The position numbers and the translations under genes were made by a program. From assembly GCA_016927245.1 (NCBI GenBank), contig JAFGNA010000017.1, forward strand, positions 56,448-120,447: a DNA stretch of 64,000 bases. Direction: 5' to 3'. The DNA comes from Candidatus Woesearchaeota archaeon. GTDB lineage: Archaea > Nanobdellota > Nanobdellia > Woesearchaeales > WJKR01. This document shows positions 1 through 64,000 of the stretch, in pieces (positions within the stretch are counted from its first letter, which is position 1; each line of letters opens with the position of its first letter). Under the pieces are notes generated by a model that was not told the origin of the DNA, searched no databases, and worked only from the letters and a program-made list of their open reading frames with translations.

Positions 1-15
1 ATATACCTTATAGGT

Positions 16-255
16 ATGGGAAGGGGACGAGGCATATTTGGTATGTCAATAGCATCTCAAAGAGCATGGCAGAACACCATTTCTTTTATCTTCATTATCG
101 TTGGAATATATTTGGTACTGGCATGGTTAGAAATAACCCCATTCACAGCAAGATTTGAGTTCCTCAACAATAAAGCCAACCTGATATTGACAGCAATTAT
201 TTTAATCGTGATAGGTGTTCTGCTCAGTGAAAAAATCAAATCCCTCTTTTCGTGA
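16..255 (+). CDS. small membrane protein, hypothetical
   Basis: 79 aa ORF with two hydrophobic segments; overlaps next ORF. Confidence 0.45.
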   Translation: MGRGRGIFGMSIASQRAWQNTISFIFIIVGIYLVLAWLEITPFTARFEFLNNKANLILTAIILIVIGVLLSEKIKSLFS

Positions 256-751
256 TGACTTAAAAGAACTCACAAGTCCGTCAAATTTTATTGTCGGACT
301 TGTCACACCAGTTGTTATAGGTGTTATTCTAAATCAAGAAAAGAAGATTATTACTGCACTCACAGTCACCAGTACAATGTTAGGACTCATCATTTTATAC
401 TTCTTTTTTAGATGGATCATATATTACAGAAGTGAGAGTGAGGAGAAAAAGAAATCACAAAAAAATGGAAATAAACCACGGGTAATAAACACAAAAACTA
501 CAATACAAGAGGATGCACTCTTTATTCTTGATACAATCTACTCTTTGTATGCAAATGATCAATCAATACAAGCAACAACACTAATAAATCATTTTAAAGA
601 TTGGGAAGGGAAAAGAATCAACAAAGCATTGAGATTCTTGAACGATGAAGGGTATATAGATTTGAAATTCATGTTAGGAAACACAAAAGGAGTCCAGAAC
701 TTCCTCTTTAAAAAGATTACAAACGAAGGAATAAAACTAATAGAAAAATGA
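215..751 (+). CDS. membrane protein with possible C-terminal winged-helix region
   Basis: 178 aa ORF; two TM-like segments then a helical region (DALFILDTIYSLYANDQSIQATTLINHFKDWEGKRINKALRFLNDEGYIDL). Confidence 0.55.
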   Translation: MFCSVKKSNPSFRDDLKELTSPSNFIVGLVTPVVIGVILNQEKKIITALTVTSTMLGLIILYFFFRWIIYYRSESEEKKKSQKNGNKPRVINTKTTIQEDALFILDTIYSLYANDQSIQATTLINHFKDWEGKRINKALRFLNDEGYIDLKFMLGNTKGVQNFLFKKITNEGIKLIEK

Positions 752-996
752 AATGGTTCGAAAATCTATGTAGATACCATTACCGACATGAGCGCGAAAT
801 ACCTGAATTGAAGAGAAAATTTGGGATTGTTAATGTTGTCGGCTCTATACTTCTCTCAGTGGCCATTATTGAATTAGTAAATCTTATTTTCATTGATAAA
901 ATCATTAAAATTATCATCCTTGCCTTCGCAGGTAGCATACTAATAATGATTAGTCAGAGTATTCATTTTATTGAGAAAAAAAGAGATGATTTCTAA
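748..996 (+). CDS. small two-TM membrane protein
   Basis: 82 aa ORF overlapping the previous stop by 4 nt (ATGA). Confidence 0.5.
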   Translation: MKWFENLCRYHYRHEREIPELKRKFGIVNVVGSILLSVAIIELVNLIFIDKIIKIIILAFAGSILIMISQSIHFIEKKRDDF

Positions 997-1787
997 TTAA
1001 ATATTTCAACTGATTCTTCCCTCTCAGACCAAAGAAGCGTTTTTACAGAATAAGTTTCAAACTTTTTCAGGTCGTCTGGTGAAACTTTTCTCTCCTGGTC
1101 ATTAATGATAACGAATTGATCAGCTGAAGCGTGAACCGTCGCACCCCCCCTTATATCTGATAGTGTGAATAAGACCGCCCTATATCCAGTATTAGACGGG
1201 GAGTTAATAACCTTGACAATTTTTTCGTTTTCCTCTTTTTTCCTTGATGGAATAACAAAGTCAATCTTATTGCTGAAGCCCTTTCCTTCAATCGTCACAT
1301 CTCGTGTTGCAGGTATAGAATGCTCTGCAAAGAAATTGGCAACATCTTCAAAGAACAACGCTTTAACATAAGGTTTTGAAAGTATAAACATATCACCAAT
1401 ATTTATCATTGCTTGAATTAGTTTATGTTTGCTCTTTGCCAAATCCGACTCTTTACATTCAATGAATATTTCAGAAGTGTCGTTATCAAACCGGACCCCA
1501 AGACCATTGATGAACTGCGAGAGGATGTCTTTTCTATTTTCTGTGAGTTCAAGATTGTTCGTTTTGAGATCATAATAAGTCATACCATCATCGGTTAATT
1601 TATAAGAATCTGATTTCTCATTGTAAACAACATAAATTCTCAAGTAGTCATTATGTGTATCAAGGAATGGACTGTCAATGGAGGCAATTTTTACTCCTTC
1701 TTCGTTCGAGGGAATATCTTTAAAACTAATTCTTTCTCTTAGCCAATTCAAGTAATCCTCAATTAGTTTGTCCGGTTGAAGAGTCAT
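993..1787 (-). CDS. DUF1828/DUF1829-like protein
   Basis: SPFLDTHNDYLRIYVVYNEKSDSYKLTDDGMTYYDL pattern of DUF1828 followed by a DUF1829-like C-terminus; start MTLQPDK overlaps upstream stop (ATGA). Confidence 0.65.
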   Translation of the reverse strand: MTLQPDKLIEDYLNWLRERISFKDIPSNEEGVKIASIDSPFLDTHNDYLRIYVVYNEKSDSYKLTDDGMTYYDLKTNNLELTENRKDILSQFINGLGVRFDNDTSEIFIECKESDLAKSKHKLIQAMINIGDMFILSKPYVKALFFEDVANFFAEHSIPATRDVTIEGKGFSNKIDFVIPSRKKEENEKIVKVINSPSNTGYRAVLFTLSDIRGGATVHASADQFVIINDQERKVSPDDLKKFETYSVKTLLWSEREESVEIFN

Positions 1788-2236
1788 TTTTTCCAGTTTC
1801 CTGCGCCAGCAGATTTTTGAATTTTGATGCTCGTCTTTGCAATATTGCATAATTCCATGAATTTCTCAATCACAGATCCAAAGTCACTAAGGTCTTTGAA
1901 ACCATATTGATTTGCTGGAAATGCAAACCTGTCATTGTATCCTTCCCTATATACATGAACATGAGGACCTGTCACTTTTACTCCACCCGGATTGATGTGC
2001 ACGCGATCATCAACATCAAGCCTCAGCAATGTGAAAACACTGTGGACTCTGTGACCACATCTCATCATTTTCAGCTCGATTTTTCCTTGTTTAATGTCAA
2101 GCGCAAATATATCGCCGTGAGCATCCGACACAACAGGTTCGCTGAGGTCAAATGATTCGGTCAACTTGACCTCCGTCACATTTTTTAATCGTTTTGGAAC
2201 TTTCAGGTATTCAGTTGCTTGATCCTGTTTTAACAT
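1784..2236 (-). CDS. DUF6978-like protein
   Basis: HVHVYREGYNDRFAFPANQYGF resembles DUF6978 H-H-YREGY signature; internal start MLKQDQ chosen because the upstream extension overlaps the zinc-ribbon ORF. Confidence 0.6.
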   Translation of the reverse strand: MLKQDQATEYLKVPKRLKNVTEVKLTESFDLSEPVVSDAHGDIFALDIKQGKIELKMMRCGHRVHSVFTLLRLDVDDRVHINPGGVKVTGPHVHVYREGYNDRFAFPANQYGFKDLSDFGSVIEKFMELCNIAKTSIKIQKSAGAGNWKK

Positions 2237-2372
2237 CCTTTTTCCTCGGCCTATTCCAGTACGGACTCTTACACTTCGGGCACACTCTTGGCTCGCCATC
2301 TGTGTTCTCTCGCGGAACCCATATATGACTACACCTTTCGCATTGGAACGCATCGATAGTTATCTTTGCCAT
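2211..2372 (-). CDS. 53-aa zinc-ribbon microprotein
   Basis: My translation: MAKITIDAFQCERCSHIWVPRENTDGEPRVCPKCKSPYWNRPRKKDVKTGSSN*; two CxxC pairs; below the ORF-track length cutoff. Confidence 0.7.
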   Translation of the reverse strand: MAKITIDAFQCERCSHIWVPRENTDGEPRVCPKCKSPYWNRPRKKDVKTGSSN

Positions 2373-2525
2373 TTTAATGTACCGTCCGTACTTGACCAGT
2401 GATTTAAATATACTTATATAATCCTATTATAGTATTAGTATATTACTATAAATATTTTACTAAAGCGAAAACTATATATACTTCTACTATATACCTAATA
2501 GTAATATATTAATAAGTGAATAAAT

Positions 2526-3659
2526 GTGACGACCGATAGCATTATATTTGTTACACCGACACCCGGACAAGTCACCGAGGTGGAGAGTGAGGAACAAACA
2601 AAATTCACGGACGACGAAAGGATCATTGAGATCCCTCCGGAGGATAAACAATCTCCAAGGAAGAGCAAACCCACTTATCCTCAAAACTGGCAAGCATATA
2701 ATGCAGCAAAGACTAATGAAGACACCTACTTTAAACGCCTTCTAAGAGAACTTCTGTTCGTCAGCATAGATGAGAAGCCCTCAAAAAAACCCGGTAGGAA
2801 GGGCTACAGCGACCAGGATAAGATATTCGCTATGTGCATCAAAATATACTACAAGGGCGATCTACGCAAGGCCGAAGGCATCCTAAAAGAGCTCAAGAAC
2901 CTCAAATTCATAGAGAAGGTGCCTTGCTTTAAAAGCATCGACAATTTCTTCAACGACGAAACACTCACCAAAATACTGGATAATCTCATTCTCATCAGCG
3001 CATTACCGCTTGCACAGATAGAAGAGACAGGAGCTATAGACAGCACAGGCTTCAGTACGAGCCAGTTTGAGAGCTGGAACACATTCAAATGGGGGAAGCA
3101 CGAAGGGAAAGAACGCGTCTGGAGAAAAGCCCATGCATGCACCTGCTGCAAGACCAACGCATTCCTCAGTATTAAAGTTACTGAGAAGAACGTCGGTGAC
3201 GCGGCGATGTTTAACGACGTTGTTGGCAACTACACCAAATACTTCAATATGCCTGATTTCGTCGCAGACAAGGCGTATCTGAGCAGAGACATTCTTAAAA
3301 CTATCAAGAAACTCGGCATGAACCCCTACATCCCGTTCAAGAAGAACAGTATCCAAGCAGCAAAAGGTGCTATGATCTGGAGTCAAATGTACGCAGAATT
3401 CATGACGAACCGAGAGGAGTTCATGCAGAAATACCACCGCAGAAGCAATATTGAGACGAGTTTCCACATGCTCAAGATGCGCTTTGGCAACCATTGCATG
3501 ACGAGAACCTTCCATGCACAGACCAACGAGATCAAAATCAAAACACTCTGCTTGAACCTCTGTATTCTCATTCAGGAGATGTTTGAGCGCCAGATAGTGA
3601 TTGATTTCAACGACTGTGTTAATCTGTGTAATAATGAAGAATCCTGTGTAAAATTGTGA
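2526..3659 (+). mobile_element. DDE transposase (IS4/IS5/IS1182-like)
   Basis: 377 aa, GTG start; AIDSTGFS, KAYLSRDIL and NIETSFHMLKMRFG motifs typical of DDE transposases. Confidence 0.8.
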
Positions 3660-3673
3660 TTATTTTTTACACA
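3645..3673 (+). terminator. hairpin overlapping transposase stop codon
   Basis: TGTGTAAAA (3645-3653) / TTTTACACA (3665-3673), perfect 9-bp inverted repeat. Confidence 0.5.
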
Positions 3674-3762
3674 AAGCCCTCATTTCCGTAAATTATTTAA
3701 ATGAGCTCATTCTACACCAACCTTGTCGACTTTAAATCAACAAAAACTAGGTGTTTTCGCGC

Positions 3763-4239
3763 ATGGCAGACAAGAAGAAAAGCAAGACCGCGGAGCTCAA
3801 GGAACAAGTCCAAGAGCTCACTAACTCCCTGCAACGGGCACGGGCAGAACTCGAGAACTATCAGAAACGCGTGGAGCGCGACCGGGAACAGCAGCAGAGA
3901 TACGCCTCTGAAGGCGTCCTGAAACGGTTCCTTCCCATCCTAGACAACCTCGAGCTCGCCCTCAAGCACTGCACCCAGCAGGACGATTTCTACCGTGGCG
4001 TGGAGATGATCTACGCGAACATCAGGAGCATGCTCGAGGAGGAAGGCGTCAAGCCTATCCAAGCACTAGGACTCCCCTTCGACCCGTACCGGCACGAGGC
4101 CCTGCTCACTAAGGAGTCAGACCAACCGGAGAACGCGATCGTCGACGTCATGCAGCAAGGCTACACCTACCACGACAAAGTCTTGCGACCCGCAAAGGTC
4201 GCCATCAGCAAGAACAAGACAGGAGGGAAAGAAAAATGA
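3763..4239 (+). CDS. grpE: nucleotide exchange factor GrpE
   Basis: [32 protein letters not shown]...[12 protein letters not shown]; upstream of dnaK. Confidence 0.93.
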
Positions 4240-6104
4240 GCAAAATCATAGGGATAGACCTAGGAACGACGTTCTCCGCAGTGGCGGTGATGGAAGGCGG
4301 CAAGGCCACCATCATCCCGAACGCGGAGGGCAGCAGAACCACGCCGTCAGTAGTGAGCATCACCGATGACGGCGAGCGATTGGTGGGCCAGATAGCGAAG
4401 AACCAAGCCATCACCAACCCTGACAACACGGTGCGGAGCATCAAGCGCCACATGGGAGAAGACCACAAGACCAAGATGCAGGGCAAGGAGTACACGCCGC
4501 AGGAGATCAGCGCGATGATCCTGCAGAAGCTCAAGACGGACGCAGAGGCCTACCTCGGGGAGAAGGTCGAAAAAGCAGTCATCACCGTCCCAGCCTATTT
4601 CGAGGACGCGCAGCGGCAGGCTACGAAGGACGCTGGCAGGATCGCCGGGTTGCAAGTGGAGCGCATCATCAACGAGCCCACCGCGGCCTCGCTCGCGTAC
4701 GGCCTAGACAAGGGGCAGGACCACACCATCCTCGTCTTCGACTTCGGCGGCGGCACGTTCGACGTGAGCATCCTTGAACTGGGCGATAGCGTGTTCGAGG
4801 TCAAGGCCACGAACGGCGACAACCACCTCGGCGGCGATGACATCGACGACCTCATCATCGACTGGCTCGCCGACAAGTTCAAGAAGGCGCAAGGCATCGA
4901 CCTGAAAAAGGACCGGACCAGCCTGCAACGGCTGAAGGAAGCGGCGGAGAAGGCGAAGATCGAGCTCAGCAATAAGAGCAAGACGAGCATCAACATCCCC
5001 TTCATCACCGCTGATGACAAGGGGCCGAAGCACCTCAACGAGGAGCTCACCAGGGCGGAGTTCGAGCGCCTCATCAGTGACATCATCGAACGGCTCAAAG
5101 TCCCGACCATGCAAGCCCTGAACGACGCCAAGCTCAAGCCGGCGGACATCGACAAGGTCATCTTCGTCGGCGGCAGCACCAGGATTCCCAAGGTGCAGGA
5201 ACTCGTGAAGAGCATCACGGGCAAGGACGGCGACAAGTCCGTGAACCCTGACGAGGCAGTCGCCCTCGGCGCAGCCATCCAGGCAGGCATCCTCGCAGGT
5301 GACGTCAAGGACGTCCTGTTGCTGGACGTCACGCCGCTCAGCCTCGGCATCGAGACGCTGGGAGGGGTGATGACCAAGCTCATCGATAAGAACACGACCA
5401 TCCCGACGAAGAAGAGCCAGGTCTTCAGCACCGCGGCGGACAACCAGAACGCGGTGAGCGTCCACGTCCTGCAAGGGGAACGACCGATGGCCGCCGATAA
5501 CAAGACGCTCGGCAGGTTCGACCTCATAGGTATCCCGCCCGCGCCGCGGGGCGTGCCGCAGATCGAGGTGACGTTCGACATCGACGCCAACGGCATCGTG
5601 CACGTCAAGGCCAAGGACCTCGGCACGGGGAAGGAGCAGAGCATCAAGATCACCGCGACGACTAACCTGTCAGAAGAGGAGATCGATAAGATGCGGCGGG
5701 AGGCAGAGACCCACGCTGAGGAGGACAAGCGGAAGAAGGAGGAGGTCGACGTTGTCAACGAGGCTGACTCGCTCGTGTATTCCTCGGAGAAATTGTTCAA
5801 GGACTTCGAGGGCAAGGTGGACGGTGAGAAGCTCAAGGACGTCAAGGCAAGGATTGACGAGCTCAAGAAACTGCTCGAGCCGGAGCAGAAGGACGTCAAG
5901 GCCATCAAGGGCAAGCTCGAGGCCATCAACAAGGATCTCCAATTACTGTCGTCGGAGCTGTACCAGAAGGCTGCTGAGGAGCAGGCGAAGCAGCAGGCCG
6001 CGGGCGGTGACGCGAAGGGCGGCAAGAAGGATTCCAAGAAGGACGGGAAGGTCGTCGATGCTGACTTCGAGGAGGTCAAGGACGACAAGAAGGGCAAGAA
6101 ATAA
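4236..6104 (+). CDS. dnaK: chaperone DnaK (Hsp70)
   Basis: [41 protein letters not shown]. Confidence 0.98.
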
Positions 6105-6149
6105 AAACACCTCCTTTTTTTCTTTTTTAAATATTGTTGGGTCGGGACC

Positions 6150-7271
6150 ATGGCAGAGAAGGACTACTACGACATCCTCGGCGTGGGCAGGGATGCCTCC
6201 AAGGAGGATGTCAAGAAGGCGTACAAGCGGCTCGCCAAGAAATACCACCCTGACCTGAACAAGGACGACCCTGACGCCGAGCGCAAGTTCAAGGAGGTCA
6301 ACGAGGCCGCCTCAGTCCTCGGCGATGAGCAGAAGCGGGAGCAGTACGACCGGTTAGGCGCTGACGCGTTCAAGAACGGAACGGGCGGCTTCAGCGGGTT
6401 TGACTTCTCGGGTTTCGGCCGCGCGCAGGGCTTCGACTTCGAGGACATCTTCGACACGTTCTTCGGCGGCAGGGGGTTCGGTTCTCGTCGCAGGGGAGCC
6501 GACCAGCCAGGCGCTGATCTCCGCTATGACCTCAGCGTCACGTTGGAGGAGGCGGCTGAGGGCGTGCAGAAGGAGTTCAAGGTGAGGAAGCGCGTGCCGT
6601 GCGAGCGGTGCGGCGGGCTTGGCGGCACGGGTATGGAGACGTGCAGGACGTGTCATGGCCAGGGCGTGGTGCGCCAAGCGAGAAGGACTGCGTTCGGGGT
6701 GTTCCAGACGACGATTGCGTGTCCTGAGTGCGACGGCTCGGGGAGGCGGTTCGAGGAGACTTGCGATGCGTGCGGCGGCAGTGGCGTGGAGACCAAGGCT
6801 GTGCGCATCAAGGTGGAGGTGCCTGCTGGCGTGGAGGATGGCGTGCGGCTCCGCGTGCAGGGCGAGGGAGACGCAGGGCTGCGCGGCGGGGAGCCTGGTG
6901 ACTTGTACGTGTTCGTCACGGTGGAGGAGCATGAGCACTTCGTCCGTGAGGGCGTTGACTTGCGCCTCGTCATCCCGGTCAGTTTCGTCCAGGCGACGCT
7001 CGGCGCGGAGATTGAGGTCCCGACGTTGTTCGGCCGCGCCAAGCTCAAGATTCCTGCGGGCACGCAGACTGGTACGACGTTCCGTCTCGGGGGGAAGGGC
7101 TTGCCTTCGTTGCGTGGCTCGCGCAGGGGTGATCAGCTCGTCACCGTGGAGGTGGACGTGCCGCGGCGGCTGAATGGTAGGCAGCAGCGTTCGTTGGAGG
7201 CGTTCGCCGAGACGTTGGGTGAGGGTGTTAGGCCGCAGCAGTCCTTGTTCGAGAAGATATTCAAACGATAA
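6150..7271 (+). CDS. dnaJ: chaperone DnaJ (Hsp40)
   Basis: J domain [14 protein letters not shown]...[13 protein letters not shown]; four CxxCxGxG-type zinc motifs. Confidence 0.97.
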
Positions 7272-7347
7272 CCACTACGAAGTGACAAAAACCGAAAAGT
7301 TTATAAATGGTCTGTGAGACCACCACGAACAGAGGTGAACCACCCCG

Positions 7348-7584
7348 ATGGCAGCCAACCAAGAACAACCAGCAAGCAAGGAAGAACAAATAGGATTCCA
7401 CAAAGGAGCCCTCAGCACCCTCGCGAAAGAACGGCAAGAACTCGCCCGCATCCTCCAGATAGTGGAGCAGCTCATGCAGATGCACATCGGCGAGCTCAAA
7501 GAGATGGGCGTCGACCTCCAAGCACAAGCAACCAGCGAGGAAGACAAGCCCAAGCAGAAGAAGCCCATAGAGGACATCCTCTGA
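7348..7584 (+). CDS. small hydrophilic coiled-coil-like protein
   Basis: 78 aa ORF with its own upstream A+T-rich promoter. Confidence 0.6.
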   Translation: MAANQEQPASKEEQIGFHKGALSTLAKERQELARILQIVEQLMQMHIGELKEMGVDLQAQATSEEDKPKQKKPIEDIL

Positions 7585-7654
7585 ACACATCGTTCAAGCA
7601 GCCTTTTCTTACCTTTCAGCAAGTATAAAAGCGCAAACACATTTCCCCAAAAGC

Positions 7655-8974
7655 ATGCACCCAGACCTGCTAGAAGTGTACCGCAAGGCAGAACGCAAAC
7701 CCAACCCCGGAGGCGCAGGGCTAGACGCAGTCTTCACCAAGATCGTACGCCACCACCGAGGACCAGTCAGGACCGCCAACCAGCGGCACCGGGAGAACAA
7801 GCAGCACATCGAGCAAGGCAAAGAACCGCCGCACCGAGAACTCATCACCATCGACGAGCTCACCACCGTCATCGAAGACGAGCCGGCAGAATCACTCTGC
7901 CTCGTCGTCAACCTCTTCGACAAGAAAAAAGTCGTGCGCGGCGGTAATCGCGCAGGAGGCATCCACGCCATCAACGTGACCGGCGCACTGCGGCCGTTCG
8001 CCTTCCTCATGGAAGAGCTCGGAAGCTACCACGACGTCACAACATTCCTCGAAGTAGCCGCGAACCACGACGTCGGCGAGGACGGGCTCCTCTACATAGG
8101 CGACCTCGACCGATTCCTCCGCACCGGCTTGGTGAACGACACGTTCACCATGAGAAGAGAGGTCTACGAGAAAGTCGCAGCCCTCACGAACAAGTACAAG
8201 TTCCTCGTCGACGACCTGGAGACCAGGATTAACCGCTACAACCTGACCAGCGAAGACCTCAAGGACGCGTTCGAGGAGATGCGCGAAGAGGTCAGGAGCA
8301 AAGACCTCCTCGCAAGGATAGACGCCATAGAAGAGCACATCAGGACGAGCAAGTACAACGTCGCGCAGGCAGAGAAAGAAGCGCTCCGGCAAATCTACTT
8401 CGACAACAAGATCGCCTACGACAAGATACTCACCACCAAGGCGTTCAACGACTTCGACCGCACAAGCCAACTATACGGCCCCTACCTCGACCTCGCCCTA
8501 CAGATTCTCGAGCCCCACGAGTTCATCTTCAAAGGAGCGGATCGCACCGACAACACCGGCGACGACAAGTACACCAAGCAGAAACACCGCGTACGTAACC
8601 ACATCAAGGTAGAATACATCATCACCAAAGGCATGCAGAGCCCGTGGGCGGACAACCAATACAACAAGTACATCACCATGACGCTCATCGAGCGAGACCT
8701 CGCCCGTCACCGCAACCCCCACTACATCACCGAGGAGCAGATGCGGAAAGAAGGCGTGCCCGAGGAGAAAATCCCGATCTACCGCAAACTCACCGATAAG
8801 GCATACCAAGCAGTGGTCGGGTTCGAGCCAGATCTCAAAGCGTACAAGGAGCCGGACGCGTCGGGCAAGAGCGAGGCCACCAAGATCATCGAGCAGCTGG
8901 ACCTCACCAAGCGTCAGAGGAAGAAAGGCAAGATATACGATCTCAAAGGCCTCTTCGGGAGGACCGCCCTATGA
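7655..8974 (+). CDS. uncharacterised protein; N-terminal region resembles RelA/SpoT-type HD hydrolase domain
   Basis: NRAGGIHAINV...VAANHDVGEDG...VAALTNKY resembles the RSH pattern R..HP..VA / HDVVEDT / VAALV..VTK. Confidence 0.45.
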   Translation: MHPDLLEVYRKAERKPNPGGAGLDAVFTKIVRHHRGPVRTANQRHRENKQHIEQGKEPPHRELITIDELTTVIEDEPAESLCLVVNLFDKKKVVRGGNRAGGIHAINVTGALRPFAFLMEELGSYHDVTTFLEVAANHDVGEDGLLYIGDLDRFLRTGLVNDTFTMRREVYEKVAALTNKYKFLVDDLETRINRYNLTSEDLKDAFEEMREEVRSKDLLARIDAIEEHIRTSKYNVAQAEKEALRQIYFDNKIAYDKILTTKAFNDFDRTSQLYGPYLDLALQILEPHEFIFKGADRTDNTGDDKYTKQKHRVRNHIKVEYIITKGMQSPWADNQYNKYITMTLIERDLARHRNPHYITEEQMRKEGVPEEKIPIYRKLTDKAYQAVVGFEPDLKAYKEPDASGKSEATKIIEQLDLTKRQRKKGKIYDLKGLFGRTAL

Positions 8975-10434
8975 CCTTCACAGAGGAGACCAGGAAGAAG
9001 TTCGACGCGCTCAGCGTCCCCCAGATCATCCTCACATACGCGCAACTCCACAAGCCGGAAAAACCCGCGTACACCAAGAAGGAGATGATGGAACTCCTCG
9101 ACGTCATCGTCGACAGAAGGGTGCACGAGACGGGCGGCCCACCCGGCATCGACGGCACGATGAAGAAAGCGACAGCAGACCTCATCAAAGCAGCGGCAAG
9201 GTTCCCCGAACAGTTCGCCACGCAGCCCTACACGACCTCACAATACCTGCAGACCAAGCAGATCATCAACCTCTTCGGCAACGAGTTCTTCACCCAACGG
9301 AGCCTGCAACGGTTCTACGACCGGCAGACAGCGCAAGGCATCAACGAGAACTTCAGAGACATCAAGGGCTTCGACACGGAGAAGTTCAAGAAGAAGAAAG
9401 AGAAAGGGGGCAACCCATCAGGATTCGTCGAGAACACCTTCGACTACGACATCGAGCTCCAGCTCTACTTCCTCAGAGGGTTCAACACCGAACGCATCGG
9501 CAACAAGCAACCGATCTGGATAGCGGAAAAGCAAGGAAAGACCAAATCGCTCACGTACAAGCTCAAGAACGAGATAGCAATCCACCTCCCCCTCATCAAA
9601 GAAGGAACCCTCACAACACTTGATCCTTACGTCATCATAGCACACTACTTCAACGACGAAGAAGTATTCAACCAGCCAATCTACAAGGAGATATTCGGGC
9701 AGCTCAGCGAGGAGGACAGGTCATTCATCAAGGAGAAGAAGAAGTGGCGGGACGAAGAGAAAGAAAGGAACAACGAGGAACACCCGAAGCTCTGCAAGCC
9801 GGACGAGCAACGCATGAAAAAGATCTGCGACCACCTCAGGCCCTACATGCAAATGATTCCGAAAGAATCACAGGACGGACTGCTCGAGCAGGCAATACTC
9901 GAGTTCGGAGACATCGACGACATGAGAGGCATCAAGATAGTGCTCCCTGACGACGCGTACTTCAACCAGTACGTCAACCAGCTCATCAGCCACCCGTTGT
10001 TCTACCGTGAGAAACGGCTCGACCAGCACGACGGGACGAAGAAGCGGAAGACGAGCTACCGCGCGTCACACGGCTGGCTGCGATCAGGACGGTTCGAGCG
10101 GCAGGATGAACGATACGAGCTGTACAGCGCGGCGGAGAGGAAGGAGATACACCTCCTCAACATGAGCACCGGCATCATCGACCTGCTCGGCAAGGACAAC
10201 AGCTGGAGCTATCACCAACGGCAGCAACGAGAGAAGTACGGCCACTTCTCCAAGGAGCAGAAAGCCATCGCGGACTTCGCGGAGAAACGCATCTACGCCA
10301 TCGCCGACAGCATCACCGACCCCTTCAAGGAAGTGCTGAAAGAGCGAAAATCAGAGTTCGACACGGAAGAGCGATACTACCACGTGCTCGAGGAACAAGC
10401 AGAACGAGCGCTCATCAAGCTGGCTACTCGTTAA
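8971..10434 (+). CDS. uncharacterised protein; C-terminal region resembles RelA/SpoT (p)ppGpp synthetase domain
   Basis: FGDIDDMRGIKIVLPDD...TSYRASHGWLR...KEIHLLNMSTG...WSYHQRQ resembles D.iGiRii / GYRSlH / vEiQirT / H..YK; 4-nt overlap with previous gene. Confidence 0.45.
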   Translation: MTFTEETRKKFDALSVPQIILTYAQLHKPEKPAYTKKEMMELLDVIVDRRVHETGGPPGIDGTMKKATADLIKAAARFPEQFATQPYTTSQYLQTKQIINLFGNEFFTQRSLQRFYDRQTAQGINENFRDIKGFDTEKFKKKKEKGGNPSGFVENTFDYDIELQLYFLRGFNTERIGNKQPIWIAEKQGKTKSLTYKLKNEIAIHLPLIKEGTLTTLDPYVIIAHYFNDEEVFNQPIYKEIFGQLSEEDRSFIKEKKKWRDEEKERNNEEHPKLCKPDEQRMKKICDHLRPYMQMIPKESQDGLLEQAILEFGDIDDMRGIKIVLPDDAYFNQYVNQLISHPLFYREKRLDQHDGTKKRKTSYRASHGWLRSGRFERQDERYELYSAAERKEIHLLNMSTGIIDLLGKDNSWSYHQRQQREKYGHFSKEQKAIADFAEKRIYAIADSITDPFKEVLKERKSEFDTEERYYHVLEEQAERALIKLATR

Positions 10435-10924
10435 CCACGACCAACCGCCGCGCCTTGGGCACGTAGTTGAGCAGGACGACCCCCTCATCCTTCCCCACGC
10501 GCGGCTGCCGCACCTTGCCGCAGCCGAGCACATCACCACCATGCCTGACGATGACGAACTCGTTGCCCGACCCCTGCCAAGGCAAGTCCTCGCCCTTCAG
10601 CCACGAGCGCCGCTGCCCGCCATCAACCTCCACCACGTTCCTAGAAGCGATCGGGGCGAGGAGCTGCGACCCTTCCATGCTGAGACGGAAACCGTCCGCC
10701 TGCCAAGCGCCGAGATAGAGGCCGATGCTATCGATGCGCAACGACTCATAATCGACTCGCTCGACGTCACGGTTGACCACGTACACCTTGCCCTTGGCGT
10801 TCTGGACGAAGACCGCCCAAGGCAACTCCTCGACACCGAACTGCTCCTGCAAGGCCTGCAACAACCGCTTACGATCCTTGCTGTTCAGGAACCAATTGCC
10901 AGGCGGCAAGCCCATCTCACACAC
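10424..10924 (-). CDS. PUA-domain-like RNA-binding protein
   Basis: GNEFVIVRHGGDVLGCGKVRQPRVGKDEGVVLLNYVPKARRL PUA-like tail; abuts infB. Confidence 0.5.
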   Translation of the reverse strand: MCEMGLPPGNWFLNSKDRKRLLQALQEQFGVEELPWAVFVQNAKGKVYVVNRDVERVDYESLRIDSIGLYLGAWQADGFRLSMEGSQLLAPIASRNVVEVDGGQRRSWLKGEDLPWQGSGNEFVIVRHGGDVLGCGKVRQPRVGKDEGVVLLNYVPKARRLVVVNE

Positions 10925-12674
10925 CCCACACCGGGTTATGCTCCCGCTTGATCTGTGCGACCTCCTTCAAGACCTCCTTCTCATCAGGGGAGAGGTACTC
11001 CACGAGCCGCTTCAACTTACGAAAGTCCTCCTCCGAGACATCACTATACAAGAAGTCCGCCTCCTCCAAGTTGCGGCCGGCAGTCACGTTCGGCAATGAC
11101 ACCGCGACCTGCCGCCCACGCTCAGCCACGGACAACGACTCCTTATCAGCCTGGATGCCCCGGACCAAGGTGAGCGGCCGGCCGTCCCGCTTCATGAGCG
11201 GCATGCCCGTCCGCAACGACCCCTTGAGGACCTCGACGCCAGCGATGCAGGGGTTGGACTGGCGGAACACGCAATGCTGCAGCACCTCTATCTTGCACGG
11301 GCGCACCAAGCTGTCAAGCTGCTTTGCCTCGTCCTCCTTGCGGCGCTCCTGCCGCCACGCCTCGTACTCGTCGATGATGCGATAGATGACGTCATGCACG
11401 ATGACCTTGACGCGATCAGTGCTCTTGGCAGGGGCGACGTTGAACCCGAGGACAGCAGCGTACAACGGGTGCTTCTCAGCGTTGGACTCCGCCTCGCTGA
11501 CGTCTTTCTTGACGACCTGTCCGACGCTCGCACGCCTGATGGGGATGCCGTGCTCCCGGAGCAATGCGATCATGGCCTCGAGGCTGCCGAGAGTGTCCGC
11601 CTTGATGATAACCCCTTCGTGCTCAGTGGCTATCTGGACGTCGTTAATCTGCGCCGCCACTTCGGCAACGGCGTCAGCAACGCCCGCAGGGCTGGTGACG
11701 AGGACCGGCATGCCCGCAGCAGCCCCCTCCAGGTCCGGCGCCGATATCTTGACGCCCGTGGCGGCGGCTGCTTCCTTGACGCTGCGGAACTTGCCCTTCC
11801 GGTCGCGCATCTCCGTGTTCGGCCACGGCTCGAACAACGCCCGCGCCTTCGCCTGCCTCGGCTCGTCCAAGGTGCCGTACACGAACGTGTCGCCCACACG
11901 CATCCTGCCGTCATAGAGGATGACATCAATGGTCTTCCCCAACCCCTTGTCCTCCTTGACCTCGAGGATGACGCCCTTGCCCGGGCCGCTGACATCAAAG
12001 GACAACGACTGCTCCAAGTACCGTTGCGCGAGCCCCGAGATGACGAGGAGGAGCTCCTGCAGGCCGAGGCCTGTCTTCGCAGAGCACGGCACGATGGCGA
12101 CCTGTTTGGTGAAGTCATCCACGCGGTCGAAGCGCTCCGCCTGCAACGAGAACCGCTCGTACAGGACGCCGACGAGCCCGTACAACTTGGTGTCCACGTC
12201 GCGAGCGACGTGCTCCGCCTGCGCCGCCAACTGGCTGACGAGGGGCCCGTCCTTGTTGGAGAACCCGGGGATGAGGTCGAGCTTGTTGGCAGCGACGATG
12301 AACGGCGTCCTGGTGTTCTTGAGGATCTCGACTGACTCGAGGGTCTGCGGCTTGCAACCCTCATTGATGTCAACGACGAGGATGGCGATGTCCGCGAGCG
12401 AACCGCCCCTGCTCCTGAGCGAGGTGAACGCCGCGTGCCCGGGCGTGTCGATGAAGAGGAGTCCGGGGATGGTGAGGTGGAGCTTGGTCTCGTCGAGGAG
12501 GCTGCCGAGCCGCTGCTTGATGGTCTCTGCGGGGATGATAGAGGCGCCGATGGCTTGGGTGATGGCGCCGGCCTCGCCCGCGACGACGTCGCTGCCCCTG
12601 ATGGCGTCCAGGATGCTTGACTTCCCGTGGTCGACATGGCCCAGGACCGTGACGATAGGGCTGCGGATGCTCAT
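10917..12674 (-). CDS. infB: translation initiation factor aIF5B
   Basis: VTVLGHVDHGKSSILD, DTPGHAAFTSLRSRG, NKLD; start MSIRSPIVTV at 12674. Confidence 0.95.
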   Translation of the reverse strand: MSIRSPIVTVLGHVDHGKSSILDAIRGSDVVAGEAGAITQAIGASIIPAETIKQRLGSLLDETKLHLTIPGLLFIDTPGHAAFTSLRSRGGSLADIAILVVDINEGCKPQTLESVEILKNTRTPFIVAANKLDLIPGFSNKDGPLVSQLAAQAEHVARDVDTKLYGLVGVLYERFSLQAERFDRVDDFTKQVAIVPCSAKTGLGLQELLLVISGLAQRYLEQSLSFDVSGPGKGVILEVKEDKGLGKTIDVILYDGRMRVGDTFVYGTLDEPRQAKARALFEPWPNTEMRDRKGKFRSVKEAAAATGVKISAPDLEGAAAGMPVLVTSPAGVADAVAEVAAQINDVQIATEHEGVIIKADTLGSLEAMIALLREHGIPIRRASVGQVVKKDVSEAESNAEKHPLYAAVLGFNVAPAKSTDRVKVIVHDVIYRIIDEYEAWRQERRKEDEAKQLDSLVRPCKIEVLQHCVFRQSNPCIAGVEVLKGSLRTGMPLMKRDGRPLTLVRGIQADKESLSVAERGRQVAVSLPNVTAGRNLEEADFLYSDVSEEDFRKLKRLVEYLSPDEKEVLKEVAQIKREHNPVWGV

Positions 12675-12755
12675 AGAGGAGGGTGAGGACACCTCCTTTT
12701 TAAAGGTTCTTTTTGGGGGAACACTATTTAAACGAGCGGTGCTTGCCCGCACGCC

Positions 12756-13802
12756 ATGCGCACCGTCACCGAAGGAAGAGCGGTCATCGCAGTCCCTGAC
12801 GAGGAAAACCTGACCAAGAAGGCGGACGTGTTCTACAACCCCGCCATGAAGAGCAACAGGGACTTGAGCATCCTCATCCTCCTCGCGAGGGGGAAAGAAG
12901 GGCTGCGCGTGTGCGACCCCTTGGCAGGGAGCGGCGTCCGCTCCTTGCGGTTCCTGAAGGAGTTGCCAAGAGGCATGATCAGCAACCTCGCCGTGAACGA
13001 CGCGAAGCAAGGATTCCCTGACCTATTCGGGGAGAACGCCGCGCGCTCACGAGCATCGCTGGAGCGCGTGGCCGTCACGGCGAGGGAGGCGAGCAAGCTC
13101 CTCCTCGACTGCGAGGCGCAGGACTACATCGACATCGACCCGTTCGGCAGCCCGAACGAGTTCCTCGACGCCGCGTGCAAGCGGTGCAGGCGCGGAGGCC
13201 TCCTCGCAGTGACCGCGACGGACACCGCGCCGCTGTGCGGCACCTATCCCCGCGCGTGCAAGCGGAAGTACTGGGCAATCCCTAGGAGGGACCACCTCAT
13301 GCACGAGTACGGCCTGCGCATCCTCATCAGGAAGTGCCAGCTCATCGCCGCGCAGTACGGCCGCGCGCTCACGCCCTTGTTCAGCTACAGCAAGGACCAC
13401 TACTTCCGCGTGTTCTTCGCGGTTGAGGAGGGAAAGAGCAGGGTCGACGCCTTGCTCGACCAACATGCCATGGTGGATGGCTACGGCCCGTTATGGCGAG
13501 GACCGCTGTGGGACGTCCCCTTGGTCGAGCGGATGCTCTCCCTCGCACGGGAGCGGTACCCAGACCAAGAGCGGTTCCTCGCGCTCATCAACGAGGAGGC
13601 GGCCGCGCCCTCACTAGGGTTCCACGACGTGCACGTCTTGTGCAAAGGGCTCGGGTGTGAGCCGCCGAGGCACGACGCCATCATGGCCTGCCTCGAGGAG
13701 AAAGGCATCAGGGCTGCGAGGACGCACTTCTCCCCCACGGGAATCAGGGCGGCGTGCGATGAGGAGGCCGTGCAGGAAGCCATCAAGGAGGCGGCGCGGT
13801 GA
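12756..13802 (+). CDS. trm1: tRNA (guanine(26)-N2)-dimethyltransferase
   Basis: VFYNPAMKSNRDLSILIL, DPFGSPNEFLDAA, ATDTAPLCG. Confidence 0.93.
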   Translation: MRTVTEGRAVIAVPDEENLTKKADVFYNPAMKSNRDLSILILLARGKEGLRVCDPLAGSGVRSLRFLKELPRGMISNLAVNDAKQGFPDLFGENAARSRASLERVAVTAREASKLLLDCEAQDYIDIDPFGSPNEFLDAACKRCRRGGLLAVTATDTAPLCGTYPRACKRKYWAIPRRDHLMHEYGLRILIRKCQLIAAQYGRALTPLFSYSKDHYFRVFFAVEEGKSRVDALLDQHAMVDGYGPLWRGPLWDVPLVERMLSLARERYPDQERFLALINEEAAAPSLGFHDVHVLCKGLGCEPPRHDAIMACLEEKGIRAARTHFSPTGIRAACDEEAVQEAIKEAAR

Positions 13803-14227
13803 CGGTCAAGGAACGGCTGGGCCGCATCAAGGAAGAATTCGCGGGCGCGGCCTCTTCCAAGGACCGGTTGGAGGTCGTACTGGGCTACGGCGAGCGGTCG
13901 CGACAGGCAAGGCGCGAGGAGTTCTCCGAGGAGGACAAGGTGCCTGGTTGCGCGTCCGACGCGTACCTCAAGGCATCGCTGCGCAAAGGCGGAGTCTTGC
14001 TCGAGACGTACGCCTCCTCATTGGTGATAGCGGGGTACGCCGCCATCCTCACCGAGGCGTTGCAAGGATCGACGCCGAGGGAAATCCTTAATGCCAGGCG
14101 TGACGTCGAGGCGTTCATTAAAAGCACAGGACTGGATGTCAGCTTGGTGCCGTCAAGGACGAACTCGTTCTCGCGGCTGTACGCGTTCATCGAGCAGAAG
14201 GTCGAGAAGATGATTGCTGGGCCTTAG
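13799..14227 (+). CDS. SufE-like Fe-S metabolism protein
   Basis: KVPGCASDAYLKA...SSLVIAGYAAIL, SufE-like. Confidence 0.7.
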   Translation: MTVKERLGRIKEEFAGAASSKDRLEVVLGYGERSRQARREEFSEEDKVPGCASDAYLKASLRKGGVLLETYASSLVIAGYAAILTEALQGSTPREILNARRDVEAFIKSTGLDVSLVPSRTNSFSRLYAFIEQKVEKMIAGP

Positions 14228-14502
14228 CCGACCGCGCGCCTGACGTCGACGACCTCGAAGCTGCCCACGCCCTCCAATGAAGTGATATCAGGCTCGAGCG
14301 CGTCAGGGCTGCCCTTGTCCTCGTCCATGACGAACGTGATCCTCAACGCCTTGAGGCCGAACGCTATCGGCTCGACCTCTTCCCGGGTGTCGCCCTCGCC
14401 GGCGAATGCCGCTATCTTCTCCAACACAGAGGCCTTGAGGGATTCCAAGTCCACCTCTGGGCCTTCTGGCATGAGCCTCACCGTCACCACCGCCATCGCC
14501 AT
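14224..14502 (-). CDS. elongation factor 1-beta (aEF1B)
   Basis: VVTVRLMPEGPEVDLESLK...EPIAFGLKALRITFVMDED. Confidence 0.9.
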   Translation of the reverse strand: MAMAVVTVRLMPEGPEVDLESLKASVLEKIAAFAGEGDTREEVEPIAFGLKALRITFVMDEDKGSPDALEPDITSLEGVGSFEVVDVRRAVG

Positions 14503-14529
14503 CGTGCCATTACACCTCGCATACAAGAT

Positions 14530-14703
14530 TCAGTTCGGACCAGTGAACCCGCACTTCGGGCAGGTGTACGGGGTCACGTTCTTGCGTTCGCCCGATGAGC
14601 GGACGATGGGCTCGAACCCGCACTTCGGGCAGCGGAACGAGACCGCGCCGACATCATTCGTGATGTTCTCCTTGCTGGTCGTGGAAAGGACTCGCTGTGC
14701 CAT
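14530..14703 (-). CDS. archaeal zinc-ribbon protein (DUF1610-type)
   Basis: FRCPKCGFEPIVRSSGERKNVTPYTCPKCGFTGPN. Confidence 0.8.
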   Translation of the reverse strand: MAQRVLSTTSKENITNDVGAVSFRCPKCGFEPIVRSSGERKNVTPYTCPKCGFTGPN

Positions 14704-14816
14704 ATGAGTCGCAGGAACACCAAGCTGTTTATAAAGGTTGTTGTTGCGTCCCTGAGAAGGATGAATGCCTACGAAGAACACAACATTTAAAAAAAGGATG
14801 CGCGGCCGGGAAGGCC

Positions 14817-15641
14817 ATGGACGGCTATCGGCACGGAGCAGAGGAAGAGCAACGGACGAGCATCGTCGCGACAGGCCTGACCAAGCGCTACGGACCGCTC
14901 GTCGCCGTTGACAACATATCCCTCTCAGTGCCAGCAGGAGTTGTGTTCGCGTTCCTCGGCCCGAACGGGGCGGGCAAGTCCACCTGCATCAAGATGTTCA
15001 CCTCACTCCTCCAACCAACAGCGGGCGACATCACCCTGGAAGGCATCGACGTCGCCAAGCACCCGCACCGTGCGAGGAAGCACTTCGGTATCGTGTTCCA
15101 GGACCAGAGCCTCGATGACGAGTTGACAGCGTACGAGAACATGGAGTTCCACGCCGTGCTGTACGGCGTCCCGAAACAGGAACGGGAACGCCGCATCGAC
15201 AAGGCGCTGCGCGTCGTCGACCTCGAAGACCGCAGGAAAGACCTGGTCAAGACGTTCTCGGGCGGCATGAAACGACGATTGGAGATCGCGAGGAGCCTAG
15301 TGCACCACCCGAACGTGCTCTTCCTCGACGAGCCCACTACCGGGCTGGACCCGCAGACAAGGCGCAACATCTGGGAGCACATCAAGCAGCTCAACCGCGA
15401 GCGCGGCATGACCATCTTCTTGACCACGCACTACATGGAAGAGGCAGAGGCCATCGCGGACATCATCGCCATCATCGATCACGGCAGGATCGTGGCGCAA
15501 GGAACCATTAGTGAGCTGAAGCGGCGGACCAAGACCAAGACGCTCGAGGAGGCGTTCCTGAAGCTCACGGGCAAGGACATCCGTGAGGAGCAGGCGAGCA
15601 GCGTCGACCGGATGCGCATGCGTCGGAGGATGCACCCATGA
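14817..15641 (+). CDS. ABC transporter ATP-binding protein
   Basis: GPNGAGKST, FSGGMKRRLEIA, LFLDEPTTGLD. Confidence 0.95.
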   Translation: MDGYRHGAEEEQRTSIVATGLTKRYGPLVAVDNISLSVPAGVVFAFLGPNGAGKSTCIKMFTSLLQPTAGDITLEGIDVAKHPHRARKHFGIVFQDQSLDDELTAYENMEFHAVLYGVPKQERERRIDKALRVVDLEDRRKDLVKTFSGGMKRRLEIARSLVHHPNVLFLDEPTTGLDPQTRRNIWEHIKQLNRERGMTIFLTTHYMEEAEAIADIIAIIDHGRIVAQGTISELKRRTKTKTLEEAFLKLTGKDIREEQASSVDRMRMRRRMHP

Positions 15642-16387
15642 GCGGCGCAGTCTATGTGATGTGGCTCCGGCAACTCAAGCGGTTCTGGAGGAGCAAGCCG
15701 CGAGTCATCGGCGGGTTGGCGCAACCGCTATTATTCCTGTTCGCCCTCGGCATGGGATTCGGGCCTGTGTACGCGGCGGCAGGCCAAGGAGACTACCTCC
15801 AGTTCCTCATCCCAGGCATCATCGCCATGAGCATCCTGTTCACCGCCATGTTCAACGGCATCGAGGTCATCTGGGACCGCCAGTTCGGGTTCCTCAAGGA
15901 GACCTTGGTGGCGCCGGTGTCCAGGACGGCCATCATGCTCGGCAAGACGCTCGGCGGAGCAACGGTGGCAGTCCTCCAAGGGATCGTCGTGCTCTGCTTG
16001 AGCCTGCTCTTCGGCTACCGGCCGGCGAGCGTCGGCAGCGTCCTGCTCGGCCTCGTGTTCATGACCCTGATAGCCTTGCTGTTCGCCTCGTTCGGCATCG
16101 CCATCGCTTCCAAGATGCGGGACATGCACGGCTTCCAGCTCATCATGAACTTCCTCATCATGCCCATCTTCTTCCTCTCAGGGGCGTTGTTCCCCCTCGA
16201 CGGGCTGCCGAAGGCTATCGGCACCGTCACCACGCTCGACCCGCTCACCTACGGCGTGGACGGCCTGCGAGGAGCGCTCACCGGACTCAACCATTACTCG
16301 CTCCTTCTCGACCTCGGCGTCATGGCAGCGTTGGTCATCATCACCACCCTCATCGGCGCCTACCTCTTCTCAAAGGTCGAGCTGTGA
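15638..16387 (+). CDS. ABC-2 type transporter permease
   Basis: six-TM protein coupled to ATPase gene (ATGA overlap). Confidence 0.9.
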   Translation: MSGAVYVMWLRQLKRFWRSKPRVIGGLAQPLLFLFALGMGFGPVYAAAGQGDYLQFLIPGIIAMSILFTAMFNGIEVIWDRQFGFLKETLVAPVSRTAIMLGKTLGGATVAVLQGIVVLCLSLLFGYRPASVGSVLLGLVFMTLIALLFASFGIAIASKMRDMHGFQLIMNFLIMPIFFLSGALFPLDGLPKAIGTVTTLDPLTYGVDGLRGALTGLNHYSLLLDLGVMAALVIITTLIGAYLFSKVEL

Positions 16388-16439
16388 GCGGCCAGCGACG
16401 ACAAGAGAACATTTATATAATGAGCGGTCATCAGAAGAG

Positions 16440-17624
16440 GTGATGAAGTACCCGTTCCCCACTCCTGACTACAAAGGAGGGAGCATCGTCAACCTGATGA
16501 GCTCCATCGCTCGCGGCTTCGGGAAGCGGCATCGCTACGCGCAGCTCAAGGCGTTGCGAGCGGAGGAAGTGAGGAAGAGCAGGAATGTCGTGCTCATCGT
16601 CATCGACGGCCTCGGCTACGAGTACCTGTGCGCGCAGGGAGACTCGTACCTGCATCGGCACCTCCGGTCAAGGATGACCTCGACGTTCCTCTCCACCACG
16701 ACGTGCGCCAACACCGCGCTCCTCGTCGGCTACCCGCCGCAGCAGCACGCCCTCACCGGGTGGGATATCAACCTCAAGGAGGCAGGGGCTATCACGTCAG
16801 TCCTGCCCTTCACCCCTCGCTACGGGGGCGAGCCGTTGACGGCCGCGGGGTTCTCCATGAGCGACGTCATGGGCGCCCCGTCATTCTATGAGGGGTTCGG
16901 TGCGGAGTGCTTCGTCGTCTTCGGCAAGCGCATCGCCGGCAGTGAGTTCACCAGGCATGTCACCAGGCACGCCACGATCATCCCGACTGTCTCGGTCGCT
17001 AACGCGTTCGCCAAGATAACTGCCCTGATCAAGGAAGGCTCCCCTAGGAGGAGGTTCGTCCACGCCTACTTCCCAGGGTTCGACGCGGCGGCGCACGATG
17101 AGGGCGTCGCGAGCGCGGCGGCGAGGGACGTGTTCCTCGACCTCGACCGGCGGGTGCGAAAGCTGGCGAGGACTATCGAAGGGACTGATACCAAGCTCGT
17201 CGTCGTGGCGGACCACGGGATGATCGACACGACGGAAGAGGCCGAGCTGTTCGTCGAGGACGTCCCTGGCTTGCAGGCGTGCCTGACTGTCCCGCTCGCG
17301 GGCGAGCCCAGGGTCAGGGATTGCTTCGTCAGGCCGAGGAAGACAGAGGAGTTCGAGAGCATCGTGAGGAAGCGGCTCGCCGGTCAGTGCTGGTGCTACA
17401 GAGGAGAACTGCTCGTGAACGACCACCTCTACGGGTTGGGGAAGCCTAACGGGAAGCTGCTCGAACGGGTGGGGGACTACGTCCTCGTCATGAAGGAGAA
17501 CTACGTGCTCAGGGACAGGCTCGCGAACGACAAGGAGCGGAAAGCGTCGCCGGTAGACAAAGGGGTCCATGGGGGGGTCAGCGATGAAGAGTTGTTCGTG
17601 CCGCTCATCATCGTTGATTGCTGA
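16440..17624 (+). CDS. alkaline phosphatase superfamily phosphodiesterase/nucleotide pyrophosphatase
   Basis: VVLIVIDGLGYEYL, STTTCANTA, VVADHGMIDTTE. Confidence 0.85.
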   Translation: MMKYPFPTPDYKGGSIVNLMSSIARGFGKRHRYAQLKALRAEEVRKSRNVVLIVIDGLGYEYLCAQGDSYLHRHLRSRMTSTFLSTTTCANTALLVGYPPQQHALTGWDINLKEAGAITSVLPFTPRYGGEPLTAAGFSMSDVMGAPSFYEGFGAECFVVFGKRIAGSEFTRHVTRHATIIPTVSVANAFAKITALIKEGSPRRRFVHAYFPGFDAAAHDEGVASAAARDVFLDLDRRVRKLARTIEGTDTKLVVVADHGMIDTTEEAELFVEDVPGLQACLTVPLAGEPRVRDCFVRPRKTEEFESIVRKRLAGQCWCYRGELLVNDHLYGLGKPNGKLLERVGDYVLVMKENYVLRDRLANDKERKASPVDKGVHGGVSDEELFVPLIIVDC

Positions 17625-17649
17625 ACGAACGCTGGCGGGCGAGCGGTGG

Positions 17650-18420
17650 CTATCGCAGCAGCCTCTGCAGCGAGGGGAGGGATGAGCGCATCGCCTCCTC
17701 GCCGCGCCTGATGAGCACCGAGGAGTTGGGCAATGAGAAGATGCCCCATTCCTGCACGTCAGGCCGCACCCGCACGAAGCGGTGCGCTGATCGTCGCAGC
17801 GCGTGCTCGACGTCCTTCTGGATGAGGAAGTGCAGCGCTTGGCTCATGATCCTGAACCTGCTCGGATGCTTCACCAGCGTCTCGCCGCCGGTCACGTCGC
17901 TCACGACCACCCTCGCGGTCTTGGGCGCGAGGTGGATCGCGACGGTGGCTGACAGGCCGCCATCGACGAGTAGTCGGCCGTGCGTCTCCATGGGCGATAT
18001 CACGCCGGGGAAGGCGCTGCTCGCGTGCAGCGCTGGGAGCAACGCTCCTTTCCTGAACACTACCTCCTTGCCGGTGAAGAGGTCGGTGGCGTTCACCACC
18101 AATGGTATGCGCAGGTCTTCGAACGTTTCGGCGTCGGTGAACTCCTTGACCAATCGCTCCACGCCGCGGCCGCTGGAGACGCCTTCCCGGGAGAATGAGA
18201 GGCCGAGCACCTTGCGGAAGGAGAGCTTGGCGGCGTACTTCTCGAGCGCTTCAGCGTCTTCGCAGGAGGCGTACAGCGCGCCTACCAGCGAGCCGGAGCT
18301 CGTCCCGATGATGCGCTTGACCTGGTAGCCTGCCGCCTCGAGGGCTTTCAGGACGCCGATGTGCGCCAATCCCCTGACGCCCCCTCCTGACAGCACGACC
18401 GTGACGTTGCGTTTTCCCAT
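17650..18420 (-). CDS. patatin-like phospholipase
   Basis: LSGGGVRGLAHIGVL, GTSSGS (GxSxG), VDGG. Confidence 0.93.
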   Translation of the reverse strand: MGKRNVTVVLSGGGVRGLAHIGVLKALEAAGYQVKRIIGTSSGSLVGALYASCEDAEALEKYAAKLSFRKVLGLSFSREGVSSGRGVERLVKEFTDAETFEDLRIPLVVNATDLFTGKEVVFRKGALLPALHASSAFPGVISPMETHGRLLVDGGLSATVAIHLAPKTARVVVSDVTGGETLVKHPSRFRIMSQALHFLIQKDVEHALRRSAHRFVRVRPDVQEWGIFSLPNSSVLIRRGEEAMRSSLPSLQRLLR

Positions 18421-18432
18421 GGTTGAGCAGCC

Positions 18433-19038
18433 TTAGAGTGCTCCGAGCAATCCGGTGTAGACGTGGTAGCCGTCGATGCCGGGGATGGGGAGCATGTTGA
18501 GGATGAAGAGGAAGCCGTTGACGTACTTGGTGAGGTGGATGAACTGCCGCTGCCGCTGCGTGAGGTGCTTGGCGAGCTTGCCGTAGAGGAGGGCGCCTAT
18601 CCAGAACAGGCCGTGGATTGCGGGGCCTGCGAACGCGATGATGGCGTGCTGCGCGGGGGTGGCCTCTCCCATGATGCTGACGAAGCCGGGGACGAGGAAG
18701 ACGAATCCGAACCCGGTGAGCTTGGCGATGACGGCGATGACGCCGATGAGCAGCGTGGTGGGGTTGGCGTAGAACGCGTGGAACGTCGCTTCGAGGCCGA
18801 AGCTGATGGCGACGAACTTGTGCGCGAGCTCATGCAGTATCACGGCGGGCGCGATGACACCGATGGTGAAGAGGAAGTCTTGCCAGTGGTTGCGTCGCGG
18901 GCGCGCGTAGTGCGCAACAGGGTCTTCCTCGTAGCTTCTGCGATGGGCGGGCCTGAACATGCCTTTGAAGAGGAATCCTAGGAGGAGTGTCATGATGATG
19001 ATGTCGAACATTTCCCATAAGGTGATGGAGAAGGGCAT
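18433..19038 (-). CDS. site-2 protease-like M50 metallopeptidase
   Basis: HELAH motif and NMLPIPGIDGYH within a multi-TM protein. Confidence 0.87.
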   Translation of the reverse strand: MPFSITLWEMFDIIIMTLLLGFLFKGMFRPAHRRSYEEDPVAHYARPRRNHWQDFLFTIGVIAPAVILHELAHKFVAISFGLEATFHAFYANPTTLLIGVIAVIAKLTGFGFVFLVPGFVSIMGEATPAQHAIIAFAGPAIHGLFWIGALLYGKLAKHLTQRQRQFIHLTKYVNGFLFILNMLPIPGIDGYHVYTGLLGAL

Positions 19039-19180
19039 GTTGGTGTTTGAACACGCTGCTGTTTTTAAGCGTTGCGCACCGCAACGCTTTTAAAAGAGGC
19101 TTCATCCGTCACTCGCACCAAGGGGTTGTTGCGCTTTCTCATGGGTGTGATGATTCCGTTATGAGGAGGGATGAGCCATC

Positions 19181-19654
19181 ATGACAACGGCACAGCAAGG
19201 TATGAAGGTCAGGATACACTACACCGGCAAGCTCGACTCGGGAGAGGTGTTCGACACCTCTGAAGGCAAGGACGCGTTGGAGTTCACCATTGGGGAGGGC
19301 AGGATCATCAAGGGCTTCGAGGAGGGCGTCGTCGGCATGGCGCCCGGGGAGGAGAAGGACTTGATCATCCCGCCGGAGAAAGCGTACGGCGAGCCGCGCA
19401 AGGAGCTCGTGCAGGACGTCCCGAAGGACAAGCTAGGAGACCTCAAGCCAGAGGTCGGCATGGTCGTCGGGATGCGGCTGCCGGGCATCGACCAGGTCTT
19501 CCCCGCGACCATCAAGGAGGTCAAGGGGGAAGCGGTGACTGTCGACCTCAACCCGCCCCTCGCGGGCAAGACGCTGCACTTCCGCATCAAGCTGGAATCC
19601 GTTGCTGACGCGGCCGCCGCGGCACCGCCGCGGGACGAGAAGGACAAGCCTTAA
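19181..19654 (+). CDS. FKBP-type peptidyl-prolyl isomerase (SlyD-like)
   Basis: VRIHYTGKLDSGEVFDTSEG...GMAPGEEKDLIIPPEKAYGE. Confidence 0.95.
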   Translation: MTTAQQGMKVRIHYTGKLDSGEVFDTSEGKDALEFTIGEGRIIKGFEEGVVGMAPGEEKDLIIPPEKAYGEPRKELVQDVPKDKLGDLKPEVGMVVGMRLPGIDQVFPATIKEVKGEAVTVDLNPPLAGKTLHFRIKLESVADAAAAAPPRDEKDKP

Positions 19655-19679
19655 GAACACCGCTTCTTCCTTTGGAGCA

Positions 19680-20036
19680 ATGGCGACGCTCATCGCTTGC
19701 CTCAGTACGGGCAAGGGGACCTGGGGGCATGTTTCCAGGCTGATAGCTCAGGAGGACTGGGAGCGCATATTCCTGGTCATGAACGGCTTCGGCAAGGAGA
19801 AGTACACGAATGACAAGCCTTTCGAAGCGGTGGTCATCGACAACAACAAGCCTGCTGACGAGCTCGCGCGCGACATCAAGTCGTCCTTGGAGGGGCGAAT
19901 CAACGACACGGAGGTGGCGTTGAACTTGGTCTCCGGCGGCGGCAACGAGCACATGGCCTTGTTGTCGGCCGTGTTGCGGCTCGGCCTGGGCGTCCGCCTC
20001 GTCGTCGCGGGAGAGGAGCGCATGGAAGAGCTATGA
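19680..20036 (+). CDS. Rossmann-like protein of unknown function, possibly CARF-like
   Basis: internal start MATLIACLSTGKGTWGHVSRLI...VALNLVSGGGNEHMALLSAVLRLGLGVRLV. Confidence 0.6.
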   Translation: MATLIACLSTGKGTWGHVSRLIAQEDWERIFLVMNGFGKEKYTNDKPFEAVVIDNNKPADELARDIKSSLEGRINDTEVALNLVSGGGNEHMALLSAVLRLGLGVRLVVAGEERMEEL

Positions 20037-20612
20037 CTGCCTCGTCCCTCGGTACACGCGGAACCCGCCGCCTTTCTTCACGGTCTCGACGCAGCCGAAC
20101 AAGTCCTTCATCCGCCGCTCGAGCATCTTGCCGCCTTTCTGGTGGCGAGCGACGACCAGGAGCGAGCCTCCCTCCTCGAGGTGGTCGTATGATTCCTCGA
20201 GCAACCGGTAGCAGGTCTCCCTGCCAGCGGCGTAGGGCGGGTTGGTGAGGATGACGTCGAACCGTTCAGGGATGCGCGCGAACCCGTCAGAGGCCCTGAC
20301 GTCCGCGTCAGGGACATTCCTCCTCGCCAACGAGACGGCGCGAAGGTTCACGTCGCTCATCACTAATGGCAGCCTTGGGTGGCACGAGCGGAGGACGAGG
20401 CCGATGGGCCCCCACCCGCAGCCGAGGTCGAGGACGCGCTCGTCCCCTCGCAGATCGGCAGCCTCGAGCAAGAGCTTGGTCGCGTTGTCGAGCCCGTCCT
20501 TGGAGAACACGCCGCTCCCGGTCACCGCGGTGAACGTTCGTTGACGAGCGGTGAAGGTGATGCGCCGTTCCCGTAGGGGTGATGTTTGCGCGGCGTCTGA
20601 GTAGTGCGGCAT
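20031..20612 (-). CDS. RsmC-like class I methyltransferase
   Basis: VLDLGCGWGPIGLVL, FDVILTNPPYAAG; start MPHYSDAA at 20612. Confidence 0.85.
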   Translation of the reverse strand: MPHYSDAAQTSPLRERRITFTARQRTFTAVTGSGVFSKDGLDNATKLLLEAADLRGDERVLDLGCGWGPIGLVLRSCHPRLPLVMSDVNLRAVSLARRNVPDADVRASDGFARIPERFDVILTNPPYAAGRETCYRLLEESYDHLEEGGSLLVVARHQKGGKMLERRMKDLFGCVETVKKGGGFRVYRGTRQS

Positions 20613-20617
20613 GATCG

Positions 20618-21313
20618 TCAAGAGGCGGGGATGACGCCGAACAGGGCGTACACGAACCGGTCGGCGGCTTGGATGGTCTTGTTGGCCGTGGTGGCCTGCA
20701 CGACGACGCACGTCGGGTGATTGGTGGGCACGGCGACGCGGTCGTCGTCTGCGACTCGTATCAGGATGACAGCGGTGTCCTCGTCGGCGTCCCGGCAGTC
20801 GAGCACAGGGGTGGCGGTCGCGCCGCTGGTGGGTTGCTTGGTGAACGCGCTGCTCGTGGGGATGTTGAAGATGTTGAACTTCTCCCCGACCACCCTGGCT
20901 ATCTCGACGCCTGCGATGACGAGGGCGCCGGGCGCTTCTGGGTCCATGGCGATGATTGCTTCGCTGTCGTAGCCTTTGGCTGCGCGGTTCGCCATCACCC
21001 TGATGACGTCTACGGCGTCCTGCTCTGCAGGGATGAGTTCGACCTCGATGGGGTGGTGGTGCATCGCGACCTGGTAGGGTTGGTCGTTCACGACTATGCG
21101 GACGTACCACAGGCCGTCCTCTCTTTTGGCGAGGTCGTAGTTGTTGTACGATGAGAGGTCGTCTTCACCGCCGGGGAAGAGGAGTTGCCATGGCTTGTAG
21201 TAGAAGATGAGGATGAGCGCGATGACGATGATGACGGCCGCGGCGAGGTAGACTGCTGGGGCTCGTCGTCGCTCCTTCGCCGATCGCTTGGCAGGTTTCT
21301 TCTTGGCGGGCAT
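20618..21313 (-). CDS. single-TM extracytoplasmic protein, hypothetical
   Basis: N-terminal TM segment; similar in layout to the adjacent 21320-21919 ORF. Confidence 0.7.
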   Translation of the reverse strand: MPAKKKPAKRSAKERRRAPAVYLAAAVIIVIALILIFYYKPWQLLFPGGEDDLSSYNNYDLAKREDGLWYVRIVVNDQPYQVAMHHHPIEVELIPAEQDAVDVIRVMANRAAKGYDSEAIIAMDPEAPGALVIAGVEIARVVGEKFNIFNIPTSSAFTKQPTSGATATPVLDCRDADEDTAVILIRVADDDRVAVPTNHPTCVVVQATTANKTIQAADRFVYALFGVIPAS

Positions 21314-21319
21314 CAGTGT

Positions 21320-21919
21320 TCATCCTTCTGCGTAGATGTCGTAATACTCGTACACGAGCCGGTCTCTGATGAGCGCGAAGTCGGTGTTGTTCGCACGAAG
21401 GCGTACGCAGGCGTCCTCGATCACTATCTCAGGCGCCTCTCCTTCCTCGAAGCTGAGCACGGGCATGTTCGCGGTCGCGTTGTCGCAGGACACGACGGGC
21501 AATGAGTAGGTCGAGTTCTCCTCTGCCACGGCGCTGATGACGGGGACGGGCAGGGTCTCTGCGAGGTCGAGCCTGATGAGGTCGATGTATTGCAGGTTGG
21601 TGGGCGACAGGCCTGGGTCGAAGGTGAGCACGATGACCGGCGCTGCTCGTATCGTCTCTCCTAGGTCGCTGGGCGCGTCGACGAGCAGGGCTGATGAGGG
21701 GAGGTAGTAGAAGAACAGTTCTTGCTTGTCGATCTTCGCGTGCCACACGTTGTACTTGTCGTCGGGCGTGAAGGTGACGCCGTACTCGCGCGCCGCGTTC
21801 GCTGACCTGCCGTACAGGGCCACGCTGAAGCCGCTCGCGACCATGAGGAACACGATGATGACGCCGATGATGATGCGGACGCGCCGCTGGCGCCGTTCCT
21901 CGATGCGACGGAGTGCCAT
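21320..21919 (-). CDS. single-TM extracytoplasmic protein, hypothetical
   Basis: N-terminal TM segment; putative tandem paralog of 20618-21313. Confidence 0.7.
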   Translation of the reverse strand: MALRRIEERRQRRVRIIIGVIIVFLMVASGFSVALYGRSANAAREYGVTFTPDDKYNVWHAKIDKQELFFYYLPSSALLVDAPSDLGETIRAAPVIVLTFDPGLSPTNLQYIDLIRLDLAETLPVPVISAVAEENSTYSLPVVSCDNATANMPVLSFEEGEAPEIVIEDACVRLRANNTDFALIRDRLVYEYYDIYAEG

Positions 21920-22007
21920 GGCGTGTGCGGAGCAACATGATATTTAAAAGGGTTGCGGTGGTGCCAGAACAACAAGGCATATAAACCGTTCGTGGCATAC
22001 CAGCGTC

Positions 22008-24530
22008 ATGGCCGTCATCCCTGACAAGGAGGTCAAGCGGCGCTTCAAAGAGGAAGTGAGCAAGGAGCCTGACCGGTACTTCGCGACTGGTGTGCTGCGC
22101 GAGGAGGGTTTCTCTAGGCGTAGGTGCAAGAAGTGCGGGACGTGGTTCTGGTCGGTGCAGGAGCGGGAGACGTGCGATGATCCTTCTTGTTCTGGGGGTT
22201 TCAGGTTCTTCACTGACAACCCTTCCAGGAAGCCCTTAAGTTACATCGAGGTCTGGAAGGAGTTCAGCAAGCTCATGAGGAATCGGGGGTACACACCTAT
22301 CGATCGCTACCCGGTCATCGCTCGTTGGAGGGATGACACTGATTTCGTCCAGGCGTCCATCTATGATTTCCAGCCGTACGTGGTGTCGGGCGAGGTGGAC
22401 CCGCCTGCTAACCCGTTGGTCGTGCCGCAGTTCTCCTTGCGGTTCAACGACGTCGATAACGTGGGCGTGACGATGAGCCACATGACGGGGTTCGTTATGA
22501 TTGGCCAGCACGCGTTCCTGCCAAAAGAGGGATGGGACCAGGACGAATTGTTCAGTGACATCTATGCGTGGCTGCGCGAGGGCGTCGGGCTGCCGAAGGA
22601 GGAGCTCGTGTTCCATGAGGATGCGTGGGCTGGCGGCGGCAATTACGGGCCGTGCATGGAGTTCTTCAGCAGGGGTTGCGAGCTGGGCAACCAGGTGTAC
22701 ATGTTGTACGAGCAGTCTGAGGCGGGTGAGAAGGAGTTGCCGCTCAAGGTGCTCGACATGGGCATGGGCCAGGAGCGCGTCGCGTGGTTCACCCAGGGGA
22801 AAGGCACGGTGTATGACGCGGCGTTCCCGACCGTGATGGAGAAACTCTTCGAACGAACAAAGGTAGCGTACGACGAAGAACTCATACAAAAATATTTGCC
22901 CTTTGCTTCCTACCTGAACGCTGACGAGGCAGAAGACCTCGACGAGGAGTGGGAACGCATAGGCAAGGCTGTCGGTAAGGACGCGGAGGAGCTCAAGCAG
23001 GCCATCAAGCCGTTGGCGGCGTTGTACTCTGTCGCGGAGCATGCGCGGACGTTGCTCGTCGCGTTGTCAGATGGCGGCTTGCCCTCGAACGTCGGCGGCG
23101 GGTATAATCTGCGCGTCATCCTGCGGCGAGCGTTGGGGTTCATCGATGAGTACCAGTGGGACATCACTCTTCCTGAGCTGTGCCGTTGGCACGCCGAGTA
23201 CCTCGAGCCTTTGTTCCCAGAGCTTTCCGAACGACTGGGCGATGTCGAGAAGGTGTTGTCGTATGAACGGGAGAAGCATGAGGAGGCGAAGAAGCGGAAC
23301 AAGGCGATTGTCGAGCGGCTCGTCAGGCAGGGTGGCTTGACGGAGGAGAAGCTCGTCGAGTTGTATGACAGCCAAGGGATCAGCCCTGAGGAGCTCGTCA
23401 AGGCTGCGCTGAGCGTTGGCAATGCGGTCGAGGTGCCGGAGAACTTCTACGCGCTCGTGGCTGAGCGGCACGCGAAGACCGTGCAGCGAACGGCGACCAA
23501 AAAGGGGGTGTCGTTGCCGCTCGACGGCGTGCCCTCGACCGAGCCGTTGTACTATGACCATTATGATTACGTCGATTTCGAGGCGCGCGTGGTGAAGGTC
23601 ATCGGGCGGCACGTCGTCCTAGACAGGACCGCTTTTTATCCGACGAGTGGGGGGCAAGTGCATGACATCGGCACGGTCAACGGCGTCGAGGTCGTTGACG
23701 TGTTCAAGCAAGCAAGCCCTGAAGGCAACCATATCATCCATGCGCTCAAGGAAAAACCAGGGTTCAAGGAGGGCGACGTGGTGGCGGGCAAGATCGATTA
23801 TGACCGTCGGTTGCAGTTGGCGCAGCACCACACCGCGACGCACCTGTTGACCGGGGCTGCTCGCCGAGTCCTGGGAGATCATGTCTGGCAGGCAGGCGCG
23901 GCGAAGACGCCTGAGAAGAGCCGGTTGGACCTCACGCATTACGAGCAGTTGTCTCAGGAGGAGGTTGCCGCTATTGAGTCGTTGGCGAACAGGGTGGTGG
24001 ATGAGAACCGGCCGATACTCAAGTCGTTCATGGCGAGGGACACGGCAGAGGCCAGGTACGGTTTCCGGTTGTACCAGGGGGGCGCGGTGCCGGGGAAGAG
24101 GCTGCGCATCGTGAACATAGAAGGATTTGATGTCGAGGCGTGCGGTGGCACGCACCTGGACGTCACGGGCGACGTCGGCCATGTCAAGATCCTCAAGACG
24201 AGCAAGGTGCAGGACGGCGTCGTTCGGTTGGAGTTCGTCGCCGGGGCCGCGGCGCAACGAGCGTTCGACCACAAGATGACCATCATCCGCGAGGCCATCG
24301 CGCTCGTCGGCGGCTCGGAAGAGCAACTGCCTGGGCGCGTGGCCGAGCTGTTCGAGCAATGGAAGAGGGCCAAGAAAGGCAAGCTGGAGAAATTCGGGCT
24401 CACCTCCACTGCTGAGTCTGGGGGGGATGTCGTCGCGGAGATGGCTTCGTTGCTGAAGACGCAGCCCGAGCACGTGGTCAAGACCATTGAACGGTTCCTC
24501 GACGATATCGGGCGCAAGCGCAAAGGATGA
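22008..24530 (+). CDS. alaS: alanyl-tRNA synthetase, archaeal type
   Basis: PLSYIEVWKEFSKLMRNRGYTPIDRYPVIARWRDDTDFVQASI; HHTATHLL; CGGTH. Confidence 0.97.
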   Translation: MAVIPDKEVKRRFKEEVSKEPDRYFATGVLREEGFSRRRCKKCGTWFWSVQERETCDDPSCSGGFRFFTDNPSRKPLSYIEVWKEFSKLMRNRGYTPIDRYPVIARWRDDTDFVQASIYDFQPYVVSGEVDPPANPLVVPQFSLRFNDVDNVGVTMSHMTGFVMIGQHAFLPKEGWDQDELFSDIYAWLREGVGLPKEELVFHEDAWAGGGNYGPCMEFFSRGCELGNQVYMLYEQSEAGEKELPLKVLDMGMGQERVAWFTQGKGTVYDAAFPTVMEKLFERTKVAYDEELIQKYLPFASYLNADEAEDLDEEWERIGKAVGKDAEELKQAIKPLAALYSVAEHARTLLVALSDGGLPSNVGGGYNLRVILRRALGFIDEYQWDITLPELCRWHAEYLEPLFPELSERLGDVEKVLSYEREKHEEAKKRNKAIVERLVRQGGLTEEKLVELYDSQGISPEELVKAALSVGNAVEVPENFYALVAERHAKTVQRTATKKGVSLPLDGVPSTEPLYYDHYDYVDFEARVVKVIGRHVVLDRTAFYPTSGGQVHDIGTVNGVEVVDVFKQASPEGNHIIHALKEKPGFKEGDVVAGKIDYDRRLQLAQHHTATHLLTGAARRVLGDHVWQAGAAKTPEKSRLDLTHYEQLSQEEVAAIESLANRVVDENRPILKSFMARDTAEARYGFRLYQGGAVPGKRLRIVNIEGFDVEACGGTHLDVTGDVGHVKILKTSKVQDGVVRLEFVAGAAAQRAFDHKMTIIREAIALVGGSEEQLPGRVAELFEQWKRAKKGKLEKFGLTSTAESGGDVVAEMASLLKTQPEHVVKTIERFLDDIGRKRKG

Positions 24531-24591
24531 CTTCTACGGGCTTGGAAACCATCAACACATTTAAATAGTATTTCTCCCATCCTCTTGTCAT

Positions 24592-25881
24592 ATGAAAAAG
24601 AAAATCGTCACCGCACTGCTCACTATGATCGTCATCGCCGGATTGTTCCTGGCAGGATGCTCCACCATACCGACACCGAACCCGCAACCAGGGCCTGGGC
24701 CTGACAACACGAGCGAGCCGGGGCCGAACCCGCAACCAGGCACGGCAGGGGAGGACGTGGTCGAGGCGAACAACGCGTTCGCCATGGACCTCTACCACCG
24801 CTACAAAGAGGAAGAGGGCAACGTGTTCCTCTCGCCGTACAGCGTCAGCTCGGCATTGACCATGACGTACGAAGGGGCGAGGGGCGAGACGGCGGAGGAG
24901 ATGAGGACCGTCCTGCACCTCCCTGCGGATAAGGAGGACGTGCGTGAAGGCTACAAAGGCATGAATTCGTTGCTCAACCAAGAGGGTAAGGAGTACCAGC
25001 TCAGCGTCGCGAACGCGCTCTGGGCGCAGGAGGGCTACCCGTTCCTTGACGATTACTTCTCCGCAGTGGAGGAGTATTACGGCGGCTCGGCGACTAACTT
25101 GGACTTCGCGGCCGAGCCTGAGGAGTCGCGCGTCACGATCAACGAGTGGGTGGAGGAGGAGACGAACGACCGGATACAAGACCTCATCCCGCAAGGAGTG
25201 ATTGACTCGCTGACCAGGCTCGTCCTGACCAACACCATCTACTTCAAGGCGAACTGGACGAGCAAGTTCGACCCGAGCAGCACGCGCGACCAGGAATTCA
25301 CCCTCTCCTCAGGAGAGGTCGTGACGGCTGAGATGATGCACCAGACCACGTACTACCAGTACACGGAAGACGACGACGTCCAGGTGCTCGAACTCGACTA
25401 CAAAGGAGAGGACCTCTCCATGCTCGTCATTCTGCCCAAGGAGAACGACCTCGTAGGAGTGGAAGGGCTGCTCAATACCGAGAAGCTTGCTGGGTGGAGG
25501 GAAGGCTTGGGAAGGGAGCGCGTCAGGCTCACGCTGCCCAAGTTCACGTTCGAGACCAAGTACTTCATGGTGAGAGACCTCGAAAAGATGGGCATGTCGA
25601 CAGCGTTCAGTGGAGGAGCAGACTTCACCGGGATGAGTCCGACGGGCGGGTTGTGCATCAGCGAGGTCATCCATCAGACGTTCATCGAGGTGGCGGAGAA
25701 CGGGACGGAGGCCGCGGCGGCGACCGCGGTCATCATGAAAGATATTAGTCCCGGCCCAGGGCTTGAATTGGAGGAGCCGAAGGTTTTCACGGCCGATCAC
25801 CCGTTCCTCTTCCTCATACAGGAGAAAGAGACGGGGAACATCTTGTTCTTGGGACGGCTGAGCGACCCGACCAAGGAATAA
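24592..25881 (+). CDS. serpin, predicted lipoprotein
   Basis: LAGC lipobox; SVSSALTMTYEGARGETAEEM; NGTEAAAATA hinge; FTADHPFLFLI. Confidence 0.95.
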   Translation: MKKKIVTALLTMIVIAGLFLAGCSTIPTPNPQPGPGPDNTSEPGPNPQPGTAGEDVVEANNAFAMDLYHRYKEEEGNVFLSPYSVSSALTMTYEGARGETAEEMRTVLHLPADKEDVREGYKGMNSLLNQEGKEYQLSVANALWAQEGYPFLDDYFSAVEEYYGGSATNLDFAAEPEESRVTINEWVEEETNDRIQDLIPQGVIDSLTRLVLTNTIYFKANWTSKFDPSSTRDQEFTLSSGEVVTAEMMHQTTYYQYTEDDDVQVLELDYKGEDLSMLVILPKENDLVGVEGLLNTEKLAGWREGLGRERVRLTLPKFTFETKYFMVRDLEKMGMSTAFSGGADFTGMSPTGGLCISEVIHQTFIEVAENGTEAAAATAVIMKDISPGPGLELEEPKVFTADHPFLFLIQEKETGNILFLGRLSDPTKE

Positions 25882-25889
25882 GAGAAGTG

Positions 25890-26225
25890 TTATTGTTCTT
25901 GCCGCTCGCGGCTGGCTCCTTTCTGGTCCTTGACGGCGAGCGAGAGGATGAGGATGAGGAGCCCTATCGCGACGAAGCTGATACCGTCGCTGAAGAATCT
26001 CGTCCTGGATGAGAGGAGGATGCCAAGGCCGACGAGGCCGAAGATGAGGCCCATGACGAGGAAGGACACGGCGATGAGCTTGCGCACGACGCGCTCCGTC
26101 ATCTCCTCGACGCGTTCCTTGGCGCGGTCCAGGGTCTGGTCGACGCGGTCCTCGAGGCCGTCCATCGCCGCTTCTCCTATGACTCCGCCGAGCGCTTTGA
26201 ACAAGCCGCTGAAGACCATCTTCAC
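25890..26225 (-). CDS. small membrane protein
   Basis: two TM segments after an amphipathic helix. Confidence 0.6.
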   Translation of the reverse strand: MKMVFSGLFKALGGVIGEAAMDGLEDRVDQTLDRAKERVEEMTERVVRKLIAVSFLVMGLIFGLVGLGILLSSRTRFFSDGISFVAIGLLILILSLAVKDQKGASRERQEQ

Positions 26226-26461
26226 TTCCTCCTCCGCTTGAGTAATCGTCCGGCGAGGTAGCCGATGGCGAACGCGCCTGCCAGCGCGAGCAAGGGGTTG
26301 TCCTTGACGAAGTCCTCGGCCGTCTCCTTCTTGTCCTTCGCTTCTTCAAGGAGGTCTTTGCCTTTGTCCTGGAGGCTTTCGAGCTGTTCCTGTGCTTTCT
26401 TGATGAACTCTCGGAGCTCTTGCGCGGCGTCGTCTCGTGCTCGTGCCACCTGGATAATCAC
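26222..26461 (-). CDS. YqjD/ElaB-like (DUF883-type) membrane-anchored protein
   Basis: amphipathic helix followed by DNPLLALAGAFAIGYLAGRLLKRRRK; ATGA overlap with 25890-26225. Confidence 0.6.
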   Translation of the reverse strand: MIIQVARARDDAAQELREFIKKAQEQLESLQDKGKDLLEEAKDKKETAEDFVKDNPLLALAGAFAIGYLAGRLLKRRRK

Positions 26462-26570
26462 CTCTTTTTAAGGCGTGAGGCGGTGGGAGTATAAAAACTT
26501 TTCCACGCGAACCGGTGCGTTTAAAAAGAGGCGTTGTTCGGCGGCTGCCAGCGTGGCTACGTTAGCGGCG

Positions 26571-26762
26571 ATGGTGAACGGTCTGGTGCATAGCGCTTTG
26601 GAGGAGCACGTCAGGGATGCTGTCTGTCCGCAGTGCAGGCATAAGTCTTCAGGGGCGTGGAGGTCTGAGTTCTGGGGGACGTTCCACTACCTCACAACGA
26701 GGTGTCCTCGTTGCGGCTACGAGCTTTTCTACAAGGCGGGCGCGAGTAGCGGTATCCGTTGA
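26571..26762 (+). CDS. zinc-ribbon protein
   Basis: CPQCRHKSSGAWRSEFWGTFHYLTTRCPRCGYELFY. Confidence 0.6.
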   Translation: MVNGLVHSALEEHVRDAVCPQCRHKSSGAWRSEFWGTFHYLTTRCPRCGYELFYKAGASSGIR

Positions 26763-26801
26763 TGACCATGCGGTGGTGGTGACGGGACCGAAAGGTTTTT
26801 T

Positions 26802-27365
26802 ATGAATAGTCCTTTCTCATCATGGATGCGAGCGTATTCGAAGGGCGTGATGGACCTCACCTCCGCCGAGGCTATCGCTAATGCCCGGGCGGTCGTGACG
26901 TCCGATTACTTCTCTCCGTACACGTGGAGGCCTGCTGAGAGCAAGATCCGTTCGAGCATCATCACCATTGATGCCATCGGCGACTGCGGGGACCACGCCA
27001 CGGTGGGGAGCTTGTCAGGCACGGTCGACTCGTTGCTGCGAACGATAGGCGATCAGGGGGAGTTGTACGATTTCCACCTCCTTCTCGCGCCGCCCTTGCG
27101 GCGAGTCAGGCAGCTGGGGTTGCGGGACGCCGAGGAGGTCGTGCTGCCGCTGGAGTTCTTTGCCTATCAGTCGAAGATGCACGATGACTCGTTCTCTTTC
27201 ATTGTCAGCAATCTCGGATTGGATGAGGAGTACCACCGTCGTTTCCCTGACGCCGCTCGGAAGCTCGGCAGGTGGTACGCCGAGTTGACGAGGAACCTGA
27301 ACGGGTTGTTGCCGTACAAGGATGACCACCGCTTCAAGGACGTCCGCGGGCTTGGCGCTCGCTAG
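26802..27365 (+). CDS. hypothetical protein
   Basis: 187 aa ORF in coding-like composition. Confidence 0.55.
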   Translation: MNSPFSSWMRAYSKGVMDLTSAEAIANARAVVTSDYFSPYTWRPAESKIRSSIITIDAIGDCGDHATVGSLSGTVDSLLRTIGDQGELYDFHLLLAPPLRRVRQLGLRDAEEVVLPLEFFAYQSKMHDDSFSFIVSNLGLDEEYHRRFPDAARKLGRWYAELTRNLNGLLPYKDDHRFKDVRGLGAR

Positions 27366-27721
27366 CCTTGTTCGCGCAGTTCCTGCTTCATCGCTGCTTG
27401 CTTCTTGGTGGCTCGCCGCTTCTTCGCCGCTCCTTTCCTCGCCTTGGCGGCGTGGCGCTTGAGGTGCTGCTCCGCCTTCTTCATCTCTCGTTGCAGGGCG
27501 TCGATCGCCCGTTCCTGGTGTCGCTTGACGTCCGTGAGGAACGCCTTCGCCGCTTGTTCCGCCTCTGCCTTGTTGATGTCGTGCTCTTTCAGGAATTCCT
27601 TTATCGCCTTTTCCATTTTGCCTGCTGTGAGGGTCGTGACCCCGAGGCCGACGAGGAATCCTTTCCTCACTATGCCTTTCATCCCCTTGCACCCCCTTAG
27701 GTGTTGTCCGTCATCCTTCAT
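27362..27721 (-). CDS. phasin-like coiled-coil protein with Lys/Arg/Ala-rich tail
   Basis: KEFLKEHDINKAEAEQAAKAFLTDVKR plus basic C-terminus. Confidence 0.55.
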   Translation of the reverse strand: MKDDGQHLRGCKGMKGIVRKGFLVGLGVTTLTAGKMEKAIKEFLKEHDINKAEAEQAAKAFLTDVKRHQERAIDALQREMKKAEQHLKRHAAKARKGAAKKRRATKKQAAMKQELREQG

Positions 27722-27749
27722 GGGCGGAGAAGTATAAATACGTAGCGGT

Positions 27750-28646
27750 TCACTCGTCCAGCCGGGTGAAGATGAGGGGCTTGTCCTGCACGATGACGCT
27801 GTGCTCGTGCTGGCTGACGAGGCCGCCGCCTTGCTCTGGCAGTGGGGGGTGCTCGTGCAGCGCCCCGAGGCGGGCGAGCTCGTTGAGGGCGTACCGGGTC
27901 TTGCCGTGGCCGTGGATGCGCGTGAGCCATCTCGTGGTGAAGGGGAGCCCTTGGTAGGATTGGATGGTCTTGAGCACGTCCCTGGTGAACGGGCTCCTCG
28001 TCGGCTTGGGCGCGACGAGGGTGTAGATGGTGGGGTTGCTGCTCTCGTAGATGGCGCCTTTGCCGTCCGTGGCGAAGGGCTCGACGGCGATGACTTGTCC
28101 TTCGCGTAGTTCCGTGGCGTCTTGGGTGTCCACGTTCGGTACGGAGGGCGGGGCGTGGACTTGGTAGGGGCCGAGGCCGTGTCCTGAGAGGTTGCGGATG
28201 GGTTGGAGGTCGTAGGATTGTATGGTTTCTTGGATGGCTTTCCCTATGCTTCCGAGGGTGGTGCCTGGCCTGATGATCTTGAGGGCTGTCGCGAGTGCTT
28301 CCTTGCTCGCTTTGACGAGGTCGTCGTGGCTTCCGAGGTTGATGGTGAGGGCGTTGTCTGCTATGCGGCCGTTGATGTGCACGCCGATGTCGAGCTTCGC
28401 GAGGTCTCCTTCCTTGAAGAGGACTTCTTCCTCGTCGGTGGGGCAGTAGTGCGCCGCGATGTTGTTCAGGCTTATCTGGGCGGGGAAGGCGATGCCTGCT
28501 CCTCGCTTCTTGATGCGGTCCTCGATGGTGTCGAGGACTTCTCGCATGGACGCTCCTGGCTTGATGTGCTTGGCGCCTTCTAGGAGCGCTGTTTGCGCGA
28601 TGATGCCTGCTTTTTTGTGGTGCTCGATGGCTTCTGTCGTGAGCAT
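27750..28646 (-). CDS. map: methionine aminopeptidase type II
   Basis: AFPAQISLNNIAAHYCPTDEE, LDIGVHINGRIADNALTI, NLSGHGLG. Confidence 0.95.
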   Translation of the reverse strand: MLTTEAIEHHKKAGIIAQTALLEGAKHIKPGASMREVLDTIEDRIKKRGAGIAFPAQISLNNIAAHYCPTDEEEVLFKEGDLAKLDIGVHINGRIADNALTINLGSHDDLVKASKEALATALKIIRPGTTLGSIGKAIQETIQSYDLQPIRNLSGHGLGPYQVHAPPSVPNVDTQDATELREGQVIAVEPFATDGKGAIYESSNPTIYTLVAPKPTRSPFTRDVLKTIQSYQGLPFTTRWLTRIHGHGKTRYALNELARLGALHEHPPLPEQGGGLVSQHEHSVIVQDKPLIFTRLDE

Positions 28647-28678
28647 GGCGTCGCGTGAGGGAATGATGGTTTATATGG

Positions 28679-29047
28679 TTATGGTTTCTTCGGGAACGCG
28701 TAGCGTAGCTTGTCTCGCGGGTAGGATGAGTGGTACGCGCCTCGTGCCCAGAAGATGGTCCTGCCGGTTAGTGCGCGGTACTTGTCCTTGTCTTCTTCTC
28801 CTCGCTCGATGAGGGTGTTGATCTCGGTGACGAGGTCGTTGATGCGCCGTACTCTTCGCTCGTTCTTCTGGGTGATGAGGTATGGGTGCTGCGCTGGGTC
28901 GTAGCGTTCGTGGTAGAGGCGGAGCGGCTTGATGGCGGAGAATTGTTTGAAGCCGTGTAGGGCGGTGGCGAGCTCGTTGAACTCGTTGAGGTAGTCGTTG
29001 TTGATTCCTTTCTTGTTGCGTTGTTCCTCTTCGCATGCTGGTGCCAT
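28679..29047 (-). CDS. hypothetical protein
   Basis: 122 aa ORF between conserved genes. Confidence 0.5.
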   Translation of the reverse strand: MAPACEEEQRNKKGINNDYLNEFNELATALHGFKQFSAIKPLRLYHERYDPAQHPYLITQKNERRVRRINDLVTEINTLIERGEEDKDKYRALTGRTIFWARGAYHSSYPRDKLRYAFPKKP

Positions 29048-29058
29048 CGTGGCGTTCC

Positions 29059-29589
29059 TCAGTAGAAGATGGCGACGACTTTGCCGAGTATCTGCTCGGG
29101 GCGGACTTTGCCGGGGTCGCTCACGGGGTTGTTGTCCCCTTTGAGGACGAAGTACAGTCCTTGTTCGTCTTGGTCTATGTGGGTGATGCGGTGGATGATG
29201 ATGTCGTCTCCTCGTCGGTAGCTGACGATGTCGCCTATTTGGAGCGTTTCTGGGGGTACTCGTATCCTGACCGTGTTGGCGCCGACGTCGAACACGGGGT
29301 CCATGCTGTTGGTGTCGGTGAACGTGCTCCAGGAGCTGTCTGCCAGGTCGAGGTTGATGAGCCAGTCATTCTCGTCTTGGTCTTGGAGCGAGACGTACAC
29401 GCCGTTCTTGTACACTTTGATCTGGTCTTCGGTGACGGTGTCTCCTGGTGAGTGCCGTTCTTCGGGTCGTTGTGGTCCTGTTGGGAGTTCTAGCGCTGGT
29501 GAGAGCGCTGGGTAGAGGATGAGGGCGCTGATGGCGCCGAGGAGGAAGATGCAGCTGATGGCGGTGATGAGGGGTATGGCTTCTCTCAT
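29059..29589 (-). CDS. signal peptidase I (S26), archaeal-type
   Basis: TNSMDPVFD (Ser) and DIIIHRI (His); KGDNNPVSDPGKVRPEQILGKV. Confidence 0.9.
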   Translation of the reverse strand: MREAIPLITAISCIFLLGAISALILYPALSPALELPTGPQRPEERHSPGDTVTEDQIKVYKNGVYVSLQDQDENDWLINLDLADSSWSTFTDTNSMDPVFDVGANTVRIRVPPETLQIGDIVSYRRGDDIIIHRITHIDQDEQGLYFVLKGDNNPVSDPGKVRPEQILGKVVAIFY

Positions 29590-29641
29590 GGGTGTGGGGG
29601 AAGCGCACAGAATTTATAAAGATTTCTTTTTTTATTTACTG

Positions 29642-30553
29642 ATGAGTGGTTACAAAGGAATGTTTTTAAGTGTGGAATGGTTACCGGACAAGCACATGGA
29701 CGACCCCGACAACAGCACCATCAACCACAACACCATCGACACCCTCGCACTGAGCATACGACAACAAGTAACCGACCCCGAACAGGCGTTCTTCAGCGAG
29801 GAAGGAGACCGCTACGTGAACGGCGAGCTCGCTAGGCTCAGCGACGGACGAGCCATCACCAAGTACAACGTCGCAGGAGAAGCGCACCTCTTCGCAGACG
29901 CCATCGCCCACGTGCTGGAAGCCCACCGCACCCCCCTCATCAGGAAGGAAGAGGTCAAGCGGGCAGGACGCCGCTACCTCGAAGACATGCTCGAACGGCA
30001 CGGCGCCACCATCACCATCGCGAACTACGAGTCGACCATGAACCAGGCGCAACAAAGCATCTCGTTCCGCAAACGCATCGCGCAGCACAACATCCTCACG
30101 CCGAAGCTCGAACGATTCCTCGACGACCACCCCCTCAAGCTCAAGAAAGGCGTCCACCCCAACGAGCGCGGCTACACCATGGACGCCGAACGAGCACAGG
30201 CATACGTGCGCGAACGACTCGCGGAACCCGTCAAGAACACGACAAGAAACCACTACGCCCAGAGCAGGACAAGCAGACAAGAACCAAGCCCCGCAACGAC
30301 ACCCACAGACGACAAGCCAACCTACACCATCGGGCAGGTCGAAATGCGGTACGGGCAGCTCCTCAACCAGCTCGGCTTCGACAACCTCTACGCGCTCCTC
30401 CCAGAACTCTCGGAGAACAACCACCAAGACCTACTCGCCCTCTTCCCCCAATACCACCTCACGAAAGAGCACGTCGACGAAGTCATACGACGGCTCAGAG
30501 AAGACGAGGCGTACCGGGAACAAGTCAAGAAAGACCTCACAGGAGAAGAATAA
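29642..30553 (+). CDS. hypothetical protein
   Basis: ORF from MSGYKGMFLSVEW; start may alternatively be 29660. Confidence 0.55.
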   Translation: MSGYKGMFLSVEWLPDKHMDDPDNSTINHNTIDTLALSIRQQVTDPEQAFFSEEGDRYVNGELARLSDGRAITKYNVAGEAHLFADAIAHVLEAHRTPLIRKEEVKRAGRRYLEDMLERHGATITIANYESTMNQAQQSISFRKRIAQHNILTPKLERFLDDHPLKLKKGVHPNERGYTMDAERAQAYVRERLAEPVKNTTRNHYAQSRTSRQEPSPATTPTDDKPTYTIGQVEMRYGQLLNQLGFDNLYALLPELSENNHQDLLALFPQYHLTKEHVDEVIRRLREDEAYREQVKKDLTGEE

Positions 30554-30577
30554 GAGAAAAAAAGCACAGGGCATCGC

Positions 30578-31033
30578 TCACTCGATAGTCAGCTTGACCT
30601 TCTCAGGATCATACTTCCACGACGCCGGCAGCCTGCCGGAACGCTTATAGTACTTGGCCAAGCGCAGAATCTTGCTCTCGGTGAGGCGCAAGCCGCGCTT
30701 GCCCGGCTGGTCCTTGTGGTTCTCCTCGAGGTGCTTGCGAAGCAGCACCGCCTTGCGGATGAGCGCCATCAAGTCCTCAGGGATGTCCGCCAACAAACCC
30801 TTCTCCTCAAGGATGGCAGCGACGCCTCGCTTCGTGACGATCGCGACGTCAGGAATGCCGTACTCGTCCCGCAAGAACATCCCTATCTGCGAAGGCGTCT
30901 TGCCCTCCTTCGCGTACTTGACGATCAAGAGCTCCACTTCCTTGGACTTGTACTGGAGCCAGGTAGGCGTCGACCGCTTGGCAGGCTTGGTGCTACCGCT
31001 CTTCCCCTTATCCCTGCTGTGCATACGTGCCAT
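30578..31033 (-). CDS. rps15: 30S ribosomal protein S15
   Basis: MARMHSRDKGKSGSTKP...PSQIGMFLRDEYGIP. Confidence 0.97.
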   Translation of the reverse strand: MARMHSRDKGKSGSTKPAKRSTPTWLQYKSKEVELLIVKYAKEGKTPSQIGMFLRDEYGIPDVAIVTKRGVAAILEEKGLLADIPEDLMALIRKAVLLRKHLEENHKDQPGKRGLRLTESKILRLAKYYKRSGRLPASWKYDPEKVKLTIE

Positions 31034-31162
31034 CTTGCTACTGCCTTCCCTCGGATAGAATCATGAGCCGTTCTACCGAGCATGCCCGAGCTCGCACCAG
31101 GGCATCCCTAGAGCAGGAGAACACCCACCTCATTTATAAAGGTTGCGGCCTTCTCCACCCTC

Positions 31163-31789
31163 ATGAGCAGAGCAACCCTCGCAGTCCTCCTCAGCAAGCT
31201 CGACACGTTCGAGAACCCCAAGGCAAGGCTGGAGCAACACGCCACGCCATCAGAGGCCGCAGCCACCATCCTCTGGGACGCGCGCACCAAAGGACTCATC
31301 GAAGGCAAACGCGTCCTCGACCTCGGCGCAGGCACAGGCATCCTCGGCATCGGCGCGCTCATCCTCGGCGCGGCCCACGTCGACTTCATCGAGAAGGACC
31401 CCTCGCTCAAAGAAGCCATCGAGAGGAACATCTCGACGATGCAAGAAGAGACGGACGCCATCACCGGCACCCATGACGTCATCATCGCCGACGCCACCGC
31501 GACGGAACCGCCAAGAGCAGACCTCGTCGTGACCAACCCGCCGTTCGGCACCAAGGAACGGCACGCAGACACACGATTCCTCGAACAAGCATTCACGGCG
31601 GCCGGCGAGTGCTACAGCTTCCACAAGAGCAGCACGGACGCCTACCTCGAGGAATGGTTCCGGCGACGAGGCATCACCGTCGCGCAACGATTCCCCTTCT
31701 TGTTCAACCTGCCCAACACCATGCCGCAGCACGAGAAACAAGCCTGCAAAGTGCCGGTAACGTGCTGGCACGCACGGAAAGATTTATAA
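31163..31789 (+). CDS. METTL5-like methyltransferase
   Basis: LEQHATPSEAAATILWDA, VLDLGAGTGILGIGAL, VVTNPPFGTKE. Confidence 0.87.
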   Translation: MSRATLAVLLSKLDTFENPKARLEQHATPSEAAATILWDARTKGLIEGKRVLDLGAGTGILGIGALILGAAHVDFIEKDPSLKEAIERNISTMQEETDAITGTHDVIIADATATEPPRADLVVTNPPFGTKERHADTRFLEQAFTAAGECYSFHKSSTDAYLEEWFRRRGITVAQRFPFLFNLPNTMPQHEKQACKVPVTCWHARKDL

Positions 31790-31812
31790 AAGAAACCCTG
31801 GTCCTCCACCCT

Positions 31813-32091
31813 ATGGAGCTCACCGTCCTGGAGAAGACGAAGAAGCGGCTCGTGTTCGAGCTCAAAGGATCAGGGCACACCCTGTGCAACGCGCTGAAGG
31901 ACGAGCTCTGGCAGGACAAGGACGTCGTCGCCGCGGCCTACAACATAGACCACCCCCTCATCGGCATCCCAAAGTTCATCATCGAGACGAACGGCAAGCA
32001 AGAACCGGCGAAGGCGCTCACGAACGCGGCCAACAGGCTCAAGAAGCGCAACAAGGAATTCTCCGACACGTTCAACAAGCTCAAGGCGTAA
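31813..32091 (+). CDS. rpoL: DNA-directed RNA polymerase subunit L (Rpo11)
   Basis: internal start; GSGHTLCNALKDEL...VVAAAYNIDHPLIGIPKF. Confidence 0.92.
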   Translation: MELTVLEKTKKRLVFELKGSGHTLCNALKDELWQDKDVVAAAYNIDHPLIGIPKFIIETNGKQEPAKALTNAANRLKKRNKEFSDTFNKLKA

Positions 32092-32121
32092 GGCTTAAAT
32101 CCTCCCGCGCATCCTCATGGT

Positions 32122-32655
32122 GTGATGACCCACCCGCTAGTGCGGCTCGCGAAGGACGCCATCACGAGCAGCCTCACAGGAAAGGCCATCACGCTCCCAG
32201 AAGGCTATGACGAGCGGGAAGGCTGCTTCGTCACCATCACCAAGCACGGCCAGCTACGAGGATGCATCGGGTACGTCACCACCGACAAGCCGCTCAAGGA
32301 AGCGGTGCGAGAAGCGGCGAGAGGAGCGGCGCTGCACGACCCACGGTTCCCGCCCCTGCGAGAGGACGAATTGCCTGACATCACGGTCGAGGTCAGCGTG
32401 CTGAGCACGCCGAAGCACATCGCCACGGAAGACCCTGGAGACAAGGAGCTCTCCTTCATCCCAGGCAAGACCGGGCTCATCGTGCAGCGCGGCTGGCGCT
32501 CAGGGCTCCTCCTGCCACAAGTGTTCGGCAAGGACGCGACGCCGCAAGAAGCGCTCGCCATGACGTGCGAGAAAGCAGGCCTGCCCAGGGACGCGTGGCG
32601 GCACAACGAGACCCAGGTGTTCACGTTCACCGCGACCGTGCTCGGCGAAGAATAA
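32122..32655 (+). CDS. AMMECR1 family protein
   Basis: GCFVTITKHGQLRGCIGYVTTDKPL...AALHDPRFPPL...VEVSVLSTP. Confidence 0.93.
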   Translation: MMTHPLVRLAKDAITSSLTGKAITLPEGYDEREGCFVTITKHGQLRGCIGYVTTDKPLKEAVREAARGAALHDPRFPPLREDELPDITVEVSVLSTPKHIATEDPGDKELSFIPGKTGLIVQRGWRSGLLLPQVFGKDATPQEALAMTCEKAGLPRDAWRHNETQVFTFTATVLGEE

Positions 32656-32667
32656 GAGGAGAAATAA

Positions 32668-33375
32668 TTATTTCCTGCCGAAACGCCGCTCACGCCTCTT
32701 GAACTCCTCGAACATGGCGACGAAGTCATCCTTCTCGAGCTCAGGCCACATCTTCTCAGGGAAGAACCACTCGCTGTACCACGATTGCCAGATGAGGAAG
32801 TTGCTCGTGCGGTGCTCGCCGCTCGTCCTGATGATCATGTCAGGCTCTGACTGCAAGTAGAGGTGCTCCTGGATGGTAGACTCGTCGATGTCATCAGGCG
32901 AAAGCTCTCCCCGCAGCACCAGCCTCGCGACCTCCCTGCACGCGTCGGTGACCTCCTCGCGGCCGCCGTACGCCAAGGCGACGTTCAGCCTGTAAGGAAC
33001 GTTGTCCTTGGTCTCCTCCTCTACGCGAGCGATGGCGTCCTGCACCTCTCGCGGCAAGAGGCGCTTCCTCCCGATGAAGCGGACGCGCACCAACCGCTTG
33101 TCAGGGTCGTCAGAGGAAGCCAGGTCGTCAGCCGCCTTGACGAACAATCGCATCAGGAACTTGACCTCGTCGGGGGAGCGCTTGAAGTTCTGCATGGAAA
33201 ACGTGTACAGCGTCACCTCCATGACGCCGAGCTCCTTGCACCACCGCAAAACCCTCTCGACGTTGTCGAGGCCGGCCTCGTGACCCTTCCAGGGCTGCAT
33301 CGCCAGCCGCCGCGCGTAGCGGCGGTTGCCGTCAAGGATGAACCCGACGTGCTTCGGCCCCTCAGTCGTCGCCAT
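32668..33375 (-). CDS. uppS: polyprenyl diphosphate synthase (UppS-like)
   Basis: HVGFILDGNRRYARR...LYTFSMQNFKR...EPDMIIRTSGEHRTSNFLIWQ. Confidence 0.95.
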   Translation of the reverse strand: MATTEGPKHVGFILDGNRRYARRLAMQPWKGHEAGLDNVERVLRWCKELGVMEVTLYTFSMQNFKRSPDEVKFLMRLFVKAADDLASSDDPDKRLVRVRFIGRKRLLPREVQDAIARVEEETKDNVPYRLNVALAYGGREEVTDACREVARLVLRGELSPDDIDESTIQEHLYLQSEPDMIIRTSGEHRTSNFLIWQSWYSEWFFPEKMWPELEKDDFVAMFEEFKRRERRFGRK

Positions 33376-33458
33376 CCGTGACTAAGACAAAGGATTATTT
33401 ATAAATATTATGCAAGGGACCGCAACGCTTAAAACAAAGAAGCCCCCGGGAGAGGGCT

Positions 33459-34127
33459 ATGAGCACGCGGGCAGAGCGGGATGAGGAGCACGAACGATTG
33501 CTCCGCGACGTCATCACCGAGGAGCGGAGCCCGGCCACTCCTCCTAGCGGGCCGGCGGCCTACCTCGTCGGCGCCGTGCTGGTCATCCTCCTCGTCCTGT
33601 GGCTCCTCCCGTCAGGCGTGTTCCCTGAGCGCGCCCAACCCAACAAGATACCCCCGTTCGACGAGGTCGTGCCCGCAAGCCTCGACGTCCCTGACAGGCC
33701 GGCCGCGAACACCATCGACGCGTACGTCATCGCGGACGACCCGAGCCTCAAGCTCGTGGCGAGCCGCGTCGTCACGGCGGCGTGCGGCGAGCCTGACAAG
33801 CGGTGCTACGCCGACGCGCTCTTCTACTTCGTCAGGGACAACATAGGGTACGTGCATGACCCGGTCGAGGAGTACTACGAATTGCCGCAGGAGACCTTGC
33901 TGGCGGGGGCGGCTGATTGCGACGGCCACGCCATACTCCTCGCGAGCCTGCTTCGCAGCGTCGGCGTCCTGACCAGGTTCGATCATGGCACGCCGGGGCA
34001 CGTCGCGGTCGAGGCGTGGGTGCCGCAGCGGACCTTGTTCTCAGGCGACGAGTACACGTTCGGTTGGCGTTACCTGGACGCGACGTGCTCGGCGTGCGAT
34101 CCTGGCGAGCGGCGGGCCAGGCCTTAG
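33459..34127 (+). CDS. membrane-anchored transglutaminase-like protein
   Basis: TM segment; ADCDGHAILLASLLRSVG / GHVAVEAW / YLDATC Cys-His-Asp pattern. Confidence 0.85.
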   Translation: MSTRAERDEEHERLLRDVITEERSPATPPSGPAAYLVGAVLVILLVLWLLPSGVFPERAQPNKIPPFDEVVPASLDVPDRPAANTIDAYVIADDPSLKLVASRVVTAACGEPDKRCYADALFYFVRDNIGYVHDPVEEYYELPQETLLAGAADCDGHAILLASLLRSVGVLTRFDHGTPGHVAVEAWVPQRTLFSGDEYTFGWRYLDATCSACDPGERRARP

Positions 34128-34675
34128 CGGATCACGCAGTTAGGGCAGACCATGCGCCCTTCGCTCTCCACCAGCTTCGAGGAGTAGTTGCCGCACGACT
34201 CGCACTGGCCTGAGAGCTCGCTGTCGAGGGACTCCCGCAAGGAGCTCTGCGGGCTGATGCCTCTCAGCTCTATCTTCTCGGTGAGGAGCTCGAAGAGCTG
34301 GGGCTCGATCTTGAGGATGGTGGTCATGGTGATGTACCCCACCATCTTCCGCCCTTCCATGACTGGCAGGTGGCGCACGCCGTTCTCGTTCATAGACTTC
34401 ACCGCGTCGAAGATGTCGGCGCCTGGCCGCACGGTGTGGGTGGGCGCGGACATGATCCTGCTCACGGGTTCCTCCACGGAGAGCCCTTTGGCGGCCGCCT
34501 TGTACACGTAGTCCTTGCCCGTGACGATGCCGACCAGGTCTTCCTCTTCGGTGATGAGCATGCTGCTCACGTCGTGCTTGCGCATCAGCTCGGCGCAGTT
34601 CTTGATAGAAGTTTGCGGGGGGGCCGTGAGCGGCTTGGTGGTCATGACATCGGCGACGGCGTATCCGGTCTTCAT
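34124..34675 (-). CDS. CBS-domain protein with C-terminal zinc ribbon
   Basis: two CBS motifs; CESCGNYSSKLVESEGRMVCPNC. Confidence 0.9.
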   Translation of the reverse strand: MKTGYAVADVMTTKPLTAPPQTSIKNCAELMRKHDVSSMLITEEEDLVGIVTGKDYVYKAAAKGLSVEEPVSRIMSAPTHTVRPGADIFDAVKSMNENGVRHLPVMEGRKMVGYITMTTILKIEPQLFELLTEKIELRGISPQSSLRESLDSELSGQCESCGNYSSKLVESEGRMVCPNCVIR

Positions 34676-34749
34676 GCTATCCCTGCCCTTTCTTGGAAAC
34701 GAGAAATGGGAGGCCAGTATTTAATGGTTTCGCAAACAATAAGACTTGC

Positions 34750-36705
34750 TCAGTAGTTCACGAGTATCTCGACGTCCTTGCCGAAGATCTTGAGCAGGTC
34801 GTCGAAGATGGGCTGCTTGATGAACGTCTTGGCGGGGATGTCTACTCGTGCGAGGGCGTGCTCGAGCTCTTCGATCGTGGTCGCCCTGACCTTCTGCAGC
34901 GAGCCGTCCTCCGCTATCTCCGCGACGCTGACCTCTTTCTCCTCGTGGTCGAGGTCATGGATGATGTACGCCTCCTTTCCGAGGAGGAGGACTTCTCCGT
35001 AGCGGTCGCCGTGCTTCACCCTGATCCTCGCCCGTTCCAGTTCCCGGCCGCGCGCTCGTTGCAGGTGCTCGACGAGCGTCTTGAGGAGTTCACGGCCGGT
35101 CTTCTTCGCGGTCTGCGCCTCGGCCTTGGTGAGCTTGCCGTCGTCATAGTCCTTCTTCGCCTTGATGACGTCGTGGAGCTGCCGTTCCGTCTTCGCTGCC
35201 AGGACGCCCTTGTCGACGAGGTAGTTCTTGAACGATCCTGCGAGGTCCTCGTCCTTGGCCTCGGTGACGCCCTCGAATCGGAGGACGTCTCGTACCGCGG
35301 TGGCGATGGCGTCATACGCGTCGAGGACTGTTTCTTTCTCCTTGAGCTCGTCGATCTTGCGGAAGAGTTCCTTGAGTTGCTTGAGGTAGCGGTCGCTGCC
35401 GTCGAGGAGCTCGTCGAGCTCCTTGCCGGTGACGCTTTTCCGAGCGCCGTGCTCGAAGTCCTTGCGCACCTTGATGACGCGCTCGAGGAACTTGACCTGT
35501 GCTTCTGGGAATATCCTCTCCTTCTTGACGAGGAGTTCTCGCAGCAGCGCGGGCGTCTCCTTCGGCGTCGGGGGCGGCACGCCGTACAGCATGAGGGCCG
35601 CTTGCGACGGCGTCAGGGTCGCGTAGAAGAAGTCCTCGGTGGCGATGTCTCGCAGCTTCGCCTTGATGCGGTCGACCATTTGCTCCCCGGTGCTCATGAA
35701 CAGGTCGATGGCTTCCGGCGAGGGCTTGATGCGGCCCATCTGGAGGAGTTGCTTCCAGGGCATGAAGATGCCGCGGTCGTAGAACGGGATGCCGTCGCGG
35801 AGGAAGGTGAAGATGATAGGGTTGGCCTCTTTGATGTTGTCCCAGAAGTCAGTGAGGATGTAGACCTGGACGTTGAGCTTGTTCTCGATGCCGGTCATCT
35901 TCCCCGCTTCGAAGCCCATGCTGATGATGATCGCCCTTAATTTGTCCTTGAGCTCGGCACGGGTCATCTTCTTGACGTCCGTGTCGTCCACGACTATGAA
36001 CACGTCGATGTCTGATTGCGGGGTCGCTCGTCCTTGGACGAGGCTGCCTGCGAGGACGTAGCTGACGATGTACTTCTCGAACTTCTTCAATACCATCTCC
36101 TTGTGCACGTCGGCTATCTTGATGGCTGCGAGCATGCCCTTGTCGTAGACCGGGGCGGCCATGGCTATCACGCGCACGAGGTCGTACTTGGCGTCGTAGC
36201 AGGACTGCCAGAGCTCTGAGAGGATGATCGTCTTGGGGGCGAGGTGCTTGTCCACCTCCTTGGCCATCTTGCCGAACACGGCGGAGAGCTTCTCCTTGAG
36301 CTCTTCCTTTGAGAGCTTCTTGCTGTCGCCGTCATCCACGAGGAGGAGGACGTTGACCTGCTTCTCCAATTCCTCTGTTTCCGCCTTGGTGAGCTTGCGC
36401 TCCTCTTCCCGCTCGACGTCCTCGGCCTTGGTGGGGGGGAGGAGGGCGAGGCCCATGACGTAGTCCTCGAACTTGGCCAGTGCCTTCTTCTGGAACTTGT
36501 CCAGCATGGCCTTGATGTCTTCGAGGCGCTTCTTGCTCGCGGCGGGCATGCCCGCGGGGAGGTTCTCGAGCAGGTCTGTCCGCTTGGCATCAGGAGCCTC
36601 CCTTGGCTGCTCGTGGGCTGCGGGTCTCGTCTGCGGCTGTTTCGACGAGGCTTTTTTCTTCTTATGAGAAGCGGGTGTTTTGCGCTTGGCCATGGTGAGG
36701 GGCAC
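34750..36705 (-). CDS. nucleotidyltransferase-domain protein with duplicated NTase region and HEPN-like C-terminal part
   Basis: LAGSLVQGRATPQSDIDVFIVVDD (GS...DxD); RKDFEH (R-x4-H). Confidence 0.75.
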   Translation of the reverse strand: MPLTMAKRKTPASHKKKKASSKQPQTRPAAHEQPREAPDAKRTDLLENLPAGMPAASKKRLEDIKAMLDKFQKKALAKFEDYVMGLALLPPTKAEDVEREEERKLTKAETEELEKQVNVLLLVDDGDSKKLSKEELKEKLSAVFGKMAKEVDKHLAPKTIILSELWQSCYDAKYDLVRVIAMAAPVYDKGMLAAIKIADVHKEMVLKKFEKYIVSYVLAGSLVQGRATPQSDIDVFIVVDDTDVKKMTRAELKDKLRAIIISMGFEAGKMTGIENKLNVQVYILTDFWDNIKEANPIIFTFLRDGIPFYDRGIFMPWKQLLQMGRIKPSPEAIDLFMSTGEQMVDRIKAKLRDIATEDFFYATLTPSQAALMLYGVPPPTPKETPALLRELLVKKERIFPEAQVKFLERVIKVRKDFEHGARKSVTGKELDELLDGSDRYLKQLKELFRKIDELKEKETVLDAYDAIATAVRDVLRFEGVTEAKDEDLAGSFKNYLVDKGVLAAKTERQLHDVIKAKKDYDDGKLTKAEAQTAKKTGRELLKTLVEHLQRARGRELERARIRVKHGDRYGEVLLLGKEAYIIHDLDHEEKEVSVAEIAEDGSLQKVRATTIEELEHALARVDIPAKTFIKQPIFDDLLKIFGKDVEILVNY

Positions 36706-36863
36706 CTCTCGTAGGTTCCCAGGATGAGCGGATGTTTATAAAGGTTGTGCATGGTCTGGCCGGAAAGGCTCTGGCAAGGCTGTCATCACTCAGGAAAAGG
36801 AAAAAGTATAAATAGTCAGCGCGCGCATCCACTTCTACACGCAGTATTACGGGTGATGCTCAC

Positions 36864-37673
36864 ATGGCGGACAAGAAGGAGAAGACCATTGATGATTTCT
36901 TCAACAAGGACCTTGCCAATAACATCGACAAAAGTTTCTCGAACTATAAGAAGTGGGAAGATTCAGACGACCTCGGTAAGAAACGAGACCATTTCTTCAA
37001 GTCATGGTATGAAAACATTTATCTCGGCGCTGAGAAGGCAATTGAAGACGTTGCTGGCGGCCTGGATAAGGAACTCGATGAGAGCAAGCACGGAGAAAAG
37101 CTCAGGGAGAAGTTCGCTGACATGATGTTGGGCTACCTGAAGAAATCAATGAGCATCTATGGTGATAAGAGCGATGACGCCCTAGAATTCCATGAGCTCC
37201 TAGACACCATAGAAAAGCAGAAGCTCAAGGGCAGGGAACTGTTCAATGCCATCTCGAACTTTTACGATCAGCACACAGGTTTCAGAACAAGAGACGGAAG
37301 GCATCCTTTCTTAGATAATTTCGCTTCTTTGGACCAAATCCTGACTAGCGCGCTTGTCTCCAAGAATAAGGGGCGAGAACTCCTCGGCATCCTCCAATCG
37401 CAGCACGACCTGCACAAACAAGGAGCGGAAGGCAATTACAAGAATACTGTGTTCAGGGAACATACCAAGGACTTCCACCCGGCAAAAATCAGATTGTATC
37501 TCAGGAAAGGGTTGCTGCCGCAGTACGATGCGGAGATCGAGAACCACGGCTTGTTCAGTACCACTTCCCCGATGCAGGGATACAACGTCTGGAAAGGGCT
37601 CAAGCACGGCGAAAGGGTTGATTACAAGCAGAGAGGCATCAAGTACACTCCCATCCAGCAGAGAGAAAGCTAA
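36864..37673 (+). CDS. hypothetical hydrophilic protein
   Basis: 269 aa ORF with A+T-rich promoter; less G+C-rich than neighbours by eye. Confidence 0.65.
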   Translation: MADKKEKTIDDFFNKDLANNIDKSFSNYKKWEDSDDLGKKRDHFFKSWYENIYLGAEKAIEDVAGGLDKELDESKHGEKLREKFADMMLGYLKKSMSIYGDKSDDALEFHELLDTIEKQKLKGRELFNAISNFYDQHTGFRTRDGRHPFLDNFASLDQILTSALVSKNKGRELLGILQSQHDLHKQGAEGNYKNTVFREHTKDFHPAKIRLYLRKGLLPQYDAEIENHGLFSTTSPMQGYNVWKGLKHGERVDYKQRGIKYTPIQQRES

Positions 37674-37696
37674 GAGACTTTTCTTCTCCTTCCTTC

Positions 37697-39973
37697 TCAC
37701 TCTTCTTTGGAGAACGCTGGTGTGAGCGTCTCGTTGTACACTTGGCTGTGCAGGTCTAACTCTCCAAGGACTGCGAGGTCTTCGTGCTTCTGCACGTCTG
37801 ACAGCGCGATCTCCAGGTAATAGATGGTGAGGGTGTCGTTGCCGTACGCGTCCTTGGTGACTTCTAGCCCGAGGCCGTCGTTTGCGAGGAGCTCGACGCC
37901 TCCTCTGAGGAGTGATTCGTTGAACACGACTTCGGGGATGGTCTCGCACCCCTCGGGGCCGTCGAACAGTCCTTCTCCCCAGCACACCTCGTCCTCTGGG
38001 ACGACGAACTCGTCCTGGGCGTGGCCTTCGCCGTACAGCGTGTTGACGTAGAGCTGGACGTCGTACGTGCCCGCTGCGAGGGTGACTGCTTGTTCTGCCT
38101 CGTTGGTGAGGTTGAGGAACACGGTCTCGACGTAGTCCTGCTCTCCAGGCCTCGTCTCACGGGTGAGGATGAGGGTCGCTTGGTCGTCTGCTCCTAGTCG
38201 TCCTTCGGAGGTGCCTAGGATCCAGTAGAACCCTTGCTCGAGGATGTCTTTGCCGCGCGCGGAGAAGGTGTCGGCGAGCGTTTGCGCGGAGGGTCCGAGC
38301 TCTCCCTCGTCGGGGAAGACGAAGGGCATCTTGGTAAGCTTGTAGGAGCGGAGTTCGATCGCGTAGTCCTTGAGCGGGGTGAGCTCGACCTCCCTCTCGA
38401 CGTAGTCCTCGTCGACCATGTCGTGCCTGGTGATGCCTGAGAGGTAGCCGTCCTTGGTGGCGGTGAGGTAGCCGCCGAGGCAGAAGGGGAGGCTGGCGTC
38501 GATGACGCCTTGCTCGTCTGACATGCCTGCCGAGGAGGTGTCCTCGCCGCACACGTAGGTGACCTCGACGCCTTCCAGTGGCTGACTGGTGAGGGCGTCG
38601 GTCGTGGTGATGCGGGTGAGGCTGAACAATCGCTGGCCGTCGCTGCTGAACAGGTCTGCTTGTTCCTGGTTGATGAGGCTGGCGTTGCCGTACACGATGG
38701 GCTCGTTCGCGACGAGGCCGGTCTCGATGGCGAACAGGAGGGTGAGCCCTTGCCCGTCGAAGCTGACCTTGTCCTGGATGATGACGAGGAGGGGGACGCG
38801 GAGGTCGTAGGTGAACTCGTAGTTGGTGAGTCCGAGGGGGAGCGCTTCGAGCAAGGGGAAGGTGCCTGATTCCGGCTCGATGAGGTAGCCGTTCCTCGGG
38901 TTGACGTCGAACTCGATGTCCCAGTCTGGGAGGTAGATGAAGTCGATGTAGAGCTCCTGCGCGTAGTTCGGGTAGGTCCAGAACACGTCAGGGCTGAACT
39001 CATTCGTGTTGTACATCCTTTCCGAGTACCGGTTCTGGTCGAGGAATAATCGCTCGCCAGCAGTGTTCCTGAGCTGGATGAGGGGGAGGTGGTCTGCGAG
39101 CCGCATCTGCAGCGTTTCCTTGACGTCAGGGTACAGCCATCGTTGCGGTTGTCGTTCGAAGAACGTCGCCTTGCCGTCCATGGGCGGCAGCTCGGGGTCT
39201 TCTCCGAGGCCGAACGACCTGATGGTGAGGGCGATGGCGTCGCCGAACGAGTACGTCTCGTTGCTGAGCTCGAGCTGCTCGACCAGGTCGATGGCGTTCT
39301 CGTAGAGGAGCTTGACGTACGCCGCGCTCTCGCCACGCACCTCGTCAATGGTCATCGTCTCCTTCCCGGGGAGGTAGGTGATGTTGACCTTTCTTGTCAA
39401 GTGGTAGAGGATGCGTTCCTCGGCGATGGTGACCTCGACGTCGTAGTCGTCCGCCATGCTCGTCTCGTAGTCCTCGGGGAGGATGATGCTGTCGAGGCAG
39501 GGCTTGAGGGCCGGGTGCATGCGCTCCTCTATTCGCTCCTCGATGGTCTTGCCCGGCCTCGCGCTCTCAGGGGTGAGCGGCGGGACGTGCTCGATGAACG
39601 AGCAGCCGCCCCGGCAGTCCACGGGCCCTTTGTGCTCGAGCCAGTAGGGTACGAGGCGGGTGCCGAACAGGAGGGCGTTGCCTTTGGTCGGGTGTTCCTC
39701 CACGGCGTGGAACCCTTCCGCTGCGGGGTCGAGGTAGCCGCCGTTGGCCATGACCGCTGTGGTGGCGCGCTGCCCTTCGAGCTCGAGGCAGGAATCCGCC
39801 GCTGCTTGGTAGATAGCGGCCGCGTTGCTGAAGTCATGCGTGGTGCGCGGGTCGTCAGGGTCAGGCTCGGTGCCGATGTCCTTGCGGATGACGATGAAGA
39901 GGGTGACGATGAGGAGCAGCACCAGGCCTAGGATGACGAAGATGGTGACCTGCGCTTTCTCGTCGTTGCTCAT
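37697..39973 (-). CDS. large surface protein with class III/prepilin-like N-terminus
   Basis: MSNDEKAQVTIFVILGLVLLLIVTLFIVIRKD; carboxypeptidase-regulatory-like segment LEGVEVTYVCGEDTSSAGMSDEQGVI. Confidence 0.75.
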   Translation of the reverse strand: MSNDEKAQVTIFVILGLVLLLIVTLFIVIRKDIGTEPDPDDPRTTHDFSNAAAIYQAAADSCLELEGQRATTAVMANGGYLDPAAEGFHAVEEHPTKGNALLFGTRLVPYWLEHKGPVDCRGGCSFIEHVPPLTPESARPGKTIEERIEERMHPALKPCLDSIILPEDYETSMADDYDVEVTIAEERILYHLTRKVNITYLPGKETMTIDEVRGESAAYVKLLYENAIDLVEQLELSNETYSFGDAIALTIRSFGLGEDPELPPMDGKATFFERQPQRWLYPDVKETLQMRLADHLPLIQLRNTAGERLFLDQNRYSERMYNTNEFSPDVFWTYPNYAQELYIDFIYLPDWDIEFDVNPRNGYLIEPESGTFPLLEALPLGLTNYEFTYDLRVPLLVIIQDKVSFDGQGLTLLFAIETGLVANEPIVYGNASLINQEQADLFSSDGQRLFSLTRITTTDALTSQPLEGVEVTYVCGEDTSSAGMSDEQGVIDASLPFCLGGYLTATKDGYLSGITRHDMVDEDYVEREVELTPLKDYAIELRSYKLTKMPFVFPDEGELGPSAQTLADTFSARGKDILEQGFYWILGTSEGRLGADDQATLILTRETRPGEQDYVETVFLNLTNEAEQAVTLAAGTYDVQLYVNTLYGEGHAQDEFVVPEDEVCWGEGLFDGPEGCETIPEVVFNESLLRGGVELLANDGLGLEVTKDAYGNDTLTIYYLEIALSDVQKHEDLAVLGELDLHSQVYNETLTPAFSKEE

Positions 39974-42900
39974 CCTCTGTCCAGCTCCCGGCAGTACTCG
40001 TTGTTCTGTCGTTGCACCTCGAACCAGCGGTCGAGGTTGTCGTTGTGGAACCTGATGCACACCTCGTCGTACTTCTTCGTGCTCTCGTGCTCGAGGAGCA
40101 CGCTCTTGGTCTTCTGGTACGGGTCCCCTTTGGGGACGTCGACGCGGTCGACGAGGAGGCCGTCGTAGTCGATGAGCTTGATGGGTTCCCGTCGGCTGCC
40201 GTCGGTGAGGTGCACGCTGAACGTGAGGTTCTCTTCCTCGATCGTGTTCGCGACGAACACGTTGATGTTGTACGTGAAATTGTCGTTGTTAAAGCTGTGG
40301 CTGATGCGGATGCCTTCGACGTGCGCGGCGGGGAAGAGGAACCCCTTGGCGTTCCTGCCGAGCATGAGCGTGCCGGGGTCTGACGCCTTGCCTAGTCGGC
40401 TCTCGCAGATCCTGTTCTCGAAGTCTATGTCGTTGTGGCGTTCCTGCCACCAGGATTTGTAGTTCTGGAACCACTCCTTGTCTTTGAGCCAGAGGTCGGT
40501 GTCCACCCACCCTTGCTTGTCATCGATCCACTTCGTGAACATGTTCATGTTGCGCGAGATGCGAGCGGTTGATTGCAGGATGTTCATCACGCCGGTCCAG
40601 TCACGGGTTATCTCACGGATGATGTAGAAGTTTGATTCGGTCTGTCGGAGGAGTTTTTTCACCTCCCGCTTGGCTTGCTTCGCGGCTTTCTCTTTGGCTT
40701 TCGCGTTTTCTCTAAGGAGTTCTACTATATTGCCGTCTTCTTTGTCATACACTTCTTCAAATCCTTCCAGGTCATCACAATGGTCCCCGCCAGTACAATG
40801 CCTTTGGCTGCCTTTCACATAAGAGCAGGCAACGATGTTGCCGCCTTCGTCGTATTTCACGGAAATGCTCTTGTAATCATCGATATTCTCGCCTTCTGGT
40901 ACGTCGATGCCGTATGTTTCCTTGAAGAAGTCATTCACGTTCTCGATATTCGATGATGCTCTGTGGTACTTGTCTTGTTCCTCGTCAAAATCATCTTCCA
41001 AAACCTTTATGTTGATGTCGCTGTCTCTGAGTTTATTCAGGAATTTCTCGCTCGTGGTTTTGGGGAAATTCATTCCTTTCCCGCGCTTGATGGCCTCTTC
41101 GAGAGAATTGCCGATATCATCCTTGGAGATGTCATAATTGAGGAGCAGTCCTTCTACAAAAAGCTGTCCTTCCTCTCCCATATCCCAAATCTTCTCCAAG
41201 CCGGCCGTCAGTTTATCCAGGTCTTGCTTGTAGCCGCCACCGTAGATGTACTCATAGGACGCTCCGTAGCCCTTTGCGGAGTCCTGCACTTGGCTGTTGT
41301 AAGATATCTCCCTGTCGTGCTCGGCCACTTTCGTGCCTGTATCGTATATCATTTTCTGGTGATTTATAAATGCTTCGAGGAGTTCGTCACCCCCTTCTTC
41401 CCTGAGGATCTCATCCAGATCTTCGTTGAACTCTTCTGTTTTCTTGATGATCGCCTCTATGTCTTCTTGGTTGAAATTGACGAATTCCCCGAATTCTCCT
41501 TCGTCGAATAAGATGTTGCCTTTTGAGTCGGTGAAGAAATACGCGACGTCCTTTCCTGAATTGTACAGTTCCAGGAGTGCTTGACCCTGAGGAGTCAACG
41601 TGGTGGAAGGATCCTTTAGCATGAGCTTGCCGTCTTCCTGCTTGAAAAATTCATTGTTCTCTATTCCGCCGGGCACGAGACGCTCGAAGATGTCGTTATG
41701 GGAGACGGGGTTGAGGAAGACGCTCGATGATCCGCTCGTAGGGAAGTCGACGGGGCCGAGGCCTGGTTCATCTTCGGTTCCCTCGTCGCCGGAGAGGGAG
41801 CCGCTCTCGCCGCCCACGTTCGTCCTGAACCTCGCGATGACAGGGTAGGGGAGGGGGTTGCTGTAATAGCCGCCAGGATAGCCGTAGTATGGTTGCTGCA
41901 GGCCGAGGCCGGAGCCGAGATTGTACGGGTAGCTCATGTAAGGATATTGCGGGTAGTTCAGTCCTTGGTAGCCTTGCGTGTAACGGAGCTGTTGTTGGAA
42001 CGTGCCGTAGGATTGCCGGTAGAGGTCCTTCGCGGAGAATCGTTGCGAATCGACGAAGAGCGAGTAGCCGCCGTCCCCTGTCGGGTGGACGGTGACGCGG
42101 TACTCGTTGTTGTCATCTCCTCTCATGGTGGCCGTGCACAGGCCCGTCGTGGTGCAGCGCATAGTCTGGCCGTTGCCGAAGGGGAAGGTCTGCTCGTTGA
42201 TGGGGTCTTTGTCACCGTCGACGTCGTAGTTCCAGTACAGGTTGTTCATGTCGATGTGCCCGTACGCGTTGGCGCAAGGGTCCGTACTAGCCGAGGGGTT
42301 GATGAGGACCTTGAACTGCTCGATCATCTGCACGATCTTGTTCGTGGCCTCGACGGCGCCCATCACCCCCGCCCTTGCCTTGCAGATGGCGTACGGAATC
42401 CTCGCCAGTCCGAGGCTCTTTATGGCTTCTTGCAGCGCCTCTCCTTCGAGCTTGGCCAGTTCCTGGTTCTTCAAGACCATGCCTGAGATGGTGCACGAGC
42501 CGCTGAAGCCCACTGTGGTGAAGAACGAGACGGGGTTGCTAAGCGTGTCGGCGAGATTGTGCGCGACGTTCTTGAACAGGCTGACGAAGGGGAGCCCGTT
42601 GACAGCGCCGCCGAGGAGGTAGGTGCACTTGTCGTACTTGTACGTTGCTTGGCAGGTGTCGAGCGTGGCGGTGCCGCTGTCGATGCCCGCGCTGAGGCAG
42701 AGGGCGTAGCCGCAGTCGATGCCTTGCCATTGTTCCATGTGGTACACCCAGGCGGGGACGCAGCCGGTCATGATGGCGGAGACGTAGCTGTCGTACGGGT
42801 TCATGGTGGAGAGGTAGTTCTCTTGGCCCATCGCCTGGGCTGCCTTGTCGAGGCCTTTGCCTATGTCTGTTCCTCCGAGCACGTTCTTGGCGGCGGTGGC

Positions 42901-44745
42901 GTTGCACTCCAAGAATGCGCAGTTCTTCCTGAGGAAGCCTGTCGTGCCGCCTTCGGCGAAATCCTGTAGGTTGCCACCGATGTTGTCCAGGGTGAGCGCG
43001 ATGTTGTACGTGACGGGGAAGGGGTACATGGCGGCCGCGGCTGATGAGAGCGCGCCGCCGGCGCTCTTCGTCGCGGAGAGCGTGCTGCAGGCAATCCTCG
43101 CGTAGTTCAGGATCTTCTTCGCCTCCTGCATCCTCGCAATGTTCTTCTCGGCCTCGTAGAGCGTGGTGTTGATCTCTTCTTGCACCTTCTCGCCCATCGT
43201 CTTCGATGCGTGCAATCGTACCTTGATGGTGACGTTCTCCACTTCTGGTTCGAGGTTGATGACGTCTCCCCGGTAGGTCATGATGGCGAGGGTGCAGCGG
43301 TATTCGAGGAGGTTGTGGTCTATGTCTTGGTAGTGTTCGCGCGCGGGCATGTTGAGCTTGACCATGACATCGTGTTCTCCGTAGTCGATGACTTCGAGGT
43401 AGAGGTCGCCGGCGGTGCCGACGAGGTTGCCGTGGGCGTCCTTGGTGAGTGGCTCGCACGACGTCTCTTGCCGCGGCTGGACGTCGAGGAGCTTCGCGGT
43501 CGACGTCTTCTTCTCGAGGTTGAGGTCGAGGTAGAAGTGCTTTGCGGTGTACGCTAGGTAGTGTTTGTTCGCGTATTGCTCTGGCGGGGTGTCGATGCCT
43601 TGCCAGTCATCCGGTGGTCCTTCGTTCTTGGGGAGGACGTCGAACTCCAGGTTTATCGTTTCTTCGTTGCCTGCGAAGTCGGTCGCGGTGAGGGGGAGCT
43701 TGATGTTCCTGAACAGCCCGTCGAGGTTGACGTCGAAGCTGGCCGTGCACGTCCACGTGTCCGTCTCCTCGAAGCGGCTGCACGAGCCGGTGACGGGCTC
43801 CTCAGATCCTAGTGCCTCGGCGTTGATGGTGATGTCGACGGCGCTGCCGTGCTCGGTCGCGTTGAACGAGACGGTGGCGGTGTCCATGGAGGGGAGGTAG
43901 GGTTTCTGCGCGGCGTCGTTCGTCGTGTCCACGCCGCTCGAGGTCGTGTACGCGATGGTGTCCTCGTCTATCTCTGGGGGCGAGGCGTCGCATATCGCTG
44001 TGCTTCCCGGGCTGGGTTGTACTTGGTTGCCCGCGTCGTCCTTGGTCTGCGGCAGGACGCGGAGGGTGAGTGCTCGGCCGTCCTCGCAGCTCGTCCTGGT
44101 GCGTCCCCAGCAGGTGAGGCCGTCGCAAGTCTCCACCCAGCCGTCCTTGGTGCCGATGCGGTACTGGACGTATCGTTTGTGGAAGCTCGCGACGCTGTCC
44201 GTGAACGTGATGGTGATGTTGTTCCAGCCGTCCTTGACGTAGCACGTCTCGTCGTCGCACGCGTCCGTGGTGATGCTCGCGACTTCCGGCCTGGTGTTGT
44301 CGATGGTGAACGAGGCGGTCTGTTCTATTTGTGTCTCTGTCCCGTCGTCGAGGGTGATGGTGAACTTGACGGTGATGGTTGATTGGTCGGTGTTGATGAC
44401 GAGTCCGGGGATGAGGCAGGTGAGCTTTCCTTGCCCTTTGGCGCAGCCGTTGGGCGGCGGCCCCATCTCCCTCTGGAGCTCCTCAGGATTCTTGGCCGGG
44501 TCGATCGCTGAGAGGTCTATCGTGACGGCTGCGACGTCGTCGGCGTCCGTGACGGTGAACGAGTACCACGCAGCGGCGGGCGTTCCTGGTTTGAGGTGGG
44601 TGATGGGCTCGTGGTCCCATTCGAACCGGGCGTCCGTGATGGCGGGGTCGGCCGCGGTGGTTGTTGAGAGGAGGAGGAAGCAGGCGAGCATGATGCTTGT
44701 CCTTACGTATAGGTTCAAAAAGCGTGCCACCTCTTTCTCGTCCAC
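39970..44745 (-). CDS. giant (1591 aa) secreted/surface protein with Ig-like N-terminal region
   Basis: signal-peptide-like MLACFLLLSTTTAADP; Ig-like repeats; ATGA overlap with downstream gene. Confidence 0.8.
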   Translation of the reverse strand: MDEKEVARFLNLYVRTSIMLACFLLLSTTTAADPAITDARFEWDHEPITHLKPGTPAAAWYSFTVTDADDVAAVTIDLSAIDPAKNPEELQREMGPPPNGCAKGQGKLTCLIPGLVINTDQSTITVKFTITLDDGTETQIEQTASFTIDNTRPEVASITTDACDDETCYVKDGWNNITITFTDSVASFHKRYVQYRIGTKDGWVETCDGLTCWGRTRTSCEDGRALTLRVLPQTKDDAGNQVQPSPGSTAICDASPPEIDEDTIAYTTSSGVDTTNDAAQKPYLPSMDTATVSFNATEHGSAVDITINAEALGSEEPVTGSCSRFEETDTWTCTASFDVNLDGLFRNIKLPLTATDFAGNEETINLEFDVLPKNEGPPDDWQGIDTPPEQYANKHYLAYTAKHFYLDLNLEKKTSTAKLLDVQPRQETSCEPLTKDAHGNLVGTAGDLYLEVIDYGEHDVMVKLNMPAREHYQDIDHNLLEYRCTLAIMTYRGDVINLEPEVENVTIKVRLHASKTMGEKVQEEINTTLYEAEKNIARMQEAKKILNYARIACSTLSATKSAGGALSSAAAAMYPFPVTYNIALTLDNIGGNLQDFAEGGTTGFLRKNCAFLECNATAAKNVLGGTDIGKGLDKAAQAMGQENYLSTMNPYDSYVSAIMTGCVPAWVYHMEQWQGIDCGYALCLSAGIDSGTATLDTCQATYKYDKCTYLLGGAVNGLPFVSLFKNVAHNLADTLSNPVSFFTTVGFSGSCTISGMVLKNQELAKLEGEALQEAIKSLGLARIPYAICKARAGVMGAVEATNKIVQMIEQFKVLINPSASTDPCANAYGHIDMNNLYWNYDVDGDKDPINEQTFPFGNGQTMRCTTTGLCTATMRGDDNNEYRVTVHPTGDGGYSLFVDSQRFSAKDLYRQSYGTFQQQLRYTQGYQGLNYPQYPYMSYPYNLGSGLGLQQPYYGYPGGYYSNPLPYPVIARFRTNVGGESGSLSGDEGTEDEPGLGPVDFPTSGSSSVFLNPVSHNDIFERLVPGGIENNEFFKQEDGKLMLKDPSTTLTPQGQALLELYNSGKDVAYFFTDSKGNILFDEGEFGEFVNFNQEDIEAIIKKTEEFNEDLDEILREEGGDELLEAFINHQKMIYDTGTKVAEHDREISYNSQVQDSAKGYGASYEYIYGGGYKQDLDKLTAGLEKIWDMGEEGQLFVEGLLLNYDISKDDIGNSLEEAIKRGKGMNFPKTTSEKFLNKLRDSDINIKVLEDDFDEEQDKYHRASSNIENVNDFFKETYGIDVPEGENIDDYKSISVKYDEGGNIVACSYVKGSQRHCTGGDHCDDLEGFEEVYDKEDGNIVELLRENAKAKEKAAKQAKREVKKLLRQTESNFYIIREITRDWTGVMNILQSTARISRNMNMFTKWIDDKQGWVDTDLWLKDKEWFQNYKSWWQERHNDIDFENRICESRLGKASDPGTLMLGRNAKGFLFPAAHVEGIRISHSFNNDNFTYNINVFVANTIEEENLTFSVHLTDGSRREPIKLIDYDGLLVDRVDVPKGDPYQKTKSVLLEHESTKKYDEVCIRFHNDNLDRWFEVQRQNNEYCRELDRG

Positions 44746-44793
44746 AACACCATGACACCCCTGGCAGGGGCCTTTATATAGTTTTCTATGGTG

Positions 44794-46959
44794 TCAGCGT
44801 GCTTGGCCGGTGATGCCCTTGTCGATGACAAGGGGCTTGCCGGCGGCGAGGAGTGGCTTGCCGTGCACGCTCGCTCCTTGCTCGTTGGCGTCGATGGTGA
44901 CGCTGAAGAACTCCTTGATGCTTATCCGTTCTTTCGGTTGCGGGGCTACTCCTGCGAGGGCTACGTGGTCTCCTGGCTTCGCATGAGGGGCGAGGACTAA
45001 TCCTACGCCTCCTTCGTCGTCCTCCGCGGCGAGGAGCATGCCGTGGCTCGTGACGCCTCGGAGCTTCGCGGGTTCGAGGTTGGCGACGAGGACGATGCGC
45101 TTGCCGACGAGCTCCTCCTTGTCGTAGTGCCCTTGCAATCCTGACACGATCTTTCGCCGGCCGAGGGGGCCGACGTCCAGCGTCTCGACGTAGAGCTTGT
45201 CCGCGTCCGGGTGCTGCTCGGCTTTCGTGATGGTGGCGACGCGGAGGTCGAATCCCTTGAACGTCTCCTCGGGGCTTGGTCGTTGCTTGCCGGCGAACCG
45301 TTCCTTGAGTGCCTGCACCTCTTTGTCCTCTACTTTCTTGAACAGGTGCTCCGGCTCGTTGATGCGGTGGCCGCCGAGGTTCAGCGCGCCGAGGTCGTCC
45401 CAGGCGCGCGGCTCGGTGCCGAGCTGCTCGAAGATGGCGTCGCTCGTCGCGGGCAGGTAGGGGTGGAGGAGGATGGCGAGGTCCTTGCACAGGTGTGCCA
45501 GGTAGTAGAGCGAGGTCTTCGCCTTGTCAGGGTCTTCCTTGATGGCCTTCCAGGGCTGGCTGGCCTGGAAGTACGCGTTGCCTTCCCGCGCGGCGTCCAT
45601 GGCTGCCTTGAGGGCGTCGCGCAGCCTGACCTCGTCCAGGAGTGCCGTGGCCTGCTCTTCTTTCTCCTTGACCTTGTTCCAGAACTCCTCGTCCTCTGTT
45701 GATGGCGCGGGCTCGGCCGTGATCGTGCTGTCCGCGTAGTTCCTGATGAACACGAGGGTTCGGTTGACGAGGTTGCCGAGGGTGGCGACGAGCTCGTTGT
45801 TGAGGTGGCTGGCGAAGTCGTGCCAGGAGAACTGGGTGTCGCTCGTCTCCGGCCTGACGCTGAGCAGGTAGTAGCGGTACGCGTCCGCGGGCAGCCCGGT
45901 CTTCTGCGCGTCGTCGCCGAACACGCCAATGCCTTTGGACTTGGAGAACTTGCCGTCCTCGTAGTTGAGGTAGTCCGTGCTGCTAAGGTTGCTCACCAGC
46001 GTCCAGGGCTGCTTCGTGCCGAGGAGGGTGGCCGGGAAGAGGAGAGTGTGGAAGGGGATGTTGTCCTTGCCCATGAACTGGACGAGCTTGACCTCCTCTG
46101 GTGCGTGCCACCACTCCTTGTACTTTTCGCCTACTAGTTGCTCGGTTATCGATATATACCCGATGGGGGCCTCGAACCAGACGTACAGGACCTTGTCCTC
46201 CCATCCTTTGAGCGGGACGGGGATGCCCCATTTGAGGTCTCGGGTGATACACCTTTTTTTCAGCCCTTCCTTCAACCAACCTTTGGTGACGTTCCTCGCG
46301 TTCGCCGCCCAGTCATCCTTGATTGATTGCTTCTTCATCCATCCTTCCAATAGCGGTTGCAAGTTCTCTAGGTCGAGGAAGAGGTGCTTGACCTTCTTGA
46401 TGACCGGGGCGGTGCCGGTTATCTTCGAGACGGGGTCGAGGAGCTCCTTCGGGTTGAGCATCTTGCCGCAGGCGTCGCACTGGTCGCCCCTCGCGCCCTC
46501 GTGCTTGCAGTAGGGACAGGTGCCTTCCACGTACCGGTCGGCGAGGAACTGTTCCGCTTGCTCGTCGTACGTCTGCTCGAGCTCGTCTTCCTTGATGTAG
46601 CCGTTCTCGTACAGCTTCTGGAAGATGTTCTGGGCATTCTTCACTTGCGTCGGGTGCGCGGTCCGCCCGAAGATGTCGAACTCGATGCGGAACCAGTCGT
46701 AGATGTCCTTGTGGATGGCGTAGTACTTGTCGCACAGCTGCTGCGGGGTGAGCCCTTCCTCTTTCGCTTTCATCTCGGTCGTGGTGCCGTGCTCGTCCGC
46801 GCCGCAGATGTAGAGGACGTTGTCCTCGCCGTACTTCGACCTGGCGAACCGGGCGTAGACGTCTGCTGAGAGGACGGCGCCGATGAGGTTGCCGAGGTGA
46901 GGCACGTTGTTCACGTACGGCAGCGCGCTGGTGATGAGTATGCGTTTGAAGGGTACCAC
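44794..46959 (-). CDS. metG: methionyl-tRNA synthetase with C-terminal tRNA-binding domain
   Basis: ILITSALPYVNNVPHLGNLIG; FSKSKGIGVF; C-terminal Trbp111-like region. Confidence 0.97.
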   Translation of the reverse strand: MVPFKRILITSALPYVNNVPHLGNLIGAVLSADVYARFARSKYGEDNVLYICGADEHGTTTEMKAKEEGLTPQQLCDKYYAIHKDIYDWFRIEFDIFGRTAHPTQVKNAQNIFQKLYENGYIKEDELEQTYDEQAEQFLADRYVEGTCPYCKHEGARGDQCDACGKMLNPKELLDPVSKITGTAPVIKKVKHLFLDLENLQPLLEGWMKKQSIKDDWAANARNVTKGWLKEGLKKRCITRDLKWGIPVPLKGWEDKVLYVWFEAPIGYISITEQLVGEKYKEWWHAPEEVKLVQFMGKDNIPFHTLLFPATLLGTKQPWTLVSNLSSTDYLNYEDGKFSKSKGIGVFGDDAQKTGLPADAYRYYLLSVRPETSDTQFSWHDFASHLNNELVATLGNLVNRTLVFIRNYADSTITAEPAPSTEDEEFWNKVKEKEEQATALLDEVRLRDALKAAMDAAREGNAYFQASQPWKAIKEDPDKAKTSLYYLAHLCKDLAILLHPYLPATSDAIFEQLGTEPRAWDDLGALNLGGHRINEPEHLFKKVEDKEVQALKERFAGKQRPSPEETFKGFDLRVATITKAEQHPDADKLYVETLDVGPLGRRKIVSGLQGHYDKEELVGKRIVLVANLEPAKLRGVTSHGMLLAAEDDEGGVGLVLAPHAKPGDHVALAGVAPQPKERISIKEFFSVTIDANEQGASVHGKPLLAAGKPLVIDKGITGQAR

Positions 46960-47007
46960 CCGTGCGGGGAGGGCGAGAAATGGTATTTAAAGGTTCGTAT
47001 TGGTTTG

Positions 47008-47382
47008 CTAGGGCTCGACTTTCTTGTCGAAGTCGAGCTCGTCGTCTTGGTTGAAGTGGAGGCCGTGCTTGAGCGCGACGTACGCTTTCTGGAGTTCCTT
47101 GCCGAGGTAGGCTGCGTGCTCCAGCTTGGTGATGAGTCCCATCTTGATGATCTTGTAGTATATTTGTCTTGGGTGGTCGCCGTCGATGAGGTAGCGCTGC
47201 TCGTGCTGGGGGGAGTAGGCGCGCACCATGATTTTCCCTTTGCGCGGGTAGGGCATGATGGTGAGGTAGGATTCGGGGTCTTGGTCCCAGGTGACGTCGT
47301 CGTCAGTTGCGTGGATGGTTTCGAACTCCTCGTTCTTCCTGAGTTGTTCCTCGTCGTCCTCTGGGTTGGGGTGGGAGGGCAT
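47008..47382 (-). CDS. hypothetical protein
   Basis: 124 aa ORF, immunoglobulin-binding-like not assigned; conserved-looking (YLTIMPYPRKGKIMVRAYSPQHEQRYLIDGDHPRQIYYKI). Confidence 0.65.
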   Translation of the reverse strand: MPSHPNPEDDEEQLRKNEEFETIHATDDDVTWDQDPESYLTIMPYPRKGKIMVRAYSPQHEQRYLIDGDHPRQIYYKIIKMGLITKLEHAAYLGKELQKAYVALKHGLHFNQDDELDFDKKVEP

Positions 47383-47420
47383 GGGTGGTGAGAAAGGAAT
47401 GCTTGTTTAAATAGGTTTAG

Positions 47421-47819
47421 TCATTTCTTCTTGGGCTCTTTCATCTTCTTCGTGAGTGCGATGGTGTGGCCGCAGTGCTCGCACGTCACGACGTAGGATG
47501 GCACGCCTTGGTGGGTCTTGCGCTTGTACCGTGTTGATGAGGCTCCTTCCTTGCCGCATGAGGGGCAGGTGTACGCGGCGCAGAGCGTGAGTGATTCTTC
47601 GTGCTCCTTCTTCTCCTCGGTGTAGCCGCATGCCGGGCACTCGTACGTGGTGGCTCTGATCTTGACCTTGCCTTTCTCTACTGGCTTGCCCATCAGTGCT
47701 CGCTCGCATCGCGGGCACTGCTTCTTCTTCGTCCATGCGGTGACGCGGCCTCGTGGTTCCAGGGTGCGCTTGGTGTAGTAGATGATTTCGTCCATGCTTT
47801 CTGGTTCTTCGCAGTCCAT
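47421..47819 (-). CDS. multi-zinc-ribbon protein
   Basis: CPRCERAL / CPACGYTE / CPSCGKEG / CEHCGHTI. Confidence 0.75.
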   Translation of the reverse strand: MDCEEPESMDEIIYYTKRTLEPRGRVTAWTKKKQCPRCERALMGKPVEKGKVKIRATTYECPACGYTEEKKEHEESLTLCAAYTCPSCGKEGASSTRYKRKTHQGVPSYVVTCEHCGHTIALTKKMKEPKKK

Positions 47820-48170
47820 GTTCTTTGCCCTTTTGTGTTGCCGTCCGGGTTCGTTTATTAATCTTTCTCCTTTCCCGGGCGGGCGTGGCGCTTTGTTCGT
47901 TGCTGGGAAGTTTTAGCGATACGCGCGCCTAGTCTCTGGTTGTTGTCGTCACTTATTGGTAGGCGTCAAGGAGATTTTTAAGTTTTTGGTTGTGGGTCTG
48001 GGAGGAACTTCTTGGCAGTGCTCTTGCGTCCAGAGGACAACTATTTTTTTACCACATGGGGAAAATTATTGTGCGGCATATGCGTCGAAATAGGCAGGAA
48101 AAATCGCATATGTTCTGACACCACAATTCACACGCCCACAATTTATTTAAAGGAGAGAGGATACGAGCAA

Positions 48171-48186
48171 ACACTATCCGTAGCGT
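48171..48186. promoter_or_regulatory. NrdR-box-like palindrome 1
   Basis: ACACTATCCGTAGCGT matches ACACWATATATWGTGT at 12/16 positions (hand count). Confidence 0.55.
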
Positions 48187-48202
48187 CCGGGACTAACCGG
48201 AA

Positions 48203-48218
48203 ACACTACGAATAGTAT
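48203..48218. promoter_or_regulatory. NrdR-box-like palindrome 2
   Basis: ACACTACGAATAGTAT matches consensus at 12/16; 32 bp from box 1 start-to-start. Confidence 0.55.
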
Positions 48219-48252
48219 CACTAGGTAAAGACAAAAAACACGGTGAACGGCC

Positions 48253-48726
48253 ATGCGCTGCCCCTACTGCCGCTACCCCGAGACCAAAGTCCTGGAGACC
48301 AGGGAGACCGAAGGCAACACCCGCCGGAGGCGTGAATGCCTCAGGTGCGCCAAGCGGTTCACCACGTACGAGCAAGCAGAACAGGACGAGCTCACCGTCA
48401 TCAAGAAGGACGGCCGACGAGAAGCGTTCGACCGCGACAAGCTCCTCAACGGCCTGCGCCGCGCCTGCGAGAAACGGCCCATCGAGCAAGCGCAGCTCGA
48501 GCGAGCAGTAGAAGACATCGAAGCAAGACTCATCAACCACAAGAAGTCAGCGGTGAAGAGCAGCCACATCGGCGAGATGGCCATGCGCCGGCTGAAGAAG
48601 CTCGACAACATCGCCTACCTCCGGTTCGCTTCCGTGTACCGGGACTTCGCGGACATCACCTCGTTCCAGGACGAAGTACGACAACTCGTGAGCGAGAACA
48701 AACAGAAAAAAGCGCTATCAGAATAG
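48253..48726 (+). CDS. nrdR: transcriptional regulator NrdR
   Basis: MRCPYCRYPETKVLETRETEGNTRRRRECLRCAKRFTTYE. Confidence 0.95.
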   Translation: MRCPYCRYPETKVLETRETEGNTRRRRECLRCAKRFTTYEQAEQDELTVIKKDGRREAFDRDKLLNGLRRACEKRPIEQAQLERAVEDIEARLINHKKSAVKSSHIGEMAMRRLKKLDNIAYLRFASVYRDFADITSFQDEVRQLVSENKQKKALSE

Positions 48727-48750
48727 AGAGCACACAGGTGAAATAACAAA

Positions 48751-50778
48751 ATGAGCCCCGTCAGAGAACAGACGACCATGATCGACTACGGCGTCAACGC
48801 GAACAACATGCAAGACCGGGAAGCGCCGGCAAGCGTCTTCTTCCACCTCGACGCATCGTTCCTCGAGCAGTACGAGGGCAAGCAGCCGCGGTGGGGACCC
48901 ATCGGGTACGTCACGTACAAGCGGAGCTACGCCCGGCCCTTAGAGGACGGCAGCACCGAGGAGTACTGGCAGACCGTCAAGCGCGTCGTGGAAGGCGTGT
49001 TCACCATCCAGAAGAACCACTGCACGGTCAACCAGCTCCCTTGGTTCGAGGAGAAAGCCCAGAAATCAGCCCAGAGGATGTTCGAGCTCATGTGGGAGTT
49101 CAAGTTCACCCCGCCAGGCAGAGGCCTGTGGATGATGGGCACGGACTACATGTACAAGAGAGGAGGAGCCGCGCTGAACAACTGCGCGTTCTGCAGCACC
49201 GAGTACATCCACATCAACTTCGCCGAGCCGTTCTGCTTCCTCATGGACATGTCCATGCTAGGCGTGGGCGTGGGCGGCGACACCAAGGGCGCCGGCAAGA
49301 TCGTCATCCGCCAGCCCGAGATCGAGAACAAGCTGTACGTCGTCGAGGACTCGCGGGAAGGATGGACTGACCTCCTCCGCACCGTGCTCAACGCTTACTC
49401 AGGAGAGGGCAAGATGCCCGCTAAGATCAGCTACGACCAGGTCAGGCCGATGGGCTCGCCTATCAAGACGTTCGGCGGCGTCACCTCTGGACCAGGACCG
49501 TTGATAGAGATGGTGGACAGCATCAGGAAAATCCTGGACGGGCGCATCGGCAAGAAGATCACCTCCTCTGACATCGTGGACCTCTTCAACCTCGTCGGCA
49601 GGTGCGTCGTCTCAGGCGGTGTCAGGAGGACCGCGGAGATCATGTTCGGCGAGCCTGACGACCAGGAGTTCATGGAGCTCAAAGACCCGACGAAGCACCG
49701 GGAGGAGCTCATGCACCACCGCTGGGCCAGCAATAACAGCGTGTTCGCGCGCGTCGGCATGGACTACACCGAGCTGGCCGAGCGCACCGCGAAGAACGGC
49801 GAGCCTGGCTATGAGTGGTTGGAGAACGCGCAGAAGTACAGCCGCATGGGCAAGGAACCAGACTTCAAGGACATCCGGGCGATGGGCGGCAACCCCTGCC
49901 TCGAGCAGACCTTGGAGCCGTACGAACTCTGCTGCTTGGTGGAGACCTACCCCGCCAAGCACGAGACGCCTGATGAGTGGATCGAGACGCTCAAGTACGC
50001 TTACCTGTACGCGAAGACCGTCACGCTCGTGCCGACGCACAACAAGCTGACCAATGCGGTCATGCTCCGCAACAGGAGGATCGGGTGCAGCATGTCAGGC
50101 ATCACCCAGGCGTTCAAGCGGTTCGGCAGGCGCAGGACGCTCCAAGCGGCGGACAAGGGCTATGACAAGATCCAGCACTACGACCGCGTGTACTCTGAGT
50201 GGTTGTGCGTGCCGCGGAGCATCAAGACGACGTCCGTGAAGCCTTCAGGGACCGTGTCGTTACTGGCGGGCGTCACGCCCGGCATCCACTACCCGGTCTC
50301 GCAGTACTACATCCGCAACATCCGCTTCCAAGAGGGCAGCAAGCTGCTGGACGAGCTGCGCGCCGCGGGGTATCCTTGCGAGAAGGACAAGTACTCCCTG
50401 AACACGTGGGTGGTCTCCTTCCCGGTCAAGGAGGAGTACTTCGACCGTGGCGTTGGCGAGGTGAGCATGTGGGAGCAGTTGGAGAACGCGGCGCAGATAC
50501 AGGAGCACTGGGCCGACAACCAGGTCAGCGTCACTATCAACTTCTCGGAGGACGAGGCCAAGGACATCCTGTACGCCTTGGAGTTGTACGAGACCAGGCT
50601 GAAGGGCGTCTCGTTCCTGCCAAAGAAGGACCACGGCTACGAGCAGGCGCCGTACATCCCTATCACCAAGGAGGAGTACGAGGAGCTGTCAGCGAAGGTG
50701 CAGCCCATCAAGTCGCTCGAGGAAGCGGAGCACGAACAGACCGACAAGTACTGCGACTCTGACACATGCACACTCTGA
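48751..50778 (+). CDS. nrdJ: adenosylcobalamin-dependent ribonucleoside-triphosphate reductase (class II)
   Basis: FTPPGRGLWMMGTDYMYKRGGAALNNCAFC; NPCLEQTLEPYELCCLVE; SVKPSGTVSLLAGVTPGIHYP. Confidence 0.93.
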   Translation: MSPVREQTTMIDYGVNANNMQDREAPASVFFHLDASFLEQYEGKQPRWGPIGYVTYKRSYARPLEDGSTEEYWQTVKRVVEGVFTIQKNHCTVNQLPWFEEKAQKSAQRMFELMWEFKFTPPGRGLWMMGTDYMYKRGGAALNNCAFCSTEYIHINFAEPFCFLMDMSMLGVGVGGDTKGAGKIVIRQPEIENKLYVVEDSREGWTDLLRTVLNAYSGEGKMPAKISYDQVRPMGSPIKTFGGVTSGPGPLIEMVDSIRKILDGRIGKKITSSDIVDLFNLVGRCVVSGGVRRTAEIMFGEPDDQEFMELKDPTKHREELMHHRWASNNSVFARVGMDYTELAERTAKNGEPGYEWLENAQKYSRMGKEPDFKDIRAMGGNPCLEQTLEPYELCCLVETYPAKHETPDEWIETLKYAYLYAKTVTLVPTHNKLTNAVMLRNRRIGCSMSGITQAFKRFGRRRTLQAADKGYDKIQHYDRVYSEWLCVPRSIKTTSVKPSGTVSLLAGVTPGIHYPVSQYYIRNIRFQEGSKLLDELRAAGYPCEKDKYSLNTWVVSFPVKEEYFDRGVGEVSMWEQLENAAQIQEHWADNQVSVTINFSEDEAKDILYALELYETRLKGVSFLPKKDHGYEQAPYIPITKEEYEELSAKVQPIKSLEEAEHEQTDKYCDSDTCTL

Positions 50779-51347
50779 ACATGGTGGCGGACGACCCTGA
50801 GGCGATCAGGCAGAAGCTCGGGCTGGTGCACGTCTACACCGGCAACGGGAAAGGGAAGACCACGGCAGCGCTAGGGCTCGCGATGCGCGCGCTCGAGCAC
50901 GGCCTGAACGTCTCCATGTTGCAGTTCCTCAAGGGAGGATTGTACATCGGTGAGTTGTCGGCGCCCAGCCGCTTCTCGGGAAAGTTCAGCATCGAGCAGT
51001 TCGGCAAAGGGAGCGAGGATGAGCCGTCGTACGAGGATTTCTCGCCTGACGACGCTGACAGGGAGCGGGCGCTCCGCGGGCTGGCGCGTGCCAGGGAGTT
51101 GTTGTCGCAGGGGCAGACGGACGTCCTCATCCTCGATGAGGTGCACGTGGCGCTGCAGCTCCGGCATCTCACCATTGAGGAAGTCCTCTCATTGGTGCGG
51201 GAGAAGCCTGACAACGTCGAGCTGGTGCTGACGGGCAGGTACGCGCCGCGGGAGATCATCGCCGTCGGGGACTACGTGACGGAGATGCACGCGCATGAGC
51301 ACCCGTACAACAAGGGCATCCTCGGGCGGAAGGGTATTGATTACTGA
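50766..51347 (+). CDS. cobO: cob(I)alamin adenosyltransferase, CobO/BtuR type
   Basis: VHVYTGNGKGKTTAALGLAMRA; VLILDEVHVAL; LVLTGRYAP. Confidence 0.93.
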   Translation: MHTLNMVADDPEAIRQKLGLVHVYTGNGKGKTTAALGLAMRALEHGLNVSMLQFLKGGLYIGELSAPSRFSGKFSIEQFGKGSEDEPSYEDFSPDDADRERALRGLARARELLSQGQTDVLILDEVHVALQLRHLTIEEVLSLVREKPDNVELVLTGRYAPREIIAVGDYVTEMHAHEHPYNKGILGRKGIDY

Positions 51348-51348
51348 C

Positions 51349-51642
51349 TCATTTCTTCACCGCTTCCACGTCGATGACGCCGTCGTCGTCCATGCGTCCT
51401 CGTCGTTGCTCGCGCCTGTCCTTGTGGACGTACACGTACCGTACCGCTTCTCGCCTCGGCGCGAACGAGAAGCCGATGACGAGGCAGATGGCGCCGATGA
51501 TGATGAGGGGGATGCCGATGACCGCGCCGATGAAGGTGAGGGAGAGGATGATGCCTGCGAGGATGAGGACGGTGCCGATGAGGGTGAACGCCAGCCGCAT
51601 GGTGCCGCCGATGAGGTCTGCGAGGAGGTTGAAGAGTCCCAT
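51349..51642 (-). CDS. small membrane protein
   Basis: two TM segments, hydrophilic tail. Confidence 0.65.
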   Translation of the reverse strand: MGLFNLLADLIGGTMRLAFTLIGTVLILAGIILSLTFIGAVIGIPLIIIGAICLVIGFSFAPRREAVRYVYVHKDRREQRRGRMDDDGVIDVEAVKK

Positions 51643-51666
51643 GGGGGGCGAGGAATCATTGCCGCC

Positions 51667-52275
51667 TTAAATATCCTGTGTTATGTAGTCCTCGACCGAG
51701 ACGCACGTCCTGTCGAGGCAGGCGCAAGACAGGGTGCGATCGCCCCGCTCGGCGCAGTCGCAATCCTCGTCCTCGGCGCATGCCGTGCCGAGCGGGCATA
51801 CCACGGCGCAGCTGCCTTCCAGGCACGCGGCGGCGAAGGGGCAGTTGGATTGCAGGAGGTAGTCCGCTGGTGTCTGGCAGTCGTCGTGCGTGTTGCAGGG
51901 CGCCACGGGTGGGGGCGCCTCCGGGCTTTCCGGCAGGAGGAGCTTCCTCGTCACCGCGTCTGAGTAGTCGGGGATGTCTGCTTGTGCGCCGACGCGTACG
52001 AGGAGGATGAGGATGAGGGCGCTCATGATGAACAGCGCTCCTGAGAGGAGGAGGTTCTTCCACCAGTTCATCCGCCATTTGAGGAGCAGCCCGTTGTGCA
52101 GGGTGAAGAGTCCTGAGAAGAGGAGCGCGATGAAGCTGATGACGAGCCAGGCGCCGTACGCGGTGGCTGTTACCCAGTCTTTGGAGAGCTTGATGAGGAT
52201 GAATGAGATTATCACCGTGGTGGTGGGGAGGAGGAAGAGGGAGAGGTGCTCGTCGAGGAGCTCTTGGGGGGTCAT
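51667..52275 (-). CDS. membrane protein with Cys-rich C-terminal domain
   Basis: three TM-like segments followed by a Cys-rich ~70 aa tail. Confidence 0.65.
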   Translation of the reverse strand: MTPQELLDEHLSLFLLPTTTVIISFILIKLSKDWVTATAYGAWLVISFIALLFSGLFTLHNGLLLKWRMNWWKNLLLSGALFIMSALILILLVRVGAQADIPDYSDAVTRKLLLPESPEAPPPVAPCNTHDDCQTPADYLLQSNCPFAAACLEGSCAVVCPLGTACAEDEDCDCAERGDRTLSCACLDRTCVSVEDYITQDI

Positions 52276-52315
52276 GGGATGCGCTTGCGCACCTTCTCCT
52301 TTTTAATCTTATCGT

Positions 52316-53038
52316 TCAGAGGAGCTTCCTGGCGAGTAGGTACAGGTGGTACGCGTCTGCCTCGTTGTACTCGAGGAGGAGCTCGAGGTAGTGGTCGTCT
52401 CCGCTGCCGCGCCACATGCGGTAGAGCAGGGAGGGGTCGCCGCTTTTGATGAGGACGCGGAGCCGCTCCTCGTAGTCCCTGGTGATGCCGAACTCCTTCT
52501 CTAGTTCTTTGAGCCCTCCTTCGTGGCCTTTGCGCGCGGCGACGGTCTTGAGGTCGACGTGCAGTCCTTGCCAGTCGATGCCGTATCGTTTCCGTAGGAG
52601 GGGGAGGTCGTAGGCGCCGCCGTTGTACGTGACGAGGAGCTTTGCGTCTTTGAGTGATCGTCTTAGCTCTTCTTCGTGGAGGTTGGCGCCTCGTACGAGC
52701 GTCCTCGTCTCGAGGCCGTCGGTGAGGGTGATGACGGTGATGTCGCCGTTGCTGTCAGCTTCGAGGTCGAGGTACCATGCTTCTTCTTTGAACTCGTCGA
52801 AGCAGCGGTGGTGCTCTGCTGGGGGTAGGTGTTTGGCGAAGTGCTCGGCGTCGTGGGCGAGCAAGGCTTCTTTGGAGGCGCGGAGGAGCCGCTTGTGGAG
52901 GATGAGTCTTTTCTGGCCGATGCCGGGCACGCGTTCCTGGTCGATGAACGAGTCCCAGTCTTTGATGCCTTGTTGCCAGAGCGTTGTTTCTTTCTTGGCG
53001 GCGATGCCGGGTAGGTGGAGGAAGGTGTTGCGGAGCAT
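52316..53038 (-). CDS. RNase H-like/YprB-type exonuclease
   Basis: AWYLDLEAD...LLVTYNGGAYDLPLLRKRYG...HVDLKTVA. Confidence 0.8.
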   Translation of the reverse strand: MLRNTFLHLPGIAAKKETTLWQQGIKDWDSFIDQERVPGIGQKRLILHKRLLRASKEALLAHDAEHFAKHLPPAEHHRCFDEFKEEAWYLDLEADSNGDITVITLTDGLETRTLVRGANLHEEELRRSLKDAKLLVTYNGGAYDLPLLRKRYGIDWQGLHVDLKTVAARKGHEGGLKELEKEFGITRDYEERLRVLIKSGDPSLLYRMWRGSGDDHYLELLLEYNEADAYHLYLLARKLL

Positions 53039-53096
53039 GCTTCTTTGGGCGTGCTCCTGTCGCCTTAAGTATGCTTTCGCCGTGGTTGTCCAGTGG

Positions 53097-53624
53097 TCAG
53101 TATCGTTTCCCGGCGCAGTTGAAGATGTCTTGTATCTGGACTTGTGAGGGCGCGACGCCGTTGCGGTCGATGGGTCTGTCTGGCGGCGGGAGGTCTCCTT
53201 GTTGGTATTGCCGGAGCCTCTCCCGTGCGACTTGGACGTCTTCTTTGTCTTTGATCTTGTGGATGGTTTCCCGTGCGTCCTTGAGTTGCATGGTGACGTC
53301 GAGGAGGTCTTTTGACAGGGAGGTGAATTTCTGTTCTGTGAGTTCTCGGAACCGGTTGAATTGGAGCAGTTGGTATTCGAGGGCGTCCTTGAGTTTGAGG
53401 ATGAGCTCGGACTGGGCCAGGGTTATCTGGCCCGCGTCCTTGCTCTGGTGGGCTTGCCGTGCCTCGGCTGCGGCCCGTTGGGTGTCGCGCTGGTGCGCGT
53501 TGTGGTCGAGCTTTTGTTGGATGTCGTTGAAGGACTCCGCGCTGATGCCGTAGCGTTCTTGGACTTGTTGTGGTCTGATGACGCCCATGTCTTGCATCTG
53601 CGATACGTAGCTCAACGTGTTCAC
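53097..53624 (-). CDS. coiled-coil hypothetical protein
   Basis: 175 aa Gln/charged-rich helical ORF. Confidence 0.6.
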   Translation of the reverse strand: MNTLSYVSQMQDMGVIRPQQVQERYGISAESFNDIQQKLDHNAHQRDTQRAAAEARQAHQSKDAGQITLAQSELILKLKDALEYQLLQFNRFRELTEQKFTSLSKDLLDVTMQLKDARETIHKIKDKEDVQVARERLRQYQQGDLPPPDRPIDRNGVAPSQVQIQDIFNCAGKRY

Positions 53625-53775
53625 CTTGCTCTCGCTGTTTTTATATACTGCGGGCGTTCCTTTAAATATTTTTCTGTAATCACTATAACACTATACAGAA
53701 ATATATACTGAAATAGTAAAGAAGTTATTGTTTTTCTGTGGTGCGGAAACAAAGAAAAAAAGACCGCGCGAAACA

Positions 53776-54519
53776 TCACCCCGACAACAACACATACACC
53801 CGCCTATTATGCTTGCCCTTGTTCTCCGCCTTGAAGAGCTCGAGCCGGCCGACCTCAACAGTGTTCCTCACATGCGTGCCGCCATCCGCCTGGCGATCAA
53901 CAGGACCCCCAAGAGGACCAATAGTGACGATACGCAACTCATCAACAACAGGCGGCAACGCGCCCGCGAGCTTGACCAACGAAGGATCTTGCAAGGCCTC
54001 TTCCCGCGGCAGATAAGAGACGGAGACAGCCAACCCCTCCGAAAGGAAAGCATTAGCCTTATCGATAGCCCTCTGGAGAAGCCCTCGGTCGAACTCCACA
54101 AGGTCGAAATCAATCCTGATCCTCCCCTCAGAGAGCTGGTTGCCAGTAATCCTGCACCCGAGGTCATCATGGAACACGGCGGAGACGACATGGGAAGCGG
54201 TGTGCGCGCGCATCAGCTTGTAACGCCTATCCCAATCAACGACGCCACGCACCACATCACCCTCCTTGAGGCCCGGCACGCCAACCTCATGGGTGATCTC
54301 GCCGCTGAACTTGCCGACAGAGACGACAGGGAACTCCTCACCACCCCTGACCAAGACGCCGGTGTCATGCGGCTGGCCGCCGCCACCAGGATAGAACGCC
54401 GTCCGGTCCAAGACGACGTACTTGCCATCAGCGACGCCCACCACCACCGCGTCAAACTCCCCGCAATAGCTGTCATCCATGTACAATGCGCGCACCACAA
54501 AACACCCCTCGCCGAACAA
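53776..54519 (-). CDS. alaX: alanyl-tRNA editing protein AlaX
   Basis: VVLDRTAFYPGGGGQPHDTG; HTASHVVSAVF; QADGGTHVRNTVEVG. Confidence 0.93.
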   Translation of the reverse strand: MFGEGCFVVRALYMDDSYCGEFDAVVVGVADGKYVVLDRTAFYPGGGGQPHDTGVLVRGGEEFPVVSVGKFSGEITHEVGVPGLKEGDVVRGVVDWDRRYKLMRAHTASHVVSAVFHDDLGCRITGNQLSEGRIRIDFDLVEFDRGLLQRAIDKANAFLSEGLAVSVSYLPREEALQDPSLVKLAGALPPVVDELRIVTIGPLGGPVDRQADGGTHVRNTVEVGRLELFKAENKGKHNRRVYVLLSG

Positions 54520-54546
54520 AAGAACAAACCGCCAGTATATAAACGT

Positions 54547-55017
54547 TTAGAACTTCTTGAGCTCAGAAGGCAGACGGCGGCGCTTACGAGCAACGAGGAG
54601 AACGAGGACGACGAGGACGACGACAGCGGCGACGATGCCGACAAGGACCGCCAACCGCCCGGACGAGAAAGGCTCCTCGACCAAGGACTCCCCGCCAGCC
54701 GCCGGCGCGAAAGGAACAGATGAGGAATCACCGGCAACGGGCTCATCAAGACTCGCCGCCGGCTGCTCAACCACCGCTTCCTGCACTTCCTCCTCGACCG
54801 GCGCGGTCGTGTTCGCAGCGGGCAGGCCAGGCAAGCCCATGCCACCGCCAGCCGCGCCGCCATCAGGGCCTTCAGGGAACGCTTCAGGCACCTCAGGAAC
54901 AGGAATGAGGAGGGGCGGCGGGGTCTCAGGGATGTCAGGGAGACCGGCGAAGCCCGCCGCCAAGACAGGGAAGAAGAACAACAAAAAGAAGAGGGAAAGG
55001 CGCCGCACGGCACTCAC
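54547..55017 (-). CDS. secreted Pro/Glu/Ala-rich protein with C-terminal TM
   Basis: signal peptide, low-complexity spacer, TM, basic tail (KRRRLPSELKKF). Confidence 0.65.
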   Translation of the reverse strand: MSAVRRLSLFFLLFFFPVLAAGFAGLPDIPETPPPLLIPVPEVPEAFPEGPDGGAAGGGMGLPGLPAANTTAPVEEEVQEAVVEQPAASLDEPVAGDSSSVPFAPAAGGESLVEEPFSSGRLAVLVGIVAAVVVLVVLVLLVARKRRRLPSELKKF

Positions 55018-55328
55018 CTGCGCGCGCGCTTCCCCGCAGCCTTCCTCTTAACAGGCTTCTTCGTCCGAGCCCTCTTCTTGGCCCGCTTGCGAGGCGGGAC
55101 GGGGACGACGACGCCGAGCCGCGCCTCCTCCTCTCCCAAGCGCCGCTCCTCAGTCTCGAGGATGCCGAGGTCGCGCTCCAAGCGCTTCAAGTCTGAGCGC
55201 TCGATGAGGAGGTACTCGCTCAGCCGCTTCAGCTCCATCAAGACGAAGATAAGGCCTGCGGTGAGGAGCACCATGAACACGAGCAGGAACTCGAACAAAG
55301 GGATGTCGACGCCGAATACCAAAACCAT
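55014..55328 (-). CDS. single-TM protein with basic tail
   Basis: N-terminal TM, coiled coil, K/R/A-rich C-terminus; ATGA overlap. Confidence 0.65.
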   Translation of the reverse strand: MVLVFGVDIPLFEFLLVFMVLLTAGLIFVLMELKRLSEYLLIERSDLKRLERDLGILETEERRLGEEEARLGVVVPVPPRKRAKKRARTKKPVKRKAAGKRARR

Positions 55329-55451
55329 GGGATACCACCTCTAACTACGTTACCAACGTGCAAGAGCAACGGCACTATATAAATCTTGTTCTTTGGGGAA
55401 AGAGGAGAAAGAGGAATGTTTAAAAAAGAATAGTTGTTTTTGCACGGCGAC

Positions 55452-55546
55452 AGCCCCGTAGTGTAGCGGCCAAATCCTTCCAAAGAGGAGGCCTTTCATC
55501 GCGGACTCTGGATCCGTGGACCTCGGTTCGAATCCGGGCGGGGCTA
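55452..55546 (+). tRNA. tRNA-Gln(CUG) with predicted 22-nt D-loop intron (55474-55495)
   Basis: acceptor AGCCCCG/CGGGGCT, anticodon stem GCGGA/TCCGT with CTCTGGA loop, T stem CTCGG/CCGGG around TTCGAAT; removing intron restores GCGGCCAA|TCATC. Confidence 0.88.
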
Positions 55547-56787
55547 ATACCAATAACCAACATAAAGTTGGGAAGAACCTATACTCAAAACAAGAGCAAG
55601 GTATAAAGGACTCTCCTGTGGCTCGTTCTTCTGTGGTTGTTCATCCTGAAGGGCGGATTATTGATAAGAAGTATCAATGGATGCAGAATATTGATTTTGA
55701 GGAGTTGATTCTCAAGAGTGACTTATTGCCTCGCAATAAGGAGTTGTTATCGGGTTTTATCCGTGATGCTCGTCTTGGGAAAACTATTAAGAAGCGTCAG
55801 AAAAAGCGGATAGGTCGTCCTCGTTTGATGAAATATTATCAAGACCTCTCAAAGCTGGATGGTTATTTCCGGAAACCGCTTGATGAGGTGACACAAGCGG
55901 ATATGGAGCGTTTTATTACTGACTTGGAGGAAGGTCGCTATTGTAAGAAACCCCTGAAAGGGCAGCGGGTTGGTGATGCTTACTCCTCGGAAACCCAGGT
56001 TTGTATCAAGAAGGTGATAATCAAGTTCTATAAGTGGCTGCTTGGCGACGGCAAGGAAGTCCCTGAGTTGGTGGAGTGGATAGACACGAGCAGCGAGGAT
56101 AAGCAATTTTGTGCCGTCAGTCGTGGCCACTTTGAGAGTATGCGTTCTCGTATGGTCAGCAATACTCCTCTTAATCTTACTCGTAACAAGGCCCTGGTGA
56201 CGGTGTTATTTGATAGTGGTTGTCGTGCTGATGAGTTATTGAATGTTCGGATAAGGGATTTGGATTTCCAGGGCGCTACTTACAAGTTGAGTATTCTTTA
56301 CAGCAAGACAAAGTCCCGCACGGTCTTGCTTCCTTTGAGTAAGGAGTTTTTGGACGAGTGGCTTGACCTTCATCCTTTACGGGATAATCCTCTTGCTCAG
56401 TTGTTCCCTGTGAGTTATGTTCGTCTTTGTCGTATTGTGAAGAGTGCTGCTCGGAGCATTGGTCGTGATGATGTGACTCCTCACGGATTACGCAAGAGTT
56501 CCGCTACTTATTGGGCAAATCGTCTTAGTCGTTATCAGTTGTGTTATCGTTTTGGTTGGTCGTTGCATAGTCGTGAGCCGGACCGGTATGTTGATGCTGC
56601 TGCTCTTGAACAGCAAGAATTAGCTGAGAGCGTTCTTCGTGAGGATGATAATCGTGTTCGTGATGAGCTGCGTGCTGTTCGTGAGGAGTTGTCGTTGATG
56701 CAGGAGCGTTATGAGGAGTTATTGCGTTCTGACCGTGATGAGTTACAAAGTATTATTGAAGATGTTAAACATAAAAGTCGTAATTGA
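55516..56787 (+). CDS. tyrosine recombinase/integrase (start uncertain: 55516 GTG within tRNA, or GTG at 55618)
   Basis: CRADELLNVRIRDLDF (Arg box), SKTKSRTVLLP (Lys), HGLRKSSATYW (HxxR), REPDRYVD (Tyr). Confidence 0.93.
   Translation: MDLGSNPGGANTNNQHKVGKNLYSKQEQGIKDSPVARSSVVVHPEGRIIDKKYQWMQNIDFEELILKSDLLPRNKELLSGFIRDARLGKTIKKRQKKRIGRPRLMKYYQDLSKLDGYFRKPLDEVTQADMERFITDLEEGRYCKKPLKGQRVGDAYSSETQVCIKKVIIKFYKWLLGDGKEVPELVEWIDTSSEDKQFCAVSRGHFESMRSRMVSNTPLNLTRNKALVTVLFDSGCRADELLNVRIRDLDFQGATYKLSILYSKTKSRTVLLPLSKEFLDEWLDLHPLRDNPLAQLFPVSYVRLCRIVKSAARSIGRDDVTPHGLRKSSATYWANRLSRYQLCYRFGWSLHSREPDRYVDAAALEQQELAESVLREDDNRVRDELRAVREELSLMQERYEELLRSDRDELQSIIEDVKHKSRN
55534..55546 (+). repeat. att-like core at tRNA 3' end
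   Basis: CCGGGCGGGGCTA, repeated at 59419 and 61123. Confidence 0.8.
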
Positions 56788-56838
56788 TACTTACTTTTGT
56801 CGGTATGTTTATAGTGTTGTTCTCTTGGTAGTTCTCTT

Positions 56839-57117
56839 ATGTCTGAGGTTGCTAATAGGCCCGTGTTGCTTACTGAGAGCGTGAAGCGTCGGCTTGACCA
56901 TTTTAGAATTGATACCGGTTCTCGTTCTTTGTCTGTTGCTGTTGGCCGGGCGCTTGAGCGTGTCGGTTTTGATGATTATTTGTTGGAGGTGTTGTGTTTG
57001 GATGCTGCTTTGCGTGAGAAGGTTGTTGCTCGTATTAAGTCGGATTATCCTGATGAGCGTCAGGTTCGTTTGCTTGCCGCCCTGGACCATTTTTATCCTG
57101 CTCGTGACCTTTCCTAA
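56839..57117 (+). CDS. small RHH/antitoxin-like protein
   Basis: RPVLLTESVKRRLDHFRIDTGSRSLSVAVGRALERVGF. Confidence 0.55.
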   Translation: MSEVANRPVLLTESVKRRLDHFRIDTGSRSLSVAVGRALERVGFDDYLLEVLCLDAALREKVVARIKSDYPDERQVRLLAALDHFYPARDLS

Positions 57118-57151
57118 CCCAAAGCGCTGCCTGTCCTTAACCCTAACTGAT

Positions 57152-57246
57152 GACCCTGGGGGGTCGGAGGGGGGTTTCCCCCCTTTGCCACTCTCGGAGG
57201 GTTTTCCCGAAGGCCGCTCTCCCCCCCTGACCTCTCAGGGGGAGAG
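57152..57246. repeat. cluster of G/C-rich inverted repeats
   Basis: GACCC..GGGTC, GGGGGGTTTCCCCCC, TCGGAGGGTTTTCCCGA, CTCTCCCCCCCTGA-CCTC-TCAGGGGGAGAG. Confidence 0.75.
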
Positions 57247-57301
57247 AGGGGGAGAGTGTGGTGAAAGCGGAAATAGTGAGCGGTTTGATGGAGGCGAGAA
57301 G

Positions 57302-57457
57302 ATGATTATTGAACGGGAGCAACAAGTTGTTCGTGACGGTCCGCCAGGATTTACCGTGTGCGAGTATTGCGGTGCTTCTAATCCTGGTGCTGTTTGTGAT
57401 TTGTGCGGTCGTCGTCAGAGGAGCAAGGAGGATTCTTCACGATGCCGCAATTCGTGA
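57302..57457 (+). CDS. 51-aa zinc-ribbon microprotein
   Basis: MIIEREQQVVRDGPPGFTVCEYCGASNPGAVCDLCGRRQRSKEDSSRCRNS*. Confidence 0.6.
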   Translation: MIIEREQQVVRDGPPGFTVCEYCGASNPGAVCDLCGRRQRSKEDSSRCRNS

Positions 57458-57537
57458 TTTTTCCTGTTGTGATTTTGTCCTCGTGGCTTTCTTTTGGTAG
57501 TCGTCGTTGTGTTGTGTGGAGGTCTGTTTCCTTATGA
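57442..57537 (+). CDS. 31-aa hydrophobic microprotein (putative)
   Basis: MPQFVIFPVVILSSWLSFGSRRCVVWRSVSL*; GGAGGA SD-like ~8 nt upstream; overlaps both neighbours. Confidence 0.35.
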   Translation: MPQFVIFPVVILSSWLSFGSRRCVVWRSVSL

Positions 57538-57812
57538 GTCGTGATTCTCTTGTTGATGGAGCTGATGAGCTGACGCCGATGCGTGCGATTCGGAAAAAAT
57601 GTCTTGATTGTTCTGGTGGTTCTTACAAGGAGGTGCGTCTTTGTCCTGTTGTTAATTGTCCTTTGTGGCATTTGCGTTTTGGTAAGCGCAAGACAACGCT
57701 TTCTCCGGAGTTATTCCCGCTCCTGGACCGTAGTTTGATGCGGGAAACCTTTAACTTGAGTGCTGACCAGGCCGAAAAGAAAATATTTGAGATGGCTCGT
57801 AACAAGCAATAA
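57534..57812 (+). CDS. phage/plasmid-type Cys-rich small protein
   Basis: AIRKKCLDCSGGSYKEVRLCPVVNCPLWHLRFGK. Confidence 0.7.
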   Translation: MSRDSLVDGADELTPMRAIRKKCLDCSGGSYKEVRLCPVVNCPLWHLRFGKRKTTLSPELFPLLDRSLMRETFNLSADQAEKKIFEMARNKQ

Positions 57813-58007
57813 AAACAGATTCTTAGTATTGGTTACGGAAACTCTTTGATGAGCTTTTTTTCTCTCCTTTCGTGATTAATCACTTGGTAGTGGATGATAA
57901 CTCTTGTTAATGTCTGTTGTGATAATGCTTTCTTCTCAGGATGTTCTTGAGAAATCCTATTCTGAGTTTTTCCGAAGTAGAATGAGAAATACTATTCAAC
58001 GGAGCGG

Positions 58008-58050
58008 ATAACTCTTAATTAGAGAGTTATAATAACTATCTATAATAACT
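58008..58050. repeat. inverted repeat plus direct repeats in A+T-rich intergenic region
   Basis: ATAACTCT(58008-58015)/AGAGTTAT(58023-58030); TATAATAACT at 58028 and 58041. Confidence 0.6.
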
Positions 58051-58309
58051 TTCTATAGTAATCGTTAATGATTCCTTATGAGAGAAATTGCTGATAGAAG
58101 TTTTTCTTCTTTACTTGTTCATTATGGCGTAACCTGAACAAAAATTTGTTGTTTTGTTCTTTCTTTGGTGTCGTTCCGTCCAGGAGGCCTGAGAGCGCGT
58201 ATTTCTGAAGGTAGGGCTACGGCACAACAAGGCGTTGGTCCTCAATAAGGGGTTGTGCTGATATAAGTATAATTCCTGGCAAGTTTTATATACTTGTTAT
58301 GGCTGATGG

Positions 58310-59377
58310 GTGTTTGTGAGCGGTAAAGACGGGGATAGCAAGGCCTCTTTGGTGCGGAAAGCGTCTTATTTGGAGCTTTCTCGTCGTTTGTCCTCGGTGG
58401 CTCGTGAGGTGTATGCTGGTCGTGTTGTTAAGTATCTTTTTGGTCTTTTTCATTTGAGTGATGATGAGTTGCGGATGTATTACCTTTTCTTGCGAGTGTA
58501 TTTTAGTCCTGACCGGAAACGGTATGACGGACAGTTTCTTGGTCGTAAGCACTTGCTCGTGGGAGGAGGCGCTATCCTGGAGGAGATAGATTGCCTCCAG
58601 GGCGTCGGTGGTCGTGACCGTTTCTTGCCAAAGCGTTACGGAGAGCAGTCCTCAAGTCGTAGTGGCTGCAACAAGTTGTTTAAGTCGTTGGAGGAGAAGC
58701 GTCTTATTGTCCGTTCTCCTCGTAGGCACGAGCAGGAGCGCTATCCGTGGCTGTTCGGGTATTTGCGGAAGGACAAGCTCAAGGAAAAGGCAACCTGGAA
58801 GAAACTCTCCCTGCAACCCAACGACACCCTTAATGAGTCGTTGTTGCGACGGTTTGAGGAGGAGCGTCTGAGCAAGGAGGAGCGAGAGGAGCAATATCAT
58901 CTTTTCCGGTTGTCCTCGTTGGTCAGTCCCGAAGTGAAGTTTAAGGATGCTCGTTTCCTGTTATCGTGCTTGGATACTTATTTTGATGTTCCTCCCCCTG
59001 CTGAGAGTTATCCTGTTGCCGGCGCCGGCACTACCCCTTACAAGCGTGATGAGGAGTTCCTTAAATGGCAAGTTCATCGTTACCTTTCGTTGCTCGGGCT
59101 TCAAGAGTGGAGCTTGTTCCTCTCAATGGTTGGTGACAAGTCGTTGATAGATGCTTATTTTGAGGTTTTGAGCCGTCTTGAGCAAGAACCGGCTGTTGCC
59201 CAGGATTATGCTGCTGAGCCGTCAGAGGCAGTCAGGAGGCACGAGGAGGCCGTGATGCGCAAGGGAGGCGTGAGGAAGTTCATTATTTCCCCTGATGGCC
59301 GAAAAGAAAAAGGGAAACCGTTACTGACGGAAGCGATAGAAGCGGAGTATCACACGAGAGAGCGAGGTGCTAAATAA
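58310..59377 (+). CDS. uncharacterised mobile-element protein
   Basis: 355 aa ORF with own TATA-like promoter; same T-ending codon style as integrase. Confidence 0.65.
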   Translation: MFVSGKDGDSKASLVRKASYLELSRRLSSVAREVYAGRVVKYLFGLFHLSDDELRMYYLFLRVYFSPDRKRYDGQFLGRKHLLVGGGAILEEIDCLQGVGGRDRFLPKRYGEQSSSRSGCNKLFKSLEEKRLIVRSPRRHEQERYPWLFGYLRKDKLKEKATWKKLSLQPNDTLNESLLRRFEEERLSKEEREEQYHLFRLSSLVSPEVKFKDARFLLSCLDTYFDVPPPAESYPVAGAGTTPYKRDEEFLKWQVHRYLSLLGLQEWSLFLSMVGDKSLIDAYFEVLSRLEQEPAVAQDYAAEPSEAVRRHEEAVMRKGGVRKFIISPDGRKEKGKPLLTEAIEAEYHTRERGAK

Positions 59378-59384
59378 TGAAAAA

Positions 59385-59406
59385 AACCGTAGGAATAGAT
59401 ACGGTT
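59385..59406 (+). terminator. hairpin after 58310-59377
   Basis: AACCGTA (59385-59391) / TACGGTT (59400-59406). Confidence 0.4.
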
Positions 59407-59418
59407 GTTGGTAACACT

Positions 59419-59464
59419 CCGGGCGGGGCTATAGATATTTCGGTGACCTGAGAGGGCTAACCTG
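59419..59464 (+). repeat. att-like 46-bp repeat R1
   Basis: CCGGGCGGGGCTATAGATATTTCGGTGACCTGAGAGGGCTAACCTG; first 13 nt = tRNA 3' end. Confidence 0.85.
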
Positions 59465-59520
59465 CAAATTATTACCTTAGAACTAAAAATTTATAAATAT
59501 CCAAAAAAATAGCAACTTCT

Positions 59521-61068
59521 ATGAAATTATACACAACAATCATTATTATTAGCATAACATTACTCATCATCCTTTCCGCTTGCACTGAAGAACAGCCAAC
59601 CTGCGGCGATGGTATCTGCGATTCAAGTGAAAAAGAAAGCTGCGCCCTTGATTGCGCTGAGCCAGAATGCATCGTTGACACTGATTGCACAACAACAGTA
59701 AACGAATGCAGGCATAACGTCTGCGACGACGGCCAATGCGTTATCGAGCAATCGCCTGATTGTGGAAATGAATGCAAGATAGACGCTGATTGTGATGACA
59801 AGAATACTTGCACGACAGACAGCTGCGTAAAAGGCAACTGCCTCAATAATCTCAACTGCGAACAAGACAACATCTGCTGCGAGAGCTGCAGTGATGATCC
59901 TGATTGCTACGAATGCACTGAAGACAACGACTGCTCAGGAGCATTGGAACTCTGCGAAGAAAAAGTCTGCATCAATCACGAATGCACAATACAAACCATA
60001 CAAGACTGCACTGATGAATGCACACAGGATGTTGACTGCGATGATAATAATGCCTGCACGACAGACCGTTGTGAGGCAGGCCTATGCATAAACAGCATGA
60101 ACTGCGAAGCAGATAACATCTGTTGTGACGAGTGTTCAACAGATGTTGATTGCTACGAATGCATCAGAAATAGTGATTGCGACGGCGAGACCGATGAATG
60201 CGAAGAGAACGTGTGCATAAATCATGAATGCACCGTACAATACATTGATGGATGTAATGATGAGTGCGATGTTGATGCTGACTGCGATGACAATGATGAG
60301 ACTACCATCGATTATTGTCGAGGGACTCCTAAAGCGTGCGAATATGTGAATCGATGCGTTCCTGATGACAATTCTTGCCCAGGAGTATGCACTGTAGAAG
60401 AAGATCCTGATTGTCCAGCCTGGCACGATCCTGCATTACTTGCCTATTGGCCTTTCGAGACCATCATAGGGCCTGGACTACGTACACCTAGCCTTACAGG
60501 AGTTCACACGTTACTCATAGCTAACGGCGCCCTGCCCTATCAAGAAGGATATATCGACAACGGCATCACGCTCGATGGAGAGAATGACATCATGAATGTC
60601 GGCTTCTCCTACGAGTATCCTGAAGGATTAACCATCATTATGTGGGTGAAACCACAAGCAGCGCAACAAGGCAATATTCTCTCCAATGGTAGAGGAACTA
60701 CTAGAGAGGACTTCAATTATGGTATCTCAATCACTGAAGACCTCCACCTTGAGTTCTGGGTCGTGACCTCAAGCGGTTTAAAGACAGTCACCTCATCAAC
60801 ACCCCTAACACTTGATACATGGGCTCATGTGGCTGTCGAATATTCAGGTTCAGAACTGCGCCTGTACGTCAATGGAAACCAGGTTGCATCAAGCAGCTGG
60901 AGTGGCGACATACCTTATGAAGAGGGTGTTGGGAATATACTCACCATAGGCGCACGCAACACAGGCACTACACACGAACACCACTTCGCAGGCATGGTGG
61001 ATGAGGTGTACATGTACGAAAGAGTTTTATCAGTACAAGAGATTCAAGACAACTACGCGTTGAACTAG
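59521..61068 (+). CDS. lipoprotein with Cys-rich tandem repeats and LamG-like domain
   Basis: LSAC lipobox; repeated DADCDD.N.CTTD.C...ICCE.CS.D.DCYEC..; C-terminal LamG-like WVKP..DTWAHVAVEYSGSELRLYVNG. Confidence 0.85.
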   Translation: MKLYTTIIIISITLLIILSACTEEQPTCGDGICDSSEKESCALDCAEPECIVDTDCTTTVNECRHNVCDDGQCVIEQSPDCGNECKIDADCDDKNTCTTDSCVKGNCLNNLNCEQDNICCESCSDDPDCYECTEDNDCSGALELCEEKVCINHECTIQTIQDCTDECTQDVDCDDNNACTTDRCEAGLCINSMNCEADNICCDECSTDVDCYECIRNSDCDGETDECEENVCINHECTVQYIDGCNDECDVDADCDDNDETTIDYCRGTPKACEYVNRCVPDDNSCPGVCTVEEDPDCPAWHDPALLAYWPFETIIGPGLRTPSLTGVHTLLIANGALPYQEGYIDNGITLDGENDIMNVGFSYEYPEGLTIIMWVKPQAAQQGNILSNGRGTTREDFNYGISITEDLHLEFWVVTSSGLKTVTSSTPLTLDTWAHVAVEYSGSELRLYVNGNQVASSSWSGDIPYEEGVGNILTIGARNTGTTHEHHFAGMVDEVYMYERVLSVQEIQDNYALN

Positions 61069-61122
61069 GAACAAACAACAAAAACGAATTTCTAATTATT
61101 TATAAAGACCAGTGTACTTAGA

Positions 61123-61168
61123 CCGGGCGGGGCTATAGATATTTTGGTGACTCGAGAGGGCTAACTTG
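61123..61168 (+). repeat. att-like 46-bp repeat R2
   Basis: 42/46 identical to R1 by eye. Confidence 0.85.
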
Positions 61169-61267
61169 ATAGTTATCCTTCCAGACTCGCATAATTCATG
61201 AATCCGCTTCAGGAAAAACTAAGTCCGACAAGAAATATTTATAAATACCACTCGTCAGTACGAGGCC

Positions 61268-61696
61268 ATGGAAGAGAAGACCCCAAAGGACACCGCCAAA
61301 ATTGTCGGTCTTGGTTTCTCAGGAATGCTCGTGTTCATCTTCGGTATATTGTGGCTTAGTGGCACGCCACCATGGCGGTTGCCCAAAGAGGTCTATATTG
61401 TTCTCGCGGGATTCGCCCTGCTCTTCATTATTGCAGGCATAGTTCGCTACAAGGGCAAGGACTATATCAAGGCGCACCAGGATTTCTTTGGCTACATCCT
61501 CCTTGGGTTAGCGGTTCTGCAATTCATTGCCTATGTGTTTGCCAGTGCGCTTGAAGACGGCATCACACTTGATAACCTCGCTCCCAGCATCATCGGACTA
61601 ATCTGCTTTGCCGCCCTTGGCATCATGCTTATCCGCAAGAAAAAGAAAGAGGAGCGAAACCCTTCAGGACAAAGAAGGCGCAATTCATTCGTATGA
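61268..61696 (+). CDS. four-TM membrane protein, hypothetical
   Basis: 142 aa; TATA-like ATTTATAAATA upstream; TM segments. Confidence 0.7.
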   Translation: MEEKTPKDTAKIVGLGFSGMLVFIFGILWLSGTPPWRLPKEVYIVLAGFALLFIIAGIVRYKGKDYIKAHQDFFGYILLGLAVLQFIAYVFASALEDGITLDNLAPSIIGLICFAALGIMLIRKKKKEERNPSGQRRRNSFV

Positions 61697-61704
61697 GAAT
61701 ATCA

Positions 61705-61714
61705 CGGGCGGGGC
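61705..61714 (+). repeat. possible degenerate att core R3
   Basis: CGGGCGGGGC, 10-nt match only. Confidence 0.35.
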
Positions 61715-61925
61715 GATACTTTCCTTCTTGCTAAGAGGGGTTTGTAGAAACTGCCTGAGCATGAGCATTGAGTTGATGAGGGGGTGGCGCCACAAAACAA
61801 TTCAGTTATAAATGAGGCGTGTTTTTTCGGTCAGGCAAAAAAAAAGGATTTGAGCTAGGCCGCGGCCAGAAAAAGATGTTCTACGAACATTGCTAAGAGG
61901 AAAAGCTTAAAAGTGAGAGCCGTCA

Positions 61926-62528
61926 ATGGCCGCTTTGACGGGTACCATGCTGGAATCATTGTTGCAACTCACAATCTTGTTCGTCGTCATCATAGACCCT
62001 TTGCTCTCGATGATGTTTTTCGTGACGCACACGAAAGGCATGAGCAAGAGCGAGAAAGTGGATACCGCTTTCAAGGCCATCGCTTTCGCGGTCGCGATAT
62101 GCGCCTTGTTCCTCGTGTTCGGGGACGGGTTGTTGCGGTTGTTCTCGATAGAGCTCGATCACTTCAGGGTCGCGGGGGGGATAATCCTTTGCATCTTGGG
62201 CGTCAAGATGAGCTTGGGGTTGACGTTCAAGAATAACGTTGAGGACTCGTCTGAAAAGAACGTGGTCGCGGCGATCATCGCCACCCCCTTGATAAGCGGC
62301 CCTGCTTGCATCACGACTATACTGGTCTCTTCGGTGGATTATGGCCGGTTGGTGACCGGTATCGCTCTAGGCATCGTGCTACTGCTCACGGCCATTCTCC
62401 TGCTCATCGGCGCTCGCTCTAACATAAGGAAGGTCGGCGAGGTAGGGATCAAGATGACCACGACCATCCTGGGGTTGGTCACGTTGGGCTGGGGGGTCAG
62501 CTTCATCATGTCAGGGCTGGGGGTATAG
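61926..62528 (+). CDS. MarC family membrane protein
   Basis: LFVVIIDPLLSMMFFVTHTKGMS...FRVAGGIILCILGVKM...ATPLISGPACITT. Confidence 0.85.
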   Translation: MAALTGTMLESLLQLTILFVVIIDPLLSMMFFVTHTKGMSKSEKVDTAFKAIAFAVAICALFLVFGDGLLRLFSIELDHFRVAGGIILCILGVKMSLGLTFKNNVEDSSEKNVVAAIIATPLISGPACITTILVSSVDYGRLVTGIALGIVLLLTAILLLIGARSNIRKVGEVGIKMTTTILGLVTLGWGVSFIMSGLGV

Positions 62529-62915
62529 GTGGAAAAGGCTGGTTTATGAGCATCGTCTGTGCAGCGGGGGAATACTGCACGGCGCGTGTTCCGAGAACAG
62601 GCAGGTTTCTATATTCGCAGCCACCAAGCGCTAATCACGTGGTTGTCTGGCACAAGCTCATCATCTCACTCGTCATCTAGCCCGGGTAGGGTTCGCCTCG
62701 GTGCTCACCATCTCGATACGCCTCTTGAACACGTGACCTTGCGGGTGCTGTGAGCCCTCAGCAGCGATGGCAAGGAAAATAAAGCCCTCCGACGAAGGTC
62801 TCTGGAATACTCGCTCACCAGCAATAGTGCTCCTTATCGCGCCCCGAGGACCACTAATAACCTATGGACAAAGATGAAGAAGCATCAACTCCATGACACT
62901 TGAGGGGATGCGCAC

Positions 62916-64000
62916 ATGCTCAGACAGGTCCTACGAACGGCGAGGCGGGCGGGCGCCGCGGCGCTCATCGCGGCAACGATAGCAACAGGCAATGGTTGCG
63001 AGCGAGACGACCTCTCCAGCGAGCGGGAGCCGTTGCCGGTCACGTTCCTCAAGAACGCTTCTGCACGATGGGTCGCGTACGCGCCGTCTGGGCAGGCAAG
63101 AGGGAGCGCGCCGACCGAGGAGGGAGTGCGCGAGGACCTCTTGTTCCTGCGCTCAGGTGATTACCGGGCGGTCTTCACGTACGGCGCTGATGGCGTCCTC
63201 GGGGAGGTCCCTCGCATCGCCAAGACTGAGGGGTATGATTACGTCGTGCTTGGGTTGTGGTCGCCGCTCAGCGATGAGGAGTACGAGAACGCCGTGGCGG
63301 CGGAGGAATATGTGGACGGCTACTGTGTGGGGAATGAGGGGCTCCTGTTCAGTAGGTACTCGTTCGGCGACCTTGAGCGGAGGGTGCAGCAGCTCCGGAG
63401 AGCGACCGGGAAGCCGGTCACGACGAGCGAGACCGTCCATGGCTATGACGAGCGCGTTGTGGGCATCTGCGATTGGTTGTTTCCCACCGCGCACGCCTAT
63501 TGGCAGGGTATCGTTGACCCGGAGGCGGCAGCAAGGTGGACTGCTGATCAGTATGAGGATCTCCTCATGAGGAGCGATCGTCCAGTCCTGCTCAAGGAGG
63601 CAGGCCTGCCCAGCGCTGGTGATCCGCGCGTCTCGGAGGAGGGGCAGAACACGTTCTTCAGGACGTTGGAAGACCTCTTGCGTAACGACTCGCTCGTCGC
63701 GTTCGCGTATTTCGAGGCGTTCGACCAGCCGTGGAAGGATTACGAGCCGGTCGAGCCGTACTGGGGGTTGTTCGATCAGGACCGCGTCCCGAAGCGGGCA
63801 GCGGAGCCGCAGATCAGGTACACGTTTGTGCCTGCTAGGGGCGCGTCTGAGTGCCTCGAGGGGCGGATCGTCAATGTCAGGCCTGAGGAGTACCGGGTGT
63901 GCACGTACATCCGCGTCGGTGGGAGCTGGTGGATGAAGCCGTACTGGAACCGGCCGCTCACCGCTATCAAGAGCGATGGGACGTGGGAGACTGACATCAC
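62916..64000 (+). CDS. secreted GH17-like glycoside hydrolase, truncated by window end
   Basis: My translation from ATG 62916 stays open to 64000: YAPSGQ...YCVGNEGLL...VTTSETVHGYD...LFPTAHAYWQG...VLLKEAGLPSAG...FAYFEAFDQPWK...YWGLFDQDRVPK. Confidence 0.75.
   Translation, partial: MLRQVLRTARRAGAAALIAATIATGNGCERDDLSSEREPLPVTFLKNASARWVAYAPSGQARGSAPTEEGVREDLLFLRSGDYRAVFTYGADGVLGEVPRIAKTEGYDYVVLGLWSPLSDEEYENAVAAEEYVDGYCVGNEGLLFSRYSFGDLERRVQQLRRATGKPVTTSETVHGYDERVVGICDWLFPTAHAYWQGIVDPEAAARWTADQYEDLLMRSDRPVLLKEAGLPSAGDPRVSEEGQNTFFRTLEDLLRNDSLVAFAYFEAFDQPWKDYEPVEPYWGLFDQDRVPKRAAEPQIRYTFVPARGASECLEGRIVNVRPEEYRVCTYIRVGGSWWMKPYWNRPLTAIKSDGTWETDI

What the first reader, a model, noticed from the sequence alone, without database searches (positions are those of the whole stretch)
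7655..10434. Candidate split RelA/SpoT-like system in an archaeon
Seen: two coupled genes (ATGA overlap). The first has NRAGGIHAINV...ANHDVGEDG...VAALTNKY, like the RSH HD hydrolase (R, H, HD-ED). The second has FGDIDDMRGIKIVLPDD...SYRASHGW...EIHLLNMSTG...WSYHQRQ, like the RSH synthetase core. Established: long RSH enzymes carry HD and synthetase domains on one polypeptide, and (p)ppGpp signalling is rare or absent in most archaea. Inference: the two activities are split across an operon with large unfamiliar extensions, just downstream of grpE-dnaK-dnaJ. Several canonical synthetase residues are not obvious, so the product may differ or activity may be lost.
Basis: partly seen in the sequence, partly recalled or inferred. 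Interest (0 to 1): 0.75.

Follow-up and report, generated by a model that had tools for sequence, protein, structure and literature searches.

The report
Split RelA/SpoT-like gene pair, archaeon
Two overlapping genes in a tiny symbiont-type archaeon look like a stress-alarm enzyme of bacteria (RelA/SpoT) cut into its 'eraser' and 'writer' halves and changed almost beyond recognition, and related archaea keep similar pairs at the same place beside a translation-initiation gene, which hints at an undescribed way of throttling protein synthesis.

Summary
The two genes exist as described: 439 aa and 487 aa, ATGA overlap, archaeal TATA box 31 nt before the first ATG. Neither matches Pfam, NCBIfam, PADLOC or PDB sequences, so the RSH assignment is not trivial. 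It is nevertheless well supported for gene 2 and moderately for gene 1. (1) A species of the same genus has both genes at the same locus; metal, acceptor and donor-site residues of gene 2 recur although the proteins are only ~30% identical. (2) In the same archaeal order (Woesearchaeota), Pfam-positive stand-alone RelA_SpoT genes, often preceded by an HD gene, sit at the same place, next to a PUA gene and aIF5B: 6 of 15 short RelA_SpoT genes found blind to location (P about 1e-12). (3) D317, Y363, H367 and E392 are invariant in an alignment with nine such relatives. (4) A low-confidence AlphaFold model built on that family alignment retrieves only alarmone synthetases as its 42 best PDB hits; without the relatives no fold is obtained. 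Gene 1 keeps HD-x-x-ED and K-x-x-D-x-x-x-N but lacks a clear first metal His. Activity is unproven; donor-site Arg are Lys. Best reading: a fast-evolving bipartite RSH module acting on translation. Main rival: toxin-antitoxin.

The parts
7624..7631 (+). TATAAAAG box 31 nt upstream of the gene 1 ATG (archaeal leaderless-type promoter)
   Evidence: sequence; inference as to function
7655..8974 (+). Gene 1, 439 aa, divergent RSH-type HD (hydrolase-like) protein
   Evidence: no Pfam/NCBIfam/PDB hit
7949..7966 (+). R99-A-G-G-I-H104, candidate R and first metal His of the HD domain (uncertain)
   Evidence: sequence; spacing differs from canonical RSH
8066..8083 (+). H138-D139-x-x-E142-D143, HD/ED motif
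8531..8554 (+). K293-x-x-D296-x-x-x-N300, third HD motif (RSH KLADRLHN); K, D and N kept in ortholog
8971..8974 (+). ATGA start/stop overlap
8971..10434 (+). Gene 2, 487 aa, divergent stand-alone RSH synthetase-like (pyrophosphotransferase) protein
9529..9561 (+). K187-Q-G-K190-T-K-S193-L-T-Y-K197, candidate pyrophosphate-donor (ATP) motif, matching FaRel2 R64-x-K66-x3-S70-x3-K74
   Evidence: conserved in ortholog; FaRel2 residues from PMC11782079; assignment is inference
9919..9936 (+). D317-M-R-G320-I-K322, Mg-binding Asp strand (FaRel2 D90-x-x-G93-x-R95)
10048..10071 (+). K360-T-S-Y363-R-A-S-H367, acceptor loop (G-loop Tyr, FaRel2 Y128)
10144..10152 (+). E392-I-H394, catalytic Glu (FaRel2 E145-x-Q147)
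10424..10924 (-). PUA-domain protein (Pfam Methyltranf_PUA), near-universal convergent neighbour of the module in this order
10917..13010 (-). aIF5B (archaeal IF2 homologue); conserved neighbour (real start probably about 100 codons internal)

Best explanation
The pair is a bipartite, fast-evolving member of the RelA/SpoT homologue (RSH) superfamily. Gene 2 is a stand-alone SYNTH-type pyrophosphotransferase that moves pyrophosphate from ATP (or a related donor) to the 3' end of a purine nucleotide or of tRNA. Gene 1 is a stand-alone HD-type hydrolase with a long insertion between its HD/ED and D..N motifs that removes the product in trans. Both are translated from one leaderless bicistronic transcript. 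The fixed position beside a PUA RNA-binding gene and aIF5B suggests that the output acts on translation. Shown: gene structure, orthologous locus in a second species, conservation of active-site-type residues, recurrence of HD and SYNTH genes at this locus across the order, and an RSH-like model when relatives are supplied. Inferred: catalysis, substrates, the translation role and the promoter.
For: Orthologous pair and neighbours (PUA, aIF5B, Trm1) in a second species of the genus, 27-30% identical for the pair against 58-76% for the neighbours. Pfam-positive RelA_SpoT genes at the same PUA locus: L031, L032, L033, L036 (with HD partner), L119 (HD partner, then SYNTH at 38 bits), L117 (55 bits); sub-threshold L038, L046. 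Six of 15 short RelA_SpoT genes found blind to location lie beside the single PUA gene, P about 1e-12. SYNTH-profile hits within three genes on the 3' side of PUA in 11 of 58 loci, on the 5' side in none. D317, Y363, H367, E392 invariant in 10-11 sequences. Models built without the window's genus rank gene 2 directly after known RSHs among 2353-2793 ORFs in most sets, with the catalytic motif aligned (E 0.0013-0.14). Family-based AlphaFold model: top 42 PDB hits all alarmone synthetases, FaRel2 included. HD proteins at the locus share HD..E[DE] + K..D...N with gaps of 85-270 residues; the window's is 155.
Against: No database hit for either protein. HHalign of the two-sequence profiles against canonical RSH domains is not significant. 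AlphaFold with only the two orthologs gives no fold (pLDDT 38, no RSH hit), so the positive model (pLDDT 49, best Foldseek E 0.009) leans on relatives in its alignment. Gene 1's HD/ED region is not recognised by the family HD profile (score -1.5) and only its K..D...N part scores (8.3 bits, E 0.29). The first metal His is uncertain. Two donor Arg are Lys and E-x-Q is E-x-H. The ortholog of gene 1 is cut off by its contig end before the HD motif.
Confidence: 0.6

Rival explanations
1. A toxin-antitoxin or anti-virus module of the FaRel/ATfaRel kind: gene 2 is a toxSAS that pyrophosphorylates tRNA CCA ends or makes toxic (pp)pApp, and gene 1 is the hydrolase antitoxin.
For: Upstream HD gene overlapping a downstream SYNTH gene is an antitoxin-toxin layout; SAH enzymes such as ATfaRel and PaSpo reverse FaRel2 action on tRNA (PMC11559606) and often accompany toxic synthetases (PMC9765508 abstract). 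The pair diverges far faster than its neighbours (27-30% against 58-76%), as in genetic conflict. In L117/L118 the HD partners are 84% but the SYNTHs 37% identical.
Against: Fixed chromosomal position beside PUA/aIF5B across families and vertical retention within the genus, unlike mobile TA modules. SYNTH genes occur at the locus without an apparent HD partner (L107-L109, L133-L136). PADLOC has no hit for the window pair.
Confidence: 0.3
2. RSH-derived pseudoenzymes: the fold is kept but catalysis is lost, and the pair serves as nucleotide- or RNA-binding regulators of translation.
For: Arg to Lys at both adenine-coordinating positions, Q to H in E-x-Q, uncertain first metal His in the HD protein. 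Some other loci have lost residues too, for example SYNTHs without Y/H or Glu (L046, L073).
Against: D317, Y363, H367, E392 and S193/K197 survive in two orthologs only ~30% identical, which argues for continuing selection on the active site.
Confidence: 0.22
3. The resemblance is coincidental: two orphan proteins with short motifs that look like RSH by chance.
For: No significant database, HHalign or unbiased structural match.
Against: Both halves of RSH look-alikes in one operon, at the locus where Pfam-positive RSH domains recur in the order, with motif statistics far beyond shuffles.
Confidence: 0.08

Closest known systems
Long bifunctional RSH (Rel/SpoT)
   Same: HD hydrolase-like and SYNTH-like parts, with the same key residues in the same order (HD..ED, K..D...N; D..G.K, Y...H, E.H)
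   Different: Two polypeptides, no TGS/ACT region, insertions of ~90 residues in HD and ~110 in SYNTH, no detectable Pfam similarity; canonical long RSHs are separate genes in related genomes
toxSAS/SAH toxin-antitoxin pairs (FaRel with ATfaRel; also FaRel2, PhRel, CapRel)
   Same: Stand-alone SYNTH with an adjacent HD hydrolase; D90/G93/Y128/E145/S70/K74 of FaRel2 have counterparts; FaRel2 is among the Foldseek hits
   Different: Larger proteins, fixed locus beside aIF5B, K in place of R64 and R95, H in place of Q147; no toxicity data
Small alarmone synthetases RelP/RelQ (SAS2/SAS1)
   Same: Best Foldseek hits of the family-based model (5ded, 6fgk, 3l9d)
   Different: ~200 aa, strongly Pfam-positive, usually not paired with an HD gene
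rickRel/rickSpo and other separately encoded SYNTH and HD proteins (Atkinson et al. 2011, PMC3153485)
   Same: Synthetase and hydrolase on separate polypeptides
   Different: Bacterial; not an overlapping operon beside aIF5B; recognisable by sequence
RelA/SpoT reported in DPANN archaea (PMC8407392)
   Same: Same archaeal group
   Different: Reported as RelA/SpoT acquired from bacteria; the split divergent pair and its locus were not described in the passages read

Membership tests
RSH synthetase domain (PF04607, RelA_SpoT) | Match to the family model above its cut-off | tested here: not met
   No Pfam or NCBIfam match at E up to 10; several genes at the same locus in related genomes do match
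RSH synthetase domain (PF04607, RelA_SpoT) | Mg-binding Asp, acceptor Tyr (and His +4), catalytic Glu in the right order and spacing | tested here: met
   D317, Y363, H367, E392 invariant with relatives; nearly so with 18 sequences
RSH synthetase domain (PF04607, RelA_SpoT) | Donor-site Arg/Lys (FaRel2 R64, K66, R95) and Gln147 | tested here: inconclusive
   K187, K190, S193, K197 may fill the donor site; R95 is K322, Q147 is H394
RSH synthetase domain (PF04607, RelA_SpoT) | SYNTH fold | tested here: inconclusive
   Family-alignment model (pLDDT 49) retrieves only alarmone synthetases as top 42 hits; two-sequence model does not fold
RSH hydrolase domain (HD_4, PF13328) | Match to the family model | tested here: not met
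   the only HD_4 hit in the genome is a different gene on contig C13
RSH hydrolase domain (HD_4, PF13328) | H ... HD..ED ... D metal and catalytic residues | tested here: inconclusive
   HD..ED (138-143) and K..D...N (293-300) present; first His unclear (H104 or lost)
Long RSH | HD and SYNTH on one chain with C-terminal TGS/ACT | tested here: not met
   Two ORFs, no C-terminal region, no TGS/ACT match
toxSAS toxin-antitoxin system | SYNTH protein toxic alone, neutralised by its partner | not testable with these tools
   Layout compatible; no activity data
RSH superfamily | Enzymatic pyrophosphate transfer / removal | not testable with these tools
   Needs purified proteins

The most novel reading that the evidence does not exclude
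An ancestral, order-wide archaeal system in which an RSH split into two independently and very rapidly evolving enzymes is fixed beside aIF5B and a PUA protein and brakes translation by pyrophosphorylating a non-canonical acceptor (for example tRNA or another RNA), most members being invisible to current family models.
Probability: 0.3. Interest if true: 0.82.

Novelty: new variant of a known kind. Interest (0 to 1): 0.64.

Why it matters
RSH enzymes are the hub of the bacterial stringent response, and archaeal alarmone signalling remains little explored. If the reading is right, a large order of reduced-genome, probably host-dependent archaea carries a second, split and fast-evolving RSH layer at a fixed translation-gene locus. 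The neighbour aIF5B is the homologue of IF2, a ppGpp-sensitive factor in bacteria (PMC7010297, title and abstract). It would make the question of whether and how archaea use pyrophosphorylated nucleotides or tRNAs testable with two small proteins, and would show that surveys based on family models undercount these enzymes.

Tried and rejected
Pfam, NCBIfam, PADLOC and PDB-sequence searches of the pair, and a phage-collection search of gene 2: nothing. HHalign of two-sequence profiles against canonical HD and SYNTH domains: not significant. AlphaFold on window + ortholog only: no fold, no RSH hit. First genome-contig scan: none; second found only the known sister (Ca. Woesearchaeota archaeon Bin_423). 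Viral contig scans: the server did not answer. Considered and rejected: dependence on the grpE-dnaK-dnaJ cluster (not seen at related loci, separate TATA box); that the window's genome is just one of those with a canonical RSH (its genome has no PF04607 match); recent acquisition (GC 0.57/0.55 and GC3 close to the window's; same locus in the sister species).

Full report
What is there. Gene 1 (7655-8974, 439 aa) and gene 2 (8971-10434, 487 aa) overlap by ATGA; a TATAAAAG box lies 31 nt before the first ATG, 0.35 kb after dnaJ. The 1.11-Mb, 24-contig genome is archaeal (aIF5B and Trm1 downstream); the sister species found in a public collection is titled Candidatus Woesearchaeota archaeon.

Direct homology is weak. 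Neither protein matches Pfam, NCBIfam, PADLOC or PDB sequences. Only one other genome has detectable homologs, a second species of the same genus. There the same two genes precede the same PUA gene, aIF5B and Trm1. The pair is 27-30% identical between the two species, while PUA is 69%, aIF5B 76% and Trm1 58%, so the pair evolves far faster than its neighbours. The ortholog of gene 1 is cut by its contig end, so its HD/ED motif could not be compared.

The locus gives the strongest evidence. RelA_SpoT (PF04607) genes occur in 25 of 61 sampled relatives; about 18 of these are canonical long RSHs and none was found in the window's own genus. Of the 15 shorter RelA_SpoT genes that I fetched, six (L031, L032, L033, L036, L038, L039) lie beside the single-copy PUA gene that also flanks the window pair; under random placement P is about 1e-12 to 1e-13. 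HD_4 hits found independently also fall there: L036, L044, L045, L046, L052, L053. The commonest arrangement is HD, then SYNTH, then convergent PUA, as in the window: L113/L046 (RelA_SpoT below cut-off), L119 (HD 492 aa, SYNTH 466 aa with 38 Pfam bits, overlapping), L117, L121, L126, L127. The PUA gene is near-universal (58 of 61 genomes; 268 of 292). In the location-unbiased set of 58 PUA loci, SYNTH-profile hits lie on its 3' side in 11 and on its 5' side in none. The profile was trained partly on some of these, but Pfam alone gives the location-blind result above.

Active-site residues. An unguided alignment of gene 2 with its ortholog and eight or nine divergent synthetases leaves D317, Y363, H367 and E392 invariant; with 18 sequences D317 and E392 remain invariant and H367 is 17 of 18. 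In FaRel2 the Mg-binding residue is D90, the acceptor base is held by Y128, and the donor site uses R64, K66, S70, K74, R77, R95, E145 and Q147 (PMC11782079). In the window R95 is K322 and Q147 is H394; K187/K190, S193 and K197, conserved in the ortholog, are my candidates for R64/K66, S70 and K74. The region between the donor helix and the Asp strand carries an insertion of about 110 residues. For gene 1, HD proteins of the locus share HD..E[DE] and K..D...N separated by 85-270 residues; the window's gap is 155, more than in the canonical RSHs of the order. H104 or no residue may replace the first metal His.

Statistics and models. The strict synthetase motif is absent from 40,000 shuffles of the two orthologs; the loose motif finds only RSH-type ORFs or this pair among 374, apart from one ORF at the equivalent locus of another genome. 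Profiles built without the window's genus place gene 2 directly after known RSH proteins in most sets (E 0.0013 to 0.14 in 2353-2793 ORFs, catalytic motif aligned; in two profile variants it ranked lower or was not listed). The HD profile supports only the C-terminal motif of gene 1. HHalign was not significant. AlphaFold with two sequences failed (pLDDT 38, unrelated hits). With relatives (18 sequences in all) the SYNTH region of gene 2 (residues 141-443) gives pLDDT 49, strands at the right motifs, and 42 alarmone synthetases as its 42 best PDB hits, best E 0.0086. This second model is not independent of the assumption of kinship.

Mechanism. The simplest account is a writer/eraser pair acting in trans: gene 2 transfers pyrophosphate and gene 1 removes it. 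Acceptor, donor and signal are unknown. Position beside aIF5B, homologue of ppGpp-sensitive IF2 (PMC7010297), and beside an RNA-binding PUA protein suggests translation as the target; this is inference. FaRel2 and ATfaRel show that RSH-type enzymes can write and erase a mark on tRNA (PMC11559606), so both an alarmone and a tRNA substrate are open. Rapid divergence, and 37% SYNTH against 84% HD identity between L117 and L118 (L118's SYNTH may be broken), fit a conflict role; the fixed locus and SYNTH-only loci fit it less well.

Comparison with what is known. Atkinson et al. (PMC3153485) found few RSHs in archaea and no long ones; a 2021 survey reported RelA/SpoT in 41.7% of Woesearchaeota (PMC8407392). 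I found no description of a split pair at the PUA-aIF5B locus in the papers searched, which cover open-licence texts only. I call it a new variant of a known kind, with the RSH membership of gene 2 likely, that of gene 1 plausible, and activity untested.

Noticed in passing
G000 contig C13:22457-22837 (L041:3296-3856, -): The window's genome has a second, canonical Mesh1-like stand-alone HD hydrolase (HD_4, 54 bits) although it has no detectable RelA_SpoT synthetase other than gene 2.
   Followed up: partly
L117 and L118 (G275, G216, same genus): HD partners are 84% identical but the adjacent SYNTH genes only 37%, as if the synthetase were replaced or hyper-evolving; the L118 SYNTH ORF is short and may be broken.
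   Followed up: partly
L026, L027, L028, L029: A separate group of ~350-aa stand-alone RelA_SpoT proteins with an 'RLKRxPSIxxKL'-like motif, not at the PUA locus and without an HD neighbour.
   Followed up: no
window 10424-10924: Small PUA-domain protein (Methyltranf_PUA/RsmF-like) convergent to the pair, present in 268 of 292 genomes of the order, usually beside aIF5B; its own role is unclear.
   Followed up: partly
window 2526-3659: Transposase-like ORF (DDE-type by eye) just upstream of grpE, close to the module.
   Followed up: no
window 10917-13010: The aIF5B ORF as listed has about 100 extra N-terminal codons relative to its ortholog; the real start is probably internal.
   Followed up: no
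window 29056-29148: ARAGORN reports a tRNA with an unassigned two-base anticodon call (tRNA-???), perhaps an unusual or intron-bearing tRNA.
   Followed up: no
order-wide, G-handles: Canonical long RSHs (590-755 aa) are frequent in this archaeal order, in some genomes alongside the divergent split pair (G014, G039, G050).
   Followed up: yes
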